DNA from: Desulfobotulus alkaliphilus
Lineage (GTDB): Bacteria; Desulfobacterota; Desulfobacteria; Desulfobacterales; ASO4-4
Direction: 5' to 3'
Assembly: GCF_007830435.1 (NCBI RefSeq)
Contig: NZ_VLLC01000004.1
Span: 1 to 64,000, forward strand
DNA length: 64,000 nucleotides
Positions 1-64,000 of the stretch are shown here, one piece after another; the first letter of the stretch is position 1; every line of letters starts with the position of its first letter. Under the pieces are notes generated by a model. The model ran no database searches. It saw only the letters and a program-made list of their open reading frames with translations, and was not told the DNA's origin. Made by a program: the position numbers and the translations under genes.

Positions 1-1
1 A

Positions 2-256
2 GGTTTGATTCGCCTGTGTCGTGAACCTATTTTGGGGCTGGTTATAAAAACCATATGGTCTGATAAAAACATCTGGACACGATACAGAACTGAAGATTTT
101 CTGGTCCGCCTTCAGGCGGAGGGGGCTGCTGGTTCTGTACAGCAGAACACGGCAAGCCTGGATCCCGATGGGTGACTGGTGCGGATCATTATTCCGCCAT
201 CCCAATAAAATTGAAATTTCAGATGCGAATTCAGACAGACCATCTGCACCATTCTG
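2..256 (+). CDS. C-terminal fragment of an unidentified protein (partial)
   Basis: An open frame enters from the left edge and runs 84 codons to a TGA at 254-256. Part of the translation reads like a folded domain end (TEDFLVRLQAEGLLVLYS, then a Trp- and Pro-rich tail), loosely like the last helix and strand of a methyltransferase, but I do not recognise the family. No start is visible, so the gene would begin outside the window. The alternative is a chance open frame. From 257 to 381 I see no gene or strong hairpin. Confidence 0.35.
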
Positions 257-381
257 AGTTAACCATAATCAAGCAAAAAAAGAGGTGACGCTTGAACAGG
301 AGAGGTGTTTTTTTACTTGACAGTTCCTTTAAATGGGTGACCCCTTTTTGTGGTGCTGTTGTGCCATTTTTTGATATTCTC

Positions 382-1788
382 CTACCCCTCCAGACACCCC
401 TTGGTCAGGCTCGCATCAAAACTCACAGGATATTTCCCGTCAAAACAGGCCATACAAAAACCATCCCCCTTCTTCTCAATGCCCGTGGCCTTTACCAGCC
501 CCTCAATGGAAAGATAGTGCAGGGAATCCAGACCCAGATAATCCCTTAATTCTTCAACACTTTTACTGGCTGCGATCAATTCTCCCTTGCTGGAAAAGTC
601 GATGCCATAGACGCAGGGAAAACGGTGGGGCGGGCAGCTGATGCGCATGTGAACCTTCCTCACCCCCAGCTCCCGCAAGGCCTTTACGCGGGTTTTGGCC
701 GTGGTGCCCCGGATGATGGAATCTTCAATAATAATGATGTCCTTTCCCCTTAGCACTTCTTTGACGGGATTAAGCTTCACCCGCACCCCGAAATCCCGCA
801 TTTCCTGGGTGGGCTGGATAAAGGTGCGGCCCACGTAGTGGTTGCGGATCATGCCCATTTCAAAGGGAATGCCCGAGGCTTCGGCGTAGCCGATGGCCGC
901 ATACATGCCGGAATCGGGAAAGGGCATGACAAGATCGGCCTTGACCGGTGCCTCAAGGGCCAAAGCCCTGCCGTGGGCCTTGCGGGTTTCATAGACATTC
1001 TTTTCAAAGATGGTGGAGTCCGGCCGGGCAAAATAAATGTATTCGAAAATGCAGAAATGCCTTTTGGGTGCGGGATGGGGGTTAAAGGAGCGGATACCGT
1101 CCTCATGGATGATGACAATCTCGCCGGGGTTAAGCTCCCGGATGAACTCCGCCTGCACAAGATCCAGCGCACAGGTTTCCGAGGCCAGCACATAGCGGCC
1201 GTTGAGTTTTCCGAGACATAAGGGCCTGAAGCCGTTGGGGTCTTTCATGCCGATGAGCTCCCCGTGGCTGGTGGCGGCCACAAAGGCGTAGGCTCCTTCC
1301 AGCCCCAAGGCCGTGCGGCACAGGGCCTCTTCCAGGGTGGCATTTTTCAGGTTCTTGATGAAAAGATGGATGGCGATTTCTGAATCCATGGTGGTCTGGA
1401 AGATGGAGCCCTCATCCTCCAGTTCCCGTTTGAGAATATGGGCATTGACGAGGTTGCCGTTGTGGGCAAGGGCATAGTGTCTGCCCTTGTGCTGGACCAC
1501 AAAGGGCTGGGCATTGAGGATGTTGGAGCCACCGGTGGTGGAATAGCGTACATGGCCGATGCCTGTGCCACCGCCGAGTTTCACCATATCCTGCTTTTGA
1601 AAGATGTCCGGAACCAGCCCCATGCCCTTGTGGCAGAGGATGGTTTTATCCCGGCTGACGGCAATGCCGCCGCTTTCCTGGCCCCTGTGCTGCAGGGCGT
1701 AGAGTCCGAAATAACAGAGCTGGGCGGCATCCGGATGCTGATGAACACCGAAGATTCCGCAGGCTTCTCTGGGGCGCTGGCTGGTCAT
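382..1788 (-). CDS. purF: Amidophosphoribosyltransferase (PurF)
   Basis: First committed step of purine synthesis: glutamine plus PRPP gives 5-phosphoribosylamine. The 468-residue protein has the Ntn glutaminase domain with the nucleophile at Cys10 (REACGIFGV), preceded by nine residues that would be removed as a propeptide. The PRPP-binding loop is IIIIEDSIIRGTT near residue 350. Cysteines in KRHFCIFEY, CPPHRFPC and FCMACFDG match the Fe-S ligands of the Bacillus subtilis-type enzyme, so an oxygen-sensitive [4Fe-4S] form is expected. AAGGA lies 8 nt before the ATG. It is the last gene of a carA-carB-purF run, separated from carB by 116 nt of low-complexity, C-rich sequence. Confidence 0.96.
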   Translation of the reverse strand: MTSQRPREACGIFGVHQHPDAAQLCYFGLYALQHRGQESGGIAVSRDKTILCHKGMGLVPDIFQKQDMVKLGGGTGIGHVRYSTTGGSNILNAQPFVVQHKGRHYALAHNGNLVNAHILKRELEDEGSIFQTTMDSEIAIHLFIKNLKNATLEEALCRTALGLEGAYAFVAATSHGELIGMKDPNGFRPLCLGKLNGRYVLASETCALDLVQAEFIRELNPGEIVIIHEDGIRSFNPHPAPKRHFCIFEYIYFARPDSTIFEKNVYETRKAHGRALALEAPVKADLVMPFPDSGMYAAIGYAEASGIPFEMGMIRNHYVGRTFIQPTQEMRDFGVRVKLNPVKEVLRGKDIIIIEDSIIRGTTAKTRVKALRELGVRKVHMRISCPPHRFPCVYGIDFSSKGELIAASKSVEELRDYLGLDSLHYLSIEGLVKATGIEKKGDGFCMACFDGKYPVSFDASLTKGCLEG

Positions 1789-1904
1789 GTTTTTTTTCCT
1801 TAGTGGTATCGTGCCTTATTTTTGTTTGAATTTTTCTGAAATGATACCCTCACCCCGGCCCTCTGGCTTCGAGAGCCTCAGCCACCCCCAGAGGGAGAGG
1901 GGCA

Positions 1905-4900
1905 TCAGGAATGGTATTCCTGCAGACAGCGAACATCCGGCGCACCCTGCTGCAGAACGGATACGGCGTGGCGGATGGACCTTGCCCCTGCCATGGTGGT
2001 GGTATAGGGTACACGGTACTGCAGGGCTGCCCTCCGGATGCGGTAGCCATCCTCCTGAATACGGGTGTCGTTGCTGGCCGTGTTCACAATGAGCTGGATT
2101 TCTCCGTTTTTGATGGCATCCACCACATGGGGTCTGCCGATGGAAACCTTTTTGATCATGCGGTTTTCAACGCCATTTTCCTTAAACCAGGTGGATGTGC
2201 CTCTGGTTGCGGCAATGGAAAAGCCTAAGGCTTCAAATTCTTTGGCAATACGCAGGGCGGCTGCCTTGTCCGTATCCTTCACACTGATGAAAACACAGCC
2301 GGACAGGGGGATTTTCTGGCCCACACCATGCATGGCCTTGGCAAAGGCCATGCCCAGATCCATATCCATGCCCATGACTTCGCCGGTGGATTTCATTTCA
2401 GGGCCCAGCAGGGTGTCCGATTCCGGGAAACGGTCAAAGGGCAGGGCCACTTCCTTTACGGAATAGTGGCGGGGCACCACCTCTTCTGCCAGCCCCATAC
2501 CGGATAGCTTTTCCCCCATCATCACCCGTGTGGCCAGTTTTGCCAGAGGCACCCCCGTGGCCTTGCTCACAAAGGGAATGGTGCGGGACGCTCTGGGGTT
2601 TACCTCCAGCACGAAGAGCTCTTCGCCCTGTATGGCGTACTGCACATTCATAAGCCCCACCACCTTCAGCTCCTTTGCCATGGCTTTGGTGGCGGCACTC
2701 ACCTCTTCCAGCATTTTTTCTCCGATGCTGTAGGGCGGCAGCACACAGGCGGAATCTCCGGAGTGAACACCCGCTTCCTCGATATGCTCCATGATGCCAC
2801 CGATGATGGTGGTTTCTCCGTCGCTGATGGCATCAACATCCAGCTCCACGGCATCGGAAACAAATTTGTCTATCAGCACAGGATGGCCCGGCGAGGCCTC
2901 CATGGCAAGGCGGGTAAAGGAAAACAGGGAATCATCGTCATATACGATCTTCATGGCTCTGCCCCCCAGCACATAGGAAGGCCGTACCACCACGGGATAC
3001 CCGATTTTGTGTGCCACTTTCAGGGCTCCTTCCACGGAGCTGGCCGTGCCGTTGGCGGGCTGCCGCAGGCCCAGCTTGTGCAGCATGGCCTGAAAAAGTT
3101 CCCTGTCTTCGGCCATGTCTATGCTTTCGGGCTGGGTTCCCAGAATGGGAACACCTTCGGCATGAAGGGCTTCGGAGAGGTTGAGGGGGGTCTGTCCGCC
3201 AAACTGTACGATGACTCCGTCGGGCTTTTCCTTCTCAATAATATGCAGCACATCTTCTCTGGTCAGAGGTTCAAAGTAGAGTTTATCCGAGGTATCATAA
3301 TCCGTGGAAACGGTTTCCGGGTTGGAGTTAACCATAATGGATTCAACACCCATCTCCCGCAGGGCAAAGGCCGCGTGGACACAGCAGTAGTCAAATTCAA
3401 TGCCCTGACCGATGCGGTTGGGTCCGCCGCCCAGAATCATCACCTTTTTTTTATCCGATACCCTGGCCTCGCATTCTTCTTCCCAGGTGGAATAGTAATA
3501 GGGTGTGGCTGCCCGGAACTCCGCAGCACAGGTATCCACCAGCTTGAATACCGGAGCAAGGCCGAGTTCCCTGCGTTTTTCCCATATCTTTTTTTCCGTA
3601 CTTCCCGTAAGCCATGCGATCTGTACATCGGAAAAACCCATCTGCCTGGCCTGCAGAAGAAGGTCTTTGTCCATTTTTTCTCCGGCCCTTCGGATGGTAT
3701 CCTCAAAGGAAACAAGCACACGGATCTGGTGGAGAAACCATGGGTCGATGGCGGTCAGCTCATGGATGGCCTCCACGCTCATTTTCTGGCGGAAAGCCTC
3801 CCTGATATAGAAAAGACGGCGGGAGTTGGGAGTGGAAAGCTTGTGGTAGATTTCCGCCTGACTGGGCTTTTTCCCTTCCAGATCTTCCATGTCCCTTCCG
3901 TCGGCACCAAGGCCGAAGCGGCCCGTTTCAAGGCTGCGCAGGGCCTTTTGCAGGGCTTCTTTGAAGGTGCGGCCTATGGCCATGGTTTCCCCAACGCTTT
4001 TCATGGCCGTTGTGAGCACATCCGGGCTTTCCGGGAATTTTTCAAAGGTCCAGCGGGGAATCTTCACCACACAGTAATCAAGGCTTGGCTCAAAGGCGGC
4101 CAGTGTTTCACCGGTGATGTCGTTTTTCAGCTCATCCAGGGTGAAACCCACGGCCAGCTTGGCGGCGATTTTGGCAATGGGATAGCCCGTGGCCTTGGAA
4201 GCCAGGGCCGAGCTGCGGGAAACCCTTGGGTTCATCTCCACGATGATCATGTCCCCGTTTTCCGGATTCACGGCAAACTGGACGTTGGAGCCGCCCGTAT
4301 CCACGCCGATTTCCCGGATGATGGCAATGGCTGCATCCCGCATCACCTGATATTCCCGGTCGGAAAGGGTCTGGGCCGGGGCAACGGTGATGGAATCTCC
4401 CGTATGAATTCCCATGGGATCAATATTTTCTATGGAACAGATGATGACCACATTGTCGGCCCTGTCCCGCACCACTTCCAGCTCGTATTCCTTCCATCCG
4501 AGAACGGATTCCTCCAGCATGACCTGGGTGATGTGGCTGGCATCCAGCCCTGCCCTTGCCATGCGCTCCAGTTCTTCCATGTGGTAGGCCACACCGCCGC
4601 CCGTACCACCAAGGGTGAAGCTGGGACGCACGATGATGGGAAAACCGATTTCTTCTCCGATGCTCCGGACCTCATCCATGTTGTGGGCAAAACCGCTCTT
4701 TGGAATGCGCAGGCCAATTTTGTTCATGGCATCCCGGAAGCGTTCCCTGTCTTCGGCCTTTTCAATGGCATCAAGGGATGCGCCAATCATTTCTACATTA
4801 TATTTTTCCAGAACGCCCATGCGGGCAAGGCTTACGGCGGTATTGAGTCCGGTCTGGCCACCGAGGGTGGGGAGGATGGCATCCGGCCTTTCCTTTTCAA

Positions 4901-5132
4901 TGATGCGGGCCACGGATTCCGGCGTGACGGGTTCAATGTAGGTGCGGTCTGCGGTTTCCGGGTCCGTCATGATGGTGGCGGGGTTGGAATTGACCAGCAC
5001 CACTTCATAACCCTCTTCCCGCAGGGCCTTGCAGGCCTGGGTTCCGGAGTAGTCAAATTCGCAGGCCTGACTGATGATGATGGGGCCTGCGCCGATAATC
5101 ATGATTTTATGGATATCCGTCCGTCTGGGCAT
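1905..5132 (-). CDS. carB: Carbamoyl-phosphate synthase large subunit (copy 1, with carA)
   Basis: Makes carbamoyl phosphate from bicarbonate, ammonia (channelled from CarA) and two ATP, for pyrimidine and arginine synthesis. About 1075 residues, with two ATP-grasp halves ([15 protein letters not shown] in the first, [14 protein letters not shown] in the second), an oligomerisation segment between them and a C-terminal MGS-type allosteric domain. I start at the ATG giving MPRRTDIHK, the family's usual N-terminus; an upstream in-frame TTG at 5156 is possible. The first nucleotide-binding loop reads [13 protein letters not shown], where the family normally has IIIGQ; this Gly-to-Ser change is the only oddity. 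It lies 30 nt after carA, and a palindromic repeat occupies the junction. A second full-length carB lies at 29703-32903. Confidence 0.96.
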
Positions 5133-5154
5133 GGAAGTGTCTTCTCCGCAAGAC

Positions 5155-5206
5155 AAAAGGGGTCAGACCCCTTTTGTGGGTATAAAAGGGGTCTGACCCC
5201 TTTTTT
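5155..5206. repeat. Twin GGGGTCAGACCCC palindromes at the carA-carB junction
   Basis: Two near-identical 21-23 bp palindromes (AAAAGGGGTCAGACCCCTTTT and AAAAGGGGTCTGACCCC followed by Ts) stand 8 bp apart. Each is its own inverted repeat, so either strand can form a GC-stem hairpin. The block overlaps the last ~14 codons of carA and supplies its stop codon. A degenerate relative (GGGATCAGACC, GGGGTCAGCCCCC) follows carB copy 2 at 32910-32965. This type of short palindrome occurs as an interspersed element in many bacterial genomes; whether it acts here as an attenuator or mRNA stabiliser is unknown. Confidence 0.8.
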
Positions 5207-6341
5207 CTTTGTTCTCCGCCACCATTTCAGAAAAATCATTAAAAAGATAATGGGCGTCATGGGGGCCGGGCGAGGCTTCCGGATGGTACTGCACCGTGAA
5301 TATGGGAAGGGTGTTGTGCCGGAAGCCTTCCAAAGTACCGTCATTGAGATTGACGTGGGTGACGGTGACAAGGGAAGGGTCCAGTGTGCTCAGGTCCACG
5401 GCAAAACCATGGTTCTGGCTGGTGATTTCCACACGCTTTGTGGCTTCGTTGCGCACGGCCTGATTGCCGCCCCTGTGCCCGAATTTAAGTTTGAAGGTTT
5501 TGCCCCCCATGGCAAGGCCCAGAAGCTGGTTGCCAAGGCAGATACCAAAGATGGGTTTAAAGCCGGTCAGCTCGGCAATGGTTTTTACGGCATAACTTAC
5601 GGGTTCGGGGTCTCCGGGGCCGTTGGAAAGGAAAATGCCATCGGGATTGAGGGCCTTGACGGTGGCGGCGGATGTGGTGGCGGGCAGAACCAGCACCTCA
5701 AAGCCTGCTTTTTCCAGAGACCGGAGAATATTGTATTTTATCCCGAAGTCAAAGGCTGCCACCGTATGATTTCTGTTCTTTTTCCATATTTTTTCATTGA
5801 GTTCTGATGAAAGTTCCAGAGGAATGCGTCGTCCGTCCCGCCAGAAGTAGGGTATTTCCGTGGAGACTTCCCTTGCCAGATCCCTTCCCGCCATGGATGG
5901 CAGGGCCTTTGCCCTTTCCACAAGGACAGTCGTATCCGCTTCCAGGGTTGAAATGATGGCGCGCATGGCCCCTTTTTCCCGCAGATGCCGGGTGAGGGCA
6001 CGGGTGTCTAAACCCTCAATGCCCATGACATCCTGGGATTTCAGGTAGGCGGCAAGGGAAGATGTGGCCCTGTGGTTGCTGTAAAAATCCTGATACTCCT
6101 TTACAATGAAGGCCGCCACCTGAATGCGGTCGGATTCCACGTCTTCCGGGTTTACCCCGTAGTTTCCAATCATAGGGCAGGTCATGGTGACCATCTGCCC
6201 CCTGTAGGATGGATCGGTGAGAACTTCCTGATAACCGGTCATGCTGGTGTTGAACACCACTTCGCCGCCTGCTTCTCCTGCCCCGGTAAAGCTTGTGCAG
6301 GGAAAAATGCGGCCGTCTTCCAGGGCCAGAATTGCTTTCAT
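5163..6341 (-). CDS. carA: Carbamoyl-phosphate synthase small subunit
   Basis: Glutamine amidotransferase subunit that supplies ammonia to CarB. The start is MKAILALEDGRIFPC, at an ATG preceded by AAGGGGGTTCA; the longer frame to 6395 adds an N-terminus foreign to the family. The N-terminal CPSase domain (NTSMTGYQEVLTDPSY) is followed by a class I amidotransferase domain with Cys in FGICLGNQL and the His/Glu pair in QYHPEASPGPHD. The family normally ends shortly after NDFSEM; here a tail KEKRGQTPFIPTKGV is encoded by the palindromic repeat at 5155-5206, so the natural stop has been lost to repeat insertion. First gene of carA-carB-purF. Confidence 0.96.
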   Translation of the reverse strand: MKAILALEDGRIFPCTSFTGAGEAGGEVVFNTSMTGYQEVLTDPSYRGQMVTMTCPMIGNYGVNPEDVESDRIQVAAFIVKEYQDFYSNHRATSSLAAYLKSQDVMGIEGLDTRALTRHLREKGAMRAIISTLEADTTVLVERAKALPSMAGRDLAREVSTEIPYFWRDGRRIPLELSSELNEKIWKKNRNHTVAAFDFGIKYNILRSLEKAGFEVLVLPATTSAATVKALNPDGIFLSNGPGDPEPVSYAVKTIAELTGFKPIFGICLGNQLLGLAMGGKTFKLKFGHRGGNQAVRNEATKRVEITSQNHGFAVDLSTLDPSLVTVTHVNLNDGTLEGFRHNTLPIFTVQYHPEASPGPHDAHYLFNDFSEMVAENKEKRGQTPFIPTKGV

Positions 6342-6858
6342 TGAACCCCCTTGCATGGAAAGGGCGCAGTGATTCCCGAAGGAAAAATACGCCATTTTTC
6401 ACAGAATAAAAATACGGGCAGAGTGATTGGTGTCATAATGAAAAACCTTATCTGCTTAGCACTGTTTTTTTGAGTTCTGGTGTGTTTATGAGCCTTTTTG
6501 CCCTCACCCCGGCACTCAGGCCAACAGGCTTCAGCACATTGGACAAATCCAGTTTTTGGCCTGTGTGTCGGGCAAGGCCCCGGCCTCTCTCCCTCTGGGC
6601 TGGGGTTTACCCACAATTTTTATCAAGCCTGTTGAGTTGCAAAAATATAGTTTTGAGGGTGTTCAAATGTTCTTTAAAGTCCTTAACGACAATACCCACG
6701 ATCGGCCTCAACACCATAAAGGAGTAGGTGCACCTCCGAATGAATTGTGCAGCCCCTGTTTTGTAGGGGCAGGCCCCTGTGCCTGCCCTTGGGTGAGGGT
6801 TCCATAAAGAACCTTTTTATCCAGAAATGAAAAAAATCTCACTTTCCACTCAAAAATT
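6342..6858. other. Intergenic region upstream of carA, with interspersed repeats
   Basis: No gene recognised in about 515 bp. It should hold the carA operon promoter (minus strand); ATGACA and TATTTT 16 bp apart at about 6419-6446 is a weak candidate. A C-rich stretch at 6498-6610 (CCTCACCCCGGCACTC ... CTCTCCCTCTGGGC) resembles the carB-purF spacer at 1848-1900. At 6767-6803, GTAGGGGCAGGCCCC ... GTGCCTGCCC forms a hairpin and belongs to the same short palindromic family as 59160-59188. It may end transcription of the glutamate synthase operon, which stops at 6859. Confidence 0.5.
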
Positions 6859-9189
6859 CTATCCTATGGGTACGGCCGGATGCAGATCCCAGACACCGCA
6901 GGGGCAGGCTCCGGCGCAGAATCCGCAGGCAATGCAGAGTTTTGCATCCACTTCATAGGAGAAGCTGTTTTTCCCAAGGTCTTTTCTGGAAATGGCTGCT
7001 CCGGGACATACCGCAACACAGATACCGCAGTCCCGGCAGTTGCCGCAGGAGGCACACTGGGAACCGCAGCCGCCCAGATCTTCCTTGGGAGGAATGCGGG
7101 GATCAAAATATTCCAGATGTACCCTTTCCAGCTTGAGTATTTCCCTTGTATCCATTTCCGGAAGCCTGCCTTCGGCCATGTCGCAGATGGCCTGTGCCGT
7201 TCTGCGTCCCGCACCGATGGCATCGGTGATCAGGCCCTGTCCCACCATGTCGCCGATGGCAAAGATTTTAGCATCCGTGGTCTGTCCGTATTCATTGACC
7301 CGGATACGGCCCTTTTCCACCACCACCGTTTCCGGCAGAAAATCCAGAACGGCCATGTCGCCTATGGCGGCAACGATGGTGTCCGCCGGAATCAGCTCAT
7401 CGTTTTCAAGGAGCACGCCATCTTTCGTGAGGGCTTTGGTGAAGCAGGGCCAGCGGAAGACGGCACCGGCCTTTTCGGCCTCCTCCCTTTCCACGCCAAA
7501 GGCGGCGGGTTTTTGGATGTCGATGAGGGTGATGTTCTCTGCGCCCAGACGCTTTGCTTCCGTTGCCACATCGCATCCCACATTGCCCGCGCCGATAATC
7601 ACCACATTTTTTCCGGGTTTTAGGGCATTGGCCTTGGCCTGTTCCAGAAAATCAAGGGAAGTGATCTGCCGCTCCCCGCCTTCCACGGCAAGGCGTCTGG
7701 GGCTGGATGCGCCGGTGGCGATAATGATGTGGTCATGGTCAGTTTTCAGTCGTTCCACATCCTTACGGGTAAGGGACTGCTTGAGGTGGATGTGGGGGAT
7801 GATTTCCGCAACCCTTTCCAGTTCCTTTGTCAGCACTTCCTGCGGAATACGGGATTCGGGGATCACAGAGCGCATTTTTCCGCCCAGCACCTCGCTCCGG
7901 TCCAGAATCACCACATCATGTCCCTGGGAACGGAGCTGCCATGCCACGGAAATACCCGCAGGTCCGCCACCCACAACGGCCACCTTCCTGCCCTTTATGG
8001 CAGGGAAGACAGGGGTGAGGGCAGCAAGGGAAGCCTTGCCCAGAGGTTTGATATCCACAGGGGCCATGAAGGCGCTGCTTCGGGTGCAGGCTCCCATGCA
8101 GGGGTTGGGGCAGAGGTAGCCGCAGACCGTTGCGGGGAAGGGCGTGTAGCTTAAGGCCATATCCACGGCTTCATCCATGCGGCCTTCCCGTATCAGCTGC
8201 CAGCGCTGCTGCACGGGAATGCCCGTGGGGCAGGTGCCTTCACAGGGGGCTTTGTATTTCCGGTTTTCCCATACGGGCACAAAGCGCCGCAGTTCTCCTC
8301 TGGTAATCAGGGGGATGGGGCTCATGTCCAGATCCGTCAGATCACCGATGAGTCCGCCCTTTCCCAGCTCTCCTTCCCACATGTTTTTACGGAAATCCGC
8401 CATGGAACGGCGCTCCGTCTCCCGTTTTTCCATGGGAGAACGGGCGGTGAGGCATTGCCAGTCTTCCCGTACACAGAGGATGTCGTAGAGTTCGGGCTTT
8501 TGAATTTTAAGAAGAAAGTCCGAAAGCCCCTTTTTCAGCCAGATCCAGTCTTCCTCTTCAATGGGAACCATGCGGGCATCGGCCTGACTGAACCCGTCCA
8601 TGGGCCCCCGGAAAAAGACCTGACCGCCCACCATGCCCACCATAGGGCGATGGCCCAGAACATTGGCAGGGTTCTGGGGCTGCCATCCGCAGATAACAGC
8701 TTTTCCGCCTGCCATGAATTCTCCGAAAAAATCACCGGCGGACCCCAGAACCCAGAGTTCGGGGGGTTCAAAGCGGGGGTTGCGCTTGGTCATGGTCATG
8801 CTGCGGGAGCCCACGGAACCGGCAACCCAGACCTTGCCCTGGGCCATGCCGTTGCAGGTACCGTTGCCTGCATTGCCATGGATGAGGATGGTAGCTCCGG
8901 CATTGAGCCAGCCCGTGTCTTCGGAGGCGGAACCCATGACTTCGATTTCTGTGTTGGGATAGCCGAAACTGCCAAGGCGCTGGCCCGGTGTTCCTTCAAT
9001 ACGGATCTTTACGGGTTCCCCTGCCTGCCAGAGCCTTCCGCCGATGCCATGCTGGCCTGCAGCCCGGATTTCCAGATGGCGGACGCCCCCATTGACGGCC
9101 TCCTGAATATGTTCTTCCAGAAGGCGGGATTCCAGACGGATGCCCTCACTGTCCCTGCCTTCTATGATAAGCGGCTTTGTGTTCTGCAT
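6859..9189 (-). CDS. Glutamate synthase GXGXG domain fused to GltD-like oxidoreductase and 2x[4Fe-4S] ferredoxin
   Basis: 776 residues in four parts. Residues ~1-230 are the GXGXG beta-helix of glutamate synthase (repeats such as GSASEDTGWLNAG, GNAGNGTCNGMAQG), which in ordinary GltB is the C-terminal domain. Residues ~300-370 carry the Cys-rich region of GltD (CEGTCPTGIPVQQ, CGYLCPNPCMGAC). Residues ~385-680 have two Rossmann sites, VAVVGGGPAGIS for FAD and VVIIGAGNVGCD for NAD(P). The C-terminus has two ferredoxin motifs (CGNCRDCGICVAVCP, CIACGFCAGACP). It probably feeds electrons from NAD(P)H or ferredoxin to the synthase encoded upstream. AGGAGG precedes the ATG, overlapping the stop of the previous gene; clearly co-transcribed. 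Confidence 0.9.
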   Translation of the reverse strand: MQNTKPLIIEGRDSEGIRLESRLLEEHIQEAVNGGVRHLEIRAAGQHGIGGRLWQAGEPVKIRIEGTPGQRLGSFGYPNTEIEVMGSASEDTGWLNAGATILIHGNAGNGTCNGMAQGKVWVAGSVGSRSMTMTKRNPRFEPPELWVLGSAGDFFGEFMAGGKAVICGWQPQNPANVLGHRPMVGMVGGQVFFRGPMDGFSQADARMVPIEEEDWIWLKKGLSDFLLKIQKPELYDILCVREDWQCLTARSPMEKRETERRSMADFRKNMWEGELGKGGLIGDLTDLDMSPIPLITRGELRRFVPVWENRKYKAPCEGTCPTGIPVQQRWQLIREGRMDEAVDMALSYTPFPATVCGYLCPNPCMGACTRSSAFMAPVDIKPLGKASLAALTPVFPAIKGRKVAVVGGGPAGISVAWQLRSQGHDVVILDRSEVLGGKMRSVIPESRIPQEVLTKELERVAEIIPHIHLKQSLTRKDVERLKTDHDHIIIATGASSPRRLAVEGGERQITSLDFLEQAKANALKPGKNVVIIGAGNVGCDVATEAKRLGAENITLIDIQKPAAFGVEREEAEKAGAVFRWPCFTKALTKDGVLLENDELIPADTIVAAIGDMAVLDFLPETVVVEKGRIRVNEYGQTTDAKIFAIGDMVGQGLITDAIGAGRRTAQAICDMAEGRLPEMDTREILKLERVHLEYFDPRIPPKEDLGGCGSQCASCGNCRDCGICVAVCPGAAISRKDLGKNSFSYEVDAKLCIACGFCAGACPCGVWDLHPAVPIG

Positions 9190-9198
9190 GCTTTCCTC

Positions 9199-10833
9199 CT
9201 ACACCACATACCGGATGCCAAGGCGTTCAGCGGCATGGTAATCGTTGATTCCCAGAGCATCGGACATGCCGATGGGCAGGGAGGTGGAACGGCCCAGGGG
9301 GGCAAGGATTTTTCTCAGCTCCATGTCAAAGGCCAGATAGAGGTCCACCACCCGTTCCGCCACCTTTTCCGCATCCAGCCTGCGGTAGATTCTCGGATCC
9401 TGGGAGGCGATGCCCTTGGGACAAAGCCCGATGTTGCAGATGTTGCAGCGGTCCTGCTCGGAGCCGAGGCAGCCCGCTGCGGCCTGCATGATGTATTTGC
9501 CCGTCTGCACTCCGGAAGCACCCATCATGATGAGGGCGGCCGCATTGGCTGCAAGGTTGCCGTTTTTACCCACACCGCCCCCTGCAAAAAGGGGAATTTC
9601 ATTCTGCTTGCCCACCTTCACAAGGTTTAAGTAGCAGTCCCGCAGGTTGGAAGCGATGGGATGGCCCATGTGGTTCATGGACACATTGTAGGCGGCCCCC
9701 GTGCCTCCGTCTTCCCCGTCAATGGCAAGTCCTGCGGCGTAGGGGTTGCGGGTAAGGTTGTTGAGCACCGCAAGGCTTGTGGATGTGGCGGATATCTTGG
9801 GATAGACCGGAACCCGGAACCCCCAGGCCATGCTCATGCTCTGGATCATCTTGGCCACGGATTCCTCGATGGAATACTGGGTCTGATGGGTGGGGGGGCT
9901 GGGCAGGCTGACCCTTTCCGGCACACCCCGGATGGCGGCGATGAGCCTGTTCACCTTGTGCCACATGAGCAGTCCCCCGTCTCCGGGCTTGGCTCCCTGA
10001 CCGTATTTGATCTCTATGGCGCAGGGATCTTCCTTCATTTCGGGAATGGCGTGGATGATCTCATCCCAGCCAAAGTAGCCGGAGGCGATCTGGAGAATCA
10101 CATACTTGAGAAAACGGGAGCGCAGAAGCCTTGGCGGGCATCCCCCTTCTCCCGTACAGATCCGTACGGGCATGCCCATTTCCTCATTGAGGTAGGCAAC
10201 ACCCATCTGAAGGCCTTCCCACATGGTTGGCGAAAGGGCACCGAAGCTCATGCCGCCGATAACCAGAGGGTAGATTTCCCGCACAGGCGGCATCCAGCCG
10301 TGTTCCCGCTGGTGCTTCAGGGCATCTCTGGGTTCCAGCACCCGGCCCAGCAGGGTATTGACATCAAAGGTGTGGCGACCGGCATCGAGGGCCGGGTCCG
10401 TGAGCATGGAAATACGGATGAATTTAATCTGATCCAGAAGCCCTGAGGGATCGTTCCGCCGCCCTCCCCGGCTTCTGGGCTGGCCTCCCTGATTGATGTG
10501 ATAGCGCAGCTTGTCACTGCCATCATTCCGGACAGGGGAAATGGCATCATTGGGACAGACCATGGAACACATGGCACATCCCACGCAGGCATAGGCCGGA
10601 CTGGTTCTCTGGCGGATGCCATAGCGGATGCTCTGGGATGAGGAGGGTTTTTCCGCAAGGCCAAGACCTGCTGTGATCTCCCGTTTGCGGAAAACACCCA
10701 GTTCTATGGCATTCACCGGGCATACGGCGGTGCAGCTGCCGCAGAGGGTGCATTTGTCCTGATCCCAGCGGATCTGCCATGGCAGATCGCTGATGCTTAA
10801 GCTTGACGGGATAATCTGTCCGTTTGCCGACAT
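9199..10833 (-). CDS. Archaeal-type glutamate synthase, FMN-binding synthase domain with N-terminal ferredoxin
   Basis: 544-residue stand-alone synthase domain (GltB2 type), converting 2-oxoglutarate and ammonia to glutamate on FMN. Two ferredoxin clusters come first: Cys28, 31, 34, 38 and Cys83, 86, 89, 93. The (beta/alpha)8 domain follows, with GEGGCPPRLL, IKYGQGAKPGDGG, AIDGEDGGTGAA and the Fe-S site CNICNIGLCPKG. The start is fixed by AAGGAGGTTAAAGT before the ATG. The gene overlaps the end of the upstream amidotransferase gene by 37 bp, a sign of translational coupling. Together with its neighbours it rebuilds a complete glutamate synthase from separate polypeptides, as in archaea and many anaerobes. 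Confidence 0.92.
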   Translation of the reverse strand: MSANGQIIPSSLSISDLPWQIRWDQDKCTLCGSCTAVCPVNAIELGVFRKREITAGLGLAEKPSSSQSIRYGIRQRTSPAYACVGCAMCSMVCPNDAISPVRNDGSDKLRYHINQGGQPRSRGGRRNDPSGLLDQIKFIRISMLTDPALDAGRHTFDVNTLLGRVLEPRDALKHQREHGWMPPVREIYPLVIGGMSFGALSPTMWEGLQMGVAYLNEEMGMPVRICTGEGGCPPRLLRSRFLKYVILQIASGYFGWDEIIHAIPEMKEDPCAIEIKYGQGAKPGDGGLLMWHKVNRLIAAIRGVPERVSLPSPPTHQTQYSIEESVAKMIQSMSMAWGFRVPVYPKISATSTSLAVLNNLTRNPYAAGLAIDGEDGGTGAAYNVSMNHMGHPIASNLRDCYLNLVKVGKQNEIPLFAGGGVGKNGNLAANAAALIMMGASGVQTGKYIMQAAAGCLGSEQDRCNICNIGLCPKGIASQDPRIYRRLDAEKVAERVVDLYLAFDMELRKILAPLGRSTSLPIGMSDALGINDYHAAERLGIRYVV

Positions 10834-11927
10834 ACTTTAACCTCCTTGCGATCCGGGCCCACCATGGCCATATCGAGGTGCATGGGTTGAAAATCCTTGC
10901 TTTTATCCCTGTCCGGGATCACCGTATCCAGTCCGCAGACTTCCGATGAAAAGGCCCATACGCCGGGCTTGCCACCCACAATGCCGGGCCGGAGTTTTTT
11001 GCTGTCCTGAGCCATAAAAAGGGTGCCGTCGGGAAGATTGCCGATGATGCAGTTGGGTCCGTCAATGATCAGTCTTCTGCAGCTCTGCTTGAGTATCCTG
11101 AGGACGGATGCGTCTGCATGGGAGTTCAGTGCCTCATCCGGAAGGGGGGTGATAATGTGCTTGTAGGCATCCAGGGGGAGGTCGAGAAAGGTGCTGATAT
11201 AGTGAAGAATATGCACAAAGACCTCGGAGTCGGACTGAAATCCGATGTAGCCGTCAAAGCCCCGGGATTCCAGAAATTCCTTTACGGGAATAAAGGCGGT
11301 GTTTTCCCCGTTGGTCATGGTGGCAAAGCCTTCCAGAAAAAAGGGATGGCAGGCATAGAGATTGATGGCATAATTGGTGTTCTGACGACCCTGAGCCATG
11401 ATGATGCGGGCGGTGATACCATGGCGGTCAAGATCCATGTAGCGACCCACCGTAAGGGGATCTCCAATTTCCTTGATCATGATGACATCCGGCCAGAAGG
11501 AAAAGACAATCATATCTCCTTCGGCTTCACCCATTTCACGGAGCTGCAGCCTGACCTTGAGGAGACGGCGGTGTTTTTCCTCTTCTGCCAGATTTTCCCA
11601 GGTTCTGGGATAATCGTAGGCCCGGATCAGGTAGATGTCCCTTGGCGGCGTTCCCGCAGGGGGGGTTTCAGGAAGCTGTATGCCCATGCGGTATTTGGTC
11701 ATGAAGCCGATATCCATCATCAGGGTATCAAGCTTTTTTAAACCCGCATCCGTGAAGATCCCTGAAAGTATGGGCGCTCCCTTGATGGCGGCAAAGGGAC
11801 CACCCAGATCCCTCATAAACAGCCCCACACCGGAACCGTCATGGCCTTCCCGCATGGCATCCAGCGCTTCCAGTGCCTTCATGGGGGAAAGGGGGGTATC
11901 GCTGGTTACTGCAAATAAACGGCACAT
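10797..11927 (-). CDS. Glutamate synthase glutamine amidotransferase subunit (class II, GltB1-like)
   Basis: 376 residues starting MCRLFAVTSD, so processing exposes Cys2 as the Ntn nucleophile of class II glutamine amidotransferases; AGGAGACAGATAT precedes this ATG, while the 19-codon longer frame has no such site. The domain releases ammonia from glutamine for the synthase encoded next. Recognisable elements are EGHDGSGVGLF and NGENTAFIPVKEFLESRGF; the C-terminal third (GKPGVWAFSSEVCGLDTVIPDRD) resembles the end of PurF/GltB glutaminase domains. First gene of the three-gene operon, 105 nt downstream of a candidate sigma-54 promoter. Confidence 0.88.
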   Translation of the reverse strand: MCRLFAVTSDTPLSPMKALEALDAMREGHDGSGVGLFMRDLGGPFAAIKGAPILSGIFTDAGLKKLDTLMMDIGFMTKYRMGIQLPETPPAGTPPRDIYLIRAYDYPRTWENLAEEEKHRRLLKVRLQLREMGEAEGDMIVFSFWPDVIMIKEIGDPLTVGRYMDLDRHGITARIIMAQGRQNTNYAINLYACHPFFLEGFATMTNGENTAFIPVKEFLESRGFDGYIGFQSDSEVFVHILHYISTFLDLPLDAYKHIITPLPDEALNSHADASVLRILKQSCRRLIIDGPNCIIGNLPDGTLFMAQDSKKLRPGIVGGKPGVWAFSSEVCGLDTVIPDRDKSKDFQPMHLDMAMVGPDRKEVKVCRQTDRLSRQA

Positions 11928-12031
11928 ATATCTGTCTCCTTTAAAAAAGGGCTTTAAAACGCTTTTTTCCAAGGAACTTTCCATGGGCCTTTTTTTCAGG
12001 CGGAAGAGTTCCTCTGCAACAAGGGGCTTTC

Positions 12032-12047
12032 TGCATAAAATATGCCA
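12032..12047 (-). promoter_or_regulatory. Candidate sigma-54 promoter of the glutamate synthase operon
   Basis: Read on the minus strand the site is TGGCATATTTTATGCA: the TGGCA of the -24 element and TGCA of the -12 element with exactly the canonical spacing, three mismatches to TGGCACGNNNNTTGCA. Initiation would fall near 12020, leaving a leader of roughly 90 nt. Sigma-54 control suits a nitrogen-assimilation operon. The region is AT-rich, so a chance match is possible. The rest of 11928-12300 shows no gene. Confidence 0.4.
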
Positions 12048-12300
12048 TGTTTTGTTTGTGTCTGGAGATTGTTTTTTGTTTTTTAAATAAAAAGGATATG
12101 TTAAATTAATTTATTATTCAATGGCTGTCTTTTATTTTGAATTCACTGGTGTCTGTTTTTTTGCAAAAAAAGATATTTTTGTGGTTTTTGATACAGAATT
12201 GTAATTTTTTTGCACCCCATGCCCTGTATCTTCCAGAAGGTGAATATTTTCAGATTTTCTTCCTTTTACCGATAAGAGAATAAAAAGGGAGGAAATCATT

Positions 12301-12648
12301 ATGGAAATTATCATTGGAAAAACTGCCGAAAGCAGCTCTGCCGGTCACCGGGGGCATCCCCGGCTTCAGCAGGGAGATGTACCCGTAAAGGTTCTCAAGG
12401 TGCGTCCTGCAAGATCCAGAAGAAGTACCCTGCTGCAGGGGAAGGATCGCAGGGACGAAAATGTGAATACAGATCCCATGAGGGGAAAGGTGCTGGTTCT
12501 TATGGTTCCCGACGGCAGCCGCCTGCCCCCTGATCTGGAAACGGGAGAATATCAGCTCAGACTCAGGATTGTTTCTGACAAAACGGTAGAAACACCAAAG
12601 GCCACTACAGGGAATAAAGAGGATAGCGGTCTGAACATCAGGGCTTAG
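12301..12648 (+). CDS. Small orphan protein of unknown function
   Basis: 115 residues, with AGGGAGGAAATCATT before the ATG giving a convincing start. The first 60 residues are rich in Arg, Lys, Ser and Gly (KVRPARSRRSTLLQGKDRR) and may be disordered. Residues ~60-95 look like a small beta-structured unit (GKVLVLMVPDGSRLPPDLETGEYQL written in part). There is no signal peptide, membrane segment or Cys motif. It ends 60 nt before the GIDE-LemA gene on the same strand and may be co-transcribed. I do not recognise the family. Confidence 0.65.
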   Translation: MEIIIGKTAESSSAGHRGHPRLQQGDVPVKVLKVRPARSRRSTLLQGKDRRDENVNTDPMRGKVLVLMVPDGSRLPPDLETGEYQLRLRIVSDKTVETPKATTGNKEDSGLNIRA

Positions 12649-12710
12649 GGGGAGAAGGAAGCAAGGCTTTAAATCAACAACAATCTTTTTTGAGGAAGGC
12701 GCTTTCCCCT

Positions 12711-14948
12711 ATGAAAAAAAACACAGGTACGCCATCGTTGCTCTCGGTTTTTTTTAAATCCATGGCAAAGATTTTTGTTGCAGTCATCTGTTTTGCTGCG
12801 GCTTTTTTTCTTTTCCACTGGGGTTTCGGTGAAATGCGGGAGGCAAGGCAGATTGACCGTTTTCCAATAACACCCGCAGAAGCCCTGATAAAGGGCCCCT
12901 ATGCCATTCAGGGCATTGTTTTTGCAGAGAATACTCTGGTAAAAGCGCCCTATTCCGGCAGTGAGGTGGTTTATGTCCGGTATCGCCTTGAGGAAGAGTA
13001 CAAGGACAGTGATGATAAAACCAGAGTCCGGGTACTTGACAGCGGAGAGCGGGGGACGGATTTTTCCCTTGGGGATGAAACCGGAAAGGTGAAGACAGAC
13101 TGGAGAAACCGTCCCGTTGACATGACCTTTTCCCTTGCCATGAGTACAAGGAGAAAGGAGGGAAATCTCACCTACATGGAATGGACCATCCGGGAAGGAC
13201 AGGTCCTGACCCTCCTTGGGGAATACGCAGGGGATAAAGGGCGCTTTCATTTTTCCATGGAATCCTCCGGCATTCCACCCATTTTAACGGACAGCTCCCT
13301 GCAGGCCGAAGGGGGGCAGAATCTTTTGCTGGCATCCATTCTCACCTCCCTTGCCTCGGGGCTTGTGGCCCTTGCCATTGCCCTTTTGCTTTCTGCTTTG
13401 CATGTACACCGCTTCTGGGTTTTTGTTTTCTTTATGTCCCTTGGCGTTGTGTCCATCCTTACGGGTATGGGGATGGGCCAGCTTAAAACGGACTGGAGCG
13501 AAGCCGCTTCCCTTTATCAGACGCGTTACAAAAATGTAGAACAGATGCCTTCCCCACCCGCCCGGACAGATCTTTATGCCATGCGTCTTCTCATGGAGAA
13601 AAACAGCATGCAGTGGCCGGACCGGGGGCTTTTCCTTGCCATGGCAGACACCATGTTTCCCATGCCAGAGGGTCTTCTTCCCCAAGAGAAAAAAAGGGCC
13701 GAAGCCCTTGTGGAGGCCTCGGCCAGCAGCTATCTCCATTCCTTCTGGCTGGTTTCAGGTTTAACGCTTCTGGGTTTTGTTCTGGGCGGGATCTTTTTTT
13801 TCACAGGATTTAAATCCATACGCAGAAAGCGTCTGATTGAGCATATTCCTACGGCAAGAACCAAAGGTCTCAGCTACGGCCTTGCGGAACTTAAAGGTCT
13901 GATCCGGACGGATGAAGAACTACCCTGCATACAGAGTCATCTGAAAAAGCGGGAATGTGTGGCCTGGAGCTACAGCATTGAAGAAAAAAGAAGGGACAGC
14001 AAAAATAAAAGCAGATGGGAAACCGTTGCCAGCGGCAGCGACCGCACGGATTTCTGGCTGGAGGATGATGAAGGACGGGTAAAAATACAGTCAAAGGACG
14101 CAGAACTCGAATTCCCGGAAAAAAATACATGGCATGAGGGGAACCGCCGTTATAGTGAAAGCTGGATGCCTGCGGAGACTCCTGTCTATTGTATCGGTTT
14201 TGCCGGACTGGATGAAACATGCAGTGACCGCCTTGCCCTGCAGAAGGGGGACAGCAGCAATTTCTTTTTCATCACCCACAGAAAGGAGGAAGCCCTTCTC
14301 CTTTCCATGTCTTCACGGAGCTTTCTCATTTCATCCTTAGGCCTTGGCTCTCTTCTCTTTGCATGCACGGTACTGTGGGCAGGTCTGGGCTGGCTGACAC
14401 CGGGAGCGCTTTTTAAAATCTCCCTCTCGGTTCCCTTAACGCTTCTTGTGTACACCATTATCCTGCATTACAATGACCTCGTTTTTTTGAAAAACCGGGT
14501 CAAAAAAACCTGGAGCGACATCGACACCATTCTGCAGAAGCGCTTTGACCTCTGGCCCCAGCTCCAGAGCATTGTTCAGGCAGCATTGCAGCATGAAAGG
14601 GAGCTTCTAACGGCAGTTTCCTCCCTGCGGACCCGGCCTGCACCTGCAGAAGGAGATCCGGACAGTGCGGACCGCATCATCAGAGAAGAACAGGCCGTTA
14701 CCCGGCAGTTCCTTGCCCGTGTGGAAGCATACCCTGAGCTGAAAACCCAGGCGCTGGTGCAGCAGTTCAGTGAGGAAATCCGGAAAACGGAGGACTACCT
14801 TGCCCTGCTGCGTCAGGGCTACTCGGACAGTGTGGAAATCTACAATACCCGTATCCAGTCTTTTCCGGACCTTTTTCTGGCAAAGGCTTCAGGTTTTAAA
14901 CCGGAAAAACCTTTTCAGGCAATCTCCGGTCAATCTGAAAAAATATGA
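12711..14948 (+). CDS. Membrane protein: two GIDE-like domains fused to a C-terminal LemA domain
   Basis: About 745 residues; the ATG giving MKKNTGTPSLL is preferred to an upstream TTG. After an N-terminal membrane helix (~residues 15-35) comes a GIDE-like soluble domain (VVYVRYRLEEEYKD ... SGERGTDFSLGDETGKV). Two membrane helices around residues 210-260 follow, then another near 345-370, and a second GIDE-like copy (EEKRRDSKNKSRWE ... SGSDRTDFWLEDDEGRV). Two more helices near 540-590 precede a LemA domain (NRVKKTWSDIDTILQKRFDL) of long amphipathic helices. Functions of GIDE-like domains in bacteria and of LemA are not established; both usually occur as separate, sometimes adjacent, genes. 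The internal repeat implies duplication. Confidence 0.85.
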   Translation: MKKNTGTPSLLSVFFKSMAKIFVAVICFAAAFFLFHWGFGEMREARQIDRFPITPAEALIKGPYAIQGIVFAENTLVKAPYSGSEVVYVRYRLEEEYKDSDDKTRVRVLDSGERGTDFSLGDETGKVKTDWRNRPVDMTFSLAMSTRRKEGNLTYMEWTIREGQVLTLLGEYAGDKGRFHFSMESSGIPPILTDSSLQAEGGQNLLLASILTSLASGLVALAIALLLSALHVHRFWVFVFFMSLGVVSILTGMGMGQLKTDWSEAASLYQTRYKNVEQMPSPPARTDLYAMRLLMEKNSMQWPDRGLFLAMADTMFPMPEGLLPQEKKRAEALVEASASSYLHSFWLVSGLTLLGFVLGGIFFFTGFKSIRRKRLIEHIPTARTKGLSYGLAELKGLIRTDEELPCIQSHLKKRECVAWSYSIEEKRRDSKNKSRWETVASGSDRTDFWLEDDEGRVKIQSKDAELEFPEKNTWHEGNRRYSESWMPAETPVYCIGFAGLDETCSDRLALQKGDSSNFFFITHRKEEALLLSMSSRSFLISSLGLGSLLFACTVLWAGLGWLTPGALFKISLSVPLTLLVYTIILHYNDLVFLKNRVKKTWSDIDTILQKRFDLWPQLQSIVQAALQHERELLTAVSSLRTRPAPAEGDPDSADRIIREEQAVTRQFLARVEAYPELKTQALVQQFSEEIRKTEDYLALLRQGYSDSVEIYNTRIQSFPDLFLAKASGFKPEKPFQAISGQSEKI

Positions 14949-14957
14949 AGGAATCCT

Positions 14958-16118
14958 ATGTTATTCACAAGCCCTTTAAAAAGTAGCAGCATCAGAATCA
15001 TGCTCCTTGGCAGCGGTGAGCTTGGCAAGGAAGTGGTCATGGAGGCAGCACGCCTTGGCATTGAAACCATTGCCGTGGACAGCTATCCCAATGCTCCGGC
15101 CCATCTGGTGGCCAATGTCACCCATGTGGTGAATATGAAGGACAGGGATGCCCTTCTGGAAGTGATCCGCCGGGAGAAGCCTTCCTTTATTCTTCCGGAG
15201 ATTGAAGCCTTGAGCATTGAAGCCCTTGAGGATGCCGAAAAAGAAGGATTTCATGTCATTCCCAATGCCGAAGCCGTGAAAAAAACCATGAACCGGAAAA
15301 ATATCCGGGAGTTTGCGGCAAAGGAACTGGGGCTTCTTACCAGTGCCTACCGCTTTGTGAAAAGCTTTGGGGAGCTGCAGGCAGCCGCCGGAGAAATCGG
15401 TATCCCCTGCGTGGTCAAACCCGTCATGAGTTCTTCCGGCCACGGGCAGAGTATTATCCGGTCCGAGGCGGAACTGGTCCGGGCATTGGAGCATGCCAAA
15501 GAAGCCAGGGGGGATGCCAGTGAGCTGATTGTGGAAGAATTCATTCCCTTTGATTATGAAATCACCCTTCTTACGGCACGTACGGAAAAGGAAACGGTTT
15601 TCTGTGAACCCATTGGGCACCATCAGGAAGACGGGGACTATGTGCTCAGCTGGCAGCCCATGGATATGCCGGAAAATGTCCTTGAAAAAGCCCGGATGAT
15701 GGCCAGAACCATCACAGACGGACTGGGAGGCCGGGGTATTTTTGGTGTGGAATGCTTCATTAAAGGCGAGGATGTTTATTTCAGTGAAGTGAGCCCCCGT
15801 CCCCATGATACGGGTATGGTCACCCTGATTACCCAAAGCCAGAGCGAGTTCTCCCTGCACGTAAGGGCCGTTTTAGGTCTGCCCCTTGATTTTGTTTTTT
15901 ACGGTCCGGGGGCAAGTGCGGCGTTCAAAAGCAGCAGCGAGGCTTCTGTGCCTGTGCTGGACGTACCGGATGGGGCTTTTGACAAAAATGCCTTTATCCG
16001 TATCTTCGGTAAACCCGTCAGCCATGTGGGCCGGCGCATGGCCGTGGCTCTGGTTTTTGATGAGGTGGAAAAGGCTAAAGCAAAAGCACAGGAAATAGCC
16101 GCTTCCATAAAAGGATAG
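14958..16118 (+). CDS. purT: Formate-dependent phosphoribosylglycinamide formyltransferase (PurT)
   Basis: ATP-grasp enzyme that formylates GAR using formate and ATP in purine synthesis. 386 residues, normal length. Recognisable are the N-terminal [19 protein letters not shown], the ATP-grasp loop [14 protein letters not shown], the metal-binding [24 protein letters not shown] and the C-terminal lid. It starts nine nucleotides after the GIDE-LemA stop, so it may share that transcript, although no functional link is evident. Formate use suits an anaerobe; purF is elsewhere in the window and in another operon. Confidence 0.96.
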
Positions 16119-16176
16119 AAATAAGGTTCCCGGGAAATGGTATATAACCGGAAACAGAACCGGAGGAAATCAGACA

Positions 16177-17628
16177 GTGCTCAACATCAATAACAGGGCC
16201 ACAGAAATCAAGCGTGAAATTCTGATCCATATCGCCCGGTATCAGCTTGAGGGGGTACTGGAAAAAAAGCTGTATGCGCTTCCCAGAAAAATGCTTCCCC
16301 TCCATGGTACTCCCTTTCGCTGCTGCGTTCACCATGACAGGGAAATACTCAGCCAGCGGATCATTGCCCGGCTGGGGCACAGCATCGAAGACTTTGATGA
16401 GGCAAAGCAGCTTTCCGATTATGCGGAGGAAGCCCTGAAAAGGGAAAAACCCACGGAACCCATGCTCACGGTCATTGATGAGGCCTGCAATGCCTGTATC
16501 CGCGCCTGCTATATGGTTACCAGTGCCTGCCAGGGCTGCATTGCCCGACCCTGTATGACCAACTGCCCCAAAAAATGCATTCATATCCGAAACGGCCGTG
16601 CCCAGATTGATGATACCCAGTGCGTTAACTGCGGTATCTGCCAGAAAAACTGTCCCTTCCATGCCATCATCAAAATTCCCGTTCCCTGTGAGGAAGCCTG
16701 CCCGGTCAATGCCATTGCCAAGGATGAAGATGGCAAGGAAATCATTGATTACAATAAGTGTATTTTCTGTGGTGCCTGCATACGGAGCTGCCCCTTTGGT
16801 GCCATGGTGGACAAGGGGCAGCTTGTGGATGTGCTCCGGCATATCATGGAAGGAAAAAAAGTGGTGGCCCTCTATGCGCCTGCCATTGCCGCCCAGTTCC
16901 GTGCGGCTCCGGGACAGCTGGATGCGGCCTTTATCCGGGCCGGATTTCATCAGGCCTTTGAGGTTGCCCTTGGTGCGGATATCACGGCAGCAAAGGAAGC
17001 CCTTGAGTTTGAAGAAAGAATGGAGCGGGGAGATACCCTGATGACCACTTCCTGCTGTCCGGCCTATGTACGCGCCATTGAAATCTATGTGCCGGAACTC
17101 CTGCCCTTCATCTCGGAAACCCGGTCGCCCATGCATTATTCAGCTAAACAGGTGAAAGAGGCGTATCCGGACTGTATCAGTGTCTTTGTCGGTCCCTGCC
17201 TTGCCAAGCGCAAGGAGGGTTTTGATGATGCCCATGTGGATTATGTGCTTTCCGCCGAGGAAATCGGAGCCCTGTTTGTTGCAAGGGAAATAGACGTTGC
17301 CGCATGTGAGCCCCTTCTTTCCAAAAATCAGCCCACCAGCAGTGCGAGATATTTTGCCCGTTCCGGCGGGGTTGCCCAGGCCGTTCAAAGCAGGCTTGCC
17401 CATCCGGAAAAACTGAAAGTCAGGGTGATCAACGGGCTGGATAAGAACGGTATGAAAGCCCTTAAATCCTATGGCAGGATTGCTTCGGAGAACAGGGAAA
17501 CCGATGCCAGCCTTGTGGAGGTAATGGCATGTGCCGGGGGATGCATCAATGGCCCTCTGGTACTGACCAATCCCAAAACCGCAGGCAGCCAGCTCCAGAA
17601 ATATGCGGAGAGCAGCTCCCAAACCTGA
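16177..17628 (+). CDS. Monomeric [FeFe] hydrogenase, group B
   Basis: 483 residues with a GTG start preceded by CGGAGGAAATCAGACA. The N-terminal half carries cysteine clusters (CNACIRACYMVTSACQGC, CVNCGICQKNCP, CEEACP, CIFCGACIRSCP) for several [4Fe-4S] centres. The C-terminal H-cluster domain has TSCCPAY (motif 1), FVGPCLAKRKEG (motif 2) and MACAGGCINGP (motif 3), supplying the expected four Cys ligands. TSCCPA rather than TSCSP is typical of group B, whose members are monomeric, ferredoxin-linked and poorly characterised; the direction of hydrogen metabolism cannot be told. No maturase (hydE, hydF, hydG) is in the window. Confidence 0.9.
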   Translation: MLNINNRATEIKREILIHIARYQLEGVLEKKLYALPRKMLPLHGTPFRCCVHHDREILSQRIIARLGHSIEDFDEAKQLSDYAEEALKREKPTEPMLTVIDEACNACIRACYMVTSACQGCIARPCMTNCPKKCIHIRNGRAQIDDTQCVNCGICQKNCPFHAIIKIPVPCEEACPVNAIAKDEDGKEIIDYNKCIFCGACIRSCPFGAMVDKGQLVDVLRHIMEGKKVVALYAPAIAAQFRAAPGQLDAAFIRAGFHQAFEVALGADITAAKEALEFEERMERGDTLMTTSCCPAYVRAIEIYVPELLPFISETRSPMHYSAKQVKEAYPDCISVFVGPCLAKRKEGFDDAHVDYVLSAEEIGALFVAREIDVAACEPLLSKNQPTSSARYFARSGGVAQAVQSRLAHPEKLKVRVINGLDKNGMKALKSYGRIASENRETDASLVEVMACAGGCINGPLVLTNPKTAGSQLQKYAESSSQT

Positions 17629-17642
17629 GAAAGGAAAGATGC

Positions 17643-18494
17643 ATGGAAACATATCGCAGGATCAGGGAAGTGGTAAAAGGAGAAGAAACCCGTGACGGTG
17701 CAGGTGTAAGGCTGGTGAGGCTTTTCAACTGCCGCACGGCGGAATCCTTTGATCCCTTTCTCATGATGGATGCCTTTGATAACAGCAGACCGGAAGATTA
17801 TATTAAGGGATTTCCATGGCATCCGCACCGGGGCATAGAAACCATCACCTACCTCATTGAGGGCAAGGTGGAGCATGGCGACAGCCTTGGGAATAAAGGC
17901 CAGATTCTGGATGGAGACTGCCAGTGGATGACCGCAGGCAGCGGTATCATTCATCAGGAAATGCCCCAGCCGCCGGGCAGGATGCTGGGTGTACAGATCT
18001 GGCTGAATCTGCCAGCAGACAAAAAAATGGCTGCCCCGGCCTATGGCGATATCCGTTCCGATGCCATTCCCTTCATCCGGGAGGAGGGATGTGACATCCG
18101 TCTGATAGCGGGTTCTTACCGGGGTGTTCAGGGTGCTTTTGAGGGCCGTTATATCAAGCCCCTTTTCATGGATGTCAGCCTTGCCCCCGATACGGCCTGG
18201 GAACTTCCGACAGAGGCCGGTCATACCCTCTATACCTACATTTTTTACGGTGAGGGCCGCTTTGATGATGAGCATCCGGCCATGGGCGAAAAAAATGCCC
18301 TGCTGTTTGGCCCCGGCAGCAGAATCCGTGTGGAGGCCGGGGATGCACCTTTGCGTTTCATCCTCCTTTCCGCGCCTCCGCTGAACGAAGATGTCGCCTG
18401 TGGCGGTCCCATTGTGATGAATACCAGGGAGGAAGTAACACAGGCATACAAAGAGCTGGATGAAGGCACCTTTATCAGGCATCCGAAGCCGTGA
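17643..18494 (+). CDS. Pirin family protein
   Basis: About 284 residues from METYRRIREVVKGEE, with GAAAGGAAAGATGC before the ATG, 14 nt after the hydrogenase stop. It is a bicupin: the first cupin contains the metal-binding FPWHPHRGIETITYL and the downstream Glu/His of MTAGSGIIHQEMPQ; the second (residues ~165-270) ends in RFILLSAPPLNEDV. Bacterial pirins include quercetin dioxygenases and regulators of pyruvate metabolism, so the substrate cannot be assigned. The tight spacing implies co-transcription with the hydrogenase. Confidence 0.9.
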   Translation: METYRRIREVVKGEETRDGAGVRLVRLFNCRTAESFDPFLMMDAFDNSRPEDYIKGFPWHPHRGIETITYLIEGKVEHGDSLGNKGQILDGDCQWMTAGSGIIHQEMPQPPGRMLGVQIWLNLPADKKMAAPAYGDIRSDAIPFIREEGCDIRLIAGSYRGVQGAFEGRYIKPLFMDVSLAPDTAWELPTEAGHTLYTYIFYGEGRFDDEHPAMGEKNALLFGPGSRIRVEAGDAPLRFILLSAPPLNEDVACGGPIVMNTREEVTQAYKELDEGTFIRHPKP

Positions 18495-18561
18495 TGCCTT
18501 CCTGCACGGCAAAGGGCTTTGGACAGGATTCCTCCATGTAAAGGCATGGGGGATTTTTGTT

Positions 18562-19641
18562 TTAGAAGCTGCCTGCCATGTCCGACAGGGCCACGCCGAT
18601 ATCAAGGGCAAAGCCCAGTCCTTCAAATTTGTGGGTGAGTTCCTTGAAGGTATTGATTCCCACGACCTCACCGTTTTGGGTGATAAGGGGGCCGCCGGAA
18701 TTACCGGGATATATTTTGGCATTGGTTTTGACCCAGACCCCTTCCATGCCGGAGAGAATACCGTTCACAACGGAGTGGTTGAGTCCTGCGGGATTGCCAA
18801 TGGCATAGAGGGGGGCACCCCTGGAAAGGCGCTTCGGGCTGGTTGTTTCCATTTTAGGTGTGCGTGAATATCCGCTCAGATGAAGAAGGGCCAGATCGTG
18901 CTGCTGGCTGATTCTTATAATGGTGGCCTGTAAGGAGGAGCCATCCGCAAGCCCGATGCGGACCTGCCTCTGGGATCCGGCCAGATTATACTGCCACTCA
19001 AAATCCCTCCGGTGCTTGTCCAGTTCTTCCCTTGCCTGCCGGTATTCCTGCCTTATACCCCTGAGGTAGTTTTCCCGTTCCCGCATATTCTGCCGTGCTT
19101 CCAGAAGATCTTTTCTGGCCCTGTCCTGCTGGCTGGAGTGCATTCCGGCAATCCTCGCTTCGTAATCCATGGCCCTTTTCCGGGCATCCTCAAGGCGCTG
19201 TTCTTCCTGTCGTATCTGCTCTCCATAGCTGCGGAGTCTTTGTTCTGTTTCCCTGTAATGCTGCCGCTGCCTCTGCGCTTCGGCTTTGTCCTGCTGCAGT
19301 ACATGGCGGTTGGTGAGGATATGGCCCCTTTCACTGATAAAAAATCCCGTACCAATGCCAAGGGTGGATTCCACGCGGACCGTTGCCATGGCCGCTCTCT
19401 CCACAGGCGTTTTTGGGTTCATTTTTTTTTCAAGGATTTCCACAAGGTCACTGCCTCTGGGGTGGGAGCTCCCCTGACCAGGGATTTCCCTGTATCCTGT
19501 TTCCGGGATTCTCTGGGGGTTGTCCGTAAAATGTATCACCCCCCTCTCGTCGGTGTACTGATAAATTTCTGAAGCTGATGTCATTGTTGAATAAAGGAGG
19601 AAAGCAAGGACAAAAAACAACATGAGCTTGAAATTATTCAT
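18562..19641 (-). CDS. Exported trypsin-like serine protease with DUF4124 domain and coiled-coil insertion
   Basis: 359 residues with a signal peptide (LMLFFVLAFLLYSTMTSAS). A DUF4124 module follows (EIYQYTDERGVIHFTDNPQ). The S1C/HtrA-type fold has its catalytic His in ILTNRHVL, Asp in HDLALLHL and Ser in YPGNSGGPL. Between His and Asp an insertion of about 85 residues, nearly all Glu, Arg, Gln and Lys heptads (RQRQHYRETEQRLRSYGEQ and on), is predicted to form a long coiled coil; ordinary HtrA proteases have a short loop there. There is no PDZ domain. It should act in the periplasm. AAGGATACAAA precedes the ATG, and the gene converges on the pirin gene. Confidence 0.88.
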   Translation of the reverse strand: MNNFKLMLFFVLAFLLYSTMTSASEIYQYTDERGVIHFTDNPQRIPETGYREIPGQGSSHPRGSDLVEILEKKMNPKTPVERAAMATVRVESTLGIGTGFFISERGHILTNRHVLQQDKAEAQRQRQHYRETEQRLRSYGEQIRQEEQRLEDARKRAMDYEARIAGMHSSQQDRARKDLLEARQNMRERENYLRGIRQEYRQAREELDKHRRDFEWQYNLAGSQRQVRIGLADGSSLQATIIRISQQHDLALLHLSGYSRTPKMETTSPKRLSRGAPLYAIGNPAGLNHSVVNGILSGMEGVWVKTNAKIYPGNSGGPLITQNGEVVGINTFKELTHKFEGLGFALDIGVALSDMAGSF

Positions 19642-19738
19642 TTTGTATCCTTGAGATCATGGGGTGGACAGGTGTCTGCTGCCTGAGGCAGGCAGGATCT
19701 GCACTGTGATTAGAGCATGCCCCGGGGGCTGAGTCCAT

Positions 19739-19785
19739 AAAAAAAGTCTGACAGCAGGCGGGCATCCCGCAGGTGGGAACAGACT
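19739..19785 (-). terminator. Rho-independent terminator after the tandem universal stress protein gene
   Basis: On the minus strand AGTCTG pairs with CAGACT, enclosing an inner GCGGG/CCCGC stem, and is followed by seven Ts. It lies 25 nt past the stop of the stress-protein gene. A second small dyad (GCCTGAGGCAGGC) lies at 19681-19693, without a T run. Confidence 0.75.
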
Positions 19786-19809
19786 GAAAAGAAAATGCCC
19801 TGTCTCAGA

Positions 19810-20763
19810 TCAGTTTACAATCCATATGGCCTGATCTCTTGCCATTTCCACAAGCTTTTCCCCCACCCTTCCCATCAGAAAATCCTGTATTCTTGAAATC
19901 CCCCTGCGCCCGACAAAGATGGTTCCCCAGCCTTCTTTCTCTGCGGTATCCAGAAGTCCGAGGGAACGGTTCATATAGCCCGTGACAATCCGGCTTTCCA
20001 TGTTTGCTTTTTTCACGGAATGCTCTTTCAGGATCAGAAGAGCCTTTTCCATGGCGGGTTCTATTCGCATTCTCCGGTTTTTATCCTGATTATCCAGAGG
20101 ATATCCGACGGTTACATCCGGCTTGCGGGATTCTCCGTTCTGGAATTCTCCATTAAAGAGATTAAAAGAACGGGCAATGTGTAGAATATGAAACTGCTTG
20201 TCTGTATTTGCAAAAAGGGCAGCAGAAAGCCTAAGGCAGTTTCTGGAATCCCGTGAATCATCAAACCCTATGAGGATATGGTTTGTTTCCGCACTTTCCC
20301 CCACGATCACAAGGGGAATATGAAGAATGCGGGATACCAGCTTCCGGGCAACATTGCCGATGGGCAGGCGGGCAAGGTTGGAGCACCCCTTGCGCCCGGC
20401 GAAAACAGCGGCATATCCATCCATGCTTTCGGAAATAATATCCCGCGTAATACCGGTATTTCTCCTTAACATTTTGATCCTGATATTTTTTGGGGGAAAT
20501 CCCGCCTCCACGAATATGCTGCGAGCCGCCTCAAGAACACTGGCAAAGCATTTCTTTTGTCTTTCAGCCCACTGTGCCATTTCTTCTTTGTGGATACGAT
20601 TTTCAGGATCCGGGTAGATATCCCAGAAGGATTCCGGCATGTCCAGCTCCACAAGAAAAAGGACAATTTCTGAACGGTCTCTGGGCAGCATGGCTGCGGC
20701 ATAATGGGCGACAGCCATGGATGCCGTGGAGCCATCAAGGGCGATCAGATATTTGCGTTCCAT
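19810..20763 (-). CDS. Universal stress protein, tandem UspA domains
   Basis: 317 residues made of two UspA-like alpha/beta domains. The first begins RKYLIALDGSTASMAVAHYAA and ends near residue 155 with FAGRKGCSNLARLPIGNVARKL; the second begins NHILIGFDDSRDSRNCLRLS and ends TIFVGRRGISRIQDFLMGRVG. Both keep a version of the ATP-binding Gly pattern, although the phosphate-loop Gly residues are partly replaced by Arg, so nucleotide binding is uncertain. Cytoplasmic, role unknown. GAGAAGGAGAAATT precedes the ATG. It appears to be a single-gene unit bounded by the terminator at 19739-19785. Confidence 0.9.
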   Translation of the reverse strand: MERKYLIALDGSTASMAVAHYAAAMLPRDRSEIVLFLVELDMPESFWDIYPDPENRIHKEEMAQWAERQKKCFASVLEAARSIFVEAGFPPKNIRIKMLRRNTGITRDIISESMDGYAAVFAGRKGCSNLARLPIGNVARKLVSRILHIPLVIVGESAETNHILIGFDDSRDSRNCLRLSAALFANTDKQFHILHIARSFNLFNGEFQNGESRKPDVTVGYPLDNQDKNRRMRIEPAMEKALLILKEHSVKKANMESRIVTGYMNRSLGLLDTAEKEGWGTIFVGRRGISRIQDFLMGRVGEKLVEMARDQAIWIVN

Positions 20764-21131
20764 AATTTCTCCTTCTCCGTCACAGAGGATCTCTGTTTTT
20801 TAATCTTTCCCTTTTTTGTCTTTGCAGGCTGCGTGCCGTAAAGGAGCTCACGGTATTGTTTGCGTAATAAAGATTTGAAAAGGCTGTTTTTTAGGAGGAT
20901 TTAAAAAATTGGCATGCTTATCCGTCTGACTGAGGAAGGCGCAGACAGGGGCGTTTGGGGCTTGCCCTGTTAAAGATTTTGCCATCTTGTAAAAAGGCGG
21001 GAGCAGGATGCCTTTCACAGATTTTCAGAACCCATGAGGTGAGAACCCAGAAAAGCTGCTGCGCTTTATACCTTCCCCTCCCTCCCCTGATGTTGAGCCC
21101 CCCTCATCCATAGGAAGCGAAGCTTAAAAAA

Positions 21132-21175
21132 TACAAAAATGCTGTTGTATGGGCCGAAATACAAACATTTTTGTA
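21132..21175. promoter_or_regulatory. Long AT-rich hairpin upstream of the EAL gene
   Basis: TACAAAAATG (21132-21141) is complementary to CATTTTTGTA (21166-21175), and inside it TTGTAT pairs with ATACAA around a GGGCCGA loop, giving a 16-bp stem with a small internal loop. Read on the minus strand it is followed by six Ts, so it could terminate minus-strand transcription; on the plus strand it could be an operator or a leader structure 130 nt before the EAL gene. The remainder of 20764-21307 shows no gene and no c-di-GMP riboswitch that I can recognise. Confidence 0.5.
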
Positions 21176-21307
21176 CAAAAAAGAAAGGAGCAGGTTTTTT
21201 TAATCAGGGCGAACTGCTTTTATATTAGCATTTTATGCCTTTGTGTCTCCTCTGGCATGATTTGTGTTTTCCCTTTAAAGAAGAATGATATTGAAAGGAG
21301 GCACTGC

Positions 21308-22594
21308 TTGTTTCAGGAAGACAAAGGGCCCGAATCCATGGCCATGACAAACAAAGAATCTGCATGTTCATTTAATAAGGTGGCCTCCCTCATGCATGAC
21401 TGCGGGGACTGCTGGGAAGGGTACTGGGCAGGCCACGGGCTGGGATCGGTTTTTCAGCCGGTGTACAGCCTTGCCCATAAGAGGATTGTGGGATTTGAAG
21501 CCCTGATACGGCCAGTGAGAAACGGCCTTCCCGTAGCCCCACCGGATTTTTTCAAGGGATTTTCCACGGAAAAACGCATGCTGGCAGACCGCCTCTGTCG
21601 TGCCCTCCATGTGGCTAATTTTCAGAGGTTTGGCAATAAAGACAGCTGGCTTTTTCTCAATGTGGCCACCGATGTGGCCGTTCATGCAAGGCAATATGGC
21701 CCATTTTTTTCTGAGCTTCTGGATTATTACGGACTTTCTCCGGAATCCGTAGTGATTGAGGTGGTGGAGCAGGCCAGTGAAGATCCGGAGCGTATGGACA
21801 GGGGTATATCCTTTTTCAGGGATCTGGGCTGCCTCATTGCCATGGATGATTTTGGCGCAGGAAGCTCCAACTTTGAGCGGATCTGGCGCATTTCTCCCCA
21901 CATTGTGAAGCTGGACCGAACCATCATTGCCCGCGCAGGCCGTGAAGCCCGTACCCGGCGCATGCTTCCCGGTATCATTTCCCTTCTGCACCAGACAGGC
22001 GCTCTGGTTCTTGTGGAAGGTATTGAAAGGGAAGAAGAAGCCCGTATTGCCATGGAATCGGATGCCGACATGGTGCAGGGTTATTATTTCGGCAGGCCGG
22101 AAAAGAATCCGCCTTCCGTTTTTCCGGATTTTGACGGCCTGATGGAGCGATGCAAGACAGGTCTGGGGGAAAAGGAGCAGCTGTGGCGCAGACAAAACAA
22201 GCCGGTTCTCGATCTTTTCTCCCTTGCCCTTGAGAAGCTTTGTTCCGGACTGAAACCGGAGGAAGCCCTCAAAAATATGCTGAAGAATCCGAGAATTCTG
22301 CGCTGCTACCTGCTGACGCCCACAGGGCTGCAGGTGGGTGCCACCCTTACGGGTACAGCTTCAGAAAGGAGATCCTGCACCTGCTTTGCCCCTTTACAGG
22401 AGGGACGCAGCGGAGACTGGTTCCGCAGGCCCTATTTCAAACGGGCCCTCCGTACTCCCGGCCGGGTCCGGGTCACCCAGCCCTACCGCTCCATTACCGG
22501 AGACGGGATGTGCCAGACCCTTTCCTGTTACGTGACTTCAGGATCAGAAAGCTGGATTGTCTGCTGTGATCTCTGTTTTAACGAGGCATGCTGA
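21308..22594 (+). CDS. EAL-domain cyclic di-GMP phosphodiesterase with C-terminal YkuI-like sensor domain
   Basis: I start at TTG 21308, six nt after the excellent GAAAGGAGG; ATG 21338 is the alternative. The EAL domain (residues ~35-280) keeps the catalytic set: GFEALIRP, LNVATD, VIEVVEQ, AMDDFGAGSSNFERI, IVKLDRTII, LVEGIEREEE and VQGYYFGRP, so it should hydrolyse c-di-GMP. The last ~130 residues (ILRCYLLTPTGLQVGATLTG ... WFRRPYFKRALRTPG ... PYRSITG) look like the PAS/Cache-like C-terminal domain of YkuI. They include several Cys (CTCFAP, CCDLCFNEAC). There is no membrane helix, so the sensor is cytoplasmic. Monocistronic, closed by the terminator at 22621. Confidence 0.88.
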   Translation: MFQEDKGPESMAMTNKESACSFNKVASLMHDCGDCWEGYWAGHGLGSVFQPVYSLAHKRIVGFEALIRPVRNGLPVAPPDFFKGFSTEKRMLADRLCRALHVANFQRFGNKDSWLFLNVATDVAVHARQYGPFFSELLDYYGLSPESVVIEVVEQASEDPERMDRGISFFRDLGCLIAMDDFGAGSSNFERIWRISPHIVKLDRTIIARAGREARTRRMLPGIISLLHQTGALVLVEGIEREEEARIAMESDADMVQGYYFGRPEKNPPSVFPDFDGLMERCKTGLGEKEQLWRRQNKPVLDLFSLALEKLCSGLKPEEALKNMLKNPRILRCYLLTPTGLQVGATLTGTASERRSCTCFAPLQEGRSGDWFRRPYFKRALRTPGRVRVTQPYRSITGDGMCQTLSCYVTSGSESWIVCCDLCFNEAC

Positions 22595-22620
22595 AAAAAC
22601 TTTACCGGAAAAATCATTAA

Positions 22621-22661
22621 AAAAAAGGAGCAGGAGGCCCAAGGCCTCCGTCTCCTTTTTT
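22621..22661 (+). terminator. Rho-independent terminator after the EAL gene
   Basis: AAAAAAGGAG, then AGGAGGCC/GGCCTCC around CAA, then CTCCTTTTTT: a 15-bp GC-rich stem with an A tract before and T tract after, so it can work in both directions. It serves the EAL gene on the plus strand and the convergent acyl-CoA dehydrogenase gene on the minus strand. Confidence 0.9.
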
Positions 22662-22704
22662 GCAAATCAAATTAAGGGTTTTTTACAACAAACCCTGCAG
22701 AGCA

Positions 22705-24504
22705 TCAGCCCCCGAAACCCGCATCTTCCATATCAATGGCTGCGCCATCCATGACCCGGATGGAGGCAAGTCTGCCTGCGGTGACGGGAAGCTGGGTATT
22801 GATGAAGAAACGGGCCGTGGTGATCTGTCCTTTGTAAAAGGCATCGTCCTTTTTCTTCAGGCCAATTTTGGGCTCCGCCACAAGGGCCCGCCACAGAAGC
22901 ATCCATGCCATGGTCAGATCCCCCGTGGCTTCCAGGAAGGGATGGGTAAAGGCAAAGGCATTGAGTACCTTGTCGCTGGCTGCGGCCTTGCCCAGTACCA
23001 TGGCCGTTTCCGTATAGCTTCCCAGCAGTTTTTCCAGATTTTCCGCCAGAGGCCGGAGGGATTCAATGTTCCGCGCCTTTTCTATGGTGCTGCGGATTTC
23101 CTCCAGATACGCCATGAAGGCGGCCCCTTTTTTCATGCCCATCTTGCGGCCCACAAGGTCCATGGACTGGATGCCGTTGGTGCCTTCGTAGATCTGGAAA
23201 ACACGGGCATCACGCAGCAGCTGGGCCACGGGATACTCCTCCACATAGCCGTAGCCGCCATATACCTGAACCGCATGGGAGCAGACCTCAAAGGCCTTGT
23301 CCGTGATATAGGCCTTGATGATGGGGGTCAGCACCTCTTCTATGTTTTTCAGTCTTTCCTTTTCTTCCGGGCTGTCGGAAAGCTGGCAGCGGTTCTGGAT
23401 CATGCCATTGTAGTAAATAAGGCTGCGCATACCGTCCACAAAGCTTTTCATGATCATGAGCTGGCGACGTACATCCGGGTGGCGGATAATGGCCGCAGGC
23501 CCTGCATCGGCAGGATCGGTCATGTGCTTGGTCTGAATGCGCTGGCGGGCGTAGTCCAGGGCATACATGTAGGCGGTGGTGGCGTTGGCAAAACCCTGAA
23601 GGCCTGTCATCTGACGGGCTTCGTTCATCATGTGGAACATGGCGGCCATGCCCTTGTTCTCTTCTCCGATGAGGGTGCCGATGCACCCATCCTTGCCTCC
23701 CAGGGTCAGAGAGCAGGTGGCATTGCCGTGCAGTCCCATCTTATGTTCTATGCCCGTGCAGACCACATCATTGAATTCTCCGAGGGAGCCATCTGCCTTG
23801 ATGCGGTATTTGGGCACCATAAAAAGGGAGATGCCACGGGTGCCTTCGGGAGCGCCTTCGATACGGGCCAGCGTGGGATGGATGATATTTTCCACCATAT
23901 CCTGCTCACCGCCGGAGATGAAGATCTTGGAACCGGACAGGGAGTAGGTGCCGTCGGGATTGCGTCTGGCCACGGTGCTGAGGGCTCCCACGTCGGAACC
24001 TGCGTCCGGCTCGGTGAGGAGCATGGTGCCGGACCATTTACCCGCATACATGTTTTTCAGTACCTGATTTTTCTGCTCCTCCGTACCGAAATTTTCAATG
24101 AGCCGGGCCGCTCCGTGGGTGGCCATGTGGAAAAGCATGAAGGAGTTGCAGGCACCGTGGAAATACTCACTGGCCGCAAGGCATACGGGCTTGGGCATTC
24201 CCTGCCCTCCCCACTCCGGCGTATCCCCCATGGCCAGCCACTGACCGTCCAGATAGTTTTTGTACACCTTGTGGTAGGCTTCGGGTACCCGTACCGTTCC
24301 TGCATCAAACACGCAGCCTTCGTCACTGATTTTCTGCAGGGGAAGAATTTCTTTGATGGCAAGATTTCTGGCTTCATTCACAATAAGATCGATGGTTTTA
24401 CGGTTGAATTCCGTAAAGGCACTGTTTTTGGCAAGTTCTGCCACTTCAAGCTGTTCATGAAGCACAAAATCCACATCCCGGCGGTCGGCAATCAATTGGG
24501 CCAT
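22705..24504 (-). CDS. Acyl-CoA dehydrogenase, 600-residue DmdC/AidB-like type
   Basis: 599 residues, longer than the usual 380-400. The N-terminal helical and beta domains carry MLLTEPDAGSDVGAL and SGSKIFISGGEQDM for FAD and substrate binding; catalytic Glu is in IYEGTNGIQSMDL, and CSHAVQVYGGYGYVEEYPV is typical. A C-terminal extension of ~130 residues defines the subfamily that includes 3-methylmercaptopropionyl-CoA dehydrogenase and related aryl/alkyl-CoA enzymes. FAD-dependent oxidation feeding ETF is expected; the substrate cannot be assigned. AAAGGAGATTTCAGG precedes the ATG. Single gene with an AT-rich upstream region. Confidence 0.92.
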   Translation of the reverse strand: MAQLIADRRDVDFVLHEQLEVAELAKNSAFTEFNRKTIDLIVNEARNLAIKEILPLQKISDEGCVFDAGTVRVPEAYHKVYKNYLDGQWLAMGDTPEWGGQGMPKPVCLAASEYFHGACNSFMLFHMATHGAARLIENFGTEEQKNQVLKNMYAGKWSGTMLLTEPDAGSDVGALSTVARRNPDGTYSLSGSKIFISGGEQDMVENIIHPTLARIEGAPEGTRGISLFMVPKYRIKADGSLGEFNDVVCTGIEHKMGLHGNATCSLTLGGKDGCIGTLIGEENKGMAAMFHMMNEARQMTGLQGFANATTAYMYALDYARQRIQTKHMTDPADAGPAAIIRHPDVRRQLMIMKSFVDGMRSLIYYNGMIQNRCQLSDSPEEKERLKNIEEVLTPIIKAYITDKAFEVCSHAVQVYGGYGYVEEYPVAQLLRDARVFQIYEGTNGIQSMDLVGRKMGMKKGAAFMAYLEEIRSTIEKARNIESLRPLAENLEKLLGSYTETAMVLGKAAASDKVLNAFAFTHPFLEATGDLTMAWMLLWRALVAEPKIGLKKKDDAFYKGQITTARFFINTQLPVTAGRLASIRVMDGAAIDMEDAGFGG

Positions 24505-25023
24505 CCTGAAATCTCCTTTTTCATTGGCATTAAAGTCAGTGATTAAAAATCAGACGGGTCAAAAATCAGATTGATTTGAAATCCGGCTGACCTTAAGCTG
24601 CTGTCTGTTTTTCTTGTGCCTGTGGCAGGAAAAAATCCTCAGGCTATAATTCAACCCTCAAAACATTTTTTTTGTCATAGTTCAATAATCGCTATTTAAA
24701 AAAATGAATAAAGATTCAAAAAAATCGTAAGCCTCATTGATTTTTAAAGATATTTACGCATTCCAAATTGGAACAATAACCGCTTTTCAGAAATGCAGAC
24801 AGGGTTTATGCTGGTTACCCAACCAAAAACAAGGCTGGGGCTGTTCAGGTGGCTGCCGGGCCCATGAAGTGCGCTTTCACAGGGGCAGGCTTGAAGGCCT
24901 GTGCACCTGTCTTGCAGGTTTGGTATTTGGAAATCTGTGCCGAACAGTTACCTGTAATGAAGGTTTGTATGGCTGAAAATCAGTGGTAATCAGATGGATT
25001 CTTGTATCGATTCGGAGAAAAAG
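24505..25023. repeat. Intergenic region with an interspersed repeat tail
   Basis: 24640-24780 is very AT-rich and probably holds promoters for the flanking divergent genes; TTCCAAATTGGAA (24761-24773) is a perfect 13-bp palindrome. 24820-24992 is repeat material: GGGGCAGGCTTGAAGGCCTG and the following 55 bp (24897-24951) match the 3' end of the 301-bp repeats at 27162 and 61132. The next part (AAGGTTTGTATGGCTGAAAA, then CAGTGGTAATCAG) matches 59278-59317. No gene recognised. Confidence 0.6.
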
Positions 25024-25602
25024 ATGATGCGTCAGCCCCTTACATTCACCGGTATTCACCATCTGGCCCTTGCCACCCGGGATCTGGGAGCCACTATCCG
25101 TTTCTGGCGGGATCTGGTGGGGCTGCCCCTTTTTCTGGGGTTTGGCAGAAAAGGATACCGCCAGTATTTTTTTTCCATTTCAGAAAGCTGTGCACTGGCT
25201 TTTTTCGAGTGGCCGGAAGTGGAAGCCCTTAGCGAAAAGGACCACGGTGTTCCCGTTAAAGGCCCCTTCGGATTTGACCATGTATCCATTGGCATGGAAA
25301 ATGACGGGGATCTTGCCCGTATAAAGGCAAGGCTGGAGGCCGCAGGCGTATGGGTTTCCGAGTCTGTGGACCACGGATTCATCCATTCCGTCTACACCTT
25401 TGATCCCAACAATATTGCCGTGGAATTTTCTTCTCCTGCAGGCAGCAGGGATCTGCGGTCCAGCCCCGTACTGGCGGAAAAAGATCCTTTGCCGGAAGTT
25501 GCCGAAGGCCCTTTTCCCCAAACGCAGCTCTTTCCTGATCCGGAAGAGATTCCTGAGCTGATCCTCTATCCCGGTGAAGGCAGGGATGTTGTGCCCCGTT
25601 AA
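25024..25602 (+). CDS. VOC (glyoxalase/bleomycin-resistance fold) protein
   Basis: About 192 residues, starting at the first of two ATGs after CGGAGAAAA. One VOC domain: FTGIHHLALATRDLGATIRFWRDL gives the first metal-ligand His, FDHVSIGMEN the second motif and FTFDPNNIAVEFSS (written in part) the Glu. A ~50-residue Pro-rich tail (LPEVAEGPFPQTQLFPDPEEIPEL) follows. Members are metal-dependent lyases, isomerases or dioxygenases; the substrate is unknown. It ends 32 nt before the sigma-54 activator gene, suggesting a two-gene unit. Confidence 0.85.
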   Translation: MMRQPLTFTGIHHLALATRDLGATIRFWRDLVGLPLFLGFGRKGYRQYFFSISESCALAFFEWPEVEALSEKDHGVPVKGPFGFDHVSIGMENDGDLARIKARLEAAGVWVSESVDHGFIHSVYTFDPNNIAVEFSSPAGSRDLRSSPVLAEKDPLPEVAEGPFPQTQLFPDPEEIPELILYPGEGRDVVPR

Positions 25603-25634
25603 GCTGCCATGATCCTTCAATCCAAGGAGTCTTT

Positions 25635-27122
25635 ATGCCCCCCAGAAAACGCCTCAGTGAGTCCGAGCGCAATTTTTTTGAGCTGGTTTTCAAGGCCGGG
25701 ATGACCAACCCCTTCAGCGATGACAGAAGCCAGCTGGATGCCGCCATTGCAGGCGTTTTTCCGGAAACGGACAGGCAGGAGCGGATACGGCGCATGGTGG
25801 AAGAGGTCTCACGAAAAATAAGCCTGCTGGAAAGGGAGGGACGGGCCAGTCTGGATGCCTATGAAGGAAGGGATAAGGTTCTTCTGCGTACCACCTTTCT
25901 TTTTGAACTTTTCTACGCATTCCGGAGAAAGTTTGATGCCCTGATTGAGACACAGATGGAAGCAGGCAATGCACCGGTACGTGTGCCTTTCACAAAAGAG
26001 GCCCTTGCCCTGCTCCAGAGGAGGGGACTGAAAACCCGGCATACCTTTGAGCTGGCCTTTCAGCTCAGAAGGGCTTACCACTTCATCGACCGCAGTCTTT
26101 CCGGAAGATCGCCTTCCATGAAAAAGTTCCGGGAAAGTCTCTGGAACAATGTCTTTACCAGAAATCTGGATCTTTACGAGCGCTACCTTGTGAACCGGAT
26201 GGAAGATTTTTCTACCCTTATTCTGGGGGAAACGGGTACGGGAAAGGGAAGTGCCGCTGCGGCCATCGGCAGGTCCGGCTATATTCCCTTTGATCCTGAA
26301 AAAGAACGTTTTGTGGAAAGTTTTACCCTTGCCTTTGTTCCCTTAAACCTTTCCCAGTTTCCCGAAAGTCTCATGGAGTCAGAGCTTTTTGGTCATAAAA
26401 AGGGCGCATTCACGGGGGCTGTGGAGGATTTTAAGGGGGTTTTTGCCAGATGTTCACCCCACGGGGCAATCTTTCTTGATGAGATCGGTGAGGTTTCCAC
26501 CCCCGTTCAGATCAAGCTGCTCAATGTTCTGCAGGAAAGAATCTTTTATCCTGTGGGCAGCCATGAGGCCATGCGCTTCCATGGCCGGGTCATTGCTGCC
26601 ACCAACAAAAGTCTTCAGGAGTTACGGGAAAAGGTTTTCAGGGACGATTTTTATTACCGTCTTTCTTCGGACATCATTGAAGTTCCTCCTTTGCGCCAGC
26701 GCATACGGGAAGATCCGGCCGAGCTGGATACCCTGCTGGATCATACGGTGACACGCCTTGTGGGAGTTCCCTCGCCGGAGCTGGTGGAAATGGCAAAAAA
26801 GACCCTTGCCCAAAGACCCGGACCCGACTACCCATGGCCGGGAAATGTCCGGGAAGTGGAGCAGGCCGTCCGCCGGATTCTCTTGACATCGGTCTATGAG
26901 GGGGAAAAACGATCCCGGCCGGTATCCCTTGATGCCCATATTCTGGAAGGAATTGAGTCCGGAACCCTTACGGCACAGGAGCTGCTCATGGTCTATTGCG
27001 CCCGTCGCTATGAGGTTTCCCGCACCTATGAGGAAGTGGCCCGCCAGACCGGTCTGGACAGGCGCACGGTGAAAAAATACATCGACGGATGGCGGGCTGC
27101 ACAGGGGGGGCAGGGCGGGTAA
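25635..27122 (+). CDS. Sigma-54-dependent AAA+ transcriptional activator with unusual N-terminal domain
   Basis: 495 residues. The central AAA+ domain (~190-420) has Walker A GETGTGKG, the sigma-54-contacting loop KGAFTGA, Walker B AIFLDEIGEV and FRDDFYYRLSSDIIEVPPLRQR. The C-terminus (VARQTGLDRRTVKKYIDG) is a helix-turn-helix of Fis/resolvase type. The N-terminal ~185 residues are not a receiver, PAS or GAF domain; they are helical and charged (SESERNFFELVFKAGMTNPF), found in RtcR-independent activators of unknown signal. Walker A ends in Gly-Lys-Gly rather than Gly-Lys-Thr/Ser, which may weaken ATP binding. An AAGGAG precedes the ATG. Its target is not evident. Confidence 0.88.
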   Translation: MPPRKRLSESERNFFELVFKAGMTNPFSDDRSQLDAAIAGVFPETDRQERIRRMVEEVSRKISLLEREGRASLDAYEGRDKVLLRTTFLFELFYAFRRKFDALIETQMEAGNAPVRVPFTKEALALLQRRGLKTRHTFELAFQLRRAYHFIDRSLSGRSPSMKKFRESLWNNVFTRNLDLYERYLVNRMEDFSTLILGETGTGKGSAAAAIGRSGYIPFDPEKERFVESFTLAFVPLNLSQFPESLMESELFGHKKGAFTGAVEDFKGVFARCSPHGAIFLDEIGEVSTPVQIKLLNVLQERIFYPVGSHEAMRFHGRVIAATNKSLQELREKVFRDDFYYRLSSDIIEVPPLRQRIREDPAELDTLLDHTVTRLVGVPSPELVEMAKKTLAQRPGPDYPWPGNVREVEQAVRRILLTSVYEGEKRSRPVSLDAHILEGIESGTLTAQELLMVYCARRYEVSRTYEEVARQTGLDRRTVKKYIDGWRAAQGGQGG

Positions 27123-27161
27123 TGCTATACGATGTGGTTATTAGCATATTTTGTAATTATT

Positions 27162-27462
27162 CAGCAGCTTCGTACTGTTGCAAGGCTCCGTGGCTATTTG
27201 CAAGTGACATTGCAATCGTTTCGGATCAGAGCTTCGCAGGCCTGTGCGAAAGAAGCGGCAAACTGTCTGAGCCGCCACAAAGGCAGCGTACAAAAGCCTG
27301 ACATGGTAATAAAAAAGCTTATCCTGCCTGTGGCGGGGAGTTTTTGCCGCTTCCGCACAGGGCAAGAAGCTCCCGAATAAGATTGCGTCACGGGCAAATA
27401 GCCTGGGGCCTGTGCATCTGTCTTGCAGCTATGGTACTTGGAAAACCGTGCTGAACAGTTGC
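27162..27462. repeat. 301-bp dispersed repeat, copy A
   Basis: Begins CAGCAGCTTCGTACTGTTG and ends GCTGAACAGTT; aligns without gaps to 61132-61432 at about 94% identity by my count (some 18 differences). It contains three local dyads, including CTTCGCA/TGTGCGAAG and GGCGGCTC-type pairs around AAACTGTCTGAGCCGCC. Short frames exist on both strands, but conservation is at the nucleotide level, not by codon position, so I treat it as non-coding. Its 5' part also occurs, rearranged, at 44293-44470 and 50563-50700. The rest of 27123-27800 shows nothing recognisable. Confidence 0.8.
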
Positions 27463-27800
27463 CATATTTTTTTCTTTTATCCCTTGCGCACAAGCTATTT
27501 TTTGATAGGATAGAAAAAAAGACTTTGTCCCGGACCCTTTCCTGAAGGATATAGTTAGCACACAAGCATTTCCGGGCCAGAGTGTTTTTGCTTTTGCTGA
27601 TCTGATCCGGTTCGGCATGTGTAAAGGTTTGCATTGCGGACAAAAAAATCTGTCCGGCCATCCATTCCACAGGCTGAATCTTTACAGAAATTCCGGGTTG
27701 ACCATGCCCCATCCCCGCAGCAAAGGGGTCTGAGGGGCCTTTGCCAATGGCATTCCCGGAGTTTTGATTCACACACCTCATTTCCAAGGGAGCAAGGCAG

Positions 27801-29507
27801 ATGATACTATTCAATCCCAAACTGCACAACCGCAAGCATGCCGATGAAAAAACCCAGAAAATGATGCAGGCCGTTATTGATTATTTTGAAACCAAGGGCT
27901 TGAAAAGCATCAAGAAAGACTGGCATGACAAAACCTGGAATTATGAATTTGTCAAATTCATGAAGGATAATCAGGTCATGGCCACCCTCATGACCCCTGC
28001 GGGTTACGGTGCCGAAGACTCCCGCTGGGACACCTACAGAAATTCCGTATTTGCCGAAATATCAGCTTTCTACGGCATCACCTACTGGTACACCTATCAG
28101 GTTTCCATGCTGGGCCTTGGCCCCATCTGGATGGGTTCCAATGAGGAAATCAAACATAAAACAGCCAAACTTCTTCAGGATGGAGAGGTCTTTGCCTTTG
28201 GTCTTTCGGAAAAAGAGCACGGGGCAGATATCTATTCCTCCGACATGATGCTTTATCCCCAGGAAGATGGCACCTACAAGGCCAACGGCGATAAATACTA
28301 TATCGGTAATGGCAACGAGTGCGCCATTGCCTCCACCTTCGGAAAGGTTGCGGGCACCGATGACTATGTCTTTTTTGCGGCCAATTCCAAGCATCCCCAG
28401 TATGAGTGTGTAAAAAATACGGTTAACGAGCAGAACTATGTGGCTGAGTATGTCCTCCACGATTATCCCATCACCGATGCGGACATTATGGAGCGGGGCC
28501 CCAAGGCATGGGACAACATGCTCAATACCATCAACGTGTGCAAATTCAATCTCGGCTGGGGTGCCATTGGCATGGCCACCCACTCCTTCTATGAGGCCAT
28601 TGACCATGCGGCCAACCGCAACGTCTATGGCAAGTATGTGACGGATTTTCCCCATGTGAAGCGGCTCTTTACGGATTCCTACACCCGTCTTGTGGCCATG
28701 AAGGTCTTTTCCGAGCGGGCCATCGACTATATGCGTTCCGCCAAGGCAGATGACCGCCGCTACCTCCTCTACAATCCCATGGTGAAGATGAAGGTCACCA
28801 CCCAGGGTGAAGAGGTGATCAACATGCTCTGGGACATCATTGCGGCCAAGGGCTTTGAGGCGGAACCCTTCTTTGAAATTGCGGCCCACGAGATCCGCAT
28901 GCTGCCCAAGCTGGAAGGTACGGTTCATGTGAACATGGCTTTGATTGTCAAGTTCATGAACAACTTCCTCTTCAATCCTGCGGAATTCCCCAAAGTACCC
29001 AAGCGGGATGATGTGGCCAATGATGATTTTCTCTTTGATCAGGGACCCACGGCCGGTCTCAGTAAGGTGCAGTTCCACGACTACAACCTTGCCTACAAAA
29101 ATGTGGATCTGCCCAATGTGAATGTCTTCAAAGAGCAGATAGAAAGCTTCAAAAAATACCTTGTGGAAGCCACACCGGACAAAGCTCAGGCCAGAGACAT
29201 CGATTATCTGCTGGTTCTGGGAGAGATTTTCTGCCTTGTTCCCTATGGACAGCTCATCCTCGAAGCCCGTGAGTTCTGGCCGGAGCTGGATGACGATCTG
29301 ATTGAGGAAATTTTTGATTTCATGATCCGGGATTTCAGCAGGCACGCCACCACCCTTTTCACCAAGCCTTCCAATACGGACAAACAGAGGGAAATGGCCC
29401 TTGCCATGATCAAGGCACCTGCGGCCAATCCGGAGCGTTTCAACAAAATCTGGACGGAGCAGGTGTACAGCCTGAAAGGTCAGTATAAGATGCGGGATCA
29501 GGACTGA
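27801..29507 (+). CDS. Acyl-CoA dehydrogenase family protein (large type)
   Basis: 568 residues with acyl-CoA dehydrogenase architecture. N-terminal helices come first, then FGLSEKEHGADIYSSDMMLYPQ, equivalent to the FAD/substrate loop T-E-x-x-G-S-D, and DKYYIGNGNECAIASTFGK in the beta domain. The C-terminal bundle has PKLEGTVHVNMALI, whose Glu is the likely catalytic base. The sequence is distinct from the 599-residue paralogue at 22705. It is of the kind found in fatty-acid- and aromatic-degrading deltaproteobacteria; the substrate is unknown. CAAGGGAGCAAGGCAG precedes the ATG. It ends in a strong terminator and seems monocistronic. Confidence 0.85.
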   Translation: MILFNPKLHNRKHADEKTQKMMQAVIDYFETKGLKSIKKDWHDKTWNYEFVKFMKDNQVMATLMTPAGYGAEDSRWDTYRNSVFAEISAFYGITYWYTYQVSMLGLGPIWMGSNEEIKHKTAKLLQDGEVFAFGLSEKEHGADIYSSDMMLYPQEDGTYKANGDKYYIGNGNECAIASTFGKVAGTDDYVFFAANSKHPQYECVKNTVNEQNYVAEYVLHDYPITDADIMERGPKAWDNMLNTINVCKFNLGWGAIGMATHSFYEAIDHAANRNVYGKYVTDFPHVKRLFTDSYTRLVAMKVFSERAIDYMRSAKADDRRYLLYNPMVKMKVTTQGEEVINMLWDIIAAKGFEAEPFFEIAAHEIRMLPKLEGTVHVNMALIVKFMNNFLFNPAEFPKVPKRDDVANDDFLFDQGPTAGLSKVQFHDYNLAYKNVDLPNVNVFKEQIESFKKYLVEATPDKAQARDIDYLLVLGEIFCLVPYGQLILEAREFWPELDDDLIEEIFDFMIRDFSRHATTLFTKPSNTDKQREMALAMIKAPAANPERFNKIWTEQVYSLKGQYKMRDQD

Positions 29508-29536
29508 TTTTTAAGTCCATTAATCTGTGAGTAATC

Positions 29537-29574
29537 AAAACGCCGGTAAGCCTTTTAAAGGCCTCCGGCGTTTT
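29537..29574 (+). terminator. Rho-independent terminator after the second acyl-CoA dehydrogenase gene
   Basis: AAAACGCCGG and CCGGCGTTTT flank an inner AAGCCTT/AAAGGCC stem; the hairpin ends in TTTT and begins with AAAA. It lies 30 nt past the stop codon. Confidence 0.88.
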
Positions 29575-29702
29575 GCTGCCTTTTTGGAAGTTTTTTCAAA
29601 AACCCTGTAAGGGAAGCATTTGCGGATTTTTTTAAAGTCTGCCATATTGCGGCCGAAAAAAATGCGTTTTTTTACCTCTCCCCCTAAAAAAGGAGCATGG
29701 CT

Positions 29703-32700
29703 ATGCCCAGGCGGCAAGATATTCATAAGGTGCTCATCATCGGATCCGGCCCCATCATCATTGGTCAGGCCTGCGAGTTTGACTATTCCGGCACCCAGGC
29801 ATGCAAGGCCCTGCGAGCCCTTGGTTACAGCATTGTTCTGGTCAATTCCAACCCCGCCACCATCATGACAGATCCCGGCATGGCGGATGCCACCTATATT
29901 GAGCCCCTCAATGTGGAAAGCTTAAGGGAAATCATTAAAAAGGAAAGGCCCGATGCCCTTCTGCCCAATCTTGGCGGTCAGACGGCACTCAACCTGTCTT
30001 CGGCTCTGGCGGAAGCCGGGGTTCTGGAAGAATTCGGCGTAAAGGTCATAGGCGTTAACCTTGATGCCATCAAGCGCGGAGAAGACAGGGATACCTTTAA
30101 AAAGACCATGGCGGAGATCGGCATAGAAACGGCCCGCAGTGAAATTGTCACCACCATGGAAGAAGCCATGGCTGCCGTTGAAGGCATGGGGCTTCCCGTG
30201 GTGGTAAGGCCTGCCTATACCATGGGCGGCACGGGCGGCGGTTTTGCCTATAACATGGAAGAATTTGAAGATATCGTTGCCAGGGGGCTGGCGGCCAGCC
30301 CTGTGCGTCAGGTGCTCATTGAAGAATCCGTGCGCGGCTGGGAAGAGCTGGAGCTGGAAGTGGTAAGGGATGCCACGGGCCAGAAGATTACCATCTGCTT
30401 CATCGAAAACGTGGATCCCATGGGTGTGCATACGGGCGATTCCTTCTGCACGGCACCCATGCTCACCATTTCAAAAGAGCTTCAGGAAAGGCTGCAGGAC
30501 TATGCCTACCGCATTGTGGATGCCATTGAGGTGATCGGCGGTACCAATGTGCAGTTTGCCCATGATCCGGCTTCGGGCAGGGTGGTGGTCATTGAAATCA
30601 ATCCCAGAACGTCCAGATCTTCGGCCCTTGCATCCAAGGCCACGGGCTTTCCCATTGCCCTTGTGTCCGCAAGGCTGGCGGCAGGGCTTCATTTAAGTGA
30701 AATGCCCTACTGGCGGGACGGTACCCTGGACCGCTATACCCCGTCCGGGGACTATGTGGTGGTCAAGTTTGCCAGGTGGGCCTTTGAAAAATTTGAGGGC
30801 GTCAATGACCGCTTAGGCACCCAGATGCGGGCCGTGGGTGAGGTCATGAGCATCGGCAGAAATTATAAGGAAGCCATGCAAAAAGCCATCCGCTCCCTGG
30901 AAACAGGGCGCTATGGCCTTGGCTTTGCAAAGGATTTCCATGAAAAAAGCCTTGAAGATCTCATGGGACTTCTCACGGAGCCTTCCAGCGAAAGGCACTT
31001 CATCCTTTACGAAGCCTTGAGAAAGGGTGCGGATATTGAAACCCTGCATGGTGTTACCCGTGTCAAGGCCTGGTTCCTTGAGCAGATGAAAGAGCTTGTG
31101 GATCTTGAGGAAGAGATTCTGAAGCACAAAGGCGGCATGCTTCCCGATGCCCTGCTTGTTCAGGCCAAAAAAGACGGTTTTGCAGACCGCTATCTGGCAA
31201 AGCTCCTTGCCATCAGCGAAGGGAGTATCCGGGAAAAACGGAAATCCCTGAACCTAAAGCCCGGATGGGAGCCCGTCCCCGTCAGTGGCGTTGACAATGC
31301 GGCCTATTATTATTCCACCTGGCATGGCGGAGATGATGTGGCTGTTTCATCGGGCAAAAAGGTGATGGTGCTGGGCGGTGGTCCCAACCGTATCGGTCAG
31401 GGCATTGAGTTTGACTACTGCTGCGTGCACACCGCCTTTGCCCTGAAGGATGCGGGGTATGAAACCATTATGGTGAACTGCAATCCTGAAACCGTTTCCA
31501 CGGATTATGACACCTCGGATAAGCTGTATTTTGAGCCTCTGACCGTGGAAGACGTACTGGCCATTTATGAGAAGGAAAAATGTGAAGGGGTTGTGGTGCA
31601 GTTTGGCGGCCAGACGCCCCTGAACATCGCAAAGGAGCTTGAGGCAGCCGGTGTCCCCATCATGGGCACCAGCCCGGCCACCATAGACATGGCCGAAGAC
31701 AGGGCCCTTTTCAATGCCATGATGGAACGCCTTGGCATTCCCCAGCCCGAATCCGGTATGGCGGCCACGGAAGAGGAAGCCATCGCCATTGCTTCCCGCA
31801 TCGGTTATCCCCTGATGGTAAGGCCTTCCTACGTGCTGGGTGGCAGGGCCATGGAGGTGGTACATGATGAGGAAAGCCTGAAAAATTACCTGTCAAGGGC
31901 CGTGATTGTTACACCGGACCGTCCCATTCTCATCGACCGCTTTCTCCAGAGCGCCACGGAGGCCGAAGCCGATGCCATTTGTGACGGCAAAGATGCCTTT
32001 GTGCCTGCGGTAATGGAGCACATTGAGATGGCAGGGGTGCACTCCGGGGATTCCGCCTGCGTGATTCCACCGGTCACCATTTTGCCTGAGCATGTTGAAA
32101 CCATAGAGGAATATACCCGGAAAATCGCTGTGGAGATGGGCGTTAAGGGCCTGATGAATATCCAGTACGCCATTTCAGACGGCAGGGTATACATTCTGGA
32201 AGCCAACCCCAGAGCCAGCCGCACCGTTCCTCTGGTTTCCAAGGTCTGTGCCATTCCCATGGCCCGTATGGCCGTGCGCATCATGCTGGGGAAAAAACTT
32301 GGGGATCTGGGATTGAGGCGACCTGTTTTCAGTCATTTTGGTGTAAAGGAAGCCGTGTTTCCCTTCCCCATGTTTCCTGAGGTGGATCCTGTGCTGGGAC
32401 CGGAAATGCGCTCCACCGGAGAAGTGCTGGGTATGGCCCATTCTCCGGGGCTGGCCTTTTTCAAAGCTGCCGAAGCAACGGGTTCCCTTTTGCCTCTGGA
32501 GGGTACGGTTCTCATTACGGTGGCAGATCCGGACAAGGAAGAAGCCCTGGTGGCCGCAAGGCTTTTCCATGAAATGGGTTTCAGAATCCTTGCCACAGGC
32601 GGTACCCATACCTTCCTGGAAAAAAATGGTGTGCCTGCTGAAAATGTGAAAAAGCTTCGGGAGGGACGGCCCAATATCGGGGATGCGGTCAAAAACAATG

Positions 32701-32903
32701 AGGTAAACCTGCTTCTGAACACGCCTTCGGGTAAGCACAGTATTACGGATGATTCCTATATCCGTAAAGCAGCCATCCGCTTTGGGGTTCCCTATATCAC
32801 CACCCCTGCGGCAGCCATTGCTGCGGCAAAGGGTATTGCCGCACGCAGGCAGGGCAAGGAAGCGGTGCAGAGTCTGCAGGAATTCCATGGGGAAATGAGC
32901 TGA
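29703..32903 (+). CDS. carB: Carbamoyl-phosphate synthase large subunit (copy 2, without carA)
   Basis: About 1066 residues, the same architecture as copy 1: [17 protein letters not shown], first ATP-grasp RPAYTMGGTGGGFAYN, second half [16 protein letters not shown] and [14 protein letters not shown], and an MGS domain (TGGTHTFLEKNG). Unlike copy 1 the first loop keeps the usual Gly (IIIGQ). ATG 29703 has AAGGAG eight nt upstream; ATG 29697 is too close to it. No carA or other amidotransferase is adjacent. The protein could share CarA with copy 1 (for instance one arginine- and one pyrimidine-regulated enzyme) or use free ammonia. All catalytic motifs look intact. Confidence 0.94.
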   Translation: MPRRQDIHKVLIIGSGPIIIGQACEFDYSGTQACKALRALGYSIVLVNSNPATIMTDPGMADATYIEPLNVESLREIIKKERPDALLPNLGGQTALNLSSALAEAGVLEEFGVKVIGVNLDAIKRGEDRDTFKKTMAEIGIETARSEIVTTMEEAMAAVEGMGLPVVVRPAYTMGGTGGGFAYNMEEFEDIVARGLAASPVRQVLIEESVRGWEELELEVVRDATGQKITICFIENVDPMGVHTGDSFCTAPMLTISKELQERLQDYAYRIVDAIEVIGGTNVQFAHDPASGRVVVIEINPRTSRSSALASKATGFPIALVSARLAAGLHLSEMPYWRDGTLDRYTPSGDYVVVKFARWAFEKFEGVNDRLGTQMRAVGEVMSIGRNYKEAMQKAIRSLETGRYGLGFAKDFHEKSLEDLMGLLTEPSSERHFILYEALRKGADIETLHGVTRVKAWFLEQMKELVDLEEEILKHKGGMLPDALLVQAKKDGFADRYLAKLLAISEGSIREKRKSLNLKPGWEPVPVSGVDNAAYYYSTWHGGDDVAVSSGKKVMVLGGGPNRIGQGIEFDYCCVHTAFALKDAGYETIMVNCNPETVSTDYDTSDKLYFEPLTVEDVLAIYEKEKCEGVVVQFGGQTPLNIAKELEAAGVPIMGTSPATIDMAEDRALFNAMMERLGIPQPESGMAATEEEAIAIASRIGYPLMVRPSYVLGGRAMEVVHDEESLKNYLSRAVIVTPDRPILIDRFLQSATEAEADAICDGKDAFVPAVMEHIEMAGVHSGDSACVIPPVTILPEHVETIEEYTRKIAVEMGVKGLMNIQYAISDGRVYILEANPRASRTVPLVSKVCAIPMARMAVRIMLGKKLGDLGLRRPVFSHFGVKEAVFPFPMFPEVDPVLGPEMRSTGEVLGMAHSPGLAFFKAAEATGSLLPLEGTVLITVADPDKEEALVAARLFHEMGFRILATGGTHTFLEKNGVPAENVKKLREGRPNIGDAVKNNEVNLLLNTPSGKHSITDDSYIRKAAIRFGVPYITTPAAAIAAAKGIAARRQGKEAVQSLQEFHGEMS

Positions 32904-32907
32904 AAAG

Positions 32908-33010
32908 AAAAGGGATCAGACCTAAGGGAAAAGGGGTCAAAGGAAAAGGGGTCAGCCCCCTTTTTCCTCTTTTTCCTTGCGGGCACCCGTAAAGGGTGCC
33001 CCTACAATCA
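32908..33010. repeat. Short palindromic repeats after carB copy 2
   Basis: Contains degenerate GGGGTCAG/CCCC units like those at 5155-5206, followed by GCGGGCACCCGTAAAGGGTGC (32979-32999). The latter is found again, inverted and with two changes, at 59211-59238. GGGCACC/GGGTGCCC forms a hairpin. The convergent genes on either side (carB copy 2 and the AhbB-like gene) may both end here. Confidence 0.7.
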
Positions 33011-33011
33011 A

Positions 33012-33485
33012 TTATTCTGTTTCAAAGTAGCGCATGGAAGTTTTTTTCAGCTCCCGTATGCTGAAGAGCATGGAATAGTCCGAAAGCCCTGTTTTTTGAG
33101 CCATCTGACCCACAATATCCCGGCAGGAATCCTGACTTCTGGCATGGACCATGGTGTAGAGATTGTAGGGCCAGCCGGGCTTGGGATCCCTGCGGTAACA
33201 GTGGGAAACCGCCTCAAAGCCAGCCATGGTTTCACCGATTTCCTGAATCTTTTCTTCGGGCGCCTTCCATGCCACCATGGCATTGGCGGAAAAACCGGAT
33301 TTCTGATGACGCAGGGTGGCACCATAGCGGCGGATCAGCTTTTTTTCATCGAGACTTTTTAAAATCCCAAGGAAAGCTTCTTCTTCCATTCCAAGGCCTT
33401 CGGCCAGAATTTCATAGGGATTCGCTTCCAGGGGAATATCTCCCTGAATGGCAGCGATGACCTTTTTTTCAATTTCTGTCAGCAT
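33012..33485 (-). CDS. Lrp/AsnC-family protein resembling siroheme decarboxylase subunit (AhbA/AhbB)
   Basis: 157 residues from MLTEIEKKVIAAIQGD, where AGGTGGAGTTTTT precedes the ATG. An N-terminal winged helix (DIPLEANPYEILAEGLGMEEE ... KKLIRRYGATLRH) is followed by an Lrp-type effector domain with SHCYRRDPKPGWPYNLYTMVHA, the pattern typical of AhbA/AhbB/NirD-L proteins. These enzymes convert siroheme to 12,18-didecarboxysiroheme in the heme pathway of sulfate reducers and denitrifiers. AhbA and AhbB normally form a pair; only one is here, so a partner elsewhere or a regulatory role remain open. Confidence 0.78.
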   Translation of the reverse strand: MLTEIEKKVIAAIQGDIPLEANPYEILAEGLGMEEEAFLGILKSLDEKKLIRRYGATLRHQKSGFSANAMVAWKAPEEKIQEIGETMAGFEAVSHCYRRDPKPGWPYNLYTMVHARSQDSCRDIVGQMAQKTGLSDYSMLFSIRELKKTSMRYFETE

Positions 33486-33513
33486 AAAAACTCCACCTGA
33501 AAAAATTTTCCGG

Positions 33514-34356
33514 CTAAGGATTTTTTCCTCGCCTGTCTTCGTCATCCGGCTCTGCCGTAAGGGGTTTGCCCAGCATGTAGCTTTGGGCGGAAAACCCAAA
33601 TCGTACGGAAGGATACAGGGTCAAAAAATTCAGCCAGCCCATCTGGGGCATCATTTCCCCAAGATAATAATGGCTTTCATGCATCCGGATATCATTCCGC
33701 CAGCTTTCCAGCTCGTCCGGCGCATTCATTCCCCATTTAAAACGGGCCCCCGTCAGCATCAGCGTGGGATTAAAGGCACTCATTATCACCTGATAAGGAC
33801 TTACGGCATCGAAAATTAAAAAAGAAGAAGAAAAATTTCTTAGAATCTGATTGATGAAATTCCGGACACAGGCTTCTTCAAGGTACATGAGAACCCCTTC
33901 GACAATGATCAGAAGGGGGCGGTTTGCGCAAAGGATTTGCCGATGCCAGTCCGGATCTTTCAGGGAAGCGTCTACCATATGGTATCTCTGGTCTTCCCCG
34001 AAAAACAAACGCCGGATTTTCATCACCTCCGGCAGATCCATCTCATACCAGTCCATCCGGCCCGTGTCCATGCGGAAAAAACGGGTGTCCAGACCTGCGC
34101 CCACATTGACAACAACGGCATCGGGATGGCGTTTCAGAAAGTGATCCACCATCCTGTCCACGGCAGCTACGCGCATCAGGGTTGCTGTTTTCATTAATGT
34201 ATGCTTTTTCAACACATTAAAATCATAGGGAATTTTTTTAACCAACTCCTTTGCCATGGGATCATGGACGATGGGAGATGGGGCATCACATTCTTCAGCC
34301 CGGAAATAAAGGGGCAGCAGCAGGGTTCTGGAAACGGCGTCAAGGCAGGAAAACAT
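33514..34356 (-). CDS. Class I SAM-dependent methyltransferase of the PPM1/LCM type
   Basis: 280 residues, with AGGGGGTG before the ATG. VVNVGAGLDTRFFRMD is the SAM-binding motif characteristic of the leucine carboxyl methyltransferase family. LLIIVEGVLMYLEEACVRNFI is the conserved post-II motif with the acidic residue, and the C-terminus ends in a short strand. Bacterial relatives methylate small molecules, often polyketide-type acids; the substrate here is unknown. It lies 28 nt upstream of the AhbB-like gene on the same strand, so the two may be co-transcribed. Confidence 0.85.
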   Translation of the reverse strand: MFSCLDAVSRTLLLPLYFRAEECDAPSPIVHDPMAKELVKKIPYDFNVLKKHTLMKTATLMRVAAVDRMVDHFLKRHPDAVVVNVGAGLDTRFFRMDTGRMDWYEMDLPEVMKIRRLFFGEDQRYHMVDASLKDPDWHRQILCANRPLLIIVEGVLMYLEEACVRNFINQILRNFSSSFLIFDAVSPYQVIMSAFNPTLMLTGARFKWGMNAPDELESWRNDIRMHESHYYLGEMMPQMGWLNFLTLYPSVRFGFSAQSYMLGKPLTAEPDDEDRRGKNP

Positions 34357-34605
34357 GGCACCCCCTGATCATATGGCGGGTATGGAACAAAAGGGACGGG
34401 ACCTTCATGATAAGAGTAAACTTAAACCTAACATAAAGCCGGGAAAAAGTCTGCCCTTAAAAAACGGATTTTTTATCCTTTCAGTGCAATGCACAAACCA
34501 TCCATTGCTCCTTCCCTACAAACCATGATATAAAAATAAAAATTTTTCTATGCAGTCCCATCCTGTAATGCCTTCCCACCTTTGTTACCTCAGCAAGGAG
34601 GATGT

Positions 34606-36378
34606 ATGAAAGCCCAGAAAAAACCCATTATCCGTAAAACAGAACCTGCCAAGGAAATTCCTGTTGTACAGGAAAGTGAAGGAACAGAAGAAGATCCCAT
34701 TCTGGAAGCTGCCCATATCATCGACAGGAATTTCCGTAAGGATATGGTCCGGTTTACAGGCCCCATTGATGTTCCCGCCTTCAGCCGGGCCTATTTTGAT
34801 GCTTTGGTCCATCTGGCATGGAGTCCCGGTACCCAGTTCCGCATGATGCTGGAGAGGATGGAATTTTTTACGGATCTTTTTGCCATAAAAACGGGTATGG
34901 CCCCACCCGTTGTGGATCGCCGCTTCCGGGATCCCCAGTGGCAAGACTGGCCCTTTTCCCTGTACAAGGATCTGTTTCTTCGCCTTGAAAAACATCTGGA
35001 AAGCCGTTTGCAGAATATCCGGGGGGTATCCGAGCATTCCAACCTGCTGATTCAGTTTTTCACCCATCAAATCACCGCCATGATGAACCCCCTGAACTTT
35101 CCCGTGACGAATCCGGAGGTTATACGTACCACCATGGAGCAGGGAGGGCAAAATATTGTCAAGGGCATACAGAATCTCATTGATACCCTGACCACCCACG
35201 GGGGAGAGCTGGTGGTCCGCCACAGCCGGGACGATTATCACAAGGTAGGCAAGACCCTTGCCACCACACCGGGCAAGGTGGTTTTCCGCAACCGCCTCAT
35301 TGAACTGATTCAGTATGCACCGGTAACGGACAAGGTTTGCGGAACCCCCATCCTTTTAGTCCCTGCATGGATCAACAAATACTATATTCTGGATCTGAGC
35401 CCCCACAACAGCATGGTCCGCTATCTTACGGAGCAGGGCTTCACCGTTTTTATCATCAGCTGGAAAAACGTGGATGGCAGCTTCCGGGATGATGGCGTTG
35501 ACTCCTATGTCAAAACCGGGCTTGTGGAAGCCATTGCAGAAATCCGTCAGATTACGGGCAGTGACGGGGTACACCTGACGGGCTACTGCATGGGGGCCAT
35601 TCTCTGTTCCATTGCCACGGCCTATCTGCGGGGCCAGGAAGACACTTCCGTTAAAACCCTTTCCTGTTTTGCCTCCCAGCTGGATTTCAGCGATGCCGGC
35701 GACCTTCGCAGCTTCATCGACGAAAGCCAGATCACCTTCCTTAAGGATCTCATGGAAGAAAAGGGTTATCTTCCCAAGTCCAACATGATGCAGACCTACA
35801 GCCTTCTGCGGCCAAGGGATCTGTACTGGAACTACCTTATTGACGAATTTTTCCTTGGCAAAGATCCCTTTAATCTGGATTTTCTGTTCTGGAATGACGA
35901 CGGTACCCGCATGCCCATGCGCCTTCATATTGATATCCTTGAAAGGCTTTATCTGGAAGATCAGCTCACGGAAGGCAAGTTCCGCATGGATGACGGCCGG
36001 AGCATCGACCTGAGAAACATCGACATGGATCTTTACTCCGTGGGAACCCTGAAGGATCATATCGCCCCCTGGAAATCCGTATACAGGATTCCCCATTTTG
36101 TTACCTCACCCATTAAATTCGTGCTTGCATCCAGCGGCCATATCGCAGGCATTATCATCCCGCCCGGTTCCAAGGGGCATTACCACACCGATGGTATTCT
36201 GGGCCATGGACCGGAGCACTGGCTGGCCACGGCCCATATGCACGAAGGAAGCTGGTGGCCGGACTGGACTGCATGGATGAAGGAGCGCAGCCAGCCGGAA
36301 ACGAACAAACTTCCCTGGCCGCCTGCCAAGGGAAGGGATCTGGGACCCGCTCCCGGAACCTATGTGCTGGAAAAGTAA
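34606..36378 (+). CDS. phaC: Class I poly(3-hydroxyalkanoate) synthase (PhaC)
   Basis: 590 residues from MKAQKKPIIRK, with AAGGAGGATGT before the ATG. It polymerises (R)-3-hydroxyacyl-CoA into storage polyester granules. The N-terminal PhaC domain contains LQNIRGVSEHSNLLIQFF and NPEVIRTT; the alpha/beta-hydrolase part has the lipase-like box TGYCMGA (nucleophile Cys), NDDGTRMPMRLH near the catalytic Asp and ASSGHIAGII with the catalytic His. Length and lack of a PhaE/PhaR neighbour support class I. No phaA, phaB or phasin gene is adjacent; crotonyl-CoA made by the 4-hydroxybutyrate pathway 3 kb away could in principle feed the polymer. Confidence 0.93.
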   Translation: MKAQKKPIIRKTEPAKEIPVVQESEGTEEDPILEAAHIIDRNFRKDMVRFTGPIDVPAFSRAYFDALVHLAWSPGTQFRMMLERMEFFTDLFAIKTGMAPPVVDRRFRDPQWQDWPFSLYKDLFLRLEKHLESRLQNIRGVSEHSNLLIQFFTHQITAMMNPLNFPVTNPEVIRTTMEQGGQNIVKGIQNLIDTLTTHGGELVVRHSRDDYHKVGKTLATTPGKVVFRNRLIELIQYAPVTDKVCGTPILLVPAWINKYYILDLSPHNSMVRYLTEQGFTVFIISWKNVDGSFRDDGVDSYVKTGLVEAIAEIRQITGSDGVHLTGYCMGAILCSIATAYLRGQEDTSVKTLSCFASQLDFSDAGDLRSFIDESQITFLKDLMEEKGYLPKSNMMQTYSLLRPRDLYWNYLIDEFFLGKDPFNLDFLFWNDDGTRMPMRLHIDILERLYLEDQLTEGKFRMDDGRSIDLRNIDMDLYSVGTLKDHIAPWKSVYRIPHFVTSPIKFVLASSGHIAGIIIPPGSKGHYHTDGILGHGPEHWLATAHMHEGSWWPDWTAWMKERSQPETNKLPWPPAKGRDLGPAPGTYVLEK

Positions 36379-36384
36379 AAGGAT

Positions 36385-36416
36385 AAAAAAAGGGGCGGTT
36401 TTTCCGCCCCTTTTTT
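36385..36416 (+). terminator. Rho-independent terminator after phaC
   Basis: AAAAAAA then GGGGCGG/CCGCCCC around TTTTT, then six Ts. A strong canonical hairpin seven nt past the phaC stop. A decayed copy of this terminator and its flanks lies at 50719-50773. Confidence 0.92.
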
Positions 36417-36510
36417 CAGATGCTTTTATGAAAGATAACAGTTCAGCACAATTTTCCTTTGACAAATCGGACACCTTCAATCAGGTACACAAGCCATTGA
36501 CTTACTAAAA

Positions 36511-36704
36511 AGGCAACCCACGCCGTGTTACGGCGTTTTGTCATAAAGTAACTTTTGAAGTTACTCAGAAGCAGCTCACGCCCTGCTAGGGCGTCTTGTC
36601 ATAGAGTAACTTGTGCAGGATTCAAACTAATTTCGATCAGTGATGGATAATTGGCCATTTTTTAAGCTTTTGAATTAAAAGAACTCAATTCAAGTTACTC
36701 AGAA
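36511..36704. repeat. Hairpin repeat pair: 60-bp unit plus 134-bp element
   Basis: 36511-36570 and 36571-36630 are two related units: a CACGCCGTGTTACGGCG or CACGCCCTGCTAGGGCG hairpin, then TTTTGTCATAAAGTAACTT or CTTGTCATAGAGTAACTT. The second unit continues through GATCAGTGATGGATAATTGG to AAGTTACTCAGAAG. The whole 36571-36704 segment recurs at 59379-59512 with only a few changes. AGTTACTC ... GAGTAACT is an inverted repeat linking the internal and end sequences. No coding capacity. Confidence 0.8.
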
Positions 36705-36775
36705 GTGGGGTCGGTCGTCAATAGCGCACACCAAAATATTTAAGCCGCCTGCTTTGCCGGTGGTCTATGACTTCA

Positions 36776-37060
36776 TTGGGTTTTCAGAAAAAAATGACAA
36801 ACGTGGGCTAGCGTAAAAAGATATTTTACAAATAAAAAAAGTCTCTTCAATAAAAAGCTTGCAGGCAAGAATGGAATAGGTTGTAACCCAAGTTCGCCAA
36901 AGTAGTGACCATACTTCTGAAGGCTTAATTTAAATGGCAGAAAAATGGATGTGTGGTAACCACAAAATACCAATTCGTTTGATTTTATTGGGTTTGTTAA
37001 AAAAATGACGAACTTGGGTTGATTTTTTAAAAAATAAAAAAACCGGTCAACAATAAAACT
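36776..37060. repeat. AT-rich imperfect direct repeat
   Basis: Two ~80-bp segments (36776-36858 and 36988-37058) share TTGGGTTT, AAAAAAATGACRAACNTGGG, a T/A-rich stretch and CAATAAAA. They are separated by ~130 bp containing AAGTAGTGACCATACTTCTG. The base composition is much more AT-rich than the flanking genes. No convincing gene; a frame on the minus strand (36773-37120) lacks protein character. It lies downstream of the lactonase-like gene. Confidence 0.5.
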
Positions 37061-37823
37061 CAGGAGCCTTTTTGAATCCACTCCATGCAACAGGATCATG
37101 GCCCGTAACAACGGTAACACTCCTGTCTCTCAGCATGCGGATACGCTGCATGGTCCTTACCGTTGATCTGGGGTCTGCCACAAGCCCTGGAAGAACATCC
37201 TCATTAAGATTCTCCGTTGTATAACAGGAGTCTCCCGTGAGAAGAAACGATCCTTCTTCATCCAGATTTACGAGAACCGACTGGTGACCAGGAGTATGTC
37301 CTGGTGTAAACAGAACTTTTATTCTATTGTCTCCAAACACATCAAAACCGTCATCTTGCCATCCTTCAAGAATAAACCAGTCAACCGGCTTATCAAAATC
37401 CTTCCGTATATACGCACCTTTCATATAAAAATCAGGTACATATGCAAAACAAAGCTCCTCTCGCTGTACCACATATTTTGCATTAGGAAAATGTCCCACA
37501 CCGCCTGCGTGATCCAGATGCAGGTGGGAAAGAATCACATATTTCACTTCTTCAGGGTGCACACCAATCTTACGTATGGCAGCAACGACCCATTCATCTT
37601 CTGTCATAACAGGGTCATAGGCGGCAACCACATCTCCCCAGTGCTTTTCCTTTTGATCAACCACTTCACGGGCATTACCCGTATCAAAAAGAACATAGCC
37701 TTCCGGATGGTCCATGAGAAAAAAAGGTACAGGAACATCAAAAGGCTCTCCCACCCCTCTGCCTGCCGTAAAGTACTGTTTCTGGCTTCTTAAAATTCCG
37801 GCTTGAAAAAAATAGAGTTTCAT
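37047..37823 (-). CDS. Metallo-beta-lactamase-fold hydrolase, AHL/gamma-butyrolactone lactonase type
   Basis: 258 residues, ATG preceded by AGGAGGTAATTTG. The di-zinc motif is SHLHLDHAGG, with further ligands in TPGHTPGH, LLTGDSCY and VVTGHDPV. Similarity in layout is to AiiA/AttM(BlcC)-type lactonases. In Agrobacterium BlcC opens gamma-butyrolactone to 4-hydroxybutyrate; since this gene ends an operon whose other enzymes take 4-hydroxybutyrate to crotonyl-CoA, the same reaction is a reasonable inference. A quorum-quenching AHL lactonase or a thioesterase are alternatives. 55 nt after the CoA-transferase gene. Confidence 0.85.
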   Translation of the reverse strand: MKLYFFQAGILRSQKQYFTAGRGVGEPFDVPVPFFLMDHPEGYVLFDTGNAREVVDQKEKHWGDVVAAYDPVMTEDEWVVAAIRKIGVHPEEVKYVILSHLHLDHAGGVGHFPNAKYVVQREELCFAYVPDFYMKGAYIRKDFDKPVDWFILEGWQDDGFDVFGDNRIKVLFTPGHTPGHQSVLVNLDEEGSFLLTGDSCYTTENLNEDVLPGLVADPRSTVRTMQRIRMLRDRSVTVVTGHDPVAWSGFKKAPEFYC

Positions 37824-37878
37824 CAAATTACCTCCTGAATTTATAAATTATACGAAGACCAACCCTGTCCTTATCAAC

Positions 37879-39204
37879 TCAGAAACGGCTTATTTCCTTC
37901 CATGGATCAATCCGGTATATCTCAACAAACGATCTTCGCAGATCTTCCCTGAAATTCGGGTGCGCTATGGAAATCAGCGCCCTTGCCCTTTCCGGCACGG
38001 ATTTACCTCGCAGATCCGCAACCCCGTACTCCGTAACGATGAAGTGGGTATCGGCCCGTGGAGTGGTCACACTGGCACCCTCATCAATGTGCGCCACAAT
38101 TCTGGAAATCTTTCCCTTGGACGCCGTTGAATGAAACGCCAGAATGGAACGCCCGTTTTTCGAGCTGGCAGCACCCCGGATAAAATCCAGCTGCCCTCCG
38201 GTTCCGCTGTACTGCCTGTATCCCAAGGTGTCGGCCACAACCTGCCCCGTAAGATCTGCCTGCAGCGCAGAATTCACAGAAACCATATTGTCGTTTTTAG
38301 CTATGACTGCAGGGTCATTTGTATAGTTAACGGGATGCATCTCAATAGATGGATTGTTACTGATAAAATCATAAAGTTTTTCTGTACCCATCAGAAAGGT
38401 GACAACCATCCGACCTCTGTGGCAATTCTTCATGGCCCCGTTAATGACACCACAGTTCACAAGATCCACCACTCCGTCAGAAATCATCTCGCTATGAATG
38501 CCAAGATTTTTTTTGTCTTTCAGAAAACCGAGAATAGCATCGGGAACGGCCCCGATTCCCAGCTGCAAGCAATCCCCATCCTGAATCAGACCAGCAATAT
38601 ACTTTCCAATTTTCTCATCTTTATCCGTCAGCACGGGGGGCTTGAGCAGAATGGGTCCCTCATCACTTTCCACACAAAAATCAATGTCGGATATATGAAT
38701 AAAGGAATCTCCCAAGGTCCTCGGCATGCGGGATGACACCTCGGCAATCACCGTTTTTGCATTTTCTGCCGCGGCCTTGGTATAATCAACAGAAACCCCG
38801 AACGAACAGAATCCATGCTCATCCGGAACAGAAACCTTGATGAGGGCAACATCTACCGGTAGGATCTCTTTGGAAAAGAGATCCGGGATTCTGCTAAAAT
38901 GACAGGGGGTAAACACGGCCCTCCCCTCATGAATGGCCGGTCTCGTATTGCCTCCCGCAAACAGGGAGTTATGCCTGAATACACCCTCATATTGCGGAAG
39001 ACAGTACGCACCTTTTCCCAGGGCAACCATGTGCACAACTTCCACATTCTCAAAAGCCCCTGCATTCCGGACCATGGCATCCACAAGCAAGCAGGGTTCT
39101 CCAGCGGCATGCCCCAGCACGACCCGATTGCCGGAGCCAATATGCCGCACGGCTTCTTCCGCGGTGCAGAGTTTTTTTTGATATTCATTCATCCATTGTT
39201 GCAT
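37879..39204 (-). CDS. abfT: 4-hydroxybutyrate CoA-transferase
   Basis: 441 residues, starting MQQWMNEYQKKL, where GAAGGTGTG precedes the ATG; the ATG at 39225 has no ribosome site. It belongs to the acetyl-CoA hydrolase/transferase family: N-terminal SAEEAV-like segment, CFAGGNTRP-like loop, and the catalytic Glu in LGIHSEMISDGVVDL; GGQLDFIRGA and FIVTEYGVADLRGKS are family signatures. Together with the adjacent 4-hydroxybutyryl-CoA dehydratase gene the assignment to 4-hydroxybutyrate rather than acetate or butyrate is strong. It transfers CoA from acetyl-CoA (or another acyl-CoA) to 4-hydroxybutyrate. Confidence 0.9.
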   Translation of the reverse strand: MQQWMNEYQKKLCTAEEAVRHIGSGNRVVLGHAAGEPCLLVDAMVRNAGAFENVEVVHMVALGKGAYCLPQYEGVFRHNSLFAGGNTRPAIHEGRAVFTPCHFSRIPDLFSKEILPVDVALIKVSVPDEHGFCSFGVSVDYTKAAAENAKTVIAEVSSRMPRTLGDSFIHISDIDFCVESDEGPILLKPPVLTDKDEKIGKYIAGLIQDGDCLQLGIGAVPDAILGFLKDKKNLGIHSEMISDGVVDLVNCGVINGAMKNCHRGRMVVTFLMGTEKLYDFISNNPSIEMHPVNYTNDPAVIAKNDNMVSVNSALQADLTGQVVADTLGYRQYSGTGGQLDFIRGAASSKNGRSILAFHSTASKGKISRIVAHIDEGASVTTPRADTHFIVTEYGVADLRGKSVPERARALISIAHPNFREDLRRSFVEIYRIDPWKEISRF

Positions 39205-39238
39205 AGAACACACCTTCTTTCCCATGAAAGCGCAGCAT

Positions 39239-39520
39239 TCAGCGGCCTGATTCCGGATCAGGGGACAAGTTTTTCATTGCACGCAAAAAAAGATCCGCAT
39301 CTTCGTAGCTACCTATATACCGTAGTTTTTCATCAGCAATGCCCCTCACATCCGGGCATGCCGCTGGGCATCCTACAAAAACAAGAACCAGATCTGCTTC
39401 TGCATCCCCGTACGGAACAATGGCTGCCAGAGGTTCCAGAACTTTGATCACTTCTGCTGCTATGGCGACTCTGTCCACAACGGGATGGCAACCGCCACAG
39501 AACTTGACTCCAATTCTCAC
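39239..39520 (-). CDS. Small cysteine-rich protein within the 4-hydroxybutyrate operon
   Basis: 93 residues from a GTG start seven nt after abfD. It begins MRIGVKFCGGCHPVVDRV and has a second pair in FVGCPAACPDV, so four or five Cys could bind a metal or Fe-S cluster; the pattern resembles CGGC-type domains. The middle is an alpha/beta fragment without membrane segments. Similar short CGGC proteins sit beside acyl-CoA enzymes in anaerobes, but I know of no defined function. Its position between abfD and abfT suggests a role with these oxygen-sensitive enzymes, perhaps cluster delivery or repair (inference). Confidence 0.75.
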   Translation of the reverse strand: MRIGVKFCGGCHPVVDRVAIAAEVIKVLEPLAAIVPYGDAEADLVLVFVGCPAACPDVRGIADEKLRYIGSYEDADLFLRAMKNLSPDPESGR

Positions 39521-39527
39521 AGTCTCT

Positions 39528-40970
39528 TTACTCCACGATACCGCAAAGATGTTTAGCTGTTTTCTTCTTTTCGTCCATGTTGACCTGTCTGGCGATCATG
39601 ATTCTTTGTGCCTGGGGAGAACCCGCCCCATGCATGGATTCCGTGAGATATCCAACAGCCGCCGTTCCCAGGGTAATATTTTCAATCAGCCTCAGAATCC
39701 TCATGCGATTCTCTACACTTGCGGAAGAACTTGCTGCATAGTATTTACGGAGCCAATGTCCTACATCCGGAGAATTGAAATCATCTTCCGCCGGCATGGT
39801 CACCATGAGACCTCCGGCAATATCCTGAGCAAGTCTTGCAATTTCATATGGAAATCGAGTCACATTCTGCTTACAGACATTGGCGAGCAAAGTATTGACC
39901 AGATAGGTTCCTGAAGGCTGACGGCTCCCTTCACAGGCACAGGCCAGAGATCCGCAGAACAGAGTTTCATTCAGATGATTCATTTCAATAATTTTATCTT
40001 TGATATGAGAGACCTTATGCACTCCATTATATTCAGCAGCTACCTGGGAGGCCCCGATGAGAACATCCCCTACTCCCACCTTGCAGGCATAGCTCTGCCT
40101 GTGATAGGAGGCAAAGTTCTCCACAAGCTCACCGGCAAACTCAAATTCTTTGAAAAGAAAAACCCTGTCCCACGGCACAAACACATCATCAAAAACTACC
40201 AGCGCCTCATGTCCGCCATAACACTGGTTGCCTCTGTCAATGGTACCCTTTTCCAGTTTTCTGGTATCGCAGGACTGGCGGCCGTAAATATAGGTAATTC
40301 CCTGTGCATCTGATGGCAGAGCAAAGGATACGGCATAGTCCTTGTCTTTCTCTCCCATGGAAATGGTAGGCATAACAATGATCTCGTGGGAATTGAGGGC
40401 ACCGGTCTGATGCGCCTTGGCCCCCCTCACAACCATACCGTCTTCCCTTTCTTCCACAACACGCAGAAACAGGTCCGGATCTGCCTGCTGGTGGGGGGGA
40501 AGGCTTCTGTCTCCCTTAGGATCGGTCATGGCACCATCGCAGACAAGATCCTCTTCCTGTACATACTCAAGGTATCGGAGAAAGCGGCTGTTATAATCCG
40601 AGCCATATTTTTTATCGATATTGTACGTGGTGATAGACAGCGCATTCAGGGCATCCATACCCACACAACGCTGAAAACAGCACCCGGATTTAGCGCCCAG
40701 AAGCCTTTCCATCTTGGTTTTTTTCACCAGATCTTCTGTCGTCTGGTGGATATGGGTAAAACGATTGATTTTTTTCCCGGTCAGATGGGATGTCACGGTC
40801 ATGAGATCTTCATATTCCGGCTTTTCTGCAAGCTCATAGGTAAGCTTTACAGCGTTCATGGACGGCCGGATAATGGGATCATCCACAACATTGGCAACCT
40901 TTTTTCCAAAAAGAAACACCTGAAGGTTGAGCTTTCTCAAACTGTCTTCATATTCTATTCCGGTTTTCAT
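39528..40970 (-). CDS. abfD: 4-hydroxybutyryl-CoA dehydratase / vinylacetyl-CoA delta-isomerase
   Basis: 480 residues; AAGGAGGTTAGGA precedes the ATG. A [4Fe-4S]- and FAD-containing radical dehydratase converting 4-hydroxybutyryl-CoA to crotonyl-CoA. The three Cys and one His cluster ligands of the Clostridium aminobutyricum enzyme are visible as SGCCFQRCVG (~residues 97-106) and HRQSYACK (~290-297). ENITLGTAAVGYLTESMHGAGSPQ in the C-terminus is typical of the 4-hydroxyphenylacetate-3-monooxygenase superfamily. First gene of abfD-cysteine-rich-abfT-lactonase, 72 nt downstream of a -24/-12 promoter. Confidence 0.95.
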   Translation of the reverse strand: MKTGIEYEDSLRKLNLQVFLFGKKVANVVDDPIIRPSMNAVKLTYELAEKPEYEDLMTVTSHLTGKKINRFTHIHQTTEDLVKKTKMERLLGAKSGCCFQRCVGMDALNALSITTYNIDKKYGSDYNSRFLRYLEYVQEEDLVCDGAMTDPKGDRSLPPHQQADPDLFLRVVEEREDGMVVRGAKAHQTGALNSHEIIVMPTISMGEKDKDYAVSFALPSDAQGITYIYGRQSCDTRKLEKGTIDRGNQCYGGHEALVVFDDVFVPWDRVFLFKEFEFAGELVENFASYHRQSYACKVGVGDVLIGASQVAAEYNGVHKVSHIKDKIIEMNHLNETLFCGSLACACEGSRQPSGTYLVNTLLANVCKQNVTRFPYEIARLAQDIAGGLMVTMPAEDDFNSPDVGHWLRKYYAASSSASVENRMRILRLIENITLGTAAVGYLTESMHGAGSPQAQRIMIARQVNMDEKKKTAKHLCGIVE

Positions 40971-41041
40971 TCCTAACCTCCTTAGCTGGGGTGGGTGACA
41001 GAGTACTTCTCTGTCTGTTTTGCCTGATTACAATCATAAAT

Positions 41042-41057
41042 TGCACTGAACGTGCCA
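41042..41057 (-). promoter_or_regulatory. Sigma-54 (-24/-12) promoter of the abfD operon
   Basis: Minus-strand sequence TGGCACGTTCAGTGCA matches TGGCACGNNNNTTGCA at every position but one, with exact spacing. Transcription would start near 41030, about 60 nt before the abfD ATG. A PAS/AAA+ sigma-54 activator is encoded directly upstream on the same strand, and tandem 18-bp repeats lie about 270-335 bp upstream of the promoter. Confidence 0.85.
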
Positions 41058-41177
41058 CCATCATTCAATGAAAAACCAGGCAAAGCACCACCGGCGGCGC
41101 AAGAGATAAAACATTGAAACTAAAGCAATAAGAAACACAACAACCACACCTGCAGGTTTCTTCATCGGTCTTCTGAT

Positions 41178-41210
41178 AAAAAAAGTCCTGTTTCAAAAAA
41201 GAAACAGGAC
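41178..41210 (-). terminator. Terminator of the sigma-54 regulator gene (possibly also an operator)
   Basis: GTCCTGTTTC and GAAACAGGAC form a perfect 10-bp stem around six bases, and on the minus strand seven Ts follow. This is a textbook terminator 220 nt past the regulator stop. The stem core TGTTTC-N6-GAAACA also resembles the direct repeats at 41324-41359, so binding by the regulator cannot be excluded. Confidence 0.8.
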
Positions 41211-41323
41211 CGGTACAACGCAAAAAAAAATCCCCATCCAGCCAATGGATAAGGACAACAAAAAACAGGTATGCAAAGCAGCACGGCTTATTGAGGTATA
41301 AATGCTACCACATTCTATCCGCC

Positions 41324-41377
41324 CGTTGCAAAAACGAAACATGTTGCAAAAACGAAACACATTTTAAAAACAAAACA
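41324..41377. promoter_or_regulatory. Three abutting 18-bp repeats, likely enhancer sites
   Basis: CGTTGCAAAAACGAAACA (41324-41341), TGTTGCAAAAACGAAACA (41342-41359) and the degenerate CATTTTAAAAACAAAACA (41360-41377) follow each other without a gap. The first two fit TGTTKC-N6-GAAACA, an interrupted palindrome like TyrR-type boxes. They lie between the regulator gene and the abfD promoter, a plausible upstream activating sequence for the adjacent activator. The rest of 40971-41428 shows no gene. Confidence 0.6.
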
Positions 41378-41428
41378 AACATTCCTCCTGGAGAACCCCG
41401 CCAAAGGTCGAAGCCACACTCAGGCCAC

Positions 41429-43432
41429 TCATTTTTTTCTGATCCCGTATTTTGCAGCCTTACGCACTACGGAAGCCGCACTTATCCGTAAGTATTCTGC
41501 CATATCACGGGTAGTGGCAAAATTATCATAGGCCATTCGTATCAACTGCTTTTCCACTGACTCCAGAGCGTCCTTAAGGGGCATCAGGCCTTTTACGGCA
41601 ATATCGGCGGACGCAGCCCCACAAGGTTCAGAGAAGCAACAGGGCAGATCTTTTGCTGTAATCAGATCGTCCGGTGCAATCACAACCAGTCTCTCAATAA
41701 GATTCTGGAGTTCCCGAATATTACCGGGCCAGGAATAACGCTCAAAATGATCCAGCACATCCGGAGAAAGTCGCTTCTGCGTTCCATAGTTTTTATTGAA
41801 AAAACGCAAAAAATGGGCCGCCAGAAACTGTATGTCATCGGGTCTTTCCTGCAGGGCTGGAATGTGCAGAGGAAAAACATTGATTCTGTAATAAAGATCT
41901 TCCCGAAAACTTTTTTCCGCAACCATGGCTTCCAGATTTTTATTGGTGGCAGCGATAATGCGCACATCGACTGGACTGGATTTTCGGCCCCCTATGCGCA
42001 TCAGCTCCCTGCTCTGCAGAATCCTCAAAAGTTTTGCCTGCAGGTCATAGGGCAGCTCACCAATCTCATCCAGAAAAAGGGTTCCTCCCTCAGCCATGGA
42101 AAAATATCCGGCCCTCCCGCCTTTCCGTGCTCCCGTAAAAGCTCCTTCTTCATATCCGAAGAATTCTGACTCCATGAGATCTTTGGGTATGGCCCCACAG
42201 TTTACCTTAATGCAGGGTCTGTCTGCCCTTTCACTATGCTTATGAATGATATCGGCAACCATTTCCTTGCCCGTTCCCGACTCACCGGTTATGAGCACCG
42301 TTGCGTTGATGCCCGCAAATCGCATGGCCATTTCCACCACTTTTTCCATTTCATCTGAACCGATGACCATGCCCTCCACATTTCTCACCCTTTTTACACG
42401 CAGATTCTGCAGCTCTTTCATGTATTGTTCTGAAATTCTACGGGTTTCCTCAAGGCGAAGCTGGAGAGAGTACAATTCCGTGATATCTCTCACGCTGGTC
42501 ACAACGCGAAAAACACTTCCATCATCATTAAAAATGGGATTACCCGTTGCGAGCAGAGATTTTCCCGTACTTGTTTTCTGAACTATGCTCACGGGTGTAC
42601 TGTTTTCCAAAACTTTCAGAGTCACAGACTCTGAGTAGATACCTTCTTTGACCAGATCTCTCATATTTCTACCATAGAAATCGGAAGTATCCAGTTCCGT
42701 TATTTCCCGGTAAGCCCTGTTGATTCTGAGAACATTGGCCTCACCGTCACAAACGTAAATCCCATCCGAAGAAGACTCGATAATTGCATGCAGTTCCCTG
42801 TTCAACTCCTTTGCCGACGCCAGTTCACCAGCCACTGGCTCCGGACGAAGAATTTCCTTAAACCGAATCAAAAAACCCAGAATACGCCCCTCGTGCTCTA
42901 TGGCGCAACGCATCGAAATATAAGATCTTTCACCTACATCTATTTTGTGTGTACAACCCTTGTCCCCGGCGGAACAATCTCCAGAGATATCGGCTTGATT
43001 CAGGAAAACTGACAGCTTCTGTCCAAGCAGGATTTGACTTTCTGTTTTGAGAGCTGTTGTTACAGATCTGCTGACAAATCGAATGGTCAGGTCTGGATCC
43101 GTGACAATCACCATACTGCCCGAAGCATTTACTATGGCATCCATAAGTCCAAACGGAGAAGTACCACCCGAAATATCATGGGGTGAGCCATCACCGTTTT
43201 TCAACCCCTTGTTCCATGTAATGATTTTTCCAATCTCTGTATCAAAAGAAATGTCATACCGGATGGCCCGCACTATATCTTCTCTGGAAAAAAAACCTGA
43301 AAGACTTTGGGCTTCATCCACAACAGGAGCCATTTCTATTCCATGGGCATGGAGGAAAACCGCTGCCGCTTTCAGGGTCTCTGTATCACTTAAAGCACGG
43401 GCCTCATACCTTAACACCGTTTCGATACCCAT
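41429..43432 (-). CDS. Sigma-54-dependent activator with CBS-like and PAS domains, probable regulator of the abf operon
   Basis: 667 residues. The N-terminus (FLHAHGIEMAPVVDEAQSLSGFFSREDIVRAI) is a single CBS-like unit; two PAS domains follow (~95-200 and ~215-335, the second with DGIYVCDGEANVLRINRAYREIT). The AAA+ domain has Walker A GESGTGKE, EEGAFTGA for sigma-54 contact and TLFLDEIGELP. The C-terminus (NFATTRDMAEYLRISAASVVRKAAKYGI) is a TyrR-like helix-turn-helix. PAS-AAA+ activators of this kind often sense small organic acids or acyl-CoA. It lies directly upstream of abfD. An IS630 remnant abuts its start, so its own promoter may have been altered. Confidence 0.9.
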   Translation of the reverse strand: MGIETVLRYEARALSDTETLKAAAVFLHAHGIEMAPVVDEAQSLSGFFSREDIVRAIRYDISFDTEIGKIITWNKGLKNGDGSPHDISGGTSPFGLMDAIVNASGSMVIVTDPDLTIRFVSRSVTTALKTESQILLGQKLSVFLNQADISGDCSAGDKGCTHKIDVGERSYISMRCAIEHEGRILGFLIRFKEILRPEPVAGELASAKELNRELHAIIESSSDGIYVCDGEANVLRINRAYREITELDTSDFYGRNMRDLVKEGIYSESVTLKVLENSTPVSIVQKTSTGKSLLATGNPIFNDDGSVFRVVTSVRDITELYSLQLRLEETRRISEQYMKELQNLRVKRVRNVEGMVIGSDEMEKVVEMAMRFAGINATVLITGESGTGKEMVADIIHKHSERADRPCIKVNCGAIPKDLMESEFFGYEEGAFTGARKGGRAGYFSMAEGGTLFLDEIGELPYDLQAKLLRILQSRELMRIGGRKSSPVDVRIIAATNKNLEAMVAEKSFREDLYYRINVFPLHIPALQERPDDIQFLAAHFLRFFNKNYGTQKRLSPDVLDHFERYSWPGNIRELQNLIERLVVIAPDDLITAKDLPCCFSEPCGAASADIAVKGLMPLKDALESVEKQLIRMAYDNFATTRDMAEYLRISAASVVRKAAKYGIRKK

Positions 43433-43444
43433 TTCTTCCCCCTC

Positions 43445-43760
43445 TGTCTGAAAACGATCTTGTCGGAATCCATTTTTCCGTCAATCGTCATGAATCGGAG
43501 TTGCCCCGAGGTACCGATGGTCGAAATCATGTTGATACCGAAGCGAGCCCCTGTTTTTTCAACGATTGGAATGACTCCTGTGGGCCCCCTGGTCGTCCCG
43601 CTGTGGTAGTCTGATCTTATGGCTGATTCATCGGCAAAAAAGATTTTTACTTTCTCTTTTTCAGCCTGAAAATTAACGGGCAGACCTAGAATCGGTTTCG
43701 TGTTGAAAGCCTCAAGTCCGTATTTACGGTATTTGGCTATCCATTGGTTCATGGCCAATA
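43445..43760 (-). pseudogene. IS630-family transposase remnant
   Basis: The minus-strand frame joins a helix-turn-helix piece (MNQWIAKYRKYGLEAFNTK) directly to part of the DDE catalytic domain (IFFADESAIRSDYHSGTTRGP ... VEKTGARFGINMISTI written in part). The intervening ~100 residues and the C-terminus are missing. It ends where the regulator gene begins. Not functional. Another IS630 fragment, from the C-terminal part, lies at 61440-61640. Confidence 0.82.
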
Positions 43761-43904
43761 CCCATTAAAAAACACTGCCGAATGGAAGTTTACAGACAAC
43801 CTAACAGTATCATCCATTTTGCCGGAAGCAACAAATTCTTTAACGATGGAAGCTTCCCAGATGAAGCCCTGACACAAAAATATGCATCCACGGTGTAAAT
43901 TAAT

Positions 43905-44275
43905 TTGACAAGCCAGTCGATGCCCTTGGGTTTCCACTGGACGTTATTCTCACTGGAGGCCGCAGACATCACCCAAGCCTATGTCCTTGTTGAGGGTGTG
44001 CAGGCCAGATATGCGCTGATGGACAAGACCTATGATTCCGATAAGCTGATTGAATAATTGAAATCTCAAGGAATCATCCCGGTAATTCCAACCAAATATC
44101 ATCGGAAAGAGCCGCGTGAAAATGACAAGCATATTTACAGGGGACGACACCTGATTGAATGTTTTATTGGTAAATCAAACAATTCCGCCGTATTTTCTCA
44201 CGACTTGATACATGGGCAAAAAATTACAAGTCTTTCTTTGCATTTTGCAGCAGCTTTGATATGGCTACGCTAAAT
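43905..44275 (+). pseudogene. IS5-type transposase remnant (C-terminal part)
   Basis: Plus-strand translation in pieces: LTGG, a small frameshift, then ADITQAYVLVEGVQARYALM, DKTYDSDKLIE, an in-frame TAA, then LKSQGIIPVIPTKYHRKEPR, ENDKHIYRGRHLIECFIGK and HFAAALIWLR. This is the C-terminal half of an IS5-family DDE transposase (DKxYDS and RHLIECF signatures) with at least one frameshift and one stop codon. The stretch 43761-43904 carries no recognisable sequence. Confidence 0.82.
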
Positions 44276-44292
44276 GTCAACAGAGCCTAGAA

Positions 44293-44470
44293 GGTGAGCC
44301 TAGGCACGCTGCCTTTGTGGCGGCTCAGACAGTTTGCCGCTTTTATTTGCACTCCGGCACTCAAGCTTGCAAAAACCCATTGTTTGCATTGCAGGCTTTG
44401 GGTTTATGGCTTGAGTGCCGGAATCCGAAACGATTGCAATGTCACTCACAAACAGCCCGATCGTCTTTTG
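44293..44470. repeat. Dispersed repeat copy C (inverted, with longer stem)
   Basis: In inverted orientation it matches the 5' half of the 301-bp repeats: GGCAGCGT ... GCGGCAAACTGTCTGAGCCGCC and GTGACATTGCAATCGTTTCGGAT. Where copies A and B have a short stem, this one has TCCGGCACTCAAGC ... GCTTGAGTGCCGGA, a perfect 14-bp inverted repeat around ~46 bp. 44471-44532 holds nothing else before the mtnA stop. Confidence 0.7.
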
Positions 44471-44532
44471 CAGGAACGAGGATTAAGATAAAATGTGGTG
44501 GAATAATTAATCTGAAAGATCAATACGATACC

Positions 44533-45639
44533 TTATTCCCCAGCCTTTCCCAGAGGAAAGAGTGCGGCAATACCTTCCTTTGTGGCAGGACATACGCCCT
44601 TTTCCGTAATCAGTCCCGTCACCAGACGGGCAGGTGTCACATCAAAGGCAAAATCCATGGCCGGGCTGTTTTCCGGTGGCACCAGCACCCTCCTTGTTTC
44701 CCCGGCATCATCCTTTCCCTGCACATAGCGCACTTCATCGGGATTCCTTGTTTCTATGGGAATCTCCCTTCCCTTTTCCAGTGTCCAGTCTATGGTGGAG
44801 GAGGGCAGGGCCACGTAAAAGGGAACGCCGTTGTCCTTTGCCGCCAGAGCCTTCAGGTAGGTGCCGATCTTGTTGGCCACATCCCCTGTGTATGTGGTGC
44901 GGTCCGTTCCCACAATCACCATGTCCACCATCCCCTGCTGCATGAGGTGGCCACCTGTGTTATCCGCAATGATGGTGTGCTCAACGCCCGCCTGCCCCAG
45001 CTCCCATGCCGTAAGCCGTGAGCCCTGATTGAGGGGGCGGGTTTCATCCACCCACACATGCACGGCAATCCCTTCCCTGTGGGCTGCGTAGACAGGAGCC
45101 GTAGCTGTGCCGTACTCCACGCAGGCCAGCCATCCGGCATTGCAGTGGGTGAGGATGTTTACGGGTTTTCCATTTTTTTCTTCAGCAATTTTCCGGATCA
45201 GGGGAAGGCCGTATTCACCGATGAACCTGCACCGCTCAGCTTCGGCATCGGTGATGGTGGCAGCCGCTGCATACATTGCGGAAATCCGTGTTTCATCTTC
45301 TGGGAGATGCCGTACCCTTTCCATGAGAAGATCCGCAGCCCAGGCCAGATTCACCGCCGTTGGACGGGCTGCCTTGATTTTTTCGCAGGATTCTTCCATC
45401 CATTCGTTGCTTATCCTTCCACCGGGAGCCGTGCATGCGGCAAGGTACATGCCCCAGGCCGCAGAAGCACCAATGAGGGGGGCTCCCCGAACGGTGAGGG
45501 TATAAATGGCCTCTATGGCATCTTCAACGCTGTGGAGGTCCAGAATTTTTAAGGTATGGGGAAGAAGACGCTGATCAATTACCTGAACCACACCCGCCTT
45601 TTCAGGATGGGGCCAGATTGGACGTGTAAGGGCTTGCAT
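44533..45639 (-). CDS. mtnA: S-methyl-5-thioribose-1-phosphate isomerase
   Basis: 368 residues. Converts methylthioribose-1-phosphate to methylthioribulose-1-phosphate in methionine salvage. Signatures: LTVRGAPLIGASAAWGMYLA, the catalytic Cys in ILTHCNAGWLA, DNTGGHLMQQGMVDMVIVGTDR with the catalytic Asp, and NKIGTYLKALAAKDNGVPFYVA. Length is normal. It starts at the nucleotide next to the ugpQ stop, so the two are co-transcribed. No other methionine-salvage gene is near. Fragments of this gene recur in the scar at 50771-50985. Confidence 0.94.
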   Translation of the reverse strand: MQALTRPIWPHPEKAGVVQVIDQRLLPHTLKILDLHSVEDAIEAIYTLTVRGAPLIGASAAWGMYLAACTAPGGRISNEWMEESCEKIKAARPTAVNLAWAADLLMERVRHLPEDETRISAMYAAAATITDAEAERCRFIGEYGLPLIRKIAEEKNGKPVNILTHCNAGWLACVEYGTATAPVYAAHREGIAVHVWVDETRPLNQGSRLTAWELGQAGVEHTIIADNTGGHLMQQGMVDMVIVGTDRTTYTGDVANKIGTYLKALAAKDNGVPFYVALPSSTIDWTLEKGREIPIETRNPDEVRYVQGKDDAGETRRVLVPPENSPAMDFAFDVTPARLVTGLITEKGVCPATKEGIAALFPLGKAGE

Positions 45640-46416
45640 TCATTTTCCTTGTCTGAATGTTGAGGCAAGGATGCGGACATGATCGGAAAAAAAACCGTCC
45701 ACACCCATGGCGAGCAGTTCTTCTGCCCGTTTCTTATCGTTCACCGTGTAGGGATATACAGAAAAGCCTTCGGATTTCATACGCTGTACCGCTTTTTTTT
45801 CCAGGGTTCTGTGGTCTGGATGCCAGGAAAAGGCCTCTGTTTTTATGCAGAGTTCCAGTATTTCCTCATCCTTCTGCCACTTCTGGCTGAGCACCCCGAT
45901 AAGGGGCGGGCGGGGCAGCCGTGACAGGTGCTGAAGAAAAAGATGGTTAAAACTGGATACAATCAGGCGGCCTTTCAGGGGAGCGCAGGCGGAAATAAGG
46001 GAGGCCACCATTTTTGCCATGTGCCGGGAATCCGGAACCGCCTCGGGCTTGACCTCCACATTGAGCCAGCACCCTTCCGGAACCGTAGCCACCACTTCCC
46101 GGAGAAAGGGAATGGAAATGCCTGTAAATTTTTCCGAAAACCATGAGCCCGCATCCAGCGTTCTGAGCACCTCCGCATCATGGTCTTTCAGCAGGCCCTT
46201 TCCGTTGCTGCAGCGATCCAGGGTGGTGTCATGGTGTACCATAAGGCGGCCGTCCCGGCTCCACTGCACATCCAGTTCCGCCATCCGGGCACCTGCCTGC
46301 CATGCCGCCTGAAAAGCCGGAAGGGTGTTTTCAGGAAATACAGCCCTGTAACCCCTGTGGGCGATGACAAGGGGGGAATCGGGAATGGGTACTGCCGATG
46401 AATGAAACGAAGACAC
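45640..46416 (-). CDS. ugpQ: Glycerophosphodiester phosphodiesterase
   Basis: 258 residues from a GTG start with GGGAGGTGAGCT upstream. It hydrolyses glycerophosphodiesters to glycerol-3-phosphate and an alcohol. The GDPD TIM barrel is clear: VIAHRGYRAVFPENTLPAF (catalytic His-Arg and Glu), MAELDVQWSRDGRLMVHHDTTLDR (Asp and second His), LNVEVKPEA and YTVNDKKRAEELLAMGVDGFFSDH. There is no signal peptide, so it is cytoplasmic. The symbol is by family resemblance; the substrate range is unknown. Confidence 0.9.
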   Translation of the reverse strand: MSSFHSSAVPIPDSPLVIAHRGYRAVFPENTLPAFQAAWQAGARMAELDVQWSRDGRLMVHHDTTLDRCSNGKGLLKDHDAEVLRTLDAGSWFSEKFTGISIPFLREVVATVPEGCWLNVEVKPEAVPDSRHMAKMVASLISACAPLKGRLIVSSFNHLFLQHLSRLPRPPLIGVLSQKWQKDEEILELCIKTEAFSWHPDHRTLEKKAVQRMKSEGFSVYPYTVNDKKRAEELLAMGVDGFFSDHVRILASTFRQGK

Positions 46417-46617
46417 AGCTCACCTCCCTGTTGGACAATTATTCGGAGCAGGGCCTTTATAAAGGGAATCCTTGCAAAGGCCTTGTTTCTGGACCATGAA
46501 CTTCCCATCTTCTTTTTTTATAGCATAGTCTTATGCTGCCTGTGCTGCAAAAAATTTACAGACAGAGCATTCTTTTCGTGAAGAACCGGTCTTGCCAGCG
46601 GTTGAATTGTCTGTTCA

Positions 46618-46645
46618 TTGACACGGACTAAAATGTATATATACT
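46618..46645 (+). promoter_or_regulatory. Sigma-70 promoter and palindromic operator of the toxin-antitoxin pair
   Basis: TTGACA (46618-46623) and TATACT (46640-46645) stand 16 bp apart, a near-consensus promoter. The perfect palindrome GTATATATAC (46635-46644) overlaps the -10 element and is a likely site for the Xre antitoxin. Initiation would fall only a few bases before the toxin ATG (46655), so the toxin message may be nearly leaderless. Confidence 0.7.
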
Positions 46646-46654
46646 AAATTTGAT

Positions 46655-46933
46655 ATGTGGAATATATTCGAACATAAAAGTGTTGATAAGTGCTTGGCTT
46701 CAGCGCCAGTTGAAGTTCTTCAACGTTATGAAAAATGGAAAGATATTGTCAGGATTTCTGGCCCTCAGGGATTGAGGCTTATCCGGGGATTTCATGATGA
46801 GGCCTTAAACGGTAACTGGAAGGGTTTCCGGTCTTCCCGTTTGAATATCAAGTACAGGGTGATCTATAAGGTGGAGAAGGACCACTTGCTGGTACAGGTA
46901 GAACGGGTAACGCCCCATGATTATCGGAGGTAA
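46655..46933 (+). CDS. RelE/YafQ-like mRNA interferase toxin
   Basis: 92 residues with the compact RelE fold: KCLASAPVEVLQRYEKWKDIV helices, then RLIRGFHDEALNGNWKGFRSSRLNIKYRVIYKVEKDHLLVQVERVTPHDY. The Arg/Lys-rich strand and the terminal His-Asp-Tyr fit ribosome-dependent RNases of this family. No clear ribosome-binding site precedes the ATG. The antitoxin gene follows three nt later, the order (toxin first) typical of HigBA-like modules. Confidence 0.88.
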   Translation: MWNIFEHKSVDKCLASAPVEVLQRYEKWKDIVRISGPQGLRLIRGFHDEALNGNWKGFRSSRLNIKYRVIYKVEKDHLLVQVERVTPHDYRR

Positions 46934-46936
46934 AAA

Positions 46937-47197
46937 ATGAGTGAATATCGAAAAGCTGTCAAAAAAATGGATGTATCGGCCGGAGACTCTGTCCGTATCT
47001 TGCGGGAGCTGCAGGAAATGAGCCAGAATGATCTGGCAGCGGCTACCGGAATTGCCCAGTCAACCATATCTGCCATCGAAAATAACCGCGTTCGCCTCGG
47101 TGTTGAGCGGGCGAAGGTTTTGGCAAGGGCATTGCGGTGTCATCCTGCCGTACTTGTTTTTCCCGGTTGGGATCTTGAAGAAGAAACCGCCGCATAG
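46937..47197 (+). CDS. Xre-family antitoxin (HigA-like)
   Basis: 86 residues. Helix-turn-helix at residues ~20-75 (VRILRELQEMSQNDLAAATGI, then QSTISAIENNRVRLGVERA) followed by an acidic tail (WDLEEETAA). ATCGGAGGTAAAAA provides a strong ribosome site overlapping the toxin stop, so the antitoxin should be translated better than the toxin. Expected to bind the toxin and repress the shared promoter. Confidence 0.88.
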   Translation: MSEYRKAVKKMDVSAGDSVRILRELQEMSQNDLAAATGIAQSTISAIENNRVRLGVERAKVLARALRCHPAVLVFPGWDLEEETAA

Positions 47198-47336
47198 GAG
47201 GAACCAGAAAATTTCTGTATGCGTCTCCGGAGCAAGCCCCGGCCCTTGGCATCCGCCGTGCCTGTAATTTCTGCAGTAAAGAAAGGCGTTGCTATCTGAG
47301 CGAGGCCAAGGGAAAGGGCCTGCAGAACCTGCCTTG

Positions 47337-47825
47337 CTATAGAGAAAAACGCCCGATCAGCACCTGCAGGCCTTCGGCCATATCGGAAACTTCTTTGGCT
47401 CTGGCGTTCACATCCGAGCTGACCGTATGCATGCTTCTGCTGATTTCATCCACACCTTCAATATCTTCCCGTATGCTCTGGACAAAGCCGTTCATGCCCG
47501 CCATGTTTCTGTTGACCTCTTCTATCCCCTCTGCGGCCTGAAGAACATTGGCGGATATTTCCTGTGTTGCTGCGGACTGTTCCTCCACGGCCGTGGCAAT
47601 GATGCTGACCACATCACTGGTGGCCTGTATGGCCCTTGCAACTTCCTTCACCTCTCCCGTGGCCTCATTGATGCAATGTTGCTGATGGTCTGGCTCATTT
47701 CTCCTGCGGCACGGGCCACAGCTCCAGCCCTCCGGGCCGATGTTCTGGAGTCTTCGGACATTTTATCTGAAATATCAAGAAGGCATCCCCCCTGGCCCAT
47801 GGTGACTGTCATGGAAATCCTCATT
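47337..47825 (-). pseudogene. Decayed methyl-accepting chemotaxis protein
   Basis: The minus-strand C-terminal piece (VKEVARAIQATSDVVSIIATA, VEEQSAATQEISANVLQAAEG and on) is the end of a chemoreceptor signalling domain. Upstream in another frame is SEDSRTSARRAGAVARAAGE and MSQTISNIAS, also chemoreceptor sequence. The two are joined at INEATGEV with a frameshift and the hairpin tip largely deleted; ligand-binding and membrane parts are gone. Nearby, 47198-47340 on the plus strand contains a short Cys-rich reading (CNFCSKERRCYLSEAKGKG) without a start. Confidence 0.75.
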
Positions 47826-47985
47826 CCTTTGCCTCGAACCCCGGACAGGACCTGAACCCGGTGCTTCAGATTCCGCAGCCTTCTTTTTTCTGTACCCCAT
47901 GTCTATTTTATGAAAAAAACTGTACCCATAAAAAATGCAAACAACTGTATCTGTTTTTTTTCTGCCAAAGGCATAGGGTGGGGCT

Positions 47986-49428
47986 ATGAAAAGGGAAACG
48001 CAGGACAAAAAATACCGTTACGAAGAAGTGCAGCACCGCATGATGCGAATGGTGGCAAGGGCCGTTTACCGCCCCGGAGAGCGGGTGCCTTCCATACGGG
48101 AGCTGAGCCGAAGCATGGGTGTCAGTCTGAATACGGTGAAGCAGGCCTACCTGCTTCTGGAAGACCAGCGCATCATTGAATCCCGGCCCCAGTCCGGATA
48201 CTATGTCCGGCCACGGGGCTTTGACCTTCCCCGGCAACCCGCCTTTTCCGGGTCAGAACTCTCACCGGCGCTGGTGCCTTCGGCCCGCATATGCTCCCAG
48301 ATCCTCAGCCACGCAGGAGATCCCGGCATGGTGCCCTTTGGTGCTGCCATTCCTGCAGAAGAGTGCATTCCCTCGGCAAAGCTTTCCGCAATCATGTCCG
48401 GTCAGTGCCGGCGGCTGCTCCATGAAAGCACGGCCTATGCCATGCCTCCGGGCCATGCCCGCCTGCGGGTTCAGATTGCCCGCAGGCTGACCCTTGCAGG
48501 ATGTGACATGGACCCCGATGAAATCCTCATAACATCCGGAGCCTGTGAAGCTGTTTTCCTTGCCCTGAGAATTCTCTGCCGTCCGGGGGATACACTGGCC
48601 ATCGGCTCTCCGGTCTATTTCAATTTTCTGGATATGTTCCGGGAGCTTTCCTTAAAAATCCTTGAAATTCCCTCTTCTCCTGAAACGGGCATCTGCCTTG
48701 ATACCCTTGAAAAGACACTGGTCAGCCAGAAACCTTCTGCCTGCCTTGTGATATCCAACTTCAACAATCCTCTGGGCGTCAGTCTTTCCGATGAAAAAAA
48801 AGAAAAAATGGTGCGTATCCTTGCCCGCCACGGAGTTCCCCTGGTGGAGGACGACATCAACGGGGATCTGTCCTTCAGCAATGTCCGGCCATCGGTGGCA
48901 AGGGCCTGGGACAAAAAGGGCGAGGTCCTGCTCTGCGGCTCCTTTTCCAAAACCCTGGCTCCGGGCTACAGGGTTGGATGGCTGGCTGCCGGACGTTTCC
49001 GGGAGCAGGCCTTCCGGCTCAAAATGATGGTATCCCTGGCCTCGGCCAGCCCCACCCAGCTTGCCGTGGCAGAATTTCTTCACTCCGGAGGCTATGAGCA
49101 TCACCTCCGCCATATCCGCAGAATTTATGCAAAAAAAACAGCGGCCATGGCCGATGCCATCCACCGCCATTTTCCTGCAGAAACCCGTATCACGAAGCCC
49201 GAAGGAGGATTCACCCTCTGGGTGGAAATGCCGGAATCCCTTGATTCCATTCTGCTTTATGAAAAAGCCATGGCTGAAGGTATCAGCATTGCGCCCGGCT
49301 TCCTTTTTTCCACCACCCCCCATTTCCGCCACTATGTGCGCCTCAATGCGGCGGCATGGTCGGACCGGAACGCATGGGCCGTGGAAACCCTCGGAAAGAT
49401 GGCCCGTACCCTGATGGACAGTTCCTGA
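47986..49428 (+). CDS. MocR/PdxR-type regulator: GntR helix-turn-helix fused to PLP aminotransferase domain
   Basis: 480 residues. The GntR winged helix (YRPGERVPSIRELSRSMGVSL, then NTVKQAYLLLE) is followed by a fold-type I aminotransferase domain. It has ILITSGACEAVFLALRIL, ISNFNNPLGVSLSDEKK and the PLP lysine in CGSFSKTLAPGYRVGWLAAG. MocR proteins bind PLP or an aldimine and regulate a neighbouring gene, usually B6 or amino-acid transport; the EamA exporter 95 nt downstream on the same strand is the obvious candidate. GGGTGGGG precedes the ATG. Confidence 0.9.
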   Translation: MKRETQDKKYRYEEVQHRMMRMVARAVYRPGERVPSIRELSRSMGVSLNTVKQAYLLLEDQRIIESRPQSGYYVRPRGFDLPRQPAFSGSELSPALVPSARICSQILSHAGDPGMVPFGAAIPAEECIPSAKLSAIMSGQCRRLLHESTAYAMPPGHARLRVQIARRLTLAGCDMDPDEILITSGACEAVFLALRILCRPGDTLAIGSPVYFNFLDMFRELSLKILEIPSSPETGICLDTLEKTLVSQKPSACLVISNFNNPLGVSLSDEKKEKMVRILARHGVPLVEDDINGDLSFSNVRPSVARAWDKKGEVLLCGSFSKTLAPGYRVGWLAAGRFREQAFRLKMMVSLASASPTQLAVAEFLHSGGYEHHLRHIRRIYAKKTAAMADAIHRHFPAETRITKPEGGFTLWVEMPESLDSILLYEKAMAEGISIAPGFLFSTTPHFRHYVRLNAAAWSDRNAWAVETLGKMARTLMDSS

Positions 49429-49523
49429 AGAAGTTTCCGGCAAAAAGCCCTTTTAATACGGATATCATACACGGCACCTTTGCTGACGGATTTTCCGTCA
49501 GATTCTCACAGGGAGTATCATCC

Positions 49524-50468
49524 ATGCGCAATCTTCTTTTTTACACCTTCACGGTTCTCATCTGGGGCTCCACCTGGATCGCCATCACCTTTCAGCTGGG
49601 AGATATGGACCCCATGGCTTCCGTGGCCCTGCGCTTCTGTCTGGCATCTTTTCTTCTGCTGATTTTCTGCTTTATTACCCGGATCAGGATGCGTTTTTCA
49701 CCAAAAGAGCATATGGCCATGGCCCTGCAGGGCTTCTTTCTCTTTGGCCTGAACTACTGGTTCATCTACCTTTCTGAACTCCACATCACCAGTGGTCTGG
49801 CTGCGGTTCTTTTTTCCACCATTGTGCTCATGAATGTTATCAATGCCGCCCTTTTCCTTGGCAACAGAATCCGGATGGAAGCCATCTGGGCTGCGGTTCT
49901 GGGACTGACGGGCATTGTTCTTGTCTTCCGGCCGGAGCTTGAGGGATTTCACCTTTCCGACAGCGGGCTCAAGGGGGCCTTGTTCTGTCTGGCCGGGACA
50001 TGGCTGGCTTCCATAGGCAACATCCTTTCCGCCAGAAATCAGAAAAAAAGCCTGCCCATCATCCAGACCAATGCCTTTGGCATGGGCTATGGTGGTATCG
50101 TTATGGTTGTTTTCTCCATCGCCCTTGGAAAGAGCCTGATCCCTCCCTTTACCTTCAGCTATATGGGTTCCCTCTTTTACCTTGCCGTCTTCGGCTCCAT
50201 TCTGGCCTTCGGCTGTTACCTCAGCCTTGTGGGCAGCATCGGACCAGAAAAGGCAGCCTACGCCACCCTTCTTTTTCCCATTGTGGCCCTTGGTTTTTCA
50301 ACATTTTTAGAAGATTATCAGTGGAGTCTTTCCGCAGCAAGCGGTGTGGGACTGATCCTTGCGGGCAATTTCCTCATGATGAGAAAAAAGAAAAATCCTG
50401 AGAAAGAAAGTAAGATCCTTCTGCTTCCTGAGGCGGATACGGCTCCCGTGGAAAAACAGGCGGCATGA
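49524..50468 (+). CDS. EamA/DMT-family transporter
   Basis: About 314 residues from MRNLLFYTFTVLIWGSTWIAI, with GGGAGTATCATCC before the ATG. Two EamA repeats give ten predicted membrane helices (for example FFLFGLNYWFIYLSELHIT, VLGLTGIVLVF, FGSILAFGCYLSLVGSIGPE). A charged cytoplasmic tail of ~30 residues (MRKKKNPEKESKIL) ends the protein. DMT transporters export amino acids or other metabolites. Following a MocR regulator on the same strand suggests amino-acid or amine export; the substrate is unproven. Confidence 0.9.
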   Translation: MRNLLFYTFTVLIWGSTWIAITFQLGDMDPMASVALRFCLASFLLLIFCFITRIRMRFSPKEHMAMALQGFFLFGLNYWFIYLSELHITSGLAAVLFSTIVLMNVINAALFLGNRIRMEAIWAAVLGLTGIVLVFRPELEGFHLSDSGLKGALFCLAGTWLASIGNILSARNQKKSLPIIQTNAFGMGYGGIVMVVFSIALGKSLIPPFTFSYMGSLFYLAVFGSILAFGCYLSLVGSIGPEKAAYATLLFPIVALGFSTFLEDYQWSLSAASGVGLILAGNFLMMRKKKNPEKESKILLLPEADTAPVEKQAA

Positions 50469-50559
50469 AACTGAAGAAAATCCATTCCATACAAATTCTG
50501 TCATTGTTCAGCACAATTTTTTCCTAAATTCAGAGGCTTTAATTTCACGGAATCAGATC

Positions 50560-50985
50560 TGTTGCAAGGCACACTGGCTATTTGCAAGTGACGTTTCGGA
50601 TTCCGGCACTCAAGATCCATAGGCACTTTTGCTCCCGTAAAGGGCTTGGGTTTTTCAGCTTGCGTGCCGGATTGTGTCACAATCAAATGGCTCGGTTGTC
50701 TATGCATCTGATTGAAGGTAAAGGATAAAAAAGGGCGCTTTTTCCGATCCTTTTTTCAGATGTTTTTCTTAAAGATCAATACGATACCTTATTCTCCAGC
50801 CTTTCCCAGAGGAAAGAGTGCGGCAATCCCTTCCCTGCGGGCTGCGTAGACAGGAGCCGTGCATGTGGCAATGAAACGAAGACACAGCTCACCTCGCTGT
50901 TGGACAATTATTCGGAGCAGGGCTTTTATAAAGGGAATCCTTGCAAAGGCCTTGTTGCTGGACCATGAACTTCCCATCTTCTTAT
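50560..50985. repeat. Mosaic scar: repeat copy D, phaC-terminator copy and deleted mtnA-ugpQ copy
   Basis: 50563-50700 is a rearranged dispersed repeat with a TCCGGCACTCAAG/CTTGCGTGCCGGA inverted repeat. 50719-50776 copies 36377-36436 (the phaC terminator and flank) with a handful of changes. 50771-50828 matches the mtnA 3' end (44515-44572), 50822-50860 an internal mtnA segment (45064-45102), the next ~15 bp another (45426-45443), and 50870-50983 the ugpQ start and upstream region (46401-46513, three differences). Junctions fall on short shared words such as CGGCAAT and GAGCCGT. 50469-50559 and 50986-51184 show no gene. Confidence 0.82.
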
Positions 50986-51184
50986 TTTAATAGAACAATC
51001 CTGAAATCATGGCGTATTTTTTGATAGGCTATGGGGTGTATTTTAGTCAGATAACCGCGCTGGCTGGTCAGTACCCACAATGAAATCCTGTTAAAAAATC
51101 CGATAAAACCGGGCCGCCATGTTACGGGCTTCCCGGCTCTATATTTACGGACGGGCCTTCCACCCATTGTCATGTCAGGGGTTT

Positions 51185-52138
51185 TCAGGCGGGTTTCAGC
51201 GGGATGCAGATGTCCACAACCCATTTACCTTCGGGGTGTTCTTCGGAGTTGTTGTGGTAGCGTTCAAAGCAGGGACTGTCGTCACAGGCGTATCCCTTTT
51301 CCATGAACCATCTGAAGGCCTCATCCCAGGCTTTGGGAAAATCAGCGTCTGAAACTTCAAAATGACAGACAGCATAGGGGCCACCGCGAAGTTTCTGTAC
51401 GCTCACACCCTCTTCGGCTTCTGTTCCTTCGGGCAAAGTAATGCAGGCATCCATGCGGCATTTTTCAGGAGGAGTGACTTCGGGATTGTCCCAGTACACA
51501 CCCAAAACCGTTTCTGAACCAGGGTAGCCCTTCGGACCTGCCCATGCCATGAGTTCGCCAAAGGCTTTTTCACAGGTTTCATGGCCGTAGGCACCGAGTT
51601 TGCGGATATAGGCCACCCTGTATGCGGGGATTTGCTGTATGCTTCCTTCCATATTTAACTCCCTTCTTTTTTTAAGATTTTGAAAAAATGGACTGCTTGG
51701 GAGCACCATGCCCGCAGAATAGGCGAATTCCGGATGAAAGACGTTTCCCGCTTTGCTGCCAGTGTTTCCTGTCTTGCTTTTTCTGTAGTCCGTGGGACTC
51801 ATGGAAAAAAACTGACGAAAGGCTTTGGCAAAATTCTGGGAACTGGAAAAACCGCAGTCCATAGCAATGGTCGTGATGCTTTCACCGGGTTTTTGCAAAA
51901 GCTGGTTTGCTGCCCGCTCCAGACGTAAGCGCCGGGTGAAGGCAGCCACGCTTTCTCCCGTGAGGGTGGTAAAGATCCGGTGAAAATGGAAGGGAGAAAA
52001 AGCTGCAGATTTTGCGATTTCATCCAGTGAAAGCTCACGGCCCAGATGTCGGTTGATATAGTTCATGGCTTCGCAGATACGTTTTCGGTAATCCATCAGT
52101 GTTACCGGAGCTGTGGAAAGGGAGGATTTTTGTTCCAT
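51185..52138 (-). CDS. AraC-family regulator with C-terminal GyrI-like effector domain
   Basis: 317 residues from MEQKSSLSTAP, with AAGGATCAGTCC before the ATG. The N-terminal AraC DNA-binding domain has two helix-turn-helices (LSLDEIAKSAAFSPFHFHRIF; TIAMDCGFSSSQNFAKAFRQFF). The C-terminal GyrI-like/SOUL domain (QIPAYRVAYIRKLGAYG ... GGPYAVCHFEVSDADF ... KWVVDICIPL) has the Rob/BmrR architecture that binds hydrophobic drugs or small molecules. Single gene; the target is unknown. Confidence 0.92.
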   Translation of the reverse strand: MEQKSSLSTAPVTLMDYRKRICEAMNYINRHLGRELSLDEIAKSAAFSPFHFHRIFTTLTGESVAAFTRRLRLERAANQLLQKPGESITTIAMDCGFSSSQNFAKAFRQFFSMSPTDYRKSKTGNTGSKAGNVFHPEFAYSAGMVLPSSPFFQNLKKRRELNMEGSIQQIPAYRVAYIRKLGAYGHETCEKAFGELMAWAGPKGYPGSETVLGVYWDNPEVTPPEKCRMDACITLPEGTEAEEGVSVQKLRGGPYAVCHFEVSDADFPKAWDEAFRWFMEKGYACDDSPCFERYHNNSEEHPEGKWVVDICIPLKPA

Positions 52139-52333
52139 GGACTGATCCTTAAAGGGGGCTGGTATGGAGGTCATTCCTGTGATAGTGCCGCATGGCGTTG
52201 CCTGAATGCCAAGCTGCCCGAAACATCAATATTTTTCAAGTCTGCACAGGCCCTTTACGAACGGGGGCTTTGCCTCTCCGTTGCACTGAAGGTCGTACAG
52301 CCTGAGGTGAAAGACCTGTTTTAATAAAAAAAA

Positions 52334-53098
52334 TCAACATATTCCTGGGACACCAGCTTTTTTCGGTTTTTCAGAGTTGGCAAAAAAGACCATATTTTGA
52401 AGAAGCCAGATACTGCCAACAAACACTATTGGCAAATTTCCACCATCAAATGCAAATTTTGCATATAAAGTCAGGATGAATATGATGAGCAGAGCTGTTT
52501 TCATGAATGAAAAGGTTTTGTAAGCAGCTTTGTATATTGTAATCTGTTCTGCCTCGTCGCAGCTTTCTATCCAGTTTCGGTTGAAATCAAAAGACATCGG
52601 GTCTCCCTTTTTTACAGGATCCTGTTTCTGAATGAGAAAGATGGCACCCAGTTCCATCAGTGCGAAGACCGGGCAGGTCAGTATAAAGAGAACAATCGAC
52701 TGCTGAATCATTGGGTTCAAAGGGTCAACAGATAAACCAAAGAGGATAAAATTAAGTATAAATCCAAATGTTGTTAGCAAGAGTGCACCCGCTGAGTACC
52801 TGTGAAAGAACATCTCAAAGGCTTCCCCTTCTTCATCTGTATGCGCAGAGTAGTTTTTGAGCAGGTTCCGGGCTTTGAACAGCATGTACAGCGCTGAACT
52901 GCCCAGCAGGAGTGGACAGGCAATCTGGAACCAAAATACATGGCCCAGAAATCCCTGTCGTAATCCGTCCAGAGAAGCCATAACCGGACTTTCTATGAAA
53001 CGCAGCAATCCCAGCATGGCAGCCATACCCAGTGCAGCCCCAAAAATCATAGCTGTGGCCAGTTTCCCAATTGCACCTGTCATTTTACTGCTTTTCAT
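52334..53098 (-). CDS. Integral membrane protein resembling DUF3169
   Basis: 254 residues with six predicted membrane helices: ATAMIFGAALGMAAMLGLL, FQIACPLLLGSSALYMLF, LLLTTFGFILNFILFGL, VLFILTCPVFALMELGAIF, FMKTALLIIFILTLYAKFA and LPIVFVGSIWLLQNMVFF. A cytoplasmic loop with SFDFNRNWIESCDEAEQI lies between helices 4 and 5. It overlaps the Xre gene by 14 bp, an arrangement common for DUF3169-type proteins in Firmicutes. Function unknown; the family name is tentative. Confidence 0.75.
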   Translation of the reverse strand: MKSSKMTGAIGKLATAMIFGAALGMAAMLGLLRFIESPVMASLDGLRQGFLGHVFWFQIACPLLLGSSALYMLFKARNLLKNYSAHTDEEGEAFEMFFHRYSAGALLLTTFGFILNFILFGLSVDPLNPMIQQSIVLFILTCPVFALMELGAIFLIQKQDPVKKGDPMSFDFNRNWIESCDEAEQITIYKAAYKTFSFMKTALLIIFILTLYAKFAFDGGNLPIVFVGSIWLLQNMVFFANSEKPKKAGVPGIC

Positions 53099-53303
53099 TA
53101 TCGTCCTCCCTGTACTGAAATATGTCCTCTACATTTGATTCGCATATGCTGGCAATTTTTAGTGCCAGACTTACCGACGGAGAATAATCGCCACGTTCGA
53201 TCAGGCTGATGGTCTGACGGGATACTCCGACTGCTTTTCCAAATTCAGCCTGGTTCATGCCAAGTCTGGCCCTGAATACTTTCAGGCTGTTGTATAAAGG
53301 CAT
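53085..53303 (-). CDS. Xre/Cro-type transcriptional regulator
   Basis: 72 residues from MPLYNSLKVFRARLG, with AAGGAGGAACACA before the ATG. Nearly the whole protein is one helix-turn-helix (MNQAEFGKAVGVSRQTISLIERGDYSPSV in part), followed by NVEDIFQYREDDNEK. These short regulators usually control an adjacent membrane-protein gene, here overlapping by 14 bp. Inverted repeats in the promoter suggest autoregulation. Confidence 0.9.
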   Translation of the reverse strand: MPLYNSLKVFRARLGMNQAEFGKAVGVSRQTISLIERGDYSPSVSLALKIASICESNVEDIFQYREDDNEKQ

Positions 53304-53324
53304 TGTGTTCCTCCTTAAGAGATC

Positions 53325-53366
53325 TATGACAACTAAATTATGCCAAATGACAACTTTAATTGTCAT
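53325..53366 (-). promoter_or_regulatory. Operator and promoter of the Xre-membrane protein operon
   Basis: ATGACAA-N6-TTGTCAT (53347-53366) is a perfect 7-bp inverted repeat, and a third TATGACAAC half-site follows at 53325-53333. On the minus strand ATGACA and CATAAT stand 18 bp apart and form a plausible promoter within the repeats. 53367-53763 holds no gene I can support; a 28-codon frame at 53591-53677 lacks a ribosome site. Confidence 0.6.
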
Positions 53367-53763
53367 CTGTTTTTACATGCCTGGCTGTTTTTTTGTCAAG
53401 TCTAAAGTAACCAGCCTTGCCAATGGTTTAAAAAAAAGAAGCCGTTAAAAGATAAAATAGCGGAGTTAACATGAATTACATCACAAAAAGGCTCACTTAA
53501 CCCAGGCAACCATATCAAACCAAACGGAATAGGAAACACTGTTCATTTAGACCAAGCATGACTCCGTTTTTTTAACACTATGATAATTTAATGGACATGC
53601 TGAAGAAGATTTCTGTTTTCAATGAGATGGGTGAGTCATATGGAATGAATAAAAACAGACTGTTGGAATACTTTTGAGATGGCCTCTATTTTGCAAATAC
53701 TGCTCCTGTATTTCAGTCCCTGAGAGTCTGTTGGAATTGGATCAGAAAAAAAGGAGTTGTAAA

Positions 53764-54765
53764 ATGCTGATATCATGTGACGGGTGTGGAAAAAAATACA
53801 CTGTGGATGACAGCAGAATCCCTCGGAATGCTGTCCGATTGCGATGTCCTTATTGTGAAGCTTCCGTGCCTTTACCGCCATCGCCCTTGCCGGAAAAAAA
53901 ACAAGCAGAATCTGACCTTGTCCGAAGTCACGCAAAAAATGAAGCTGCGCCCGGCCAGCCTGTTTTAAATAAAAGGATTTTTTTCAGCAGGAGTCTTGTC
54001 TTTCACTTATACTTACCTTTTATCCTTGTTGTTATTGTTGTTACATCATGTATCGCATACTCGTATTTCCGCTCCGTACCTCTGCTCATAGAGGACCAGA
54101 TCAATCAGCGGGCCTTTGTCCTCTCAAGAACCCTGAGTTCTGCCATATCTCAACCCCTCGTGCTGCGGAACTATCTGGCTGTCAATCAGTCTGCCGCACT
54201 TTATGCTGAACTGCCCGGAGTGGCATATGTTTCGGTACAAGACAGGAATGGCAGCCTTGTGACCGGCCTTTTCGGCAGTCTGGACCGTTTTGATCAGGAT
54301 TTTGCAAGGACTGTCCTTGCAAACGGCTTCCCTCCGGAAATTATCCATATTAATCCCATGCCTGAAAACGAAACCGTATCTGCCCGCAACATTCATATCG
54401 GTGGTCGCAAAATACACGATATTGGCGTTACAGTCCGGGGAAATTCAGGTGCGGTGCATGTAGGCCTGTTCATGGATGATATTGACGGGGCAGTTATGCG
54501 CAGCCTCAGGCCTTTAATGGCAGCCATTGTATTTGTTTTTATAGCAGGAGTTGCAGCCCTGTGGTGGATCAGCAATGGTGTTTTAAGGCCTCTGAGAAAA
54601 CTGACCCGAACCACAGAAGCCATAGCCCTTGGTGACTTTGACAGACCTGTCCAGGTTCATGGACAGGGGGAGATTATGGATCTGGCCCTTGCCGTTGAGT
54701 CCATGCGCACCGCGATCCAGTCTGCCATTACCCGGTTGAAAAATCGTCAGGGAGTCAGCCGGTAA
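53764..54765 (+). CDS. Zinc-ribbon membrane sensor ending in a HAMP domain
   Basis: 333 residues from MLISCDGCGKKYTVDD, with AAAGGAGTTGTAAA before the ATG. The first 40 residues are an MJ0042-type zinc ribbon (CDGCGKKYTV ... RLRCPYCEAS). Membrane helices lie at ~85-107 (YLPFILVVIVVTSCIAYSYF) and ~260-285 (LMAAIVFVFIAGVAALWWI), bracketing a ~150-residue periplasmic domain. A HAMP domain (RPLRKLTRTTEAIALGDFDRPV) follows and the protein stops ~25 residues later. There is no kinase, cyclase or chemoreceptor output domain. A PhnD-like binding protein gene follows 30 nt downstream. Confidence 0.82.
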   Translation: MLISCDGCGKKYTVDDSRIPRNAVRLRCPYCEASVPLPPSPLPEKKQAESDLVRSHAKNEAAPGQPVLNKRIFFSRSLVFHLYLPFILVVIVVTSCIAYSYFRSVPLLIEDQINQRAFVLSRTLSSAISQPLVLRNYLAVNQSAALYAELPGVAYVSVQDRNGSLVTGLFGSLDRFDQDFARTVLANGFPPEIIHINPMPENETVSARNIHIGGRKIHDIGVTVRGNSGAVHVGLFMDDIDGAVMRSLRPLMAAIVFVFIAGVAALWWISNGVLRPLRKLTRTTEAIALGDFDRPVQVHGQGEIMDLALAVESMRTAIQSAITRLKNRQGVSR

Positions 54766-54794
54766 GTCCTTAACAGATTTTTTCGGGAGGATAT

Positions 54795-55613
54795 ATGAGA
54801 TCAGCCTTTATTTTCACTTCAATATTCTTTTTACTCAGTGTTACTGTAGCGGCAGCCGGTACAGTCTACCGCTTTTCCATGCTTCCACTCCACAGCCCCG
54901 ATGAAGTGATGGAAAGAATTGCGCCCATGGCACTGTATCTGAGCCTGAGGACAGGGGAAAACATCATACCTGTCGTGTATCGGGATTATGCGGAATATGA
55001 AAGCAGGGTTTTATCAGGAGAACTTGCAATCGGTTATCAGAACCCTTCTGTTTATATTAAGATATCTGATATCCATGAACCCCTTTTTCTTGCGGAAGAC
55101 GGTCTTGGCGGAAGCCGGTTCAGAGGACTTGTCATTGTAAGATCTGACAGCCCTGTCCAGTCTTTATCCGATCTCAGGGGAAAAAGAATCGGTATTGTCG
55201 GTAAGACTTCCACCGGAGGCTTTCTCTCGCCAAGGCTGACTCTCCAGAAGGCCGGGCTTGAAGCAGGCAGGGATTACCGGGTTATTGAGGCAACGGACAA
55301 TACCCAGGAAAATGTTATTTTTTCCGTTCATCTGAATGAGGTTGATGCCGGATTTATCAGGGAGTCAGCCCTGCATATGGCAGATACCTATCTCCCTCCG
55401 GGCCGTATCCGTGTGCTTGCGGAAGGTGAATGGATTCCCAATTATTGCATTTCTGTCAACAGGAATCTTCCTGAAAAGCTCAAAAATGCCATCCGCAAGG
55501 CGCTCTCGGAAATAAGGCCGGGAGATCCGGTTTTCAGAAATCTGCATATTACAGGCCTGCATCCTGTGGATGATACGGTTTTTGATGGAATAAGAGAGGC
55601 TGCAAGCAGGTAA
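54795..55613 (+). CDS. PhnD-like periplasmic substrate-binding protein
   Basis: 272 residues with a signal peptide (FTSIFFLLSVTVAAAG). The fold matches the phosphate/phosphite/phosphonate-binding PhnD family (DUF of type PF12974): YRFSMLPLHSPDEVMERIAPM at the start, SLSDLRGKRIGIVGKTSTGG and VDAGFIRESALHM inside. There is no ABC permease or ATPase gene next to it. Pairing with the HAMP sensor suggests it acts as an extracytoplasmic ligand sensor rather than a transporter component (inference). GGGAGGATAT precedes the ATG. Confidence 0.85.
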   Translation: MRSAFIFTSIFFLLSVTVAAAGTVYRFSMLPLHSPDEVMERIAPMALYLSLRTGENIIPVVYRDYAEYESRVLSGELAIGYQNPSVYIKISDIHEPLFLAEDGLGGSRFRGLVIVRSDSPVQSLSDLRGKRIGIVGKTSTGGFLSPRLTLQKAGLEAGRDYRVIEATDNTQENVIFSVHLNEVDAGFIRESALHMADTYLPPGRIRVLAEGEWIPNYCISVNRNLPEKLKNAIRKALSEIRPGDPVFRNLHITGLHPVDDTVFDGIREAASR

Positions 55614-55640
55614 AATGCATGTATGCTGGCAAAGGTCTGC

Positions 55641-58328
55641 TCAGTGGGCCTCAGACCAGTTGCTTCCAAAGGCAAGGTTGACCAAAAGAGGCACCTTGAG
55701 GGGAGCTACGTTTTCCATGATCTGCATGACCATCCCGGCGGCTTTTTCCTTTTCCTCCTCCGGCACCTCAAAGACCAGTTCATCATGGACGGTGAGCAGC
55801 ATGCGGGTCTGCATGGAATGATCCCTTAAAGCCGCATCCATCTGAACCATGGCCATTTTGATGAGATCCGCAGCGGAACCCTGTATGGGTGTATTCACGG
55901 CAATGCGTTCGGCCATCTGCCTCAGGTTGTGGTTGGGGCTGTCTATGTCGGGCAGGGGGCGGATGCGGCCAAAAAGGGTGGTGGTGAAGCCCTTTTCCCT
56001 GGCCTCTTCCACGGTCTTTTCCATAAAGGCCTTTACCCCTGCATAGCGGGCAAAATAGTGGGTGATATAGGTTTTGGCCATTTTCTGGCTGATGCCCAGT
56101 TCCCCGGCCAGCCGGTAAGGACCCATGCCATACATGATGCCGAAGTTGATGGTTTTGGCCTGTCGCCTGAGTTCTTCTGTGATGAATTCCGGGAAAACCT
56201 GAAAAATCTCCGCAGCGGTTCTTGTGTGAATGTCTTCGTTTTCCCTGAAGGATTCCATGAGAATCCTGTCTTCGGAATAATGGGCCAGAAGGCGCAGCTC
56301 AATCTGCGAATAATCCGCAGCCATCATCTGCCATCCTTTCTGGGGGATGAAAACCTTGCGGATTTCGCGGCCTTCTTCCGTGCGGATGGGAATGTTCTGC
56401 AGGTTGGGGCTGGAGCTTGAAAGGCGGCCCGTGGCCGTTACTCCCTGATTGAAGCTCGTGTGAATACGGCCACTTGCAGGATGTATCAGCTCCTGCAGGG
56501 CATCGGCATAGGTGTTTTTCAGTTTGGCAAGGGTTCTGTGCCGCAGGACCTTTGCCGGAAGGGGATGTTTGTCCGCAAGGCTTTCCAGCACGGAAACATC
56601 CGTGGAATAGCCCGTCTTTTTTTTGGTTTTTTTCTGTACGGGCAGCCCGAGCACTTCAAAGAGAATGTGACCCATCTGCTGGGGAGAATTGATGTTGAAT
56701 TCCGAGCCTGCCAGCTCATGAATTTCTCCGGTAATGGAAGAAAGCTCCTTTTCCATGGCTGCCGAAAGGCTGCGGAGCTTTTCCCTGTCCACAGCTATTC
56801 CCCTTTCTTCCATGCGCATGAGCACCGGAACAAGGGGCATTTCAAGGGTTTCAAAGAGGGTTGTGAGCTTTTTTTCTTCCAGCTCAGGTTGAAGTTTTTT
56901 CCAGAGGGCAAGGGTGATGTCCGCATCCTCACAGGCATAGGGCAGGGCCTTTTCCAGAGAGGCATGCTCAAAACCCATTCCTTTTTTAGGCACAACATCT
57001 TTATATTGAAGGGTTCTGTGACCCAGCATGTCCATGGCCAGTGCATCCAGGCTGTGGCTGCTGCGGGTGGGATCAATGAGATAGCTTGCAATGAGGGTGT
57101 CCTTTAAAGGGCCTTCAAGCCGGATTCCCTGACGGGAGAGCACTGTCCAGTCATATTTGAGATTTTGGGCAACTTTGATGATATCCGGATCGGAAAAAAG
57201 GACTTCAAGTTCTTCTCTTATATCATTAAAGGAAAGCTGGGCCGGGAAATCTTCACCCAGATGAGCTATGGGAATATAAACCCCCTGATCCTCTTTCCAG
57301 CTAAAAGAGATACCCACAAGACCTGCGGACAGGGCATCAAGGCCCGTTGTTTCCGTATCAAAGGCCATGATGCCTGCTTTTTTTATGGCTTCTATGGCTT
57401 TTTTTAAATCGTTGGCAGTGAAAATGGCCTGATAATCCTTCACGAGCTCTGGTTTTTCCGGGGCCGTGCTGCCTTCTGCGCTAAAGCTTTCCTGGAGCTG
57501 GCGGAAATCAAGCTCCCGGAAAAGGGATACCAGCAAAGCCTTGTCGCTATCCTTTTTCCGCCATTCTTCGGGATTGAAATCTATGGGCGCATGGCAGTCG
57601 ATGGCGGCCAGTTTCCGGCTTAAAAAGGCCTTTTCCCTGTTGTTTATGAGATTTTCCACCATCTTTTTTTTACCCATGGACGGGATGGCATCATAGATCT
57701 TTTCAAGGCTTCCGTACTCTTTGATCAGGGCGGTGGCGGTTTTGGGGCCGATGCCGGGTACACCGGGAATGTTGTCGGAGCTGTCTCCGGTCAGGGCCAT
57801 CATGTCCACAACGCCCCTTGCGTCAAAGCCGAATTTTTCCTTTAAAAGGGCCACATCGCTCCAGACATCCTTCATGGGGTCAAAGATTTTCGTGTTCTCA
57901 TCTACAAGCTGAAGAAAATCCTTGTCCCCTGTCACCAGCACCACATGGAAGCCTGCATTTTTTGCCTGAAGCGCAAGGGTGCCCGCAAGGTCATCGGCTT
58001 CCCAGCCTTCCATGCGGAGAATGGGAAGGCCAAGGGCTTTGGTGATGGCATGGATGCGGTCAATCTGGCATACAAGGTCTTCGGGCATGGGTGGACGGTT
58101 GGCTTTGTATTCGGGGTATATTTCATGGCGGAAGGTGGGGCCTTTGGCATCAAAGAGCACACCTGCATATTCGGGACGATAGCTTTCCAGGAGCTTGATG
58201 ATGGTTCGGGTGAAACCAAAGGTGGCATTGGTGGGTTCACCTTTAGAGCTGGAAAGGTTGCGGATGGCGTGATAGCTTCGGTAGATATAGGCGGAGCCGT
58301 CTATGAGATAAAGGGTGGGTGCTGTCAT
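55641..58328 (-). CDS. polA: DNA polymerase I
   Basis: 895 residues, normal length. 5'-3' exonuclease domain (~1-290; YLIDGSAYIYRSYHA, GWEADDLAGTLA, GDSSDNIPGVPGIGPKTA); 3'-5' exonuclease (~310-500) with its acidic residues preserved (MAFDTETTGLDAL and YACEDADIT), so proofreading should be active; polymerase domain with DYSQIELRLLAHYS, AKTINFGIMYGMG and LTVHDELVFEVP. Used in repair and Okazaki-fragment maturation. It converges on the PhnD-like gene, 27 nt away. Confidence 0.97.
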   Translation of the reverse strand: MTAPTLYLIDGSAYIYRSYHAIRNLSSSKGEPTNATFGFTRTIIKLLESYRPEYAGVLFDAKGPTFRHEIYPEYKANRPPMPEDLVCQIDRIHAITKALGLPILRMEGWEADDLAGTLALQAKNAGFHVVLVTGDKDFLQLVDENTKIFDPMKDVWSDVALLKEKFGFDARGVVDMMALTGDSSDNIPGVPGIGPKTATALIKEYGSLEKIYDAIPSMGKKKMVENLINNREKAFLSRKLAAIDCHAPIDFNPEEWRKKDSDKALLVSLFRELDFRQLQESFSAEGSTAPEKPELVKDYQAIFTANDLKKAIEAIKKAGIMAFDTETTGLDALSAGLVGISFSWKEDQGVYIPIAHLGEDFPAQLSFNDIREELEVLFSDPDIIKVAQNLKYDWTVLSRQGIRLEGPLKDTLIASYLIDPTRSSHSLDALAMDMLGHRTLQYKDVVPKKGMGFEHASLEKALPYACEDADITLALWKKLQPELEEKKLTTLFETLEMPLVPVLMRMEERGIAVDREKLRSLSAAMEKELSSITGEIHELAGSEFNINSPQQMGHILFEVLGLPVQKKTKKKTGYSTDVSVLESLADKHPLPAKVLRHRTLAKLKNTYADALQELIHPASGRIHTSFNQGVTATGRLSSSSPNLQNIPIRTEEGREIRKVFIPQKGWQMMAADYSQIELRLLAHYSEDRILMESFRENEDIHTRTAAEIFQVFPEFITEELRRQAKTINFGIMYGMGPYRLAGELGISQKMAKTYITHYFARYAGVKAFMEKTVEEAREKGFTTTLFGRIRPLPDIDSPNHNLRQMAERIAVNTPIQGSAADLIKMAMVQMDAALRDHSMQTRMLLTVHDELVFEVPEEEKEKAAGMVMQIMENVAPLKVPLLVNLAFGSNWSEAH

Positions 58329-58439
58329 GGCCCTGTTTTCCTCGGAAAAGAAGTTGGTGTTTGCCCGTCAAGGGGAATACACAGTAAAATAAAGATCTGT
58401 ACCATGGGCTTTTTTAAAGGACAAGAAAAGGAGAAAATC

Positions 58440-58865
58440 ATGGGTAAAGGACGCATACTGAAATCAGACGGGGATATTCAATTGGCCCTTAAAAATGCAA
58501 AAACCATTGCTGTTTTGGGGATGAGCCCCAAAGAAGAGCGGGATTCCAACAGGGTGGGCAAATATATGATGGCTGCCGGTTATGATCTGATTCCCGTGAA
58601 TCCCGCTAAGGGAGAAATCCTTGGTCTGGCCGTGCAGGAAAAGATTGAGGATCTGGAGCCGGGTTCCGTGGATATTCTGGATGTGTTCCGGAAGTCGGAG
58701 GATGTGGCAGGTCATGTGGATGGGGCCATTGCCCTGAAGCCGAAGCTTGTCTGGATGCAGCTGGGCGTGGAGAACATGGAAGCTGCGGAAAGGCTCATGG
58801 AAGCGGGTATTGATGTGATCATGGATAAATGTATCAAGGTGGAACATGCAAGACTTGTTGTCTGA
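58440..58865 (+). CDS. CoA-binding protein (YccU family)
   Basis: 141 residues from MGKGRILKSDGD, with AAAAGGAGAAAATC before the ATG. A single Rossmann CoA-binding domain: TIAVLGMSPKEERDSNRVGKY, GYDLIPVNPA, VDILDVFRKSEDV, VWMQLGVENMEAAERL and a Cys near the end (DKCIKVEHARL), as in succinyl-CoA synthetase alpha-type CoA-binding proteins. Function in bacteria is not established. It is divergent from polA and overlaps the next gene by 20 bp. Confidence 0.9.
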   Translation: MGKGRILKSDGDIQLALKNAKTIAVLGMSPKEERDSNRVGKYMMAAGYDLIPVNPAKGEILGLAVQEKIEDLEPGSVDILDVFRKSEDVAGHVDGAIALKPKLVWMQLGVENMEAAERLMEAGIDVIMDKCIKVEHARLVV

Positions 58866-59082
58866 GAAGAAAAGGGCTGGGGGATACAGGCAACGAAGAA
58901 AGCAGGCCCGCATGGAGCCTTGCCACTGGTGCCGCAATACGGCTCCCTTTGTCTGGCAGTGCCGCTGCGGTCTGCGGATATGCCAGACCTGCATGGATGA
59001 AAATTTCTGGGGGCTGTCCTGCAACGGTATCACCTGGGTCTGCCCGGACTGCGGTGAGCAGAACGGTTTTGGCAATCAATAG
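58846..59082 (+). CDS. Small zinc-ribbon protein
   Basis: 78 residues; AAGGTGGAAC precedes the ATG within the end of the CoA-binding gene, implying translational coupling. Four Cys pairs (CHWCRN, CRCGLRICQTC, CNGITWVCPDC) look like two zinc ribbons; ATG 58912 is an alternative start that keeps all of them. No family recognised. Rubredoxin-like or RNA-binding roles are only guesses. Confidence 0.65.
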   Translation: MQDLLSEKKRAGGYRQRRKQARMEPCHWCRNTAPFVWQCRCGLRICQTCMDENFWGLSCNGITWVCPDCGEQNGFGNQ

Positions 59083-59378
59083 TATTTCTGATTACTACCC
59101 TGACTCAGCCACAGCTTGCTGGTCAGGTTGTTGCCAGGCCTATGGTTGCTGGCTTTAATAGGGGCAGGCTTGAAGGCCTGCCCCTACGAATGATTTTTAC
59201 GGCCCTGTTTTGTGTAGGAGCACCCTTTACGGATGCCCGCTAACATGTGTAAAATCTGGTCATATTTTTCCATAATTAAGGTTTGTAGGGCTGAAAAAGA
59301 CAGTGGTAATCAGCATAGTATTTGGAAAAAGGAAAGGGGGAGATGTTTCGGGGCATCTCCTCTGTCAGTTCCAGAAAA
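59083..59378. repeat. Intergenic block of short interspersed repeats
   Basis: 59160-59188 is a hairpin (GGGGCAGGC ... GCCTGCCCC) preceded by sequence related to 24830-24890. 59211-59238 is an inverted copy of the 32979-32999 element. 59278-59317 (AAGGTTTGTAGGGCTGAAAA, then CAGTGGTAATCAG) repeats 24960-24992. GATGTTTCGGGGCATC (59342-59357) is a small hairpin. No gene seen. Confidence 0.6.
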
Positions 59379-59512
59379 GCAGCTCACGCCCTGTTAGGGC
59401 GTCTTGTCATAGAGTACCTGTGCAGGATTCAAACTCATTTCGATCAGTGATGGATAATTGGCCACTTTTTAAGCTTTTGAATTAAAAGAACTAAATGCAA
59501 GTTACTCCGAAG
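59379..59512. repeat. 134-bp hairpin repeat, second copy
   Basis: Matches 36571-36704 along its whole length with few changes: CACGCCCTGTTAGGGCG hairpin, CTTGTCATAGAGTA, GATCAGTGATGGATAATTGG, AAGTTACTCCGAAG. It stops four nt short of the HAD gene's stop codon. The upstream tandem unit present at 36511 is absent here, so the 134-bp element is the mobile or amplified unit. Confidence 0.8.
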
Positions 59513-59515
59513 GTG

Positions 59516-60151
59516 TCAAGCGCATCCTTTCATCACGAGTTCCGGCAATCCGGCAAGGCTTGTGATCTGGACTTCTGCCCCCAGATCTTCAGGGCCATAG
59601 CCGATAAAATGGCAGCCTGCTGCCAAGGCCGATTGCGCATCCAGAGGTGAATCCCCGATATAGAGAAGGTTTTCCGGGTTTATGCCAAAGTGACCGATAA
59701 GTCTTTCCAGCATGTCGGGCCAGGGTTTGGCCCTGACCACATCCATGGATGTGATCAGCATGTCAAAATGCTTTGTGAGATCAAAGTGATCCAGAAGGGG
59801 GCGCAGGGTATTGGATCGGTTGGTGGCAACGGCGGTCTTAAAATCTGTCTGAAGGATTTTCAGCACCTTTCTCAGGTGCGGCTCTTCAATCATAAGGGGA
59901 AAAAGATCCGGGTAATGGAAGTTTTTCTGCTTTCCCCTGACCTTTTCCAGATCAACCCTGCCTTTAAAAAGATAGTCAATGGCTGCTGCGGCGGTATGCA
60001 TATGCACATAATGGAAGTCCTTTTCATCCATGGGCGGCAGGTCAAAATATTTGAGCAGGGTATTGTAATAGGTCTGGTTGGCTCTGGTGGAGTCAAACAT
60101 CACACCGTCGCAGTCAAAAGCAACAAGCCGGATATTTTTAAAAATCTGCAT
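59516..60151 (-). CDS. HAD-superfamily phosphatase (phosphoglycolate phosphatase-like)
   Basis: 211 residues. Motif I VAFDCDGVMFDST (nucleophile and acid Asp), motif II VATNRSN, Lys in VVRAKPWPDML, motif IV YIGDSPLDAQSALAAG. An alpha-helical C1 cap sits between motifs I and II. Members dephosphorylate small phosphoesters; the Asp-Cys-Asp-Gly-Val start is common. Substrate unknown. 60152-60334, upstream, holds no gene. Confidence 0.9.
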   Translation of the reverse strand: MQIFKNIRLVAFDCDGVMFDSTRANQTYYNTLLKYFDLPPMDEKDFHYVHMHTAAAAIDYLFKGRVDLEKVRGKQKNFHYPDLFPLMIEEPHLRKVLKILQTDFKTAVATNRSNTLRPLLDHFDLTKHFDMLITSMDVVRAKPWPDMLERLIGHFGINPENLLYIGDSPLDAQSALAAGCHFIGYGPEDLGAEVQITSLAGLPELVMKGCA

Positions 60152-60334
60152 AACACGTCCTTTTTTGATGCCTTACCCGACTCCGCCACACCTGAGCGGG
60201 AGACTTTGATGCAGGCAGGCCAAATGCTGTATTTACGAAAGTTTTTCACGGCTCTGTCTGCAAGAATCCCTTTAGCGGTTCCCACAGCCAGACGCAAATC
60301 CTGCCCCTTATCTTGGCAGGGTTCAGTGGCGCTT

Positions 60335-61024
60335 TTATTCCGGAGGCCGGATATCCCCAAGTACCCGTATACGGATGTCTTTTCTTACGGGACTTTCAAT
60401 ATCAAGGATCAGGGTATCATAGTAGCGCCCTGCCTTTTTGGTTATATTGGAAACGGAGATAAGATAGCTGCCGTTTTCATCGGGTTCTGAGAGGCTGAAA
60501 TCGAAATCCCCCCCCCTTGTGGCACGGATATCTTTAACCATAAAAGGATATTCGGGGTCGGGCTTCAGAACAATCTCCTGCTCAATGGTCTCTCCGGCAA
60601 TCCCATACAGGGTTATGATGGCAGGTTCCACCATGGCAAAGGGTTTGATGAATCCTCTGATTTCAAACCGGATCTCCGGGCTGTTGGCTGCATTGCTGCT
60701 TAGGGCTATGGTCTGAACCAGGGTTCGCCCTGCATAGCCTGCGGTATTGACCTTTACATCCAGATGTCCCTCGCCGCCGGGAGGGATGCGCCCCGTAAAG
60801 GAGGTCGCAGAGCAGCCTCAGCCGGGATTCACCCTCAGGATGCGCAGCTCACTGTCTCCGGTATTGTGCAGAGTGAAGCGATGGGTGAGAATGCTGCCTT
60901 CGGGCAGGGTGTCAAAGGTGTATACCCTCTCTGGAGCATGGAGGAACGGTTTTGCCCAGAGGGGCAAGGCAGTCAGACAGACCAACATAAAAATATAAAA
61001 AAAAGGTACGGGTTTCATCGACAT
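60335..61024 (-). CDS. DUF1573-family exported protein with an in-frame UGA at a conserved Cys: candidate selenoprotein
   Basis: One continuous frame of 229 codons interrupted only by TGA at 60818-60820 (codon 69). Before it: signal peptide (PFFYIFMLVCLTALPLWA) and the DUF1573 Ig-like strand pattern FDTLPEGSILTHRFTLHNTG and LRILRVNPG. After it: GCSATSFTGRIPPGGEGHLD, VKVNTAGYAGRTLVQTIALS and a second Ig-like domain to the C-terminus. DUF1573 proteins have a conserved Cys-Gly-Cys exactly here, so UGA replaces the first Cys (PG-U-GCS). A bulged hairpin at 60787-60809 could be the SECIS. If UGA is read as stop, the product is a 68-residue fragment; a TGC-to-TGA nonsense mutation is the alternative. 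Confidence 0.7.
60787..60809 (-). promoter_or_regulatory. Possible bacterial SECIS element
   Basis: Eight nt after the UGA, UGCG pairs with CGCA and, after a two-base AC bulge, CUCC pairs with GGGG around the loop UUUAC. The apical loop is 19-23 nt from the UGA, inside the range known for bacterial SECIS. Bacterial loops usually carry a G at the first or second position, which this one lacks; a further stem (UCCCUC/GAGGGA) lies at 60767-60786. Tentative. Confidence 0.35.
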
Positions 61025-61131
61025 AGGGCTTCCAATTTATTTATTTAATATAATTACTGGTACTCACAAAAAGTCAAAAACGACAGTAATTATTCAGAAC
61101 GGTTTATTCCGAACTGTCAATGCTGTAGTTG

Positions 61132-61432
61132 CAGCAGCTTCGTACTGTTGTAAGGCACTTTGGCTATTTGCAAGTGACATTGCAATCGTTTCGGATCAGA
61201 GCTTTGCAGGCCTGTGCGAAAGAAGCGGCAAACTGTCTGAGCCGCCACAAAGGCAGCGTACCAAGGCCTGCTATGGTAATCAAAAAGCTTATCCTGCCTG
61301 TGGCGGGGAGTTTTTGCCGCTTCCGTACAGGCCAAGAAGCTCCCGAATAAGATTGCGTCACGGGCAAATAGCCTGGGGCCTGTGCATCTGTCTTTGAGGT
61401 TTGGTACTTGGAAAACTGTGATGAACAGTTAC
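61132..61432. repeat. 301-bp dispersed repeat, copy B
   Basis: Same length as and about 94% identical to copy A at 27162-27462. 5' of the shared start, both have GTAATTATTCAG, but here 36 extra bp separate it from CAGCTTCG. An IS630 remnant begins at its 3' end. The rest of 61025-61778 outside this and the remnant shows nothing recognisable. Confidence 0.8.
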
Positions 61433-61435
61433 AAA

Positions 61436-61640
61436 CGACAGGAAAGCTCCGCTTATTCTTCCTGGCTCCATACTCCACCATTTGAATCCGGATGAAATGC
61501 TATGGGGATACCTGGAACAGCTGCCTTTACAGAGAATACGGATCTTGATTTTTAATGTACATATTTTCTACAATGACAGAAGAAGAAGTTTTCAATATTT
61601 CCAGAACCCGCTAATCAATAAGACTCAGAGCGGCCATCTG
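61436..61640 (+). pseudogene. IS630-family transposase remnant, C-terminal part
   Basis: Plus-strand reading LFFLAPYS in one frame continues as HLNPDEMLWGYL in another, the hallmark end of the IS630 DDE domain (Pro-x-Tyr-Ser-Pro-x-Leu-Asn-Pro-Asp-Glu), broken by a frameshift. No start or catalytic Asp residues remain. The downstream limit is approximate. Confidence 0.65.
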
Positions 61641-61778
61641 TAACAACAGTCAAAACTTTCTTTTCGTTTTTTTAAAACAAAGCCCTTTGTAACCGCTGGT
61701 CTTTTTGTATTCTGTCCCTGCCCTGCCGGAGGCAGTACGGGTGACGAGGTAACGACACATTTTAATAAGGAGTTTGCC

Positions 61779-62291
61779 ATGTACCAGTCCATAAAAAAAA
61801 TTCTTTATGCCACAGACCTTTCTGAAACCGCAAGGGATGCCATGCGCTATGCCGTCAGCCTCACGGGCCGTTATGGGGCAGAAATGACAAGTCTCCATGT
61901 TGTTCCGGATATTTATGAGGAAATGACCCTGTCCACGGGCATTGACATGGATCTTTATTTTGGCATAGACCGGTGGCGTTCCCTGACAGATGAACGCCTT
62001 GGCAGCGCCAAGGAAGCCGTTCTTGAGCGTATCAGGGCAACCTGTGAAGAACTGAAGGAAGAGGTAGGGGACTGCCTTGCATCCTGCGAACATGTTCTGG
62101 TCAAAGTGGGACATCCCGTTAAAACCATCATTGATACGGCAACGGAAGACGGTTATGATCTCGTGGTGATGGGAACCCGGGGGCACAGCAAGTTTGAGGA
62201 TCTGCTTCTGGGCAGTACGGCCAATGGGGTTATCCGCCGCTGCCCCGTACCTGTCATGGTGGTAAGACTGGAAGCACCGAAAACTTCCTGA
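61779..62291 (+). CDS. Universal stress protein (UspA family)
   Basis: 170 residues with AATAAGGAGTTTGCC before the ATG. Single UspA domain: KKILYATDLSETARDAMRYAV, LKVGHPVKTIIDTA-like middle (VKVGHPVKTIIDTATEDG) and the ATP-binding pattern GTRGHSKFEDLLLGSTANGV, intact, so this is probably an ATP-binding member, unlike the tandem protein at 19810. An insertion of ~25 residues (MTLSTGIDMDLYFGIDRWR) is common in deltaproteobacterial versions. Confidence 0.92.
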   Translation: MYQSIKKILYATDLSETARDAMRYAVSLTGRYGAEMTSLHVVPDIYEEMTLSTGIDMDLYFGIDRWRSLTDERLGSAKEAVLERIRATCEELKEEVGDCLASCEHVLVKVGHPVKTIIDTATEDGYDLVVMGTRGHSKFEDLLLGSTANGVIRRCPVPVMVVRLEAPKTS

Positions 62292-62367
62292 CGGCTGGCA
62301 GCCCTTACCGTCTACAAATCATGGATTGTTATATTTTTTAATTTTTTTTGCAGGAAAAGGGAGAAGC

Positions 62368-62967
62368 ATGAAACGCTTTGGGATCTTTTTTTTATTGATG
62401 ACGGCCCTGGCATGGGTCCCCGCCCATGCGGGAATGGGGGTTGGTCTCTATGTGAACCAGTCCAGCGTAGCAGGATCACTGATGGTGGACATGGATACGG
62501 GCCACGGATTCATGGCCTTGGGCGGCGAAGGTATTTATAAGGATGATGACTATAAAATGGCAGCTGCCACCCTTGCCGTTAAAAATGATCAGTTCATGCC
62601 GGGTATCCGTTACATTGTTGGCTTCAAAGGATATTATATTGATGCGGAGCACGGAAAGTTCAAAGGAAGCAGTACCGCCACAGGGCTGGCTTTTCTTTTT
62701 GGCATGGGATATGAGCTGGATGCCGCCATCAATCCCCTTCCCATTCCCGTAAGTATTGATGGGCAACTCATGGGGTCTCCAAAGCCCCTGACATGGAAGG
62801 ACGGAGATTACTACTGGGAAGCCAGAGGCGGCCTGGGTTTCCATGTTCTGAAAAACGCCACCATCCGTGTGGATCTTCGCAGAATAACCGCAAGCTTTGA
62901 AGATAAGGGGTACAAGTGGAGCAAGGATGATTATAACATTCTCCTTGGTTATGAAATCCGCTTCTGA
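62368..62967 (+). CDS. YfaZ-like outer membrane protein
   Basis: 199 residues from MKRFGIFFLLMTALAWVPAHA, a signal peptide with cleavage after AHA; GGGAGAAGC precedes the ATG. The mature part alternates hydrophobic and polar residues as in a small beta-barrel (GVGLYVNQSSVAGSLMVDMD, YWEARGGLGFHVLKNATIRV) and ends in Tyr-Glu-Ile-Arg-Phe, with the terminal Phe typical of outer membrane proteins. Length and pattern recall YfaZ, function unknown. 76 nt after the stress-protein gene on the same strand. Confidence 0.7.
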   Translation: MKRFGIFFLLMTALAWVPAHAGMGVGLYVNQSSVAGSLMVDMDTGHGFMALGGEGIYKDDDYKMAAATLAVKNDQFMPGIRYIVGFKGYYIDAEHGKFKGSSTATGLAFLFGMGYELDAAINPLPIPVSIDGQLMGSPKPLTWKDGDYYWEARGGLGFHVLKNATIRVDLRRITASFEDKGYKWSKDDYNILLGYEIRF

Positions 62968-62993
62968 TTTGCCATTCCCGAAGGAATAAAAAT

Positions 62994-63027
62994 AGCCCCG
63001 ACCCTTAATAAGGTCAGGGCTTTTTTT
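62994..63027 (+). terminator. Terminator between convergent genes
   Basis: AGCCCCGACC and GGTCAGGGCT form a stem with one mismatch around CTTAATAA, followed by seven Ts on the plus strand. It can end the YfaZ-like transcript; the radical SAM gene ends five nt beyond on the other strand. Confidence 0.88.
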
Positions 63028-63031
63028 GTTT

Positions 63032-64000
63032 TTATTTTTTTGAAGATGCCTTTGCAAATTTTGAAACTGGCGGGTTGAAATATCCATGCTTCATTTCAGG
63101 AAATGTTTTTTGAAAATAACGGATCAGGGTCACCATTCCCATGGCCGTTCCCGGTGATGCCGCATCGTTCACCAGTCTGTAATAGCGCAGGGGGTCAAAG
63201 TTGAGGTTGCGCCACTGGATCAGGTGGACAGCGTGGTTTTTTAAAAAATCTTCCATGGCAGCCGCTTCTTCGGCACCGTCACTGACACCCGGGGCATTGA
63301 GGTAATTGAGGGCCACATGGGCTCCCCGCTTTTCAGCCACATCCACACTTTTCAGCACATCGGAAAAGGTATAGCCCTTTGGCTGGAAATAGGCATTGTA
63401 AACCGCTTCCCTTCCGCTGTTCATGCTGACCCGCATGGAATCCAGCCCTGCCTCAAAAAGCCGGTCCAGCACGGCGGGAAGGCTGGCATTGGTATTCATG
63501 TTCAGGGTGCCTTTGTCCGTTTTTTCCCGGATCAGCCGCAGGGCGGGTTCAATGACATGGGCCGCCAGCAGGGGATCGCCCTCACAGCCCTGCCCGAAAC
63601 TCACCACCGCATCCGGCACCCTTTCGATGTGAAGCAGGGCAATTTCCGCAATCTCCCTTGGGCTGGGGGTAAAGGCAATGCGGTTCTGGCAGCTCTGAAG
63701 CTCAGGGTTATCCTGAAGGGAGATGCAGCCAAGGCAGCGGGCATTGCAAGTGCGGGAGGTGGGCAGGGGAGCCTCGTAACGGCCCAGAAAAAAGTTTTTT
63801 GCCGCAGGACAGCCATAGATCAGGGCACAGTTTTTAATGTGCAGGAGCAGCCGGTTTTTCGGCAGAAGGGAGCGGATGTCAAGAACACCTGTCTGCACCT
63901 TTTCCACGGGCATGCAGCGCAGATCCTGCCGGTCTTCCCTGTCCACCTGAAACACGGCGGAGGCAAATCCCTTTTTAGACCATCCCACGGCTCCATAGGC
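63032..64000 (-). CDS. Radical SAM protein (N-terminus outside the window)
   Basis: 323 codons visible, and the frame is still open at the right edge (AYGAVGWSKKGF before the internal GTG at 63988), so the start is beyond 64000. The radical SAM cluster motif is SRTCNARCLGC (Cys-x3-Cys-x2-Cys); downstream are VVSFGQGCEGDPLLAAHVI, LNMNTNASLPAVLDRLFEAGLDSMRVSMNS and VALNYLNAPGV, typical of the barrel. An N-terminal ~75-residue region precedes the barrel. No SPASM-like Cys cluster is visible at the C-terminus. Substrate unknown. Confidence 0.85.
   Translation of the reverse strand, partial: AYGAVGWSKKGFASAVFQVDREDRQDLRCMPVEKVQTGVLDIRSLLPKNRLLLHIKNCALIYGCPAAKNFFLGRYEAPLPTSRTCNARCLGCISLQDNPELQSCQNRIAFTPSPREIAEIALLHIERVPDAVVSFGQGCEGDPLLAAHVIEPALRLIREKTDKGTLNMNTNASLPAVLDRLFEAGLDSMRVSMNSGREAVYNAYFQPKGYTFSDVLKSVDVAEKRGAHVALNYLNAPGVSDGAEEAAAMEDFLKNHAVHLIQWRNLNFDPLRYYRLVNDAASPGTAMGMVTLIRYFQKTFPEMKHGYFNPPVSKFAKASSKK

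Follow-up and report, generated by a model that had tools for sequence, protein, structure and literature searches.

The DUF1573 family (Pfam PF07610) has been tabled among the selenoproteins since at least 2008 in the literature consulted. The OS_HP2 family, assigned to pfam07610 and given with the motif UxC, was entered in the selenoprotein table of PMC2398784 (2008), and a DUF1573 selenoprotein with the motif UGC is found in entries of PMC9312934 and PMC13188914, each with a citation of Zhang and Gladyshev 2007. No function for the DUF1573 family was found in literature searches or in the text passages on DUF1573. The gene considered here lies in a stretch of 64,000 nucleotides of Desulfobotulus alkaliphilus (contig NZ_VLLC01000004.1, positions 1 to 64,000), referred to below as the window. 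An earlier note had put it forward as a new selenoprotein, a novelty that did not hold: the family is the one modelled as NCBIfam NF041425, 'OS_HP2 family (seleno)protein', and tabled in entries of PMC2398784, PMC9312934 and PMC13188914. Because the OS_HP2/DUF1573 selenoproteins had been described before, the gene is treated as a well-supported new member and not as a discovery.

The read-through protein scores 102.7 bits against the NF041425 cut-off of 100 (residues 31-126), and the U-x-C motif is also present (U69-G70-C71). Domain, U-G-C motif and a score above the curated cut-off are thus shared with OS_HP2, and there is no essential difference from that family, though the cut-off is exceeded by only 2.7 bits. 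Two residues before Sec, the window protein has Pro, whereas Thr is the commoner family residue (Thr in 50 and Pro in 14 of 79). Cys forms of DUF1573 (CGC) have the domain and the aligned position in common with the window protein (15 places), but carry Cys for Sec, preceded by Ser, Asp, Asn or Thr in 12 of the 15. Beyond the literature consulted, the present analysis adds the order-wide distribution of the gene, its conserved synteny, a covariation test of the hairpin after the UGA, and a sister group with a CUG motif.

The gene, its in-frame TGA and its relatives

The coordinates of the gene and of the features discussed below are collected in Table 1. On re-reading, the minus-strand frame proved to be broken by one TGA, as the earlier note had it; this single internal stop falls between Pro-Gly and Gly-Cys-Ser. 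Pfam DUF1573 matches the read-through protein over residues 32-124 (E 2.3e-15; 56.9 bits against a gathering cut-off of 26.1), and the match runs across the TGA, which upholds the claim that both halves belong to the same protein. It is the one DUF1573 match in the genome. The N-terminus has a hydrophobic stretch that looks signal-peptide-like by eye, and export, also claimed before, is probable. A standard-code list of open reading frames of at least 90 codons contains just the last 99 codons of the gene.

Table 1. Features of the locus, in window coordinates; plus signs count nucleotides after the UGA.
Feature	Position	Strand	Basis
OS_HP2/DUF1573 selenoprotein gene (very probable), 229 codons + TAA	60335..61024	minus	Frame, Pfam, NCBIfam, predicted fold
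TGA in frame, codon 69, very probably read as selenocysteine	60818..60820	minus	Frame; aligned codons in relatives
Putative Sec69-Gly70-Cys71 (UGC) motif	60812..60820	minus	No variation in 79 aligned Sec proteins (without L047)
SECIS-like hairpin, +9..+31, bulged A at +13	60787..60809	minus	Fold; covariation, 77 sequences
Apical loop CUUUAC, +18..+23	60795-60800	minus	Predicted fold
HAD-family hydrolase, directly downstream, conserved neighbour	59516..60151	minus	Pfam HAD_2, E 1.8e-26

Relatives were compared at the codon aligned to codon 69, where the earlier note had advised looking for Cys or UGA. In 95 distinct places, with the DNA checked, this codon is TGA in 80, TGC in 11 and TGT in 4, with no other codon; since the loci are the best-scoring matches of searches in the order and the phylum, plus one further locus (L047), and no random sample, the proportion with Sec does not estimate that of the population. 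The 95 places were obtained from 124 tblastn pieces after dropping those without residues 66-74 and repeated contexts. All 15 homologues without TGA have Cys, in agreement with the proposal that Sec takes the place of the first Cys of a conserved Cys-Gly-Cys. The preceding residue is Gly in 75 of the 80 TGA places; before the 15 Cys it is Ser (6), Asp (3), Gly (2), Asn (2), Thr (1) or Cys (1).

The gene is nearly order-wide. At E 1e-6 or better, a match was found in 258 of the 291 genomes of the window's order, and among the 150 matches listed, 136 have one TGA, two have a TGA and a TAA, and 12 have no stop, in a hand count that takes TGA anywhere in the matched gene. The phylum search at E 1e-8 gave matches in 106 of 297 genomes, the lower-scoring ones often stop-free, and TGA at codon 69 also occurs outside the order (e.g. 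L118, L120, L124, L131, L135, L136, L138). A search of genome contigs for relatives returned 47 pattern stretches and one relative (L047), and a search of viral contigs returned none. In a quick tree, with 41 of its 104 inner branches left open, 10 switches between Sec and Cys are needed, and the well-supported branches alone force seven (CGC label). Sec and Cys copies of DUF1573 adjoin in one genome stretch (L076 and L094, the latter the same place as L115).

Complete Sec machinery is present in the genome. A search suggested in the earlier note recovered all four components, each over its curated cut-off: selA (626.5 bits), selB (372.2), selD (383.1) and tRNA-Sec (selC; 75.4), the last with anticodon TCA. 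Among 14 control genomes, the same cut-offs were exceeded by selA in one, selB in two, selD in two and tRNA-Sec in five. The genome's own selD match (L109, G000:C17:66531-67451) itself carries an in-frame TGA; Sec-containing SelD is a known form.

Comparison with two congeners gives a dN/dS of 0.32 and 0.42 for the part after the UGA and of 0.16 and 0.19 for the part before it; between the two congeners the value is 0.35 for either part, and dS against the more distant one is high (1.3-1.7). By this measure, the codons downstream of the UGA are under purifying selection, with weaker constraint than upstream. These results bear on the reading of codon 69 as a nonsense mutation, a pseudogene or a sequencing error. 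A stop inside an otherwise intact gene, together with a hairpin that is not significant in the lone sequence, would agree with such damage, but TGA stands in 80 of 95 places, selection continues downstream and the Sec machinery is complete. This explanation was rejected on recurrence, selection and machinery, and is considered extremely improbable.

The hairpin downstream of the UGA

In bacterial SECIS elements, the apical loop lies 16-37 nt after the UGA, and the consensus has a G within the first two loop bases. A hairpin in SECIS position, with its loop at 19-23 nt, had been described in the earlier note. Its position stands, as the predicted loop lies within this range (Table 1), but the expected loop G is missing from the window. 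This G is present in 27 of 77 family sequences and is taken as a preference, not a requirement, because the other 50 are without it too. The predicted pairs are U9-A31, G10-C30, C11-G29 and G12-C28, then, beyond the bulged A13, CCUC with GGGG. No Rfam family matched 60000-61500, even at E values up to 5.

Taken alone, the fold of 61 nt is no better than that of dinucleotide shuffles (z -0.03), and the 45 nt after the UGA fold weakly better than synonymous recodings in the window (z -1.02). The significance comes from comparison, since TGA recurs at the same codon in relatives. The recoding test was applied to 57 places picked by residue pattern, leaving out the pattern-less L085, L088, L094, L096 and L103; the 51 Sec places have a mean z of -1.01 (45 negative), and the six Cys places -0.58 (three negative).

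Covariation was assessed in 77 Sec sequences, aligned without gaps, over the helix +11..+17 / +24..+30, leaving out three of the 80 TGA sequences (two with an inserted codon, one CUG-type). In the null, codons were exchanged at random between sequences that share a residue at a column, so that proteins are unchanged and shared ancestry is retained. Paired cells amount to 76.6%, against 69.3 +/- 0.8% in the null, and changes on both sides number 71, against 31 +/- 11; neither value was reached in any of 1000 shuffles. The number of pair types is not above the null (17 vs 17.5, reached by 888 of 1000). At +14/+27, for example, the pairs are CG (33), TA (33), TG (9) and other (2). Helix registers slid by 1-3 give 32-42% paired cells, and the 15 Cys homologues 46.7%. 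The window forms the upper four family pairs only, its lower pairs being shifted by the bulged A. Hairpin pairing thus covaries beyond what the protein code accounts for.

The same comparison bears on the possibility that UGA stands for another residue, through a code change to Trp or Gly, or is passed by general read-through. A frame that is open when read through would fit, but all 15 homologues without TGA have Cys and none has Trp or Gly, tRNA-Sec and SelB are present, and the hairpin pairs are better kept in Sec than in Cys genes. The code-change reading was rejected on the Cys codons, tRNA-Sec, SelB and the hairpin, and its probability is put close to nil. Four lines of evidence agree, namely the recurrence of TGA, the Sec machinery, selection after the UGA and the RNA hairpin, and on these genomic grounds it appears nearly certain that selenocysteine is inserted at the in-frame UGA. 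A nearly order-wide gene, present in the standard-code list with its last 99 codons only, is in this way supported by comparison as encoding a full-length secreted selenoprotein.

Predicted fold, sister subfamily and putative role of the motif

The protein is predicted to have a signal-peptide-like N-terminus followed by two Ig-like domains of PapD/ASH type. The AlphaFold model has two beta-sandwich domains (mean pLDDT 78.3, pTM 0.50; five models, 51.9-78.3) and was built on two sequences, so its domain fold alone is used. In it, residues 68-70 connect strand 60-67 with strand 71-75. The first domain superposes on VesB (4lk4) with a VIA-align Z of 12.2 and an rmsd of 1.8 A over 96 residues, and the likeness to ASH/PapD-like Ig domains (VesB and VesC Ig domains, HYDIN, pilus chaperones) is one of fold and concerns this domain only. 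The predicted fold is Ig-like and not thioredoxin-like. A phmmer search against PDB sequences gave nothing at E 0.1. Across 79 aligned Sec proteins, L047 excluded, six residues do not vary (U69, G70, C71, N54, G56 and L60), and H48 is conserved in 77; apart from the two motif positions (69, 71), there is no column where as many as 25 of the 79 rows carry Cys.

A sister subfamily places Cys differently. In L047 (3133-3135, plus strand), the Gly-Sec-Gly-Cys of the window is replaced by Cys-Sec-Gly-Ala. With L047 as query, a search of 395 genomes from the phylum yielded 23 match rows, spread over 21 genomes: PCUG with A or V next in 11, TUGV in one (L151, minus strand) and Cys forms in the other 11, the 12 Sec rows all belonging to family code f102. 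PCUG[AV] members are L047, L140-L149 and L161. The two sister Sec members scored against NF041425 fall under its cut-off (L047 54.8 and L142 76.6 bits). A MurJ-like gene, named by eye, is next downstream in 11 of the 12 neighbourhoods examined by clustering. The stretch after the UGA has a negative z against synonymous recoding at 11 of 13 sister-family sites (mean -1.18, by hand), hand-picked from 18 sites, the other five lying outside the DUF1573 gene. The CUG rows need two changes in the quick tree, and a single origin may still apply. In the PCUG members the partner Cys thus stands at -1, not at +2 as in the UGC family, with Sec unchanged in place; L151 (TUGV) is the exception to this pattern, with no Cys in its translated frame. 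Vicinal Cys-Sec in DUF1573 was not found in literature searches, including the passages covered of PMC13188914, PMC12013277 and PMC1794560; within its entries, PMC13188914 gives a CU motif for a different family, DUF466.

For the window protein, the explanation we favour, and consider fairly probable as a whole, is that of an exported, Sec-decoded OS_HP2 selenoprotein with an Ig fold and a Sec69-Cys71 redox exchange. UGA at codon 69 would be decoded by SelA, SelB, SelD and tRNA-Sec, assisted by the hairpin about 9 nt downstream. The product would be exported to the periplasm and fold as two Ig/PapD-like domains, with Sec69-Gly-Cys71 in an inter-strand loop of the first. There, Sec69 would act as attacking nucleophile and Cys71 as resolving thiol, and a reversible Sec69-Cys71 selenenylsulfide would exchange electrons with a periplasmic thiol/disulfide or peroxide substrate. 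The patterns at the motif point to redox: at codon 69 Sec interchanges with Cys only (95 places), with 10 switches needed in the quick tree, no third Cys column is conserved, and Cys71 is kept in 79 of 79 UGC-type rows, whereas 12 sister-group members have this Cys at -1 instead. L151, with Sec in T-U-G-V, speaks against a redox pair, and because of it the resolving Cys is not regarded as obligatory in the wider family. A redox role of Sec69-Cys71 is judged rather likely.

CxC-type pairs bind soft metals, and the exposed UGC loop could instead hold a soft ion such as Cu(I) or Hg(II), or similar, the protein serving as a periplasmic chaperone or scavenger of metal or metalloid. A third ligand might be His48, which 77 of the 79 proteins retain. 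Among the selenoproteins entered in PMC13188914 is a Cu/Zn efflux transporter of the SO_0444 family, with the motif UxC, and a B. thetaiotaomicron DUF1573 gene is in an iron-dependent stimulon list of PMC10434189. However, there is no further conserved Cys column, the sole column with Met in at least 25 rows (34 of 79) is near the N-terminus, no metal-resistance gene recurs among neighbour clusters (named by eye), and Cys at -1 in the sister group means another ligand geometry. Metal binding, the main rival to the redox reading, is held to be unlikely. Returning to redox, a test of the motif for such activity is made worthwhile by its conservation and by the sister subfamily, in which Cys and Sec are vicinal. 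More tentatively, and with some doubt, DUF1573 might be a non-thioredoxin redox scaffold with an Ig fold, in which Sec is the fixed nucleophile and the resolving Cys stands on either side (UGC; CUG in the sister group). If so, the UGC form, which is present in nearly the whole of the window's order, would count there as a core selenoenzyme of the periplasm.

Gene neighbourhood

With one DUF1573 place taken per stretch and the window included, at least 52 of 61 stretches have a HAD hydrolase gene no more than 1.5 kb downstream on the same strand, and at least 30 of the 61 have a PriA-like gene (named by eye) upstream; both counts are lower bounds because some stretches are cut by contig ends. 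In the window, the HAD gene is followed further on by polA, and a search for priA upstream of the gene within the window gave no match. The nine stretches without HAD include Cys copies (L063, L070, L087) as well as Sec copies, while the Cys copies L099 and L106 do have the HAD neighbour. This synteny looks like a housekeeping arrangement that marks a stable locus; as a clue to function it was rejected, both neighbours being housekeeping-like and giving no redox partner. The roughly 750 bases upstream of the gene (61025-61778) hold no recognised gene, with one 105-codon open reading frame lacking a Pfam match, and an inverted repeat seen there by eye (gaagcggcaaa / tttgccgcttc) is perhaps the remnant of a mobile element.
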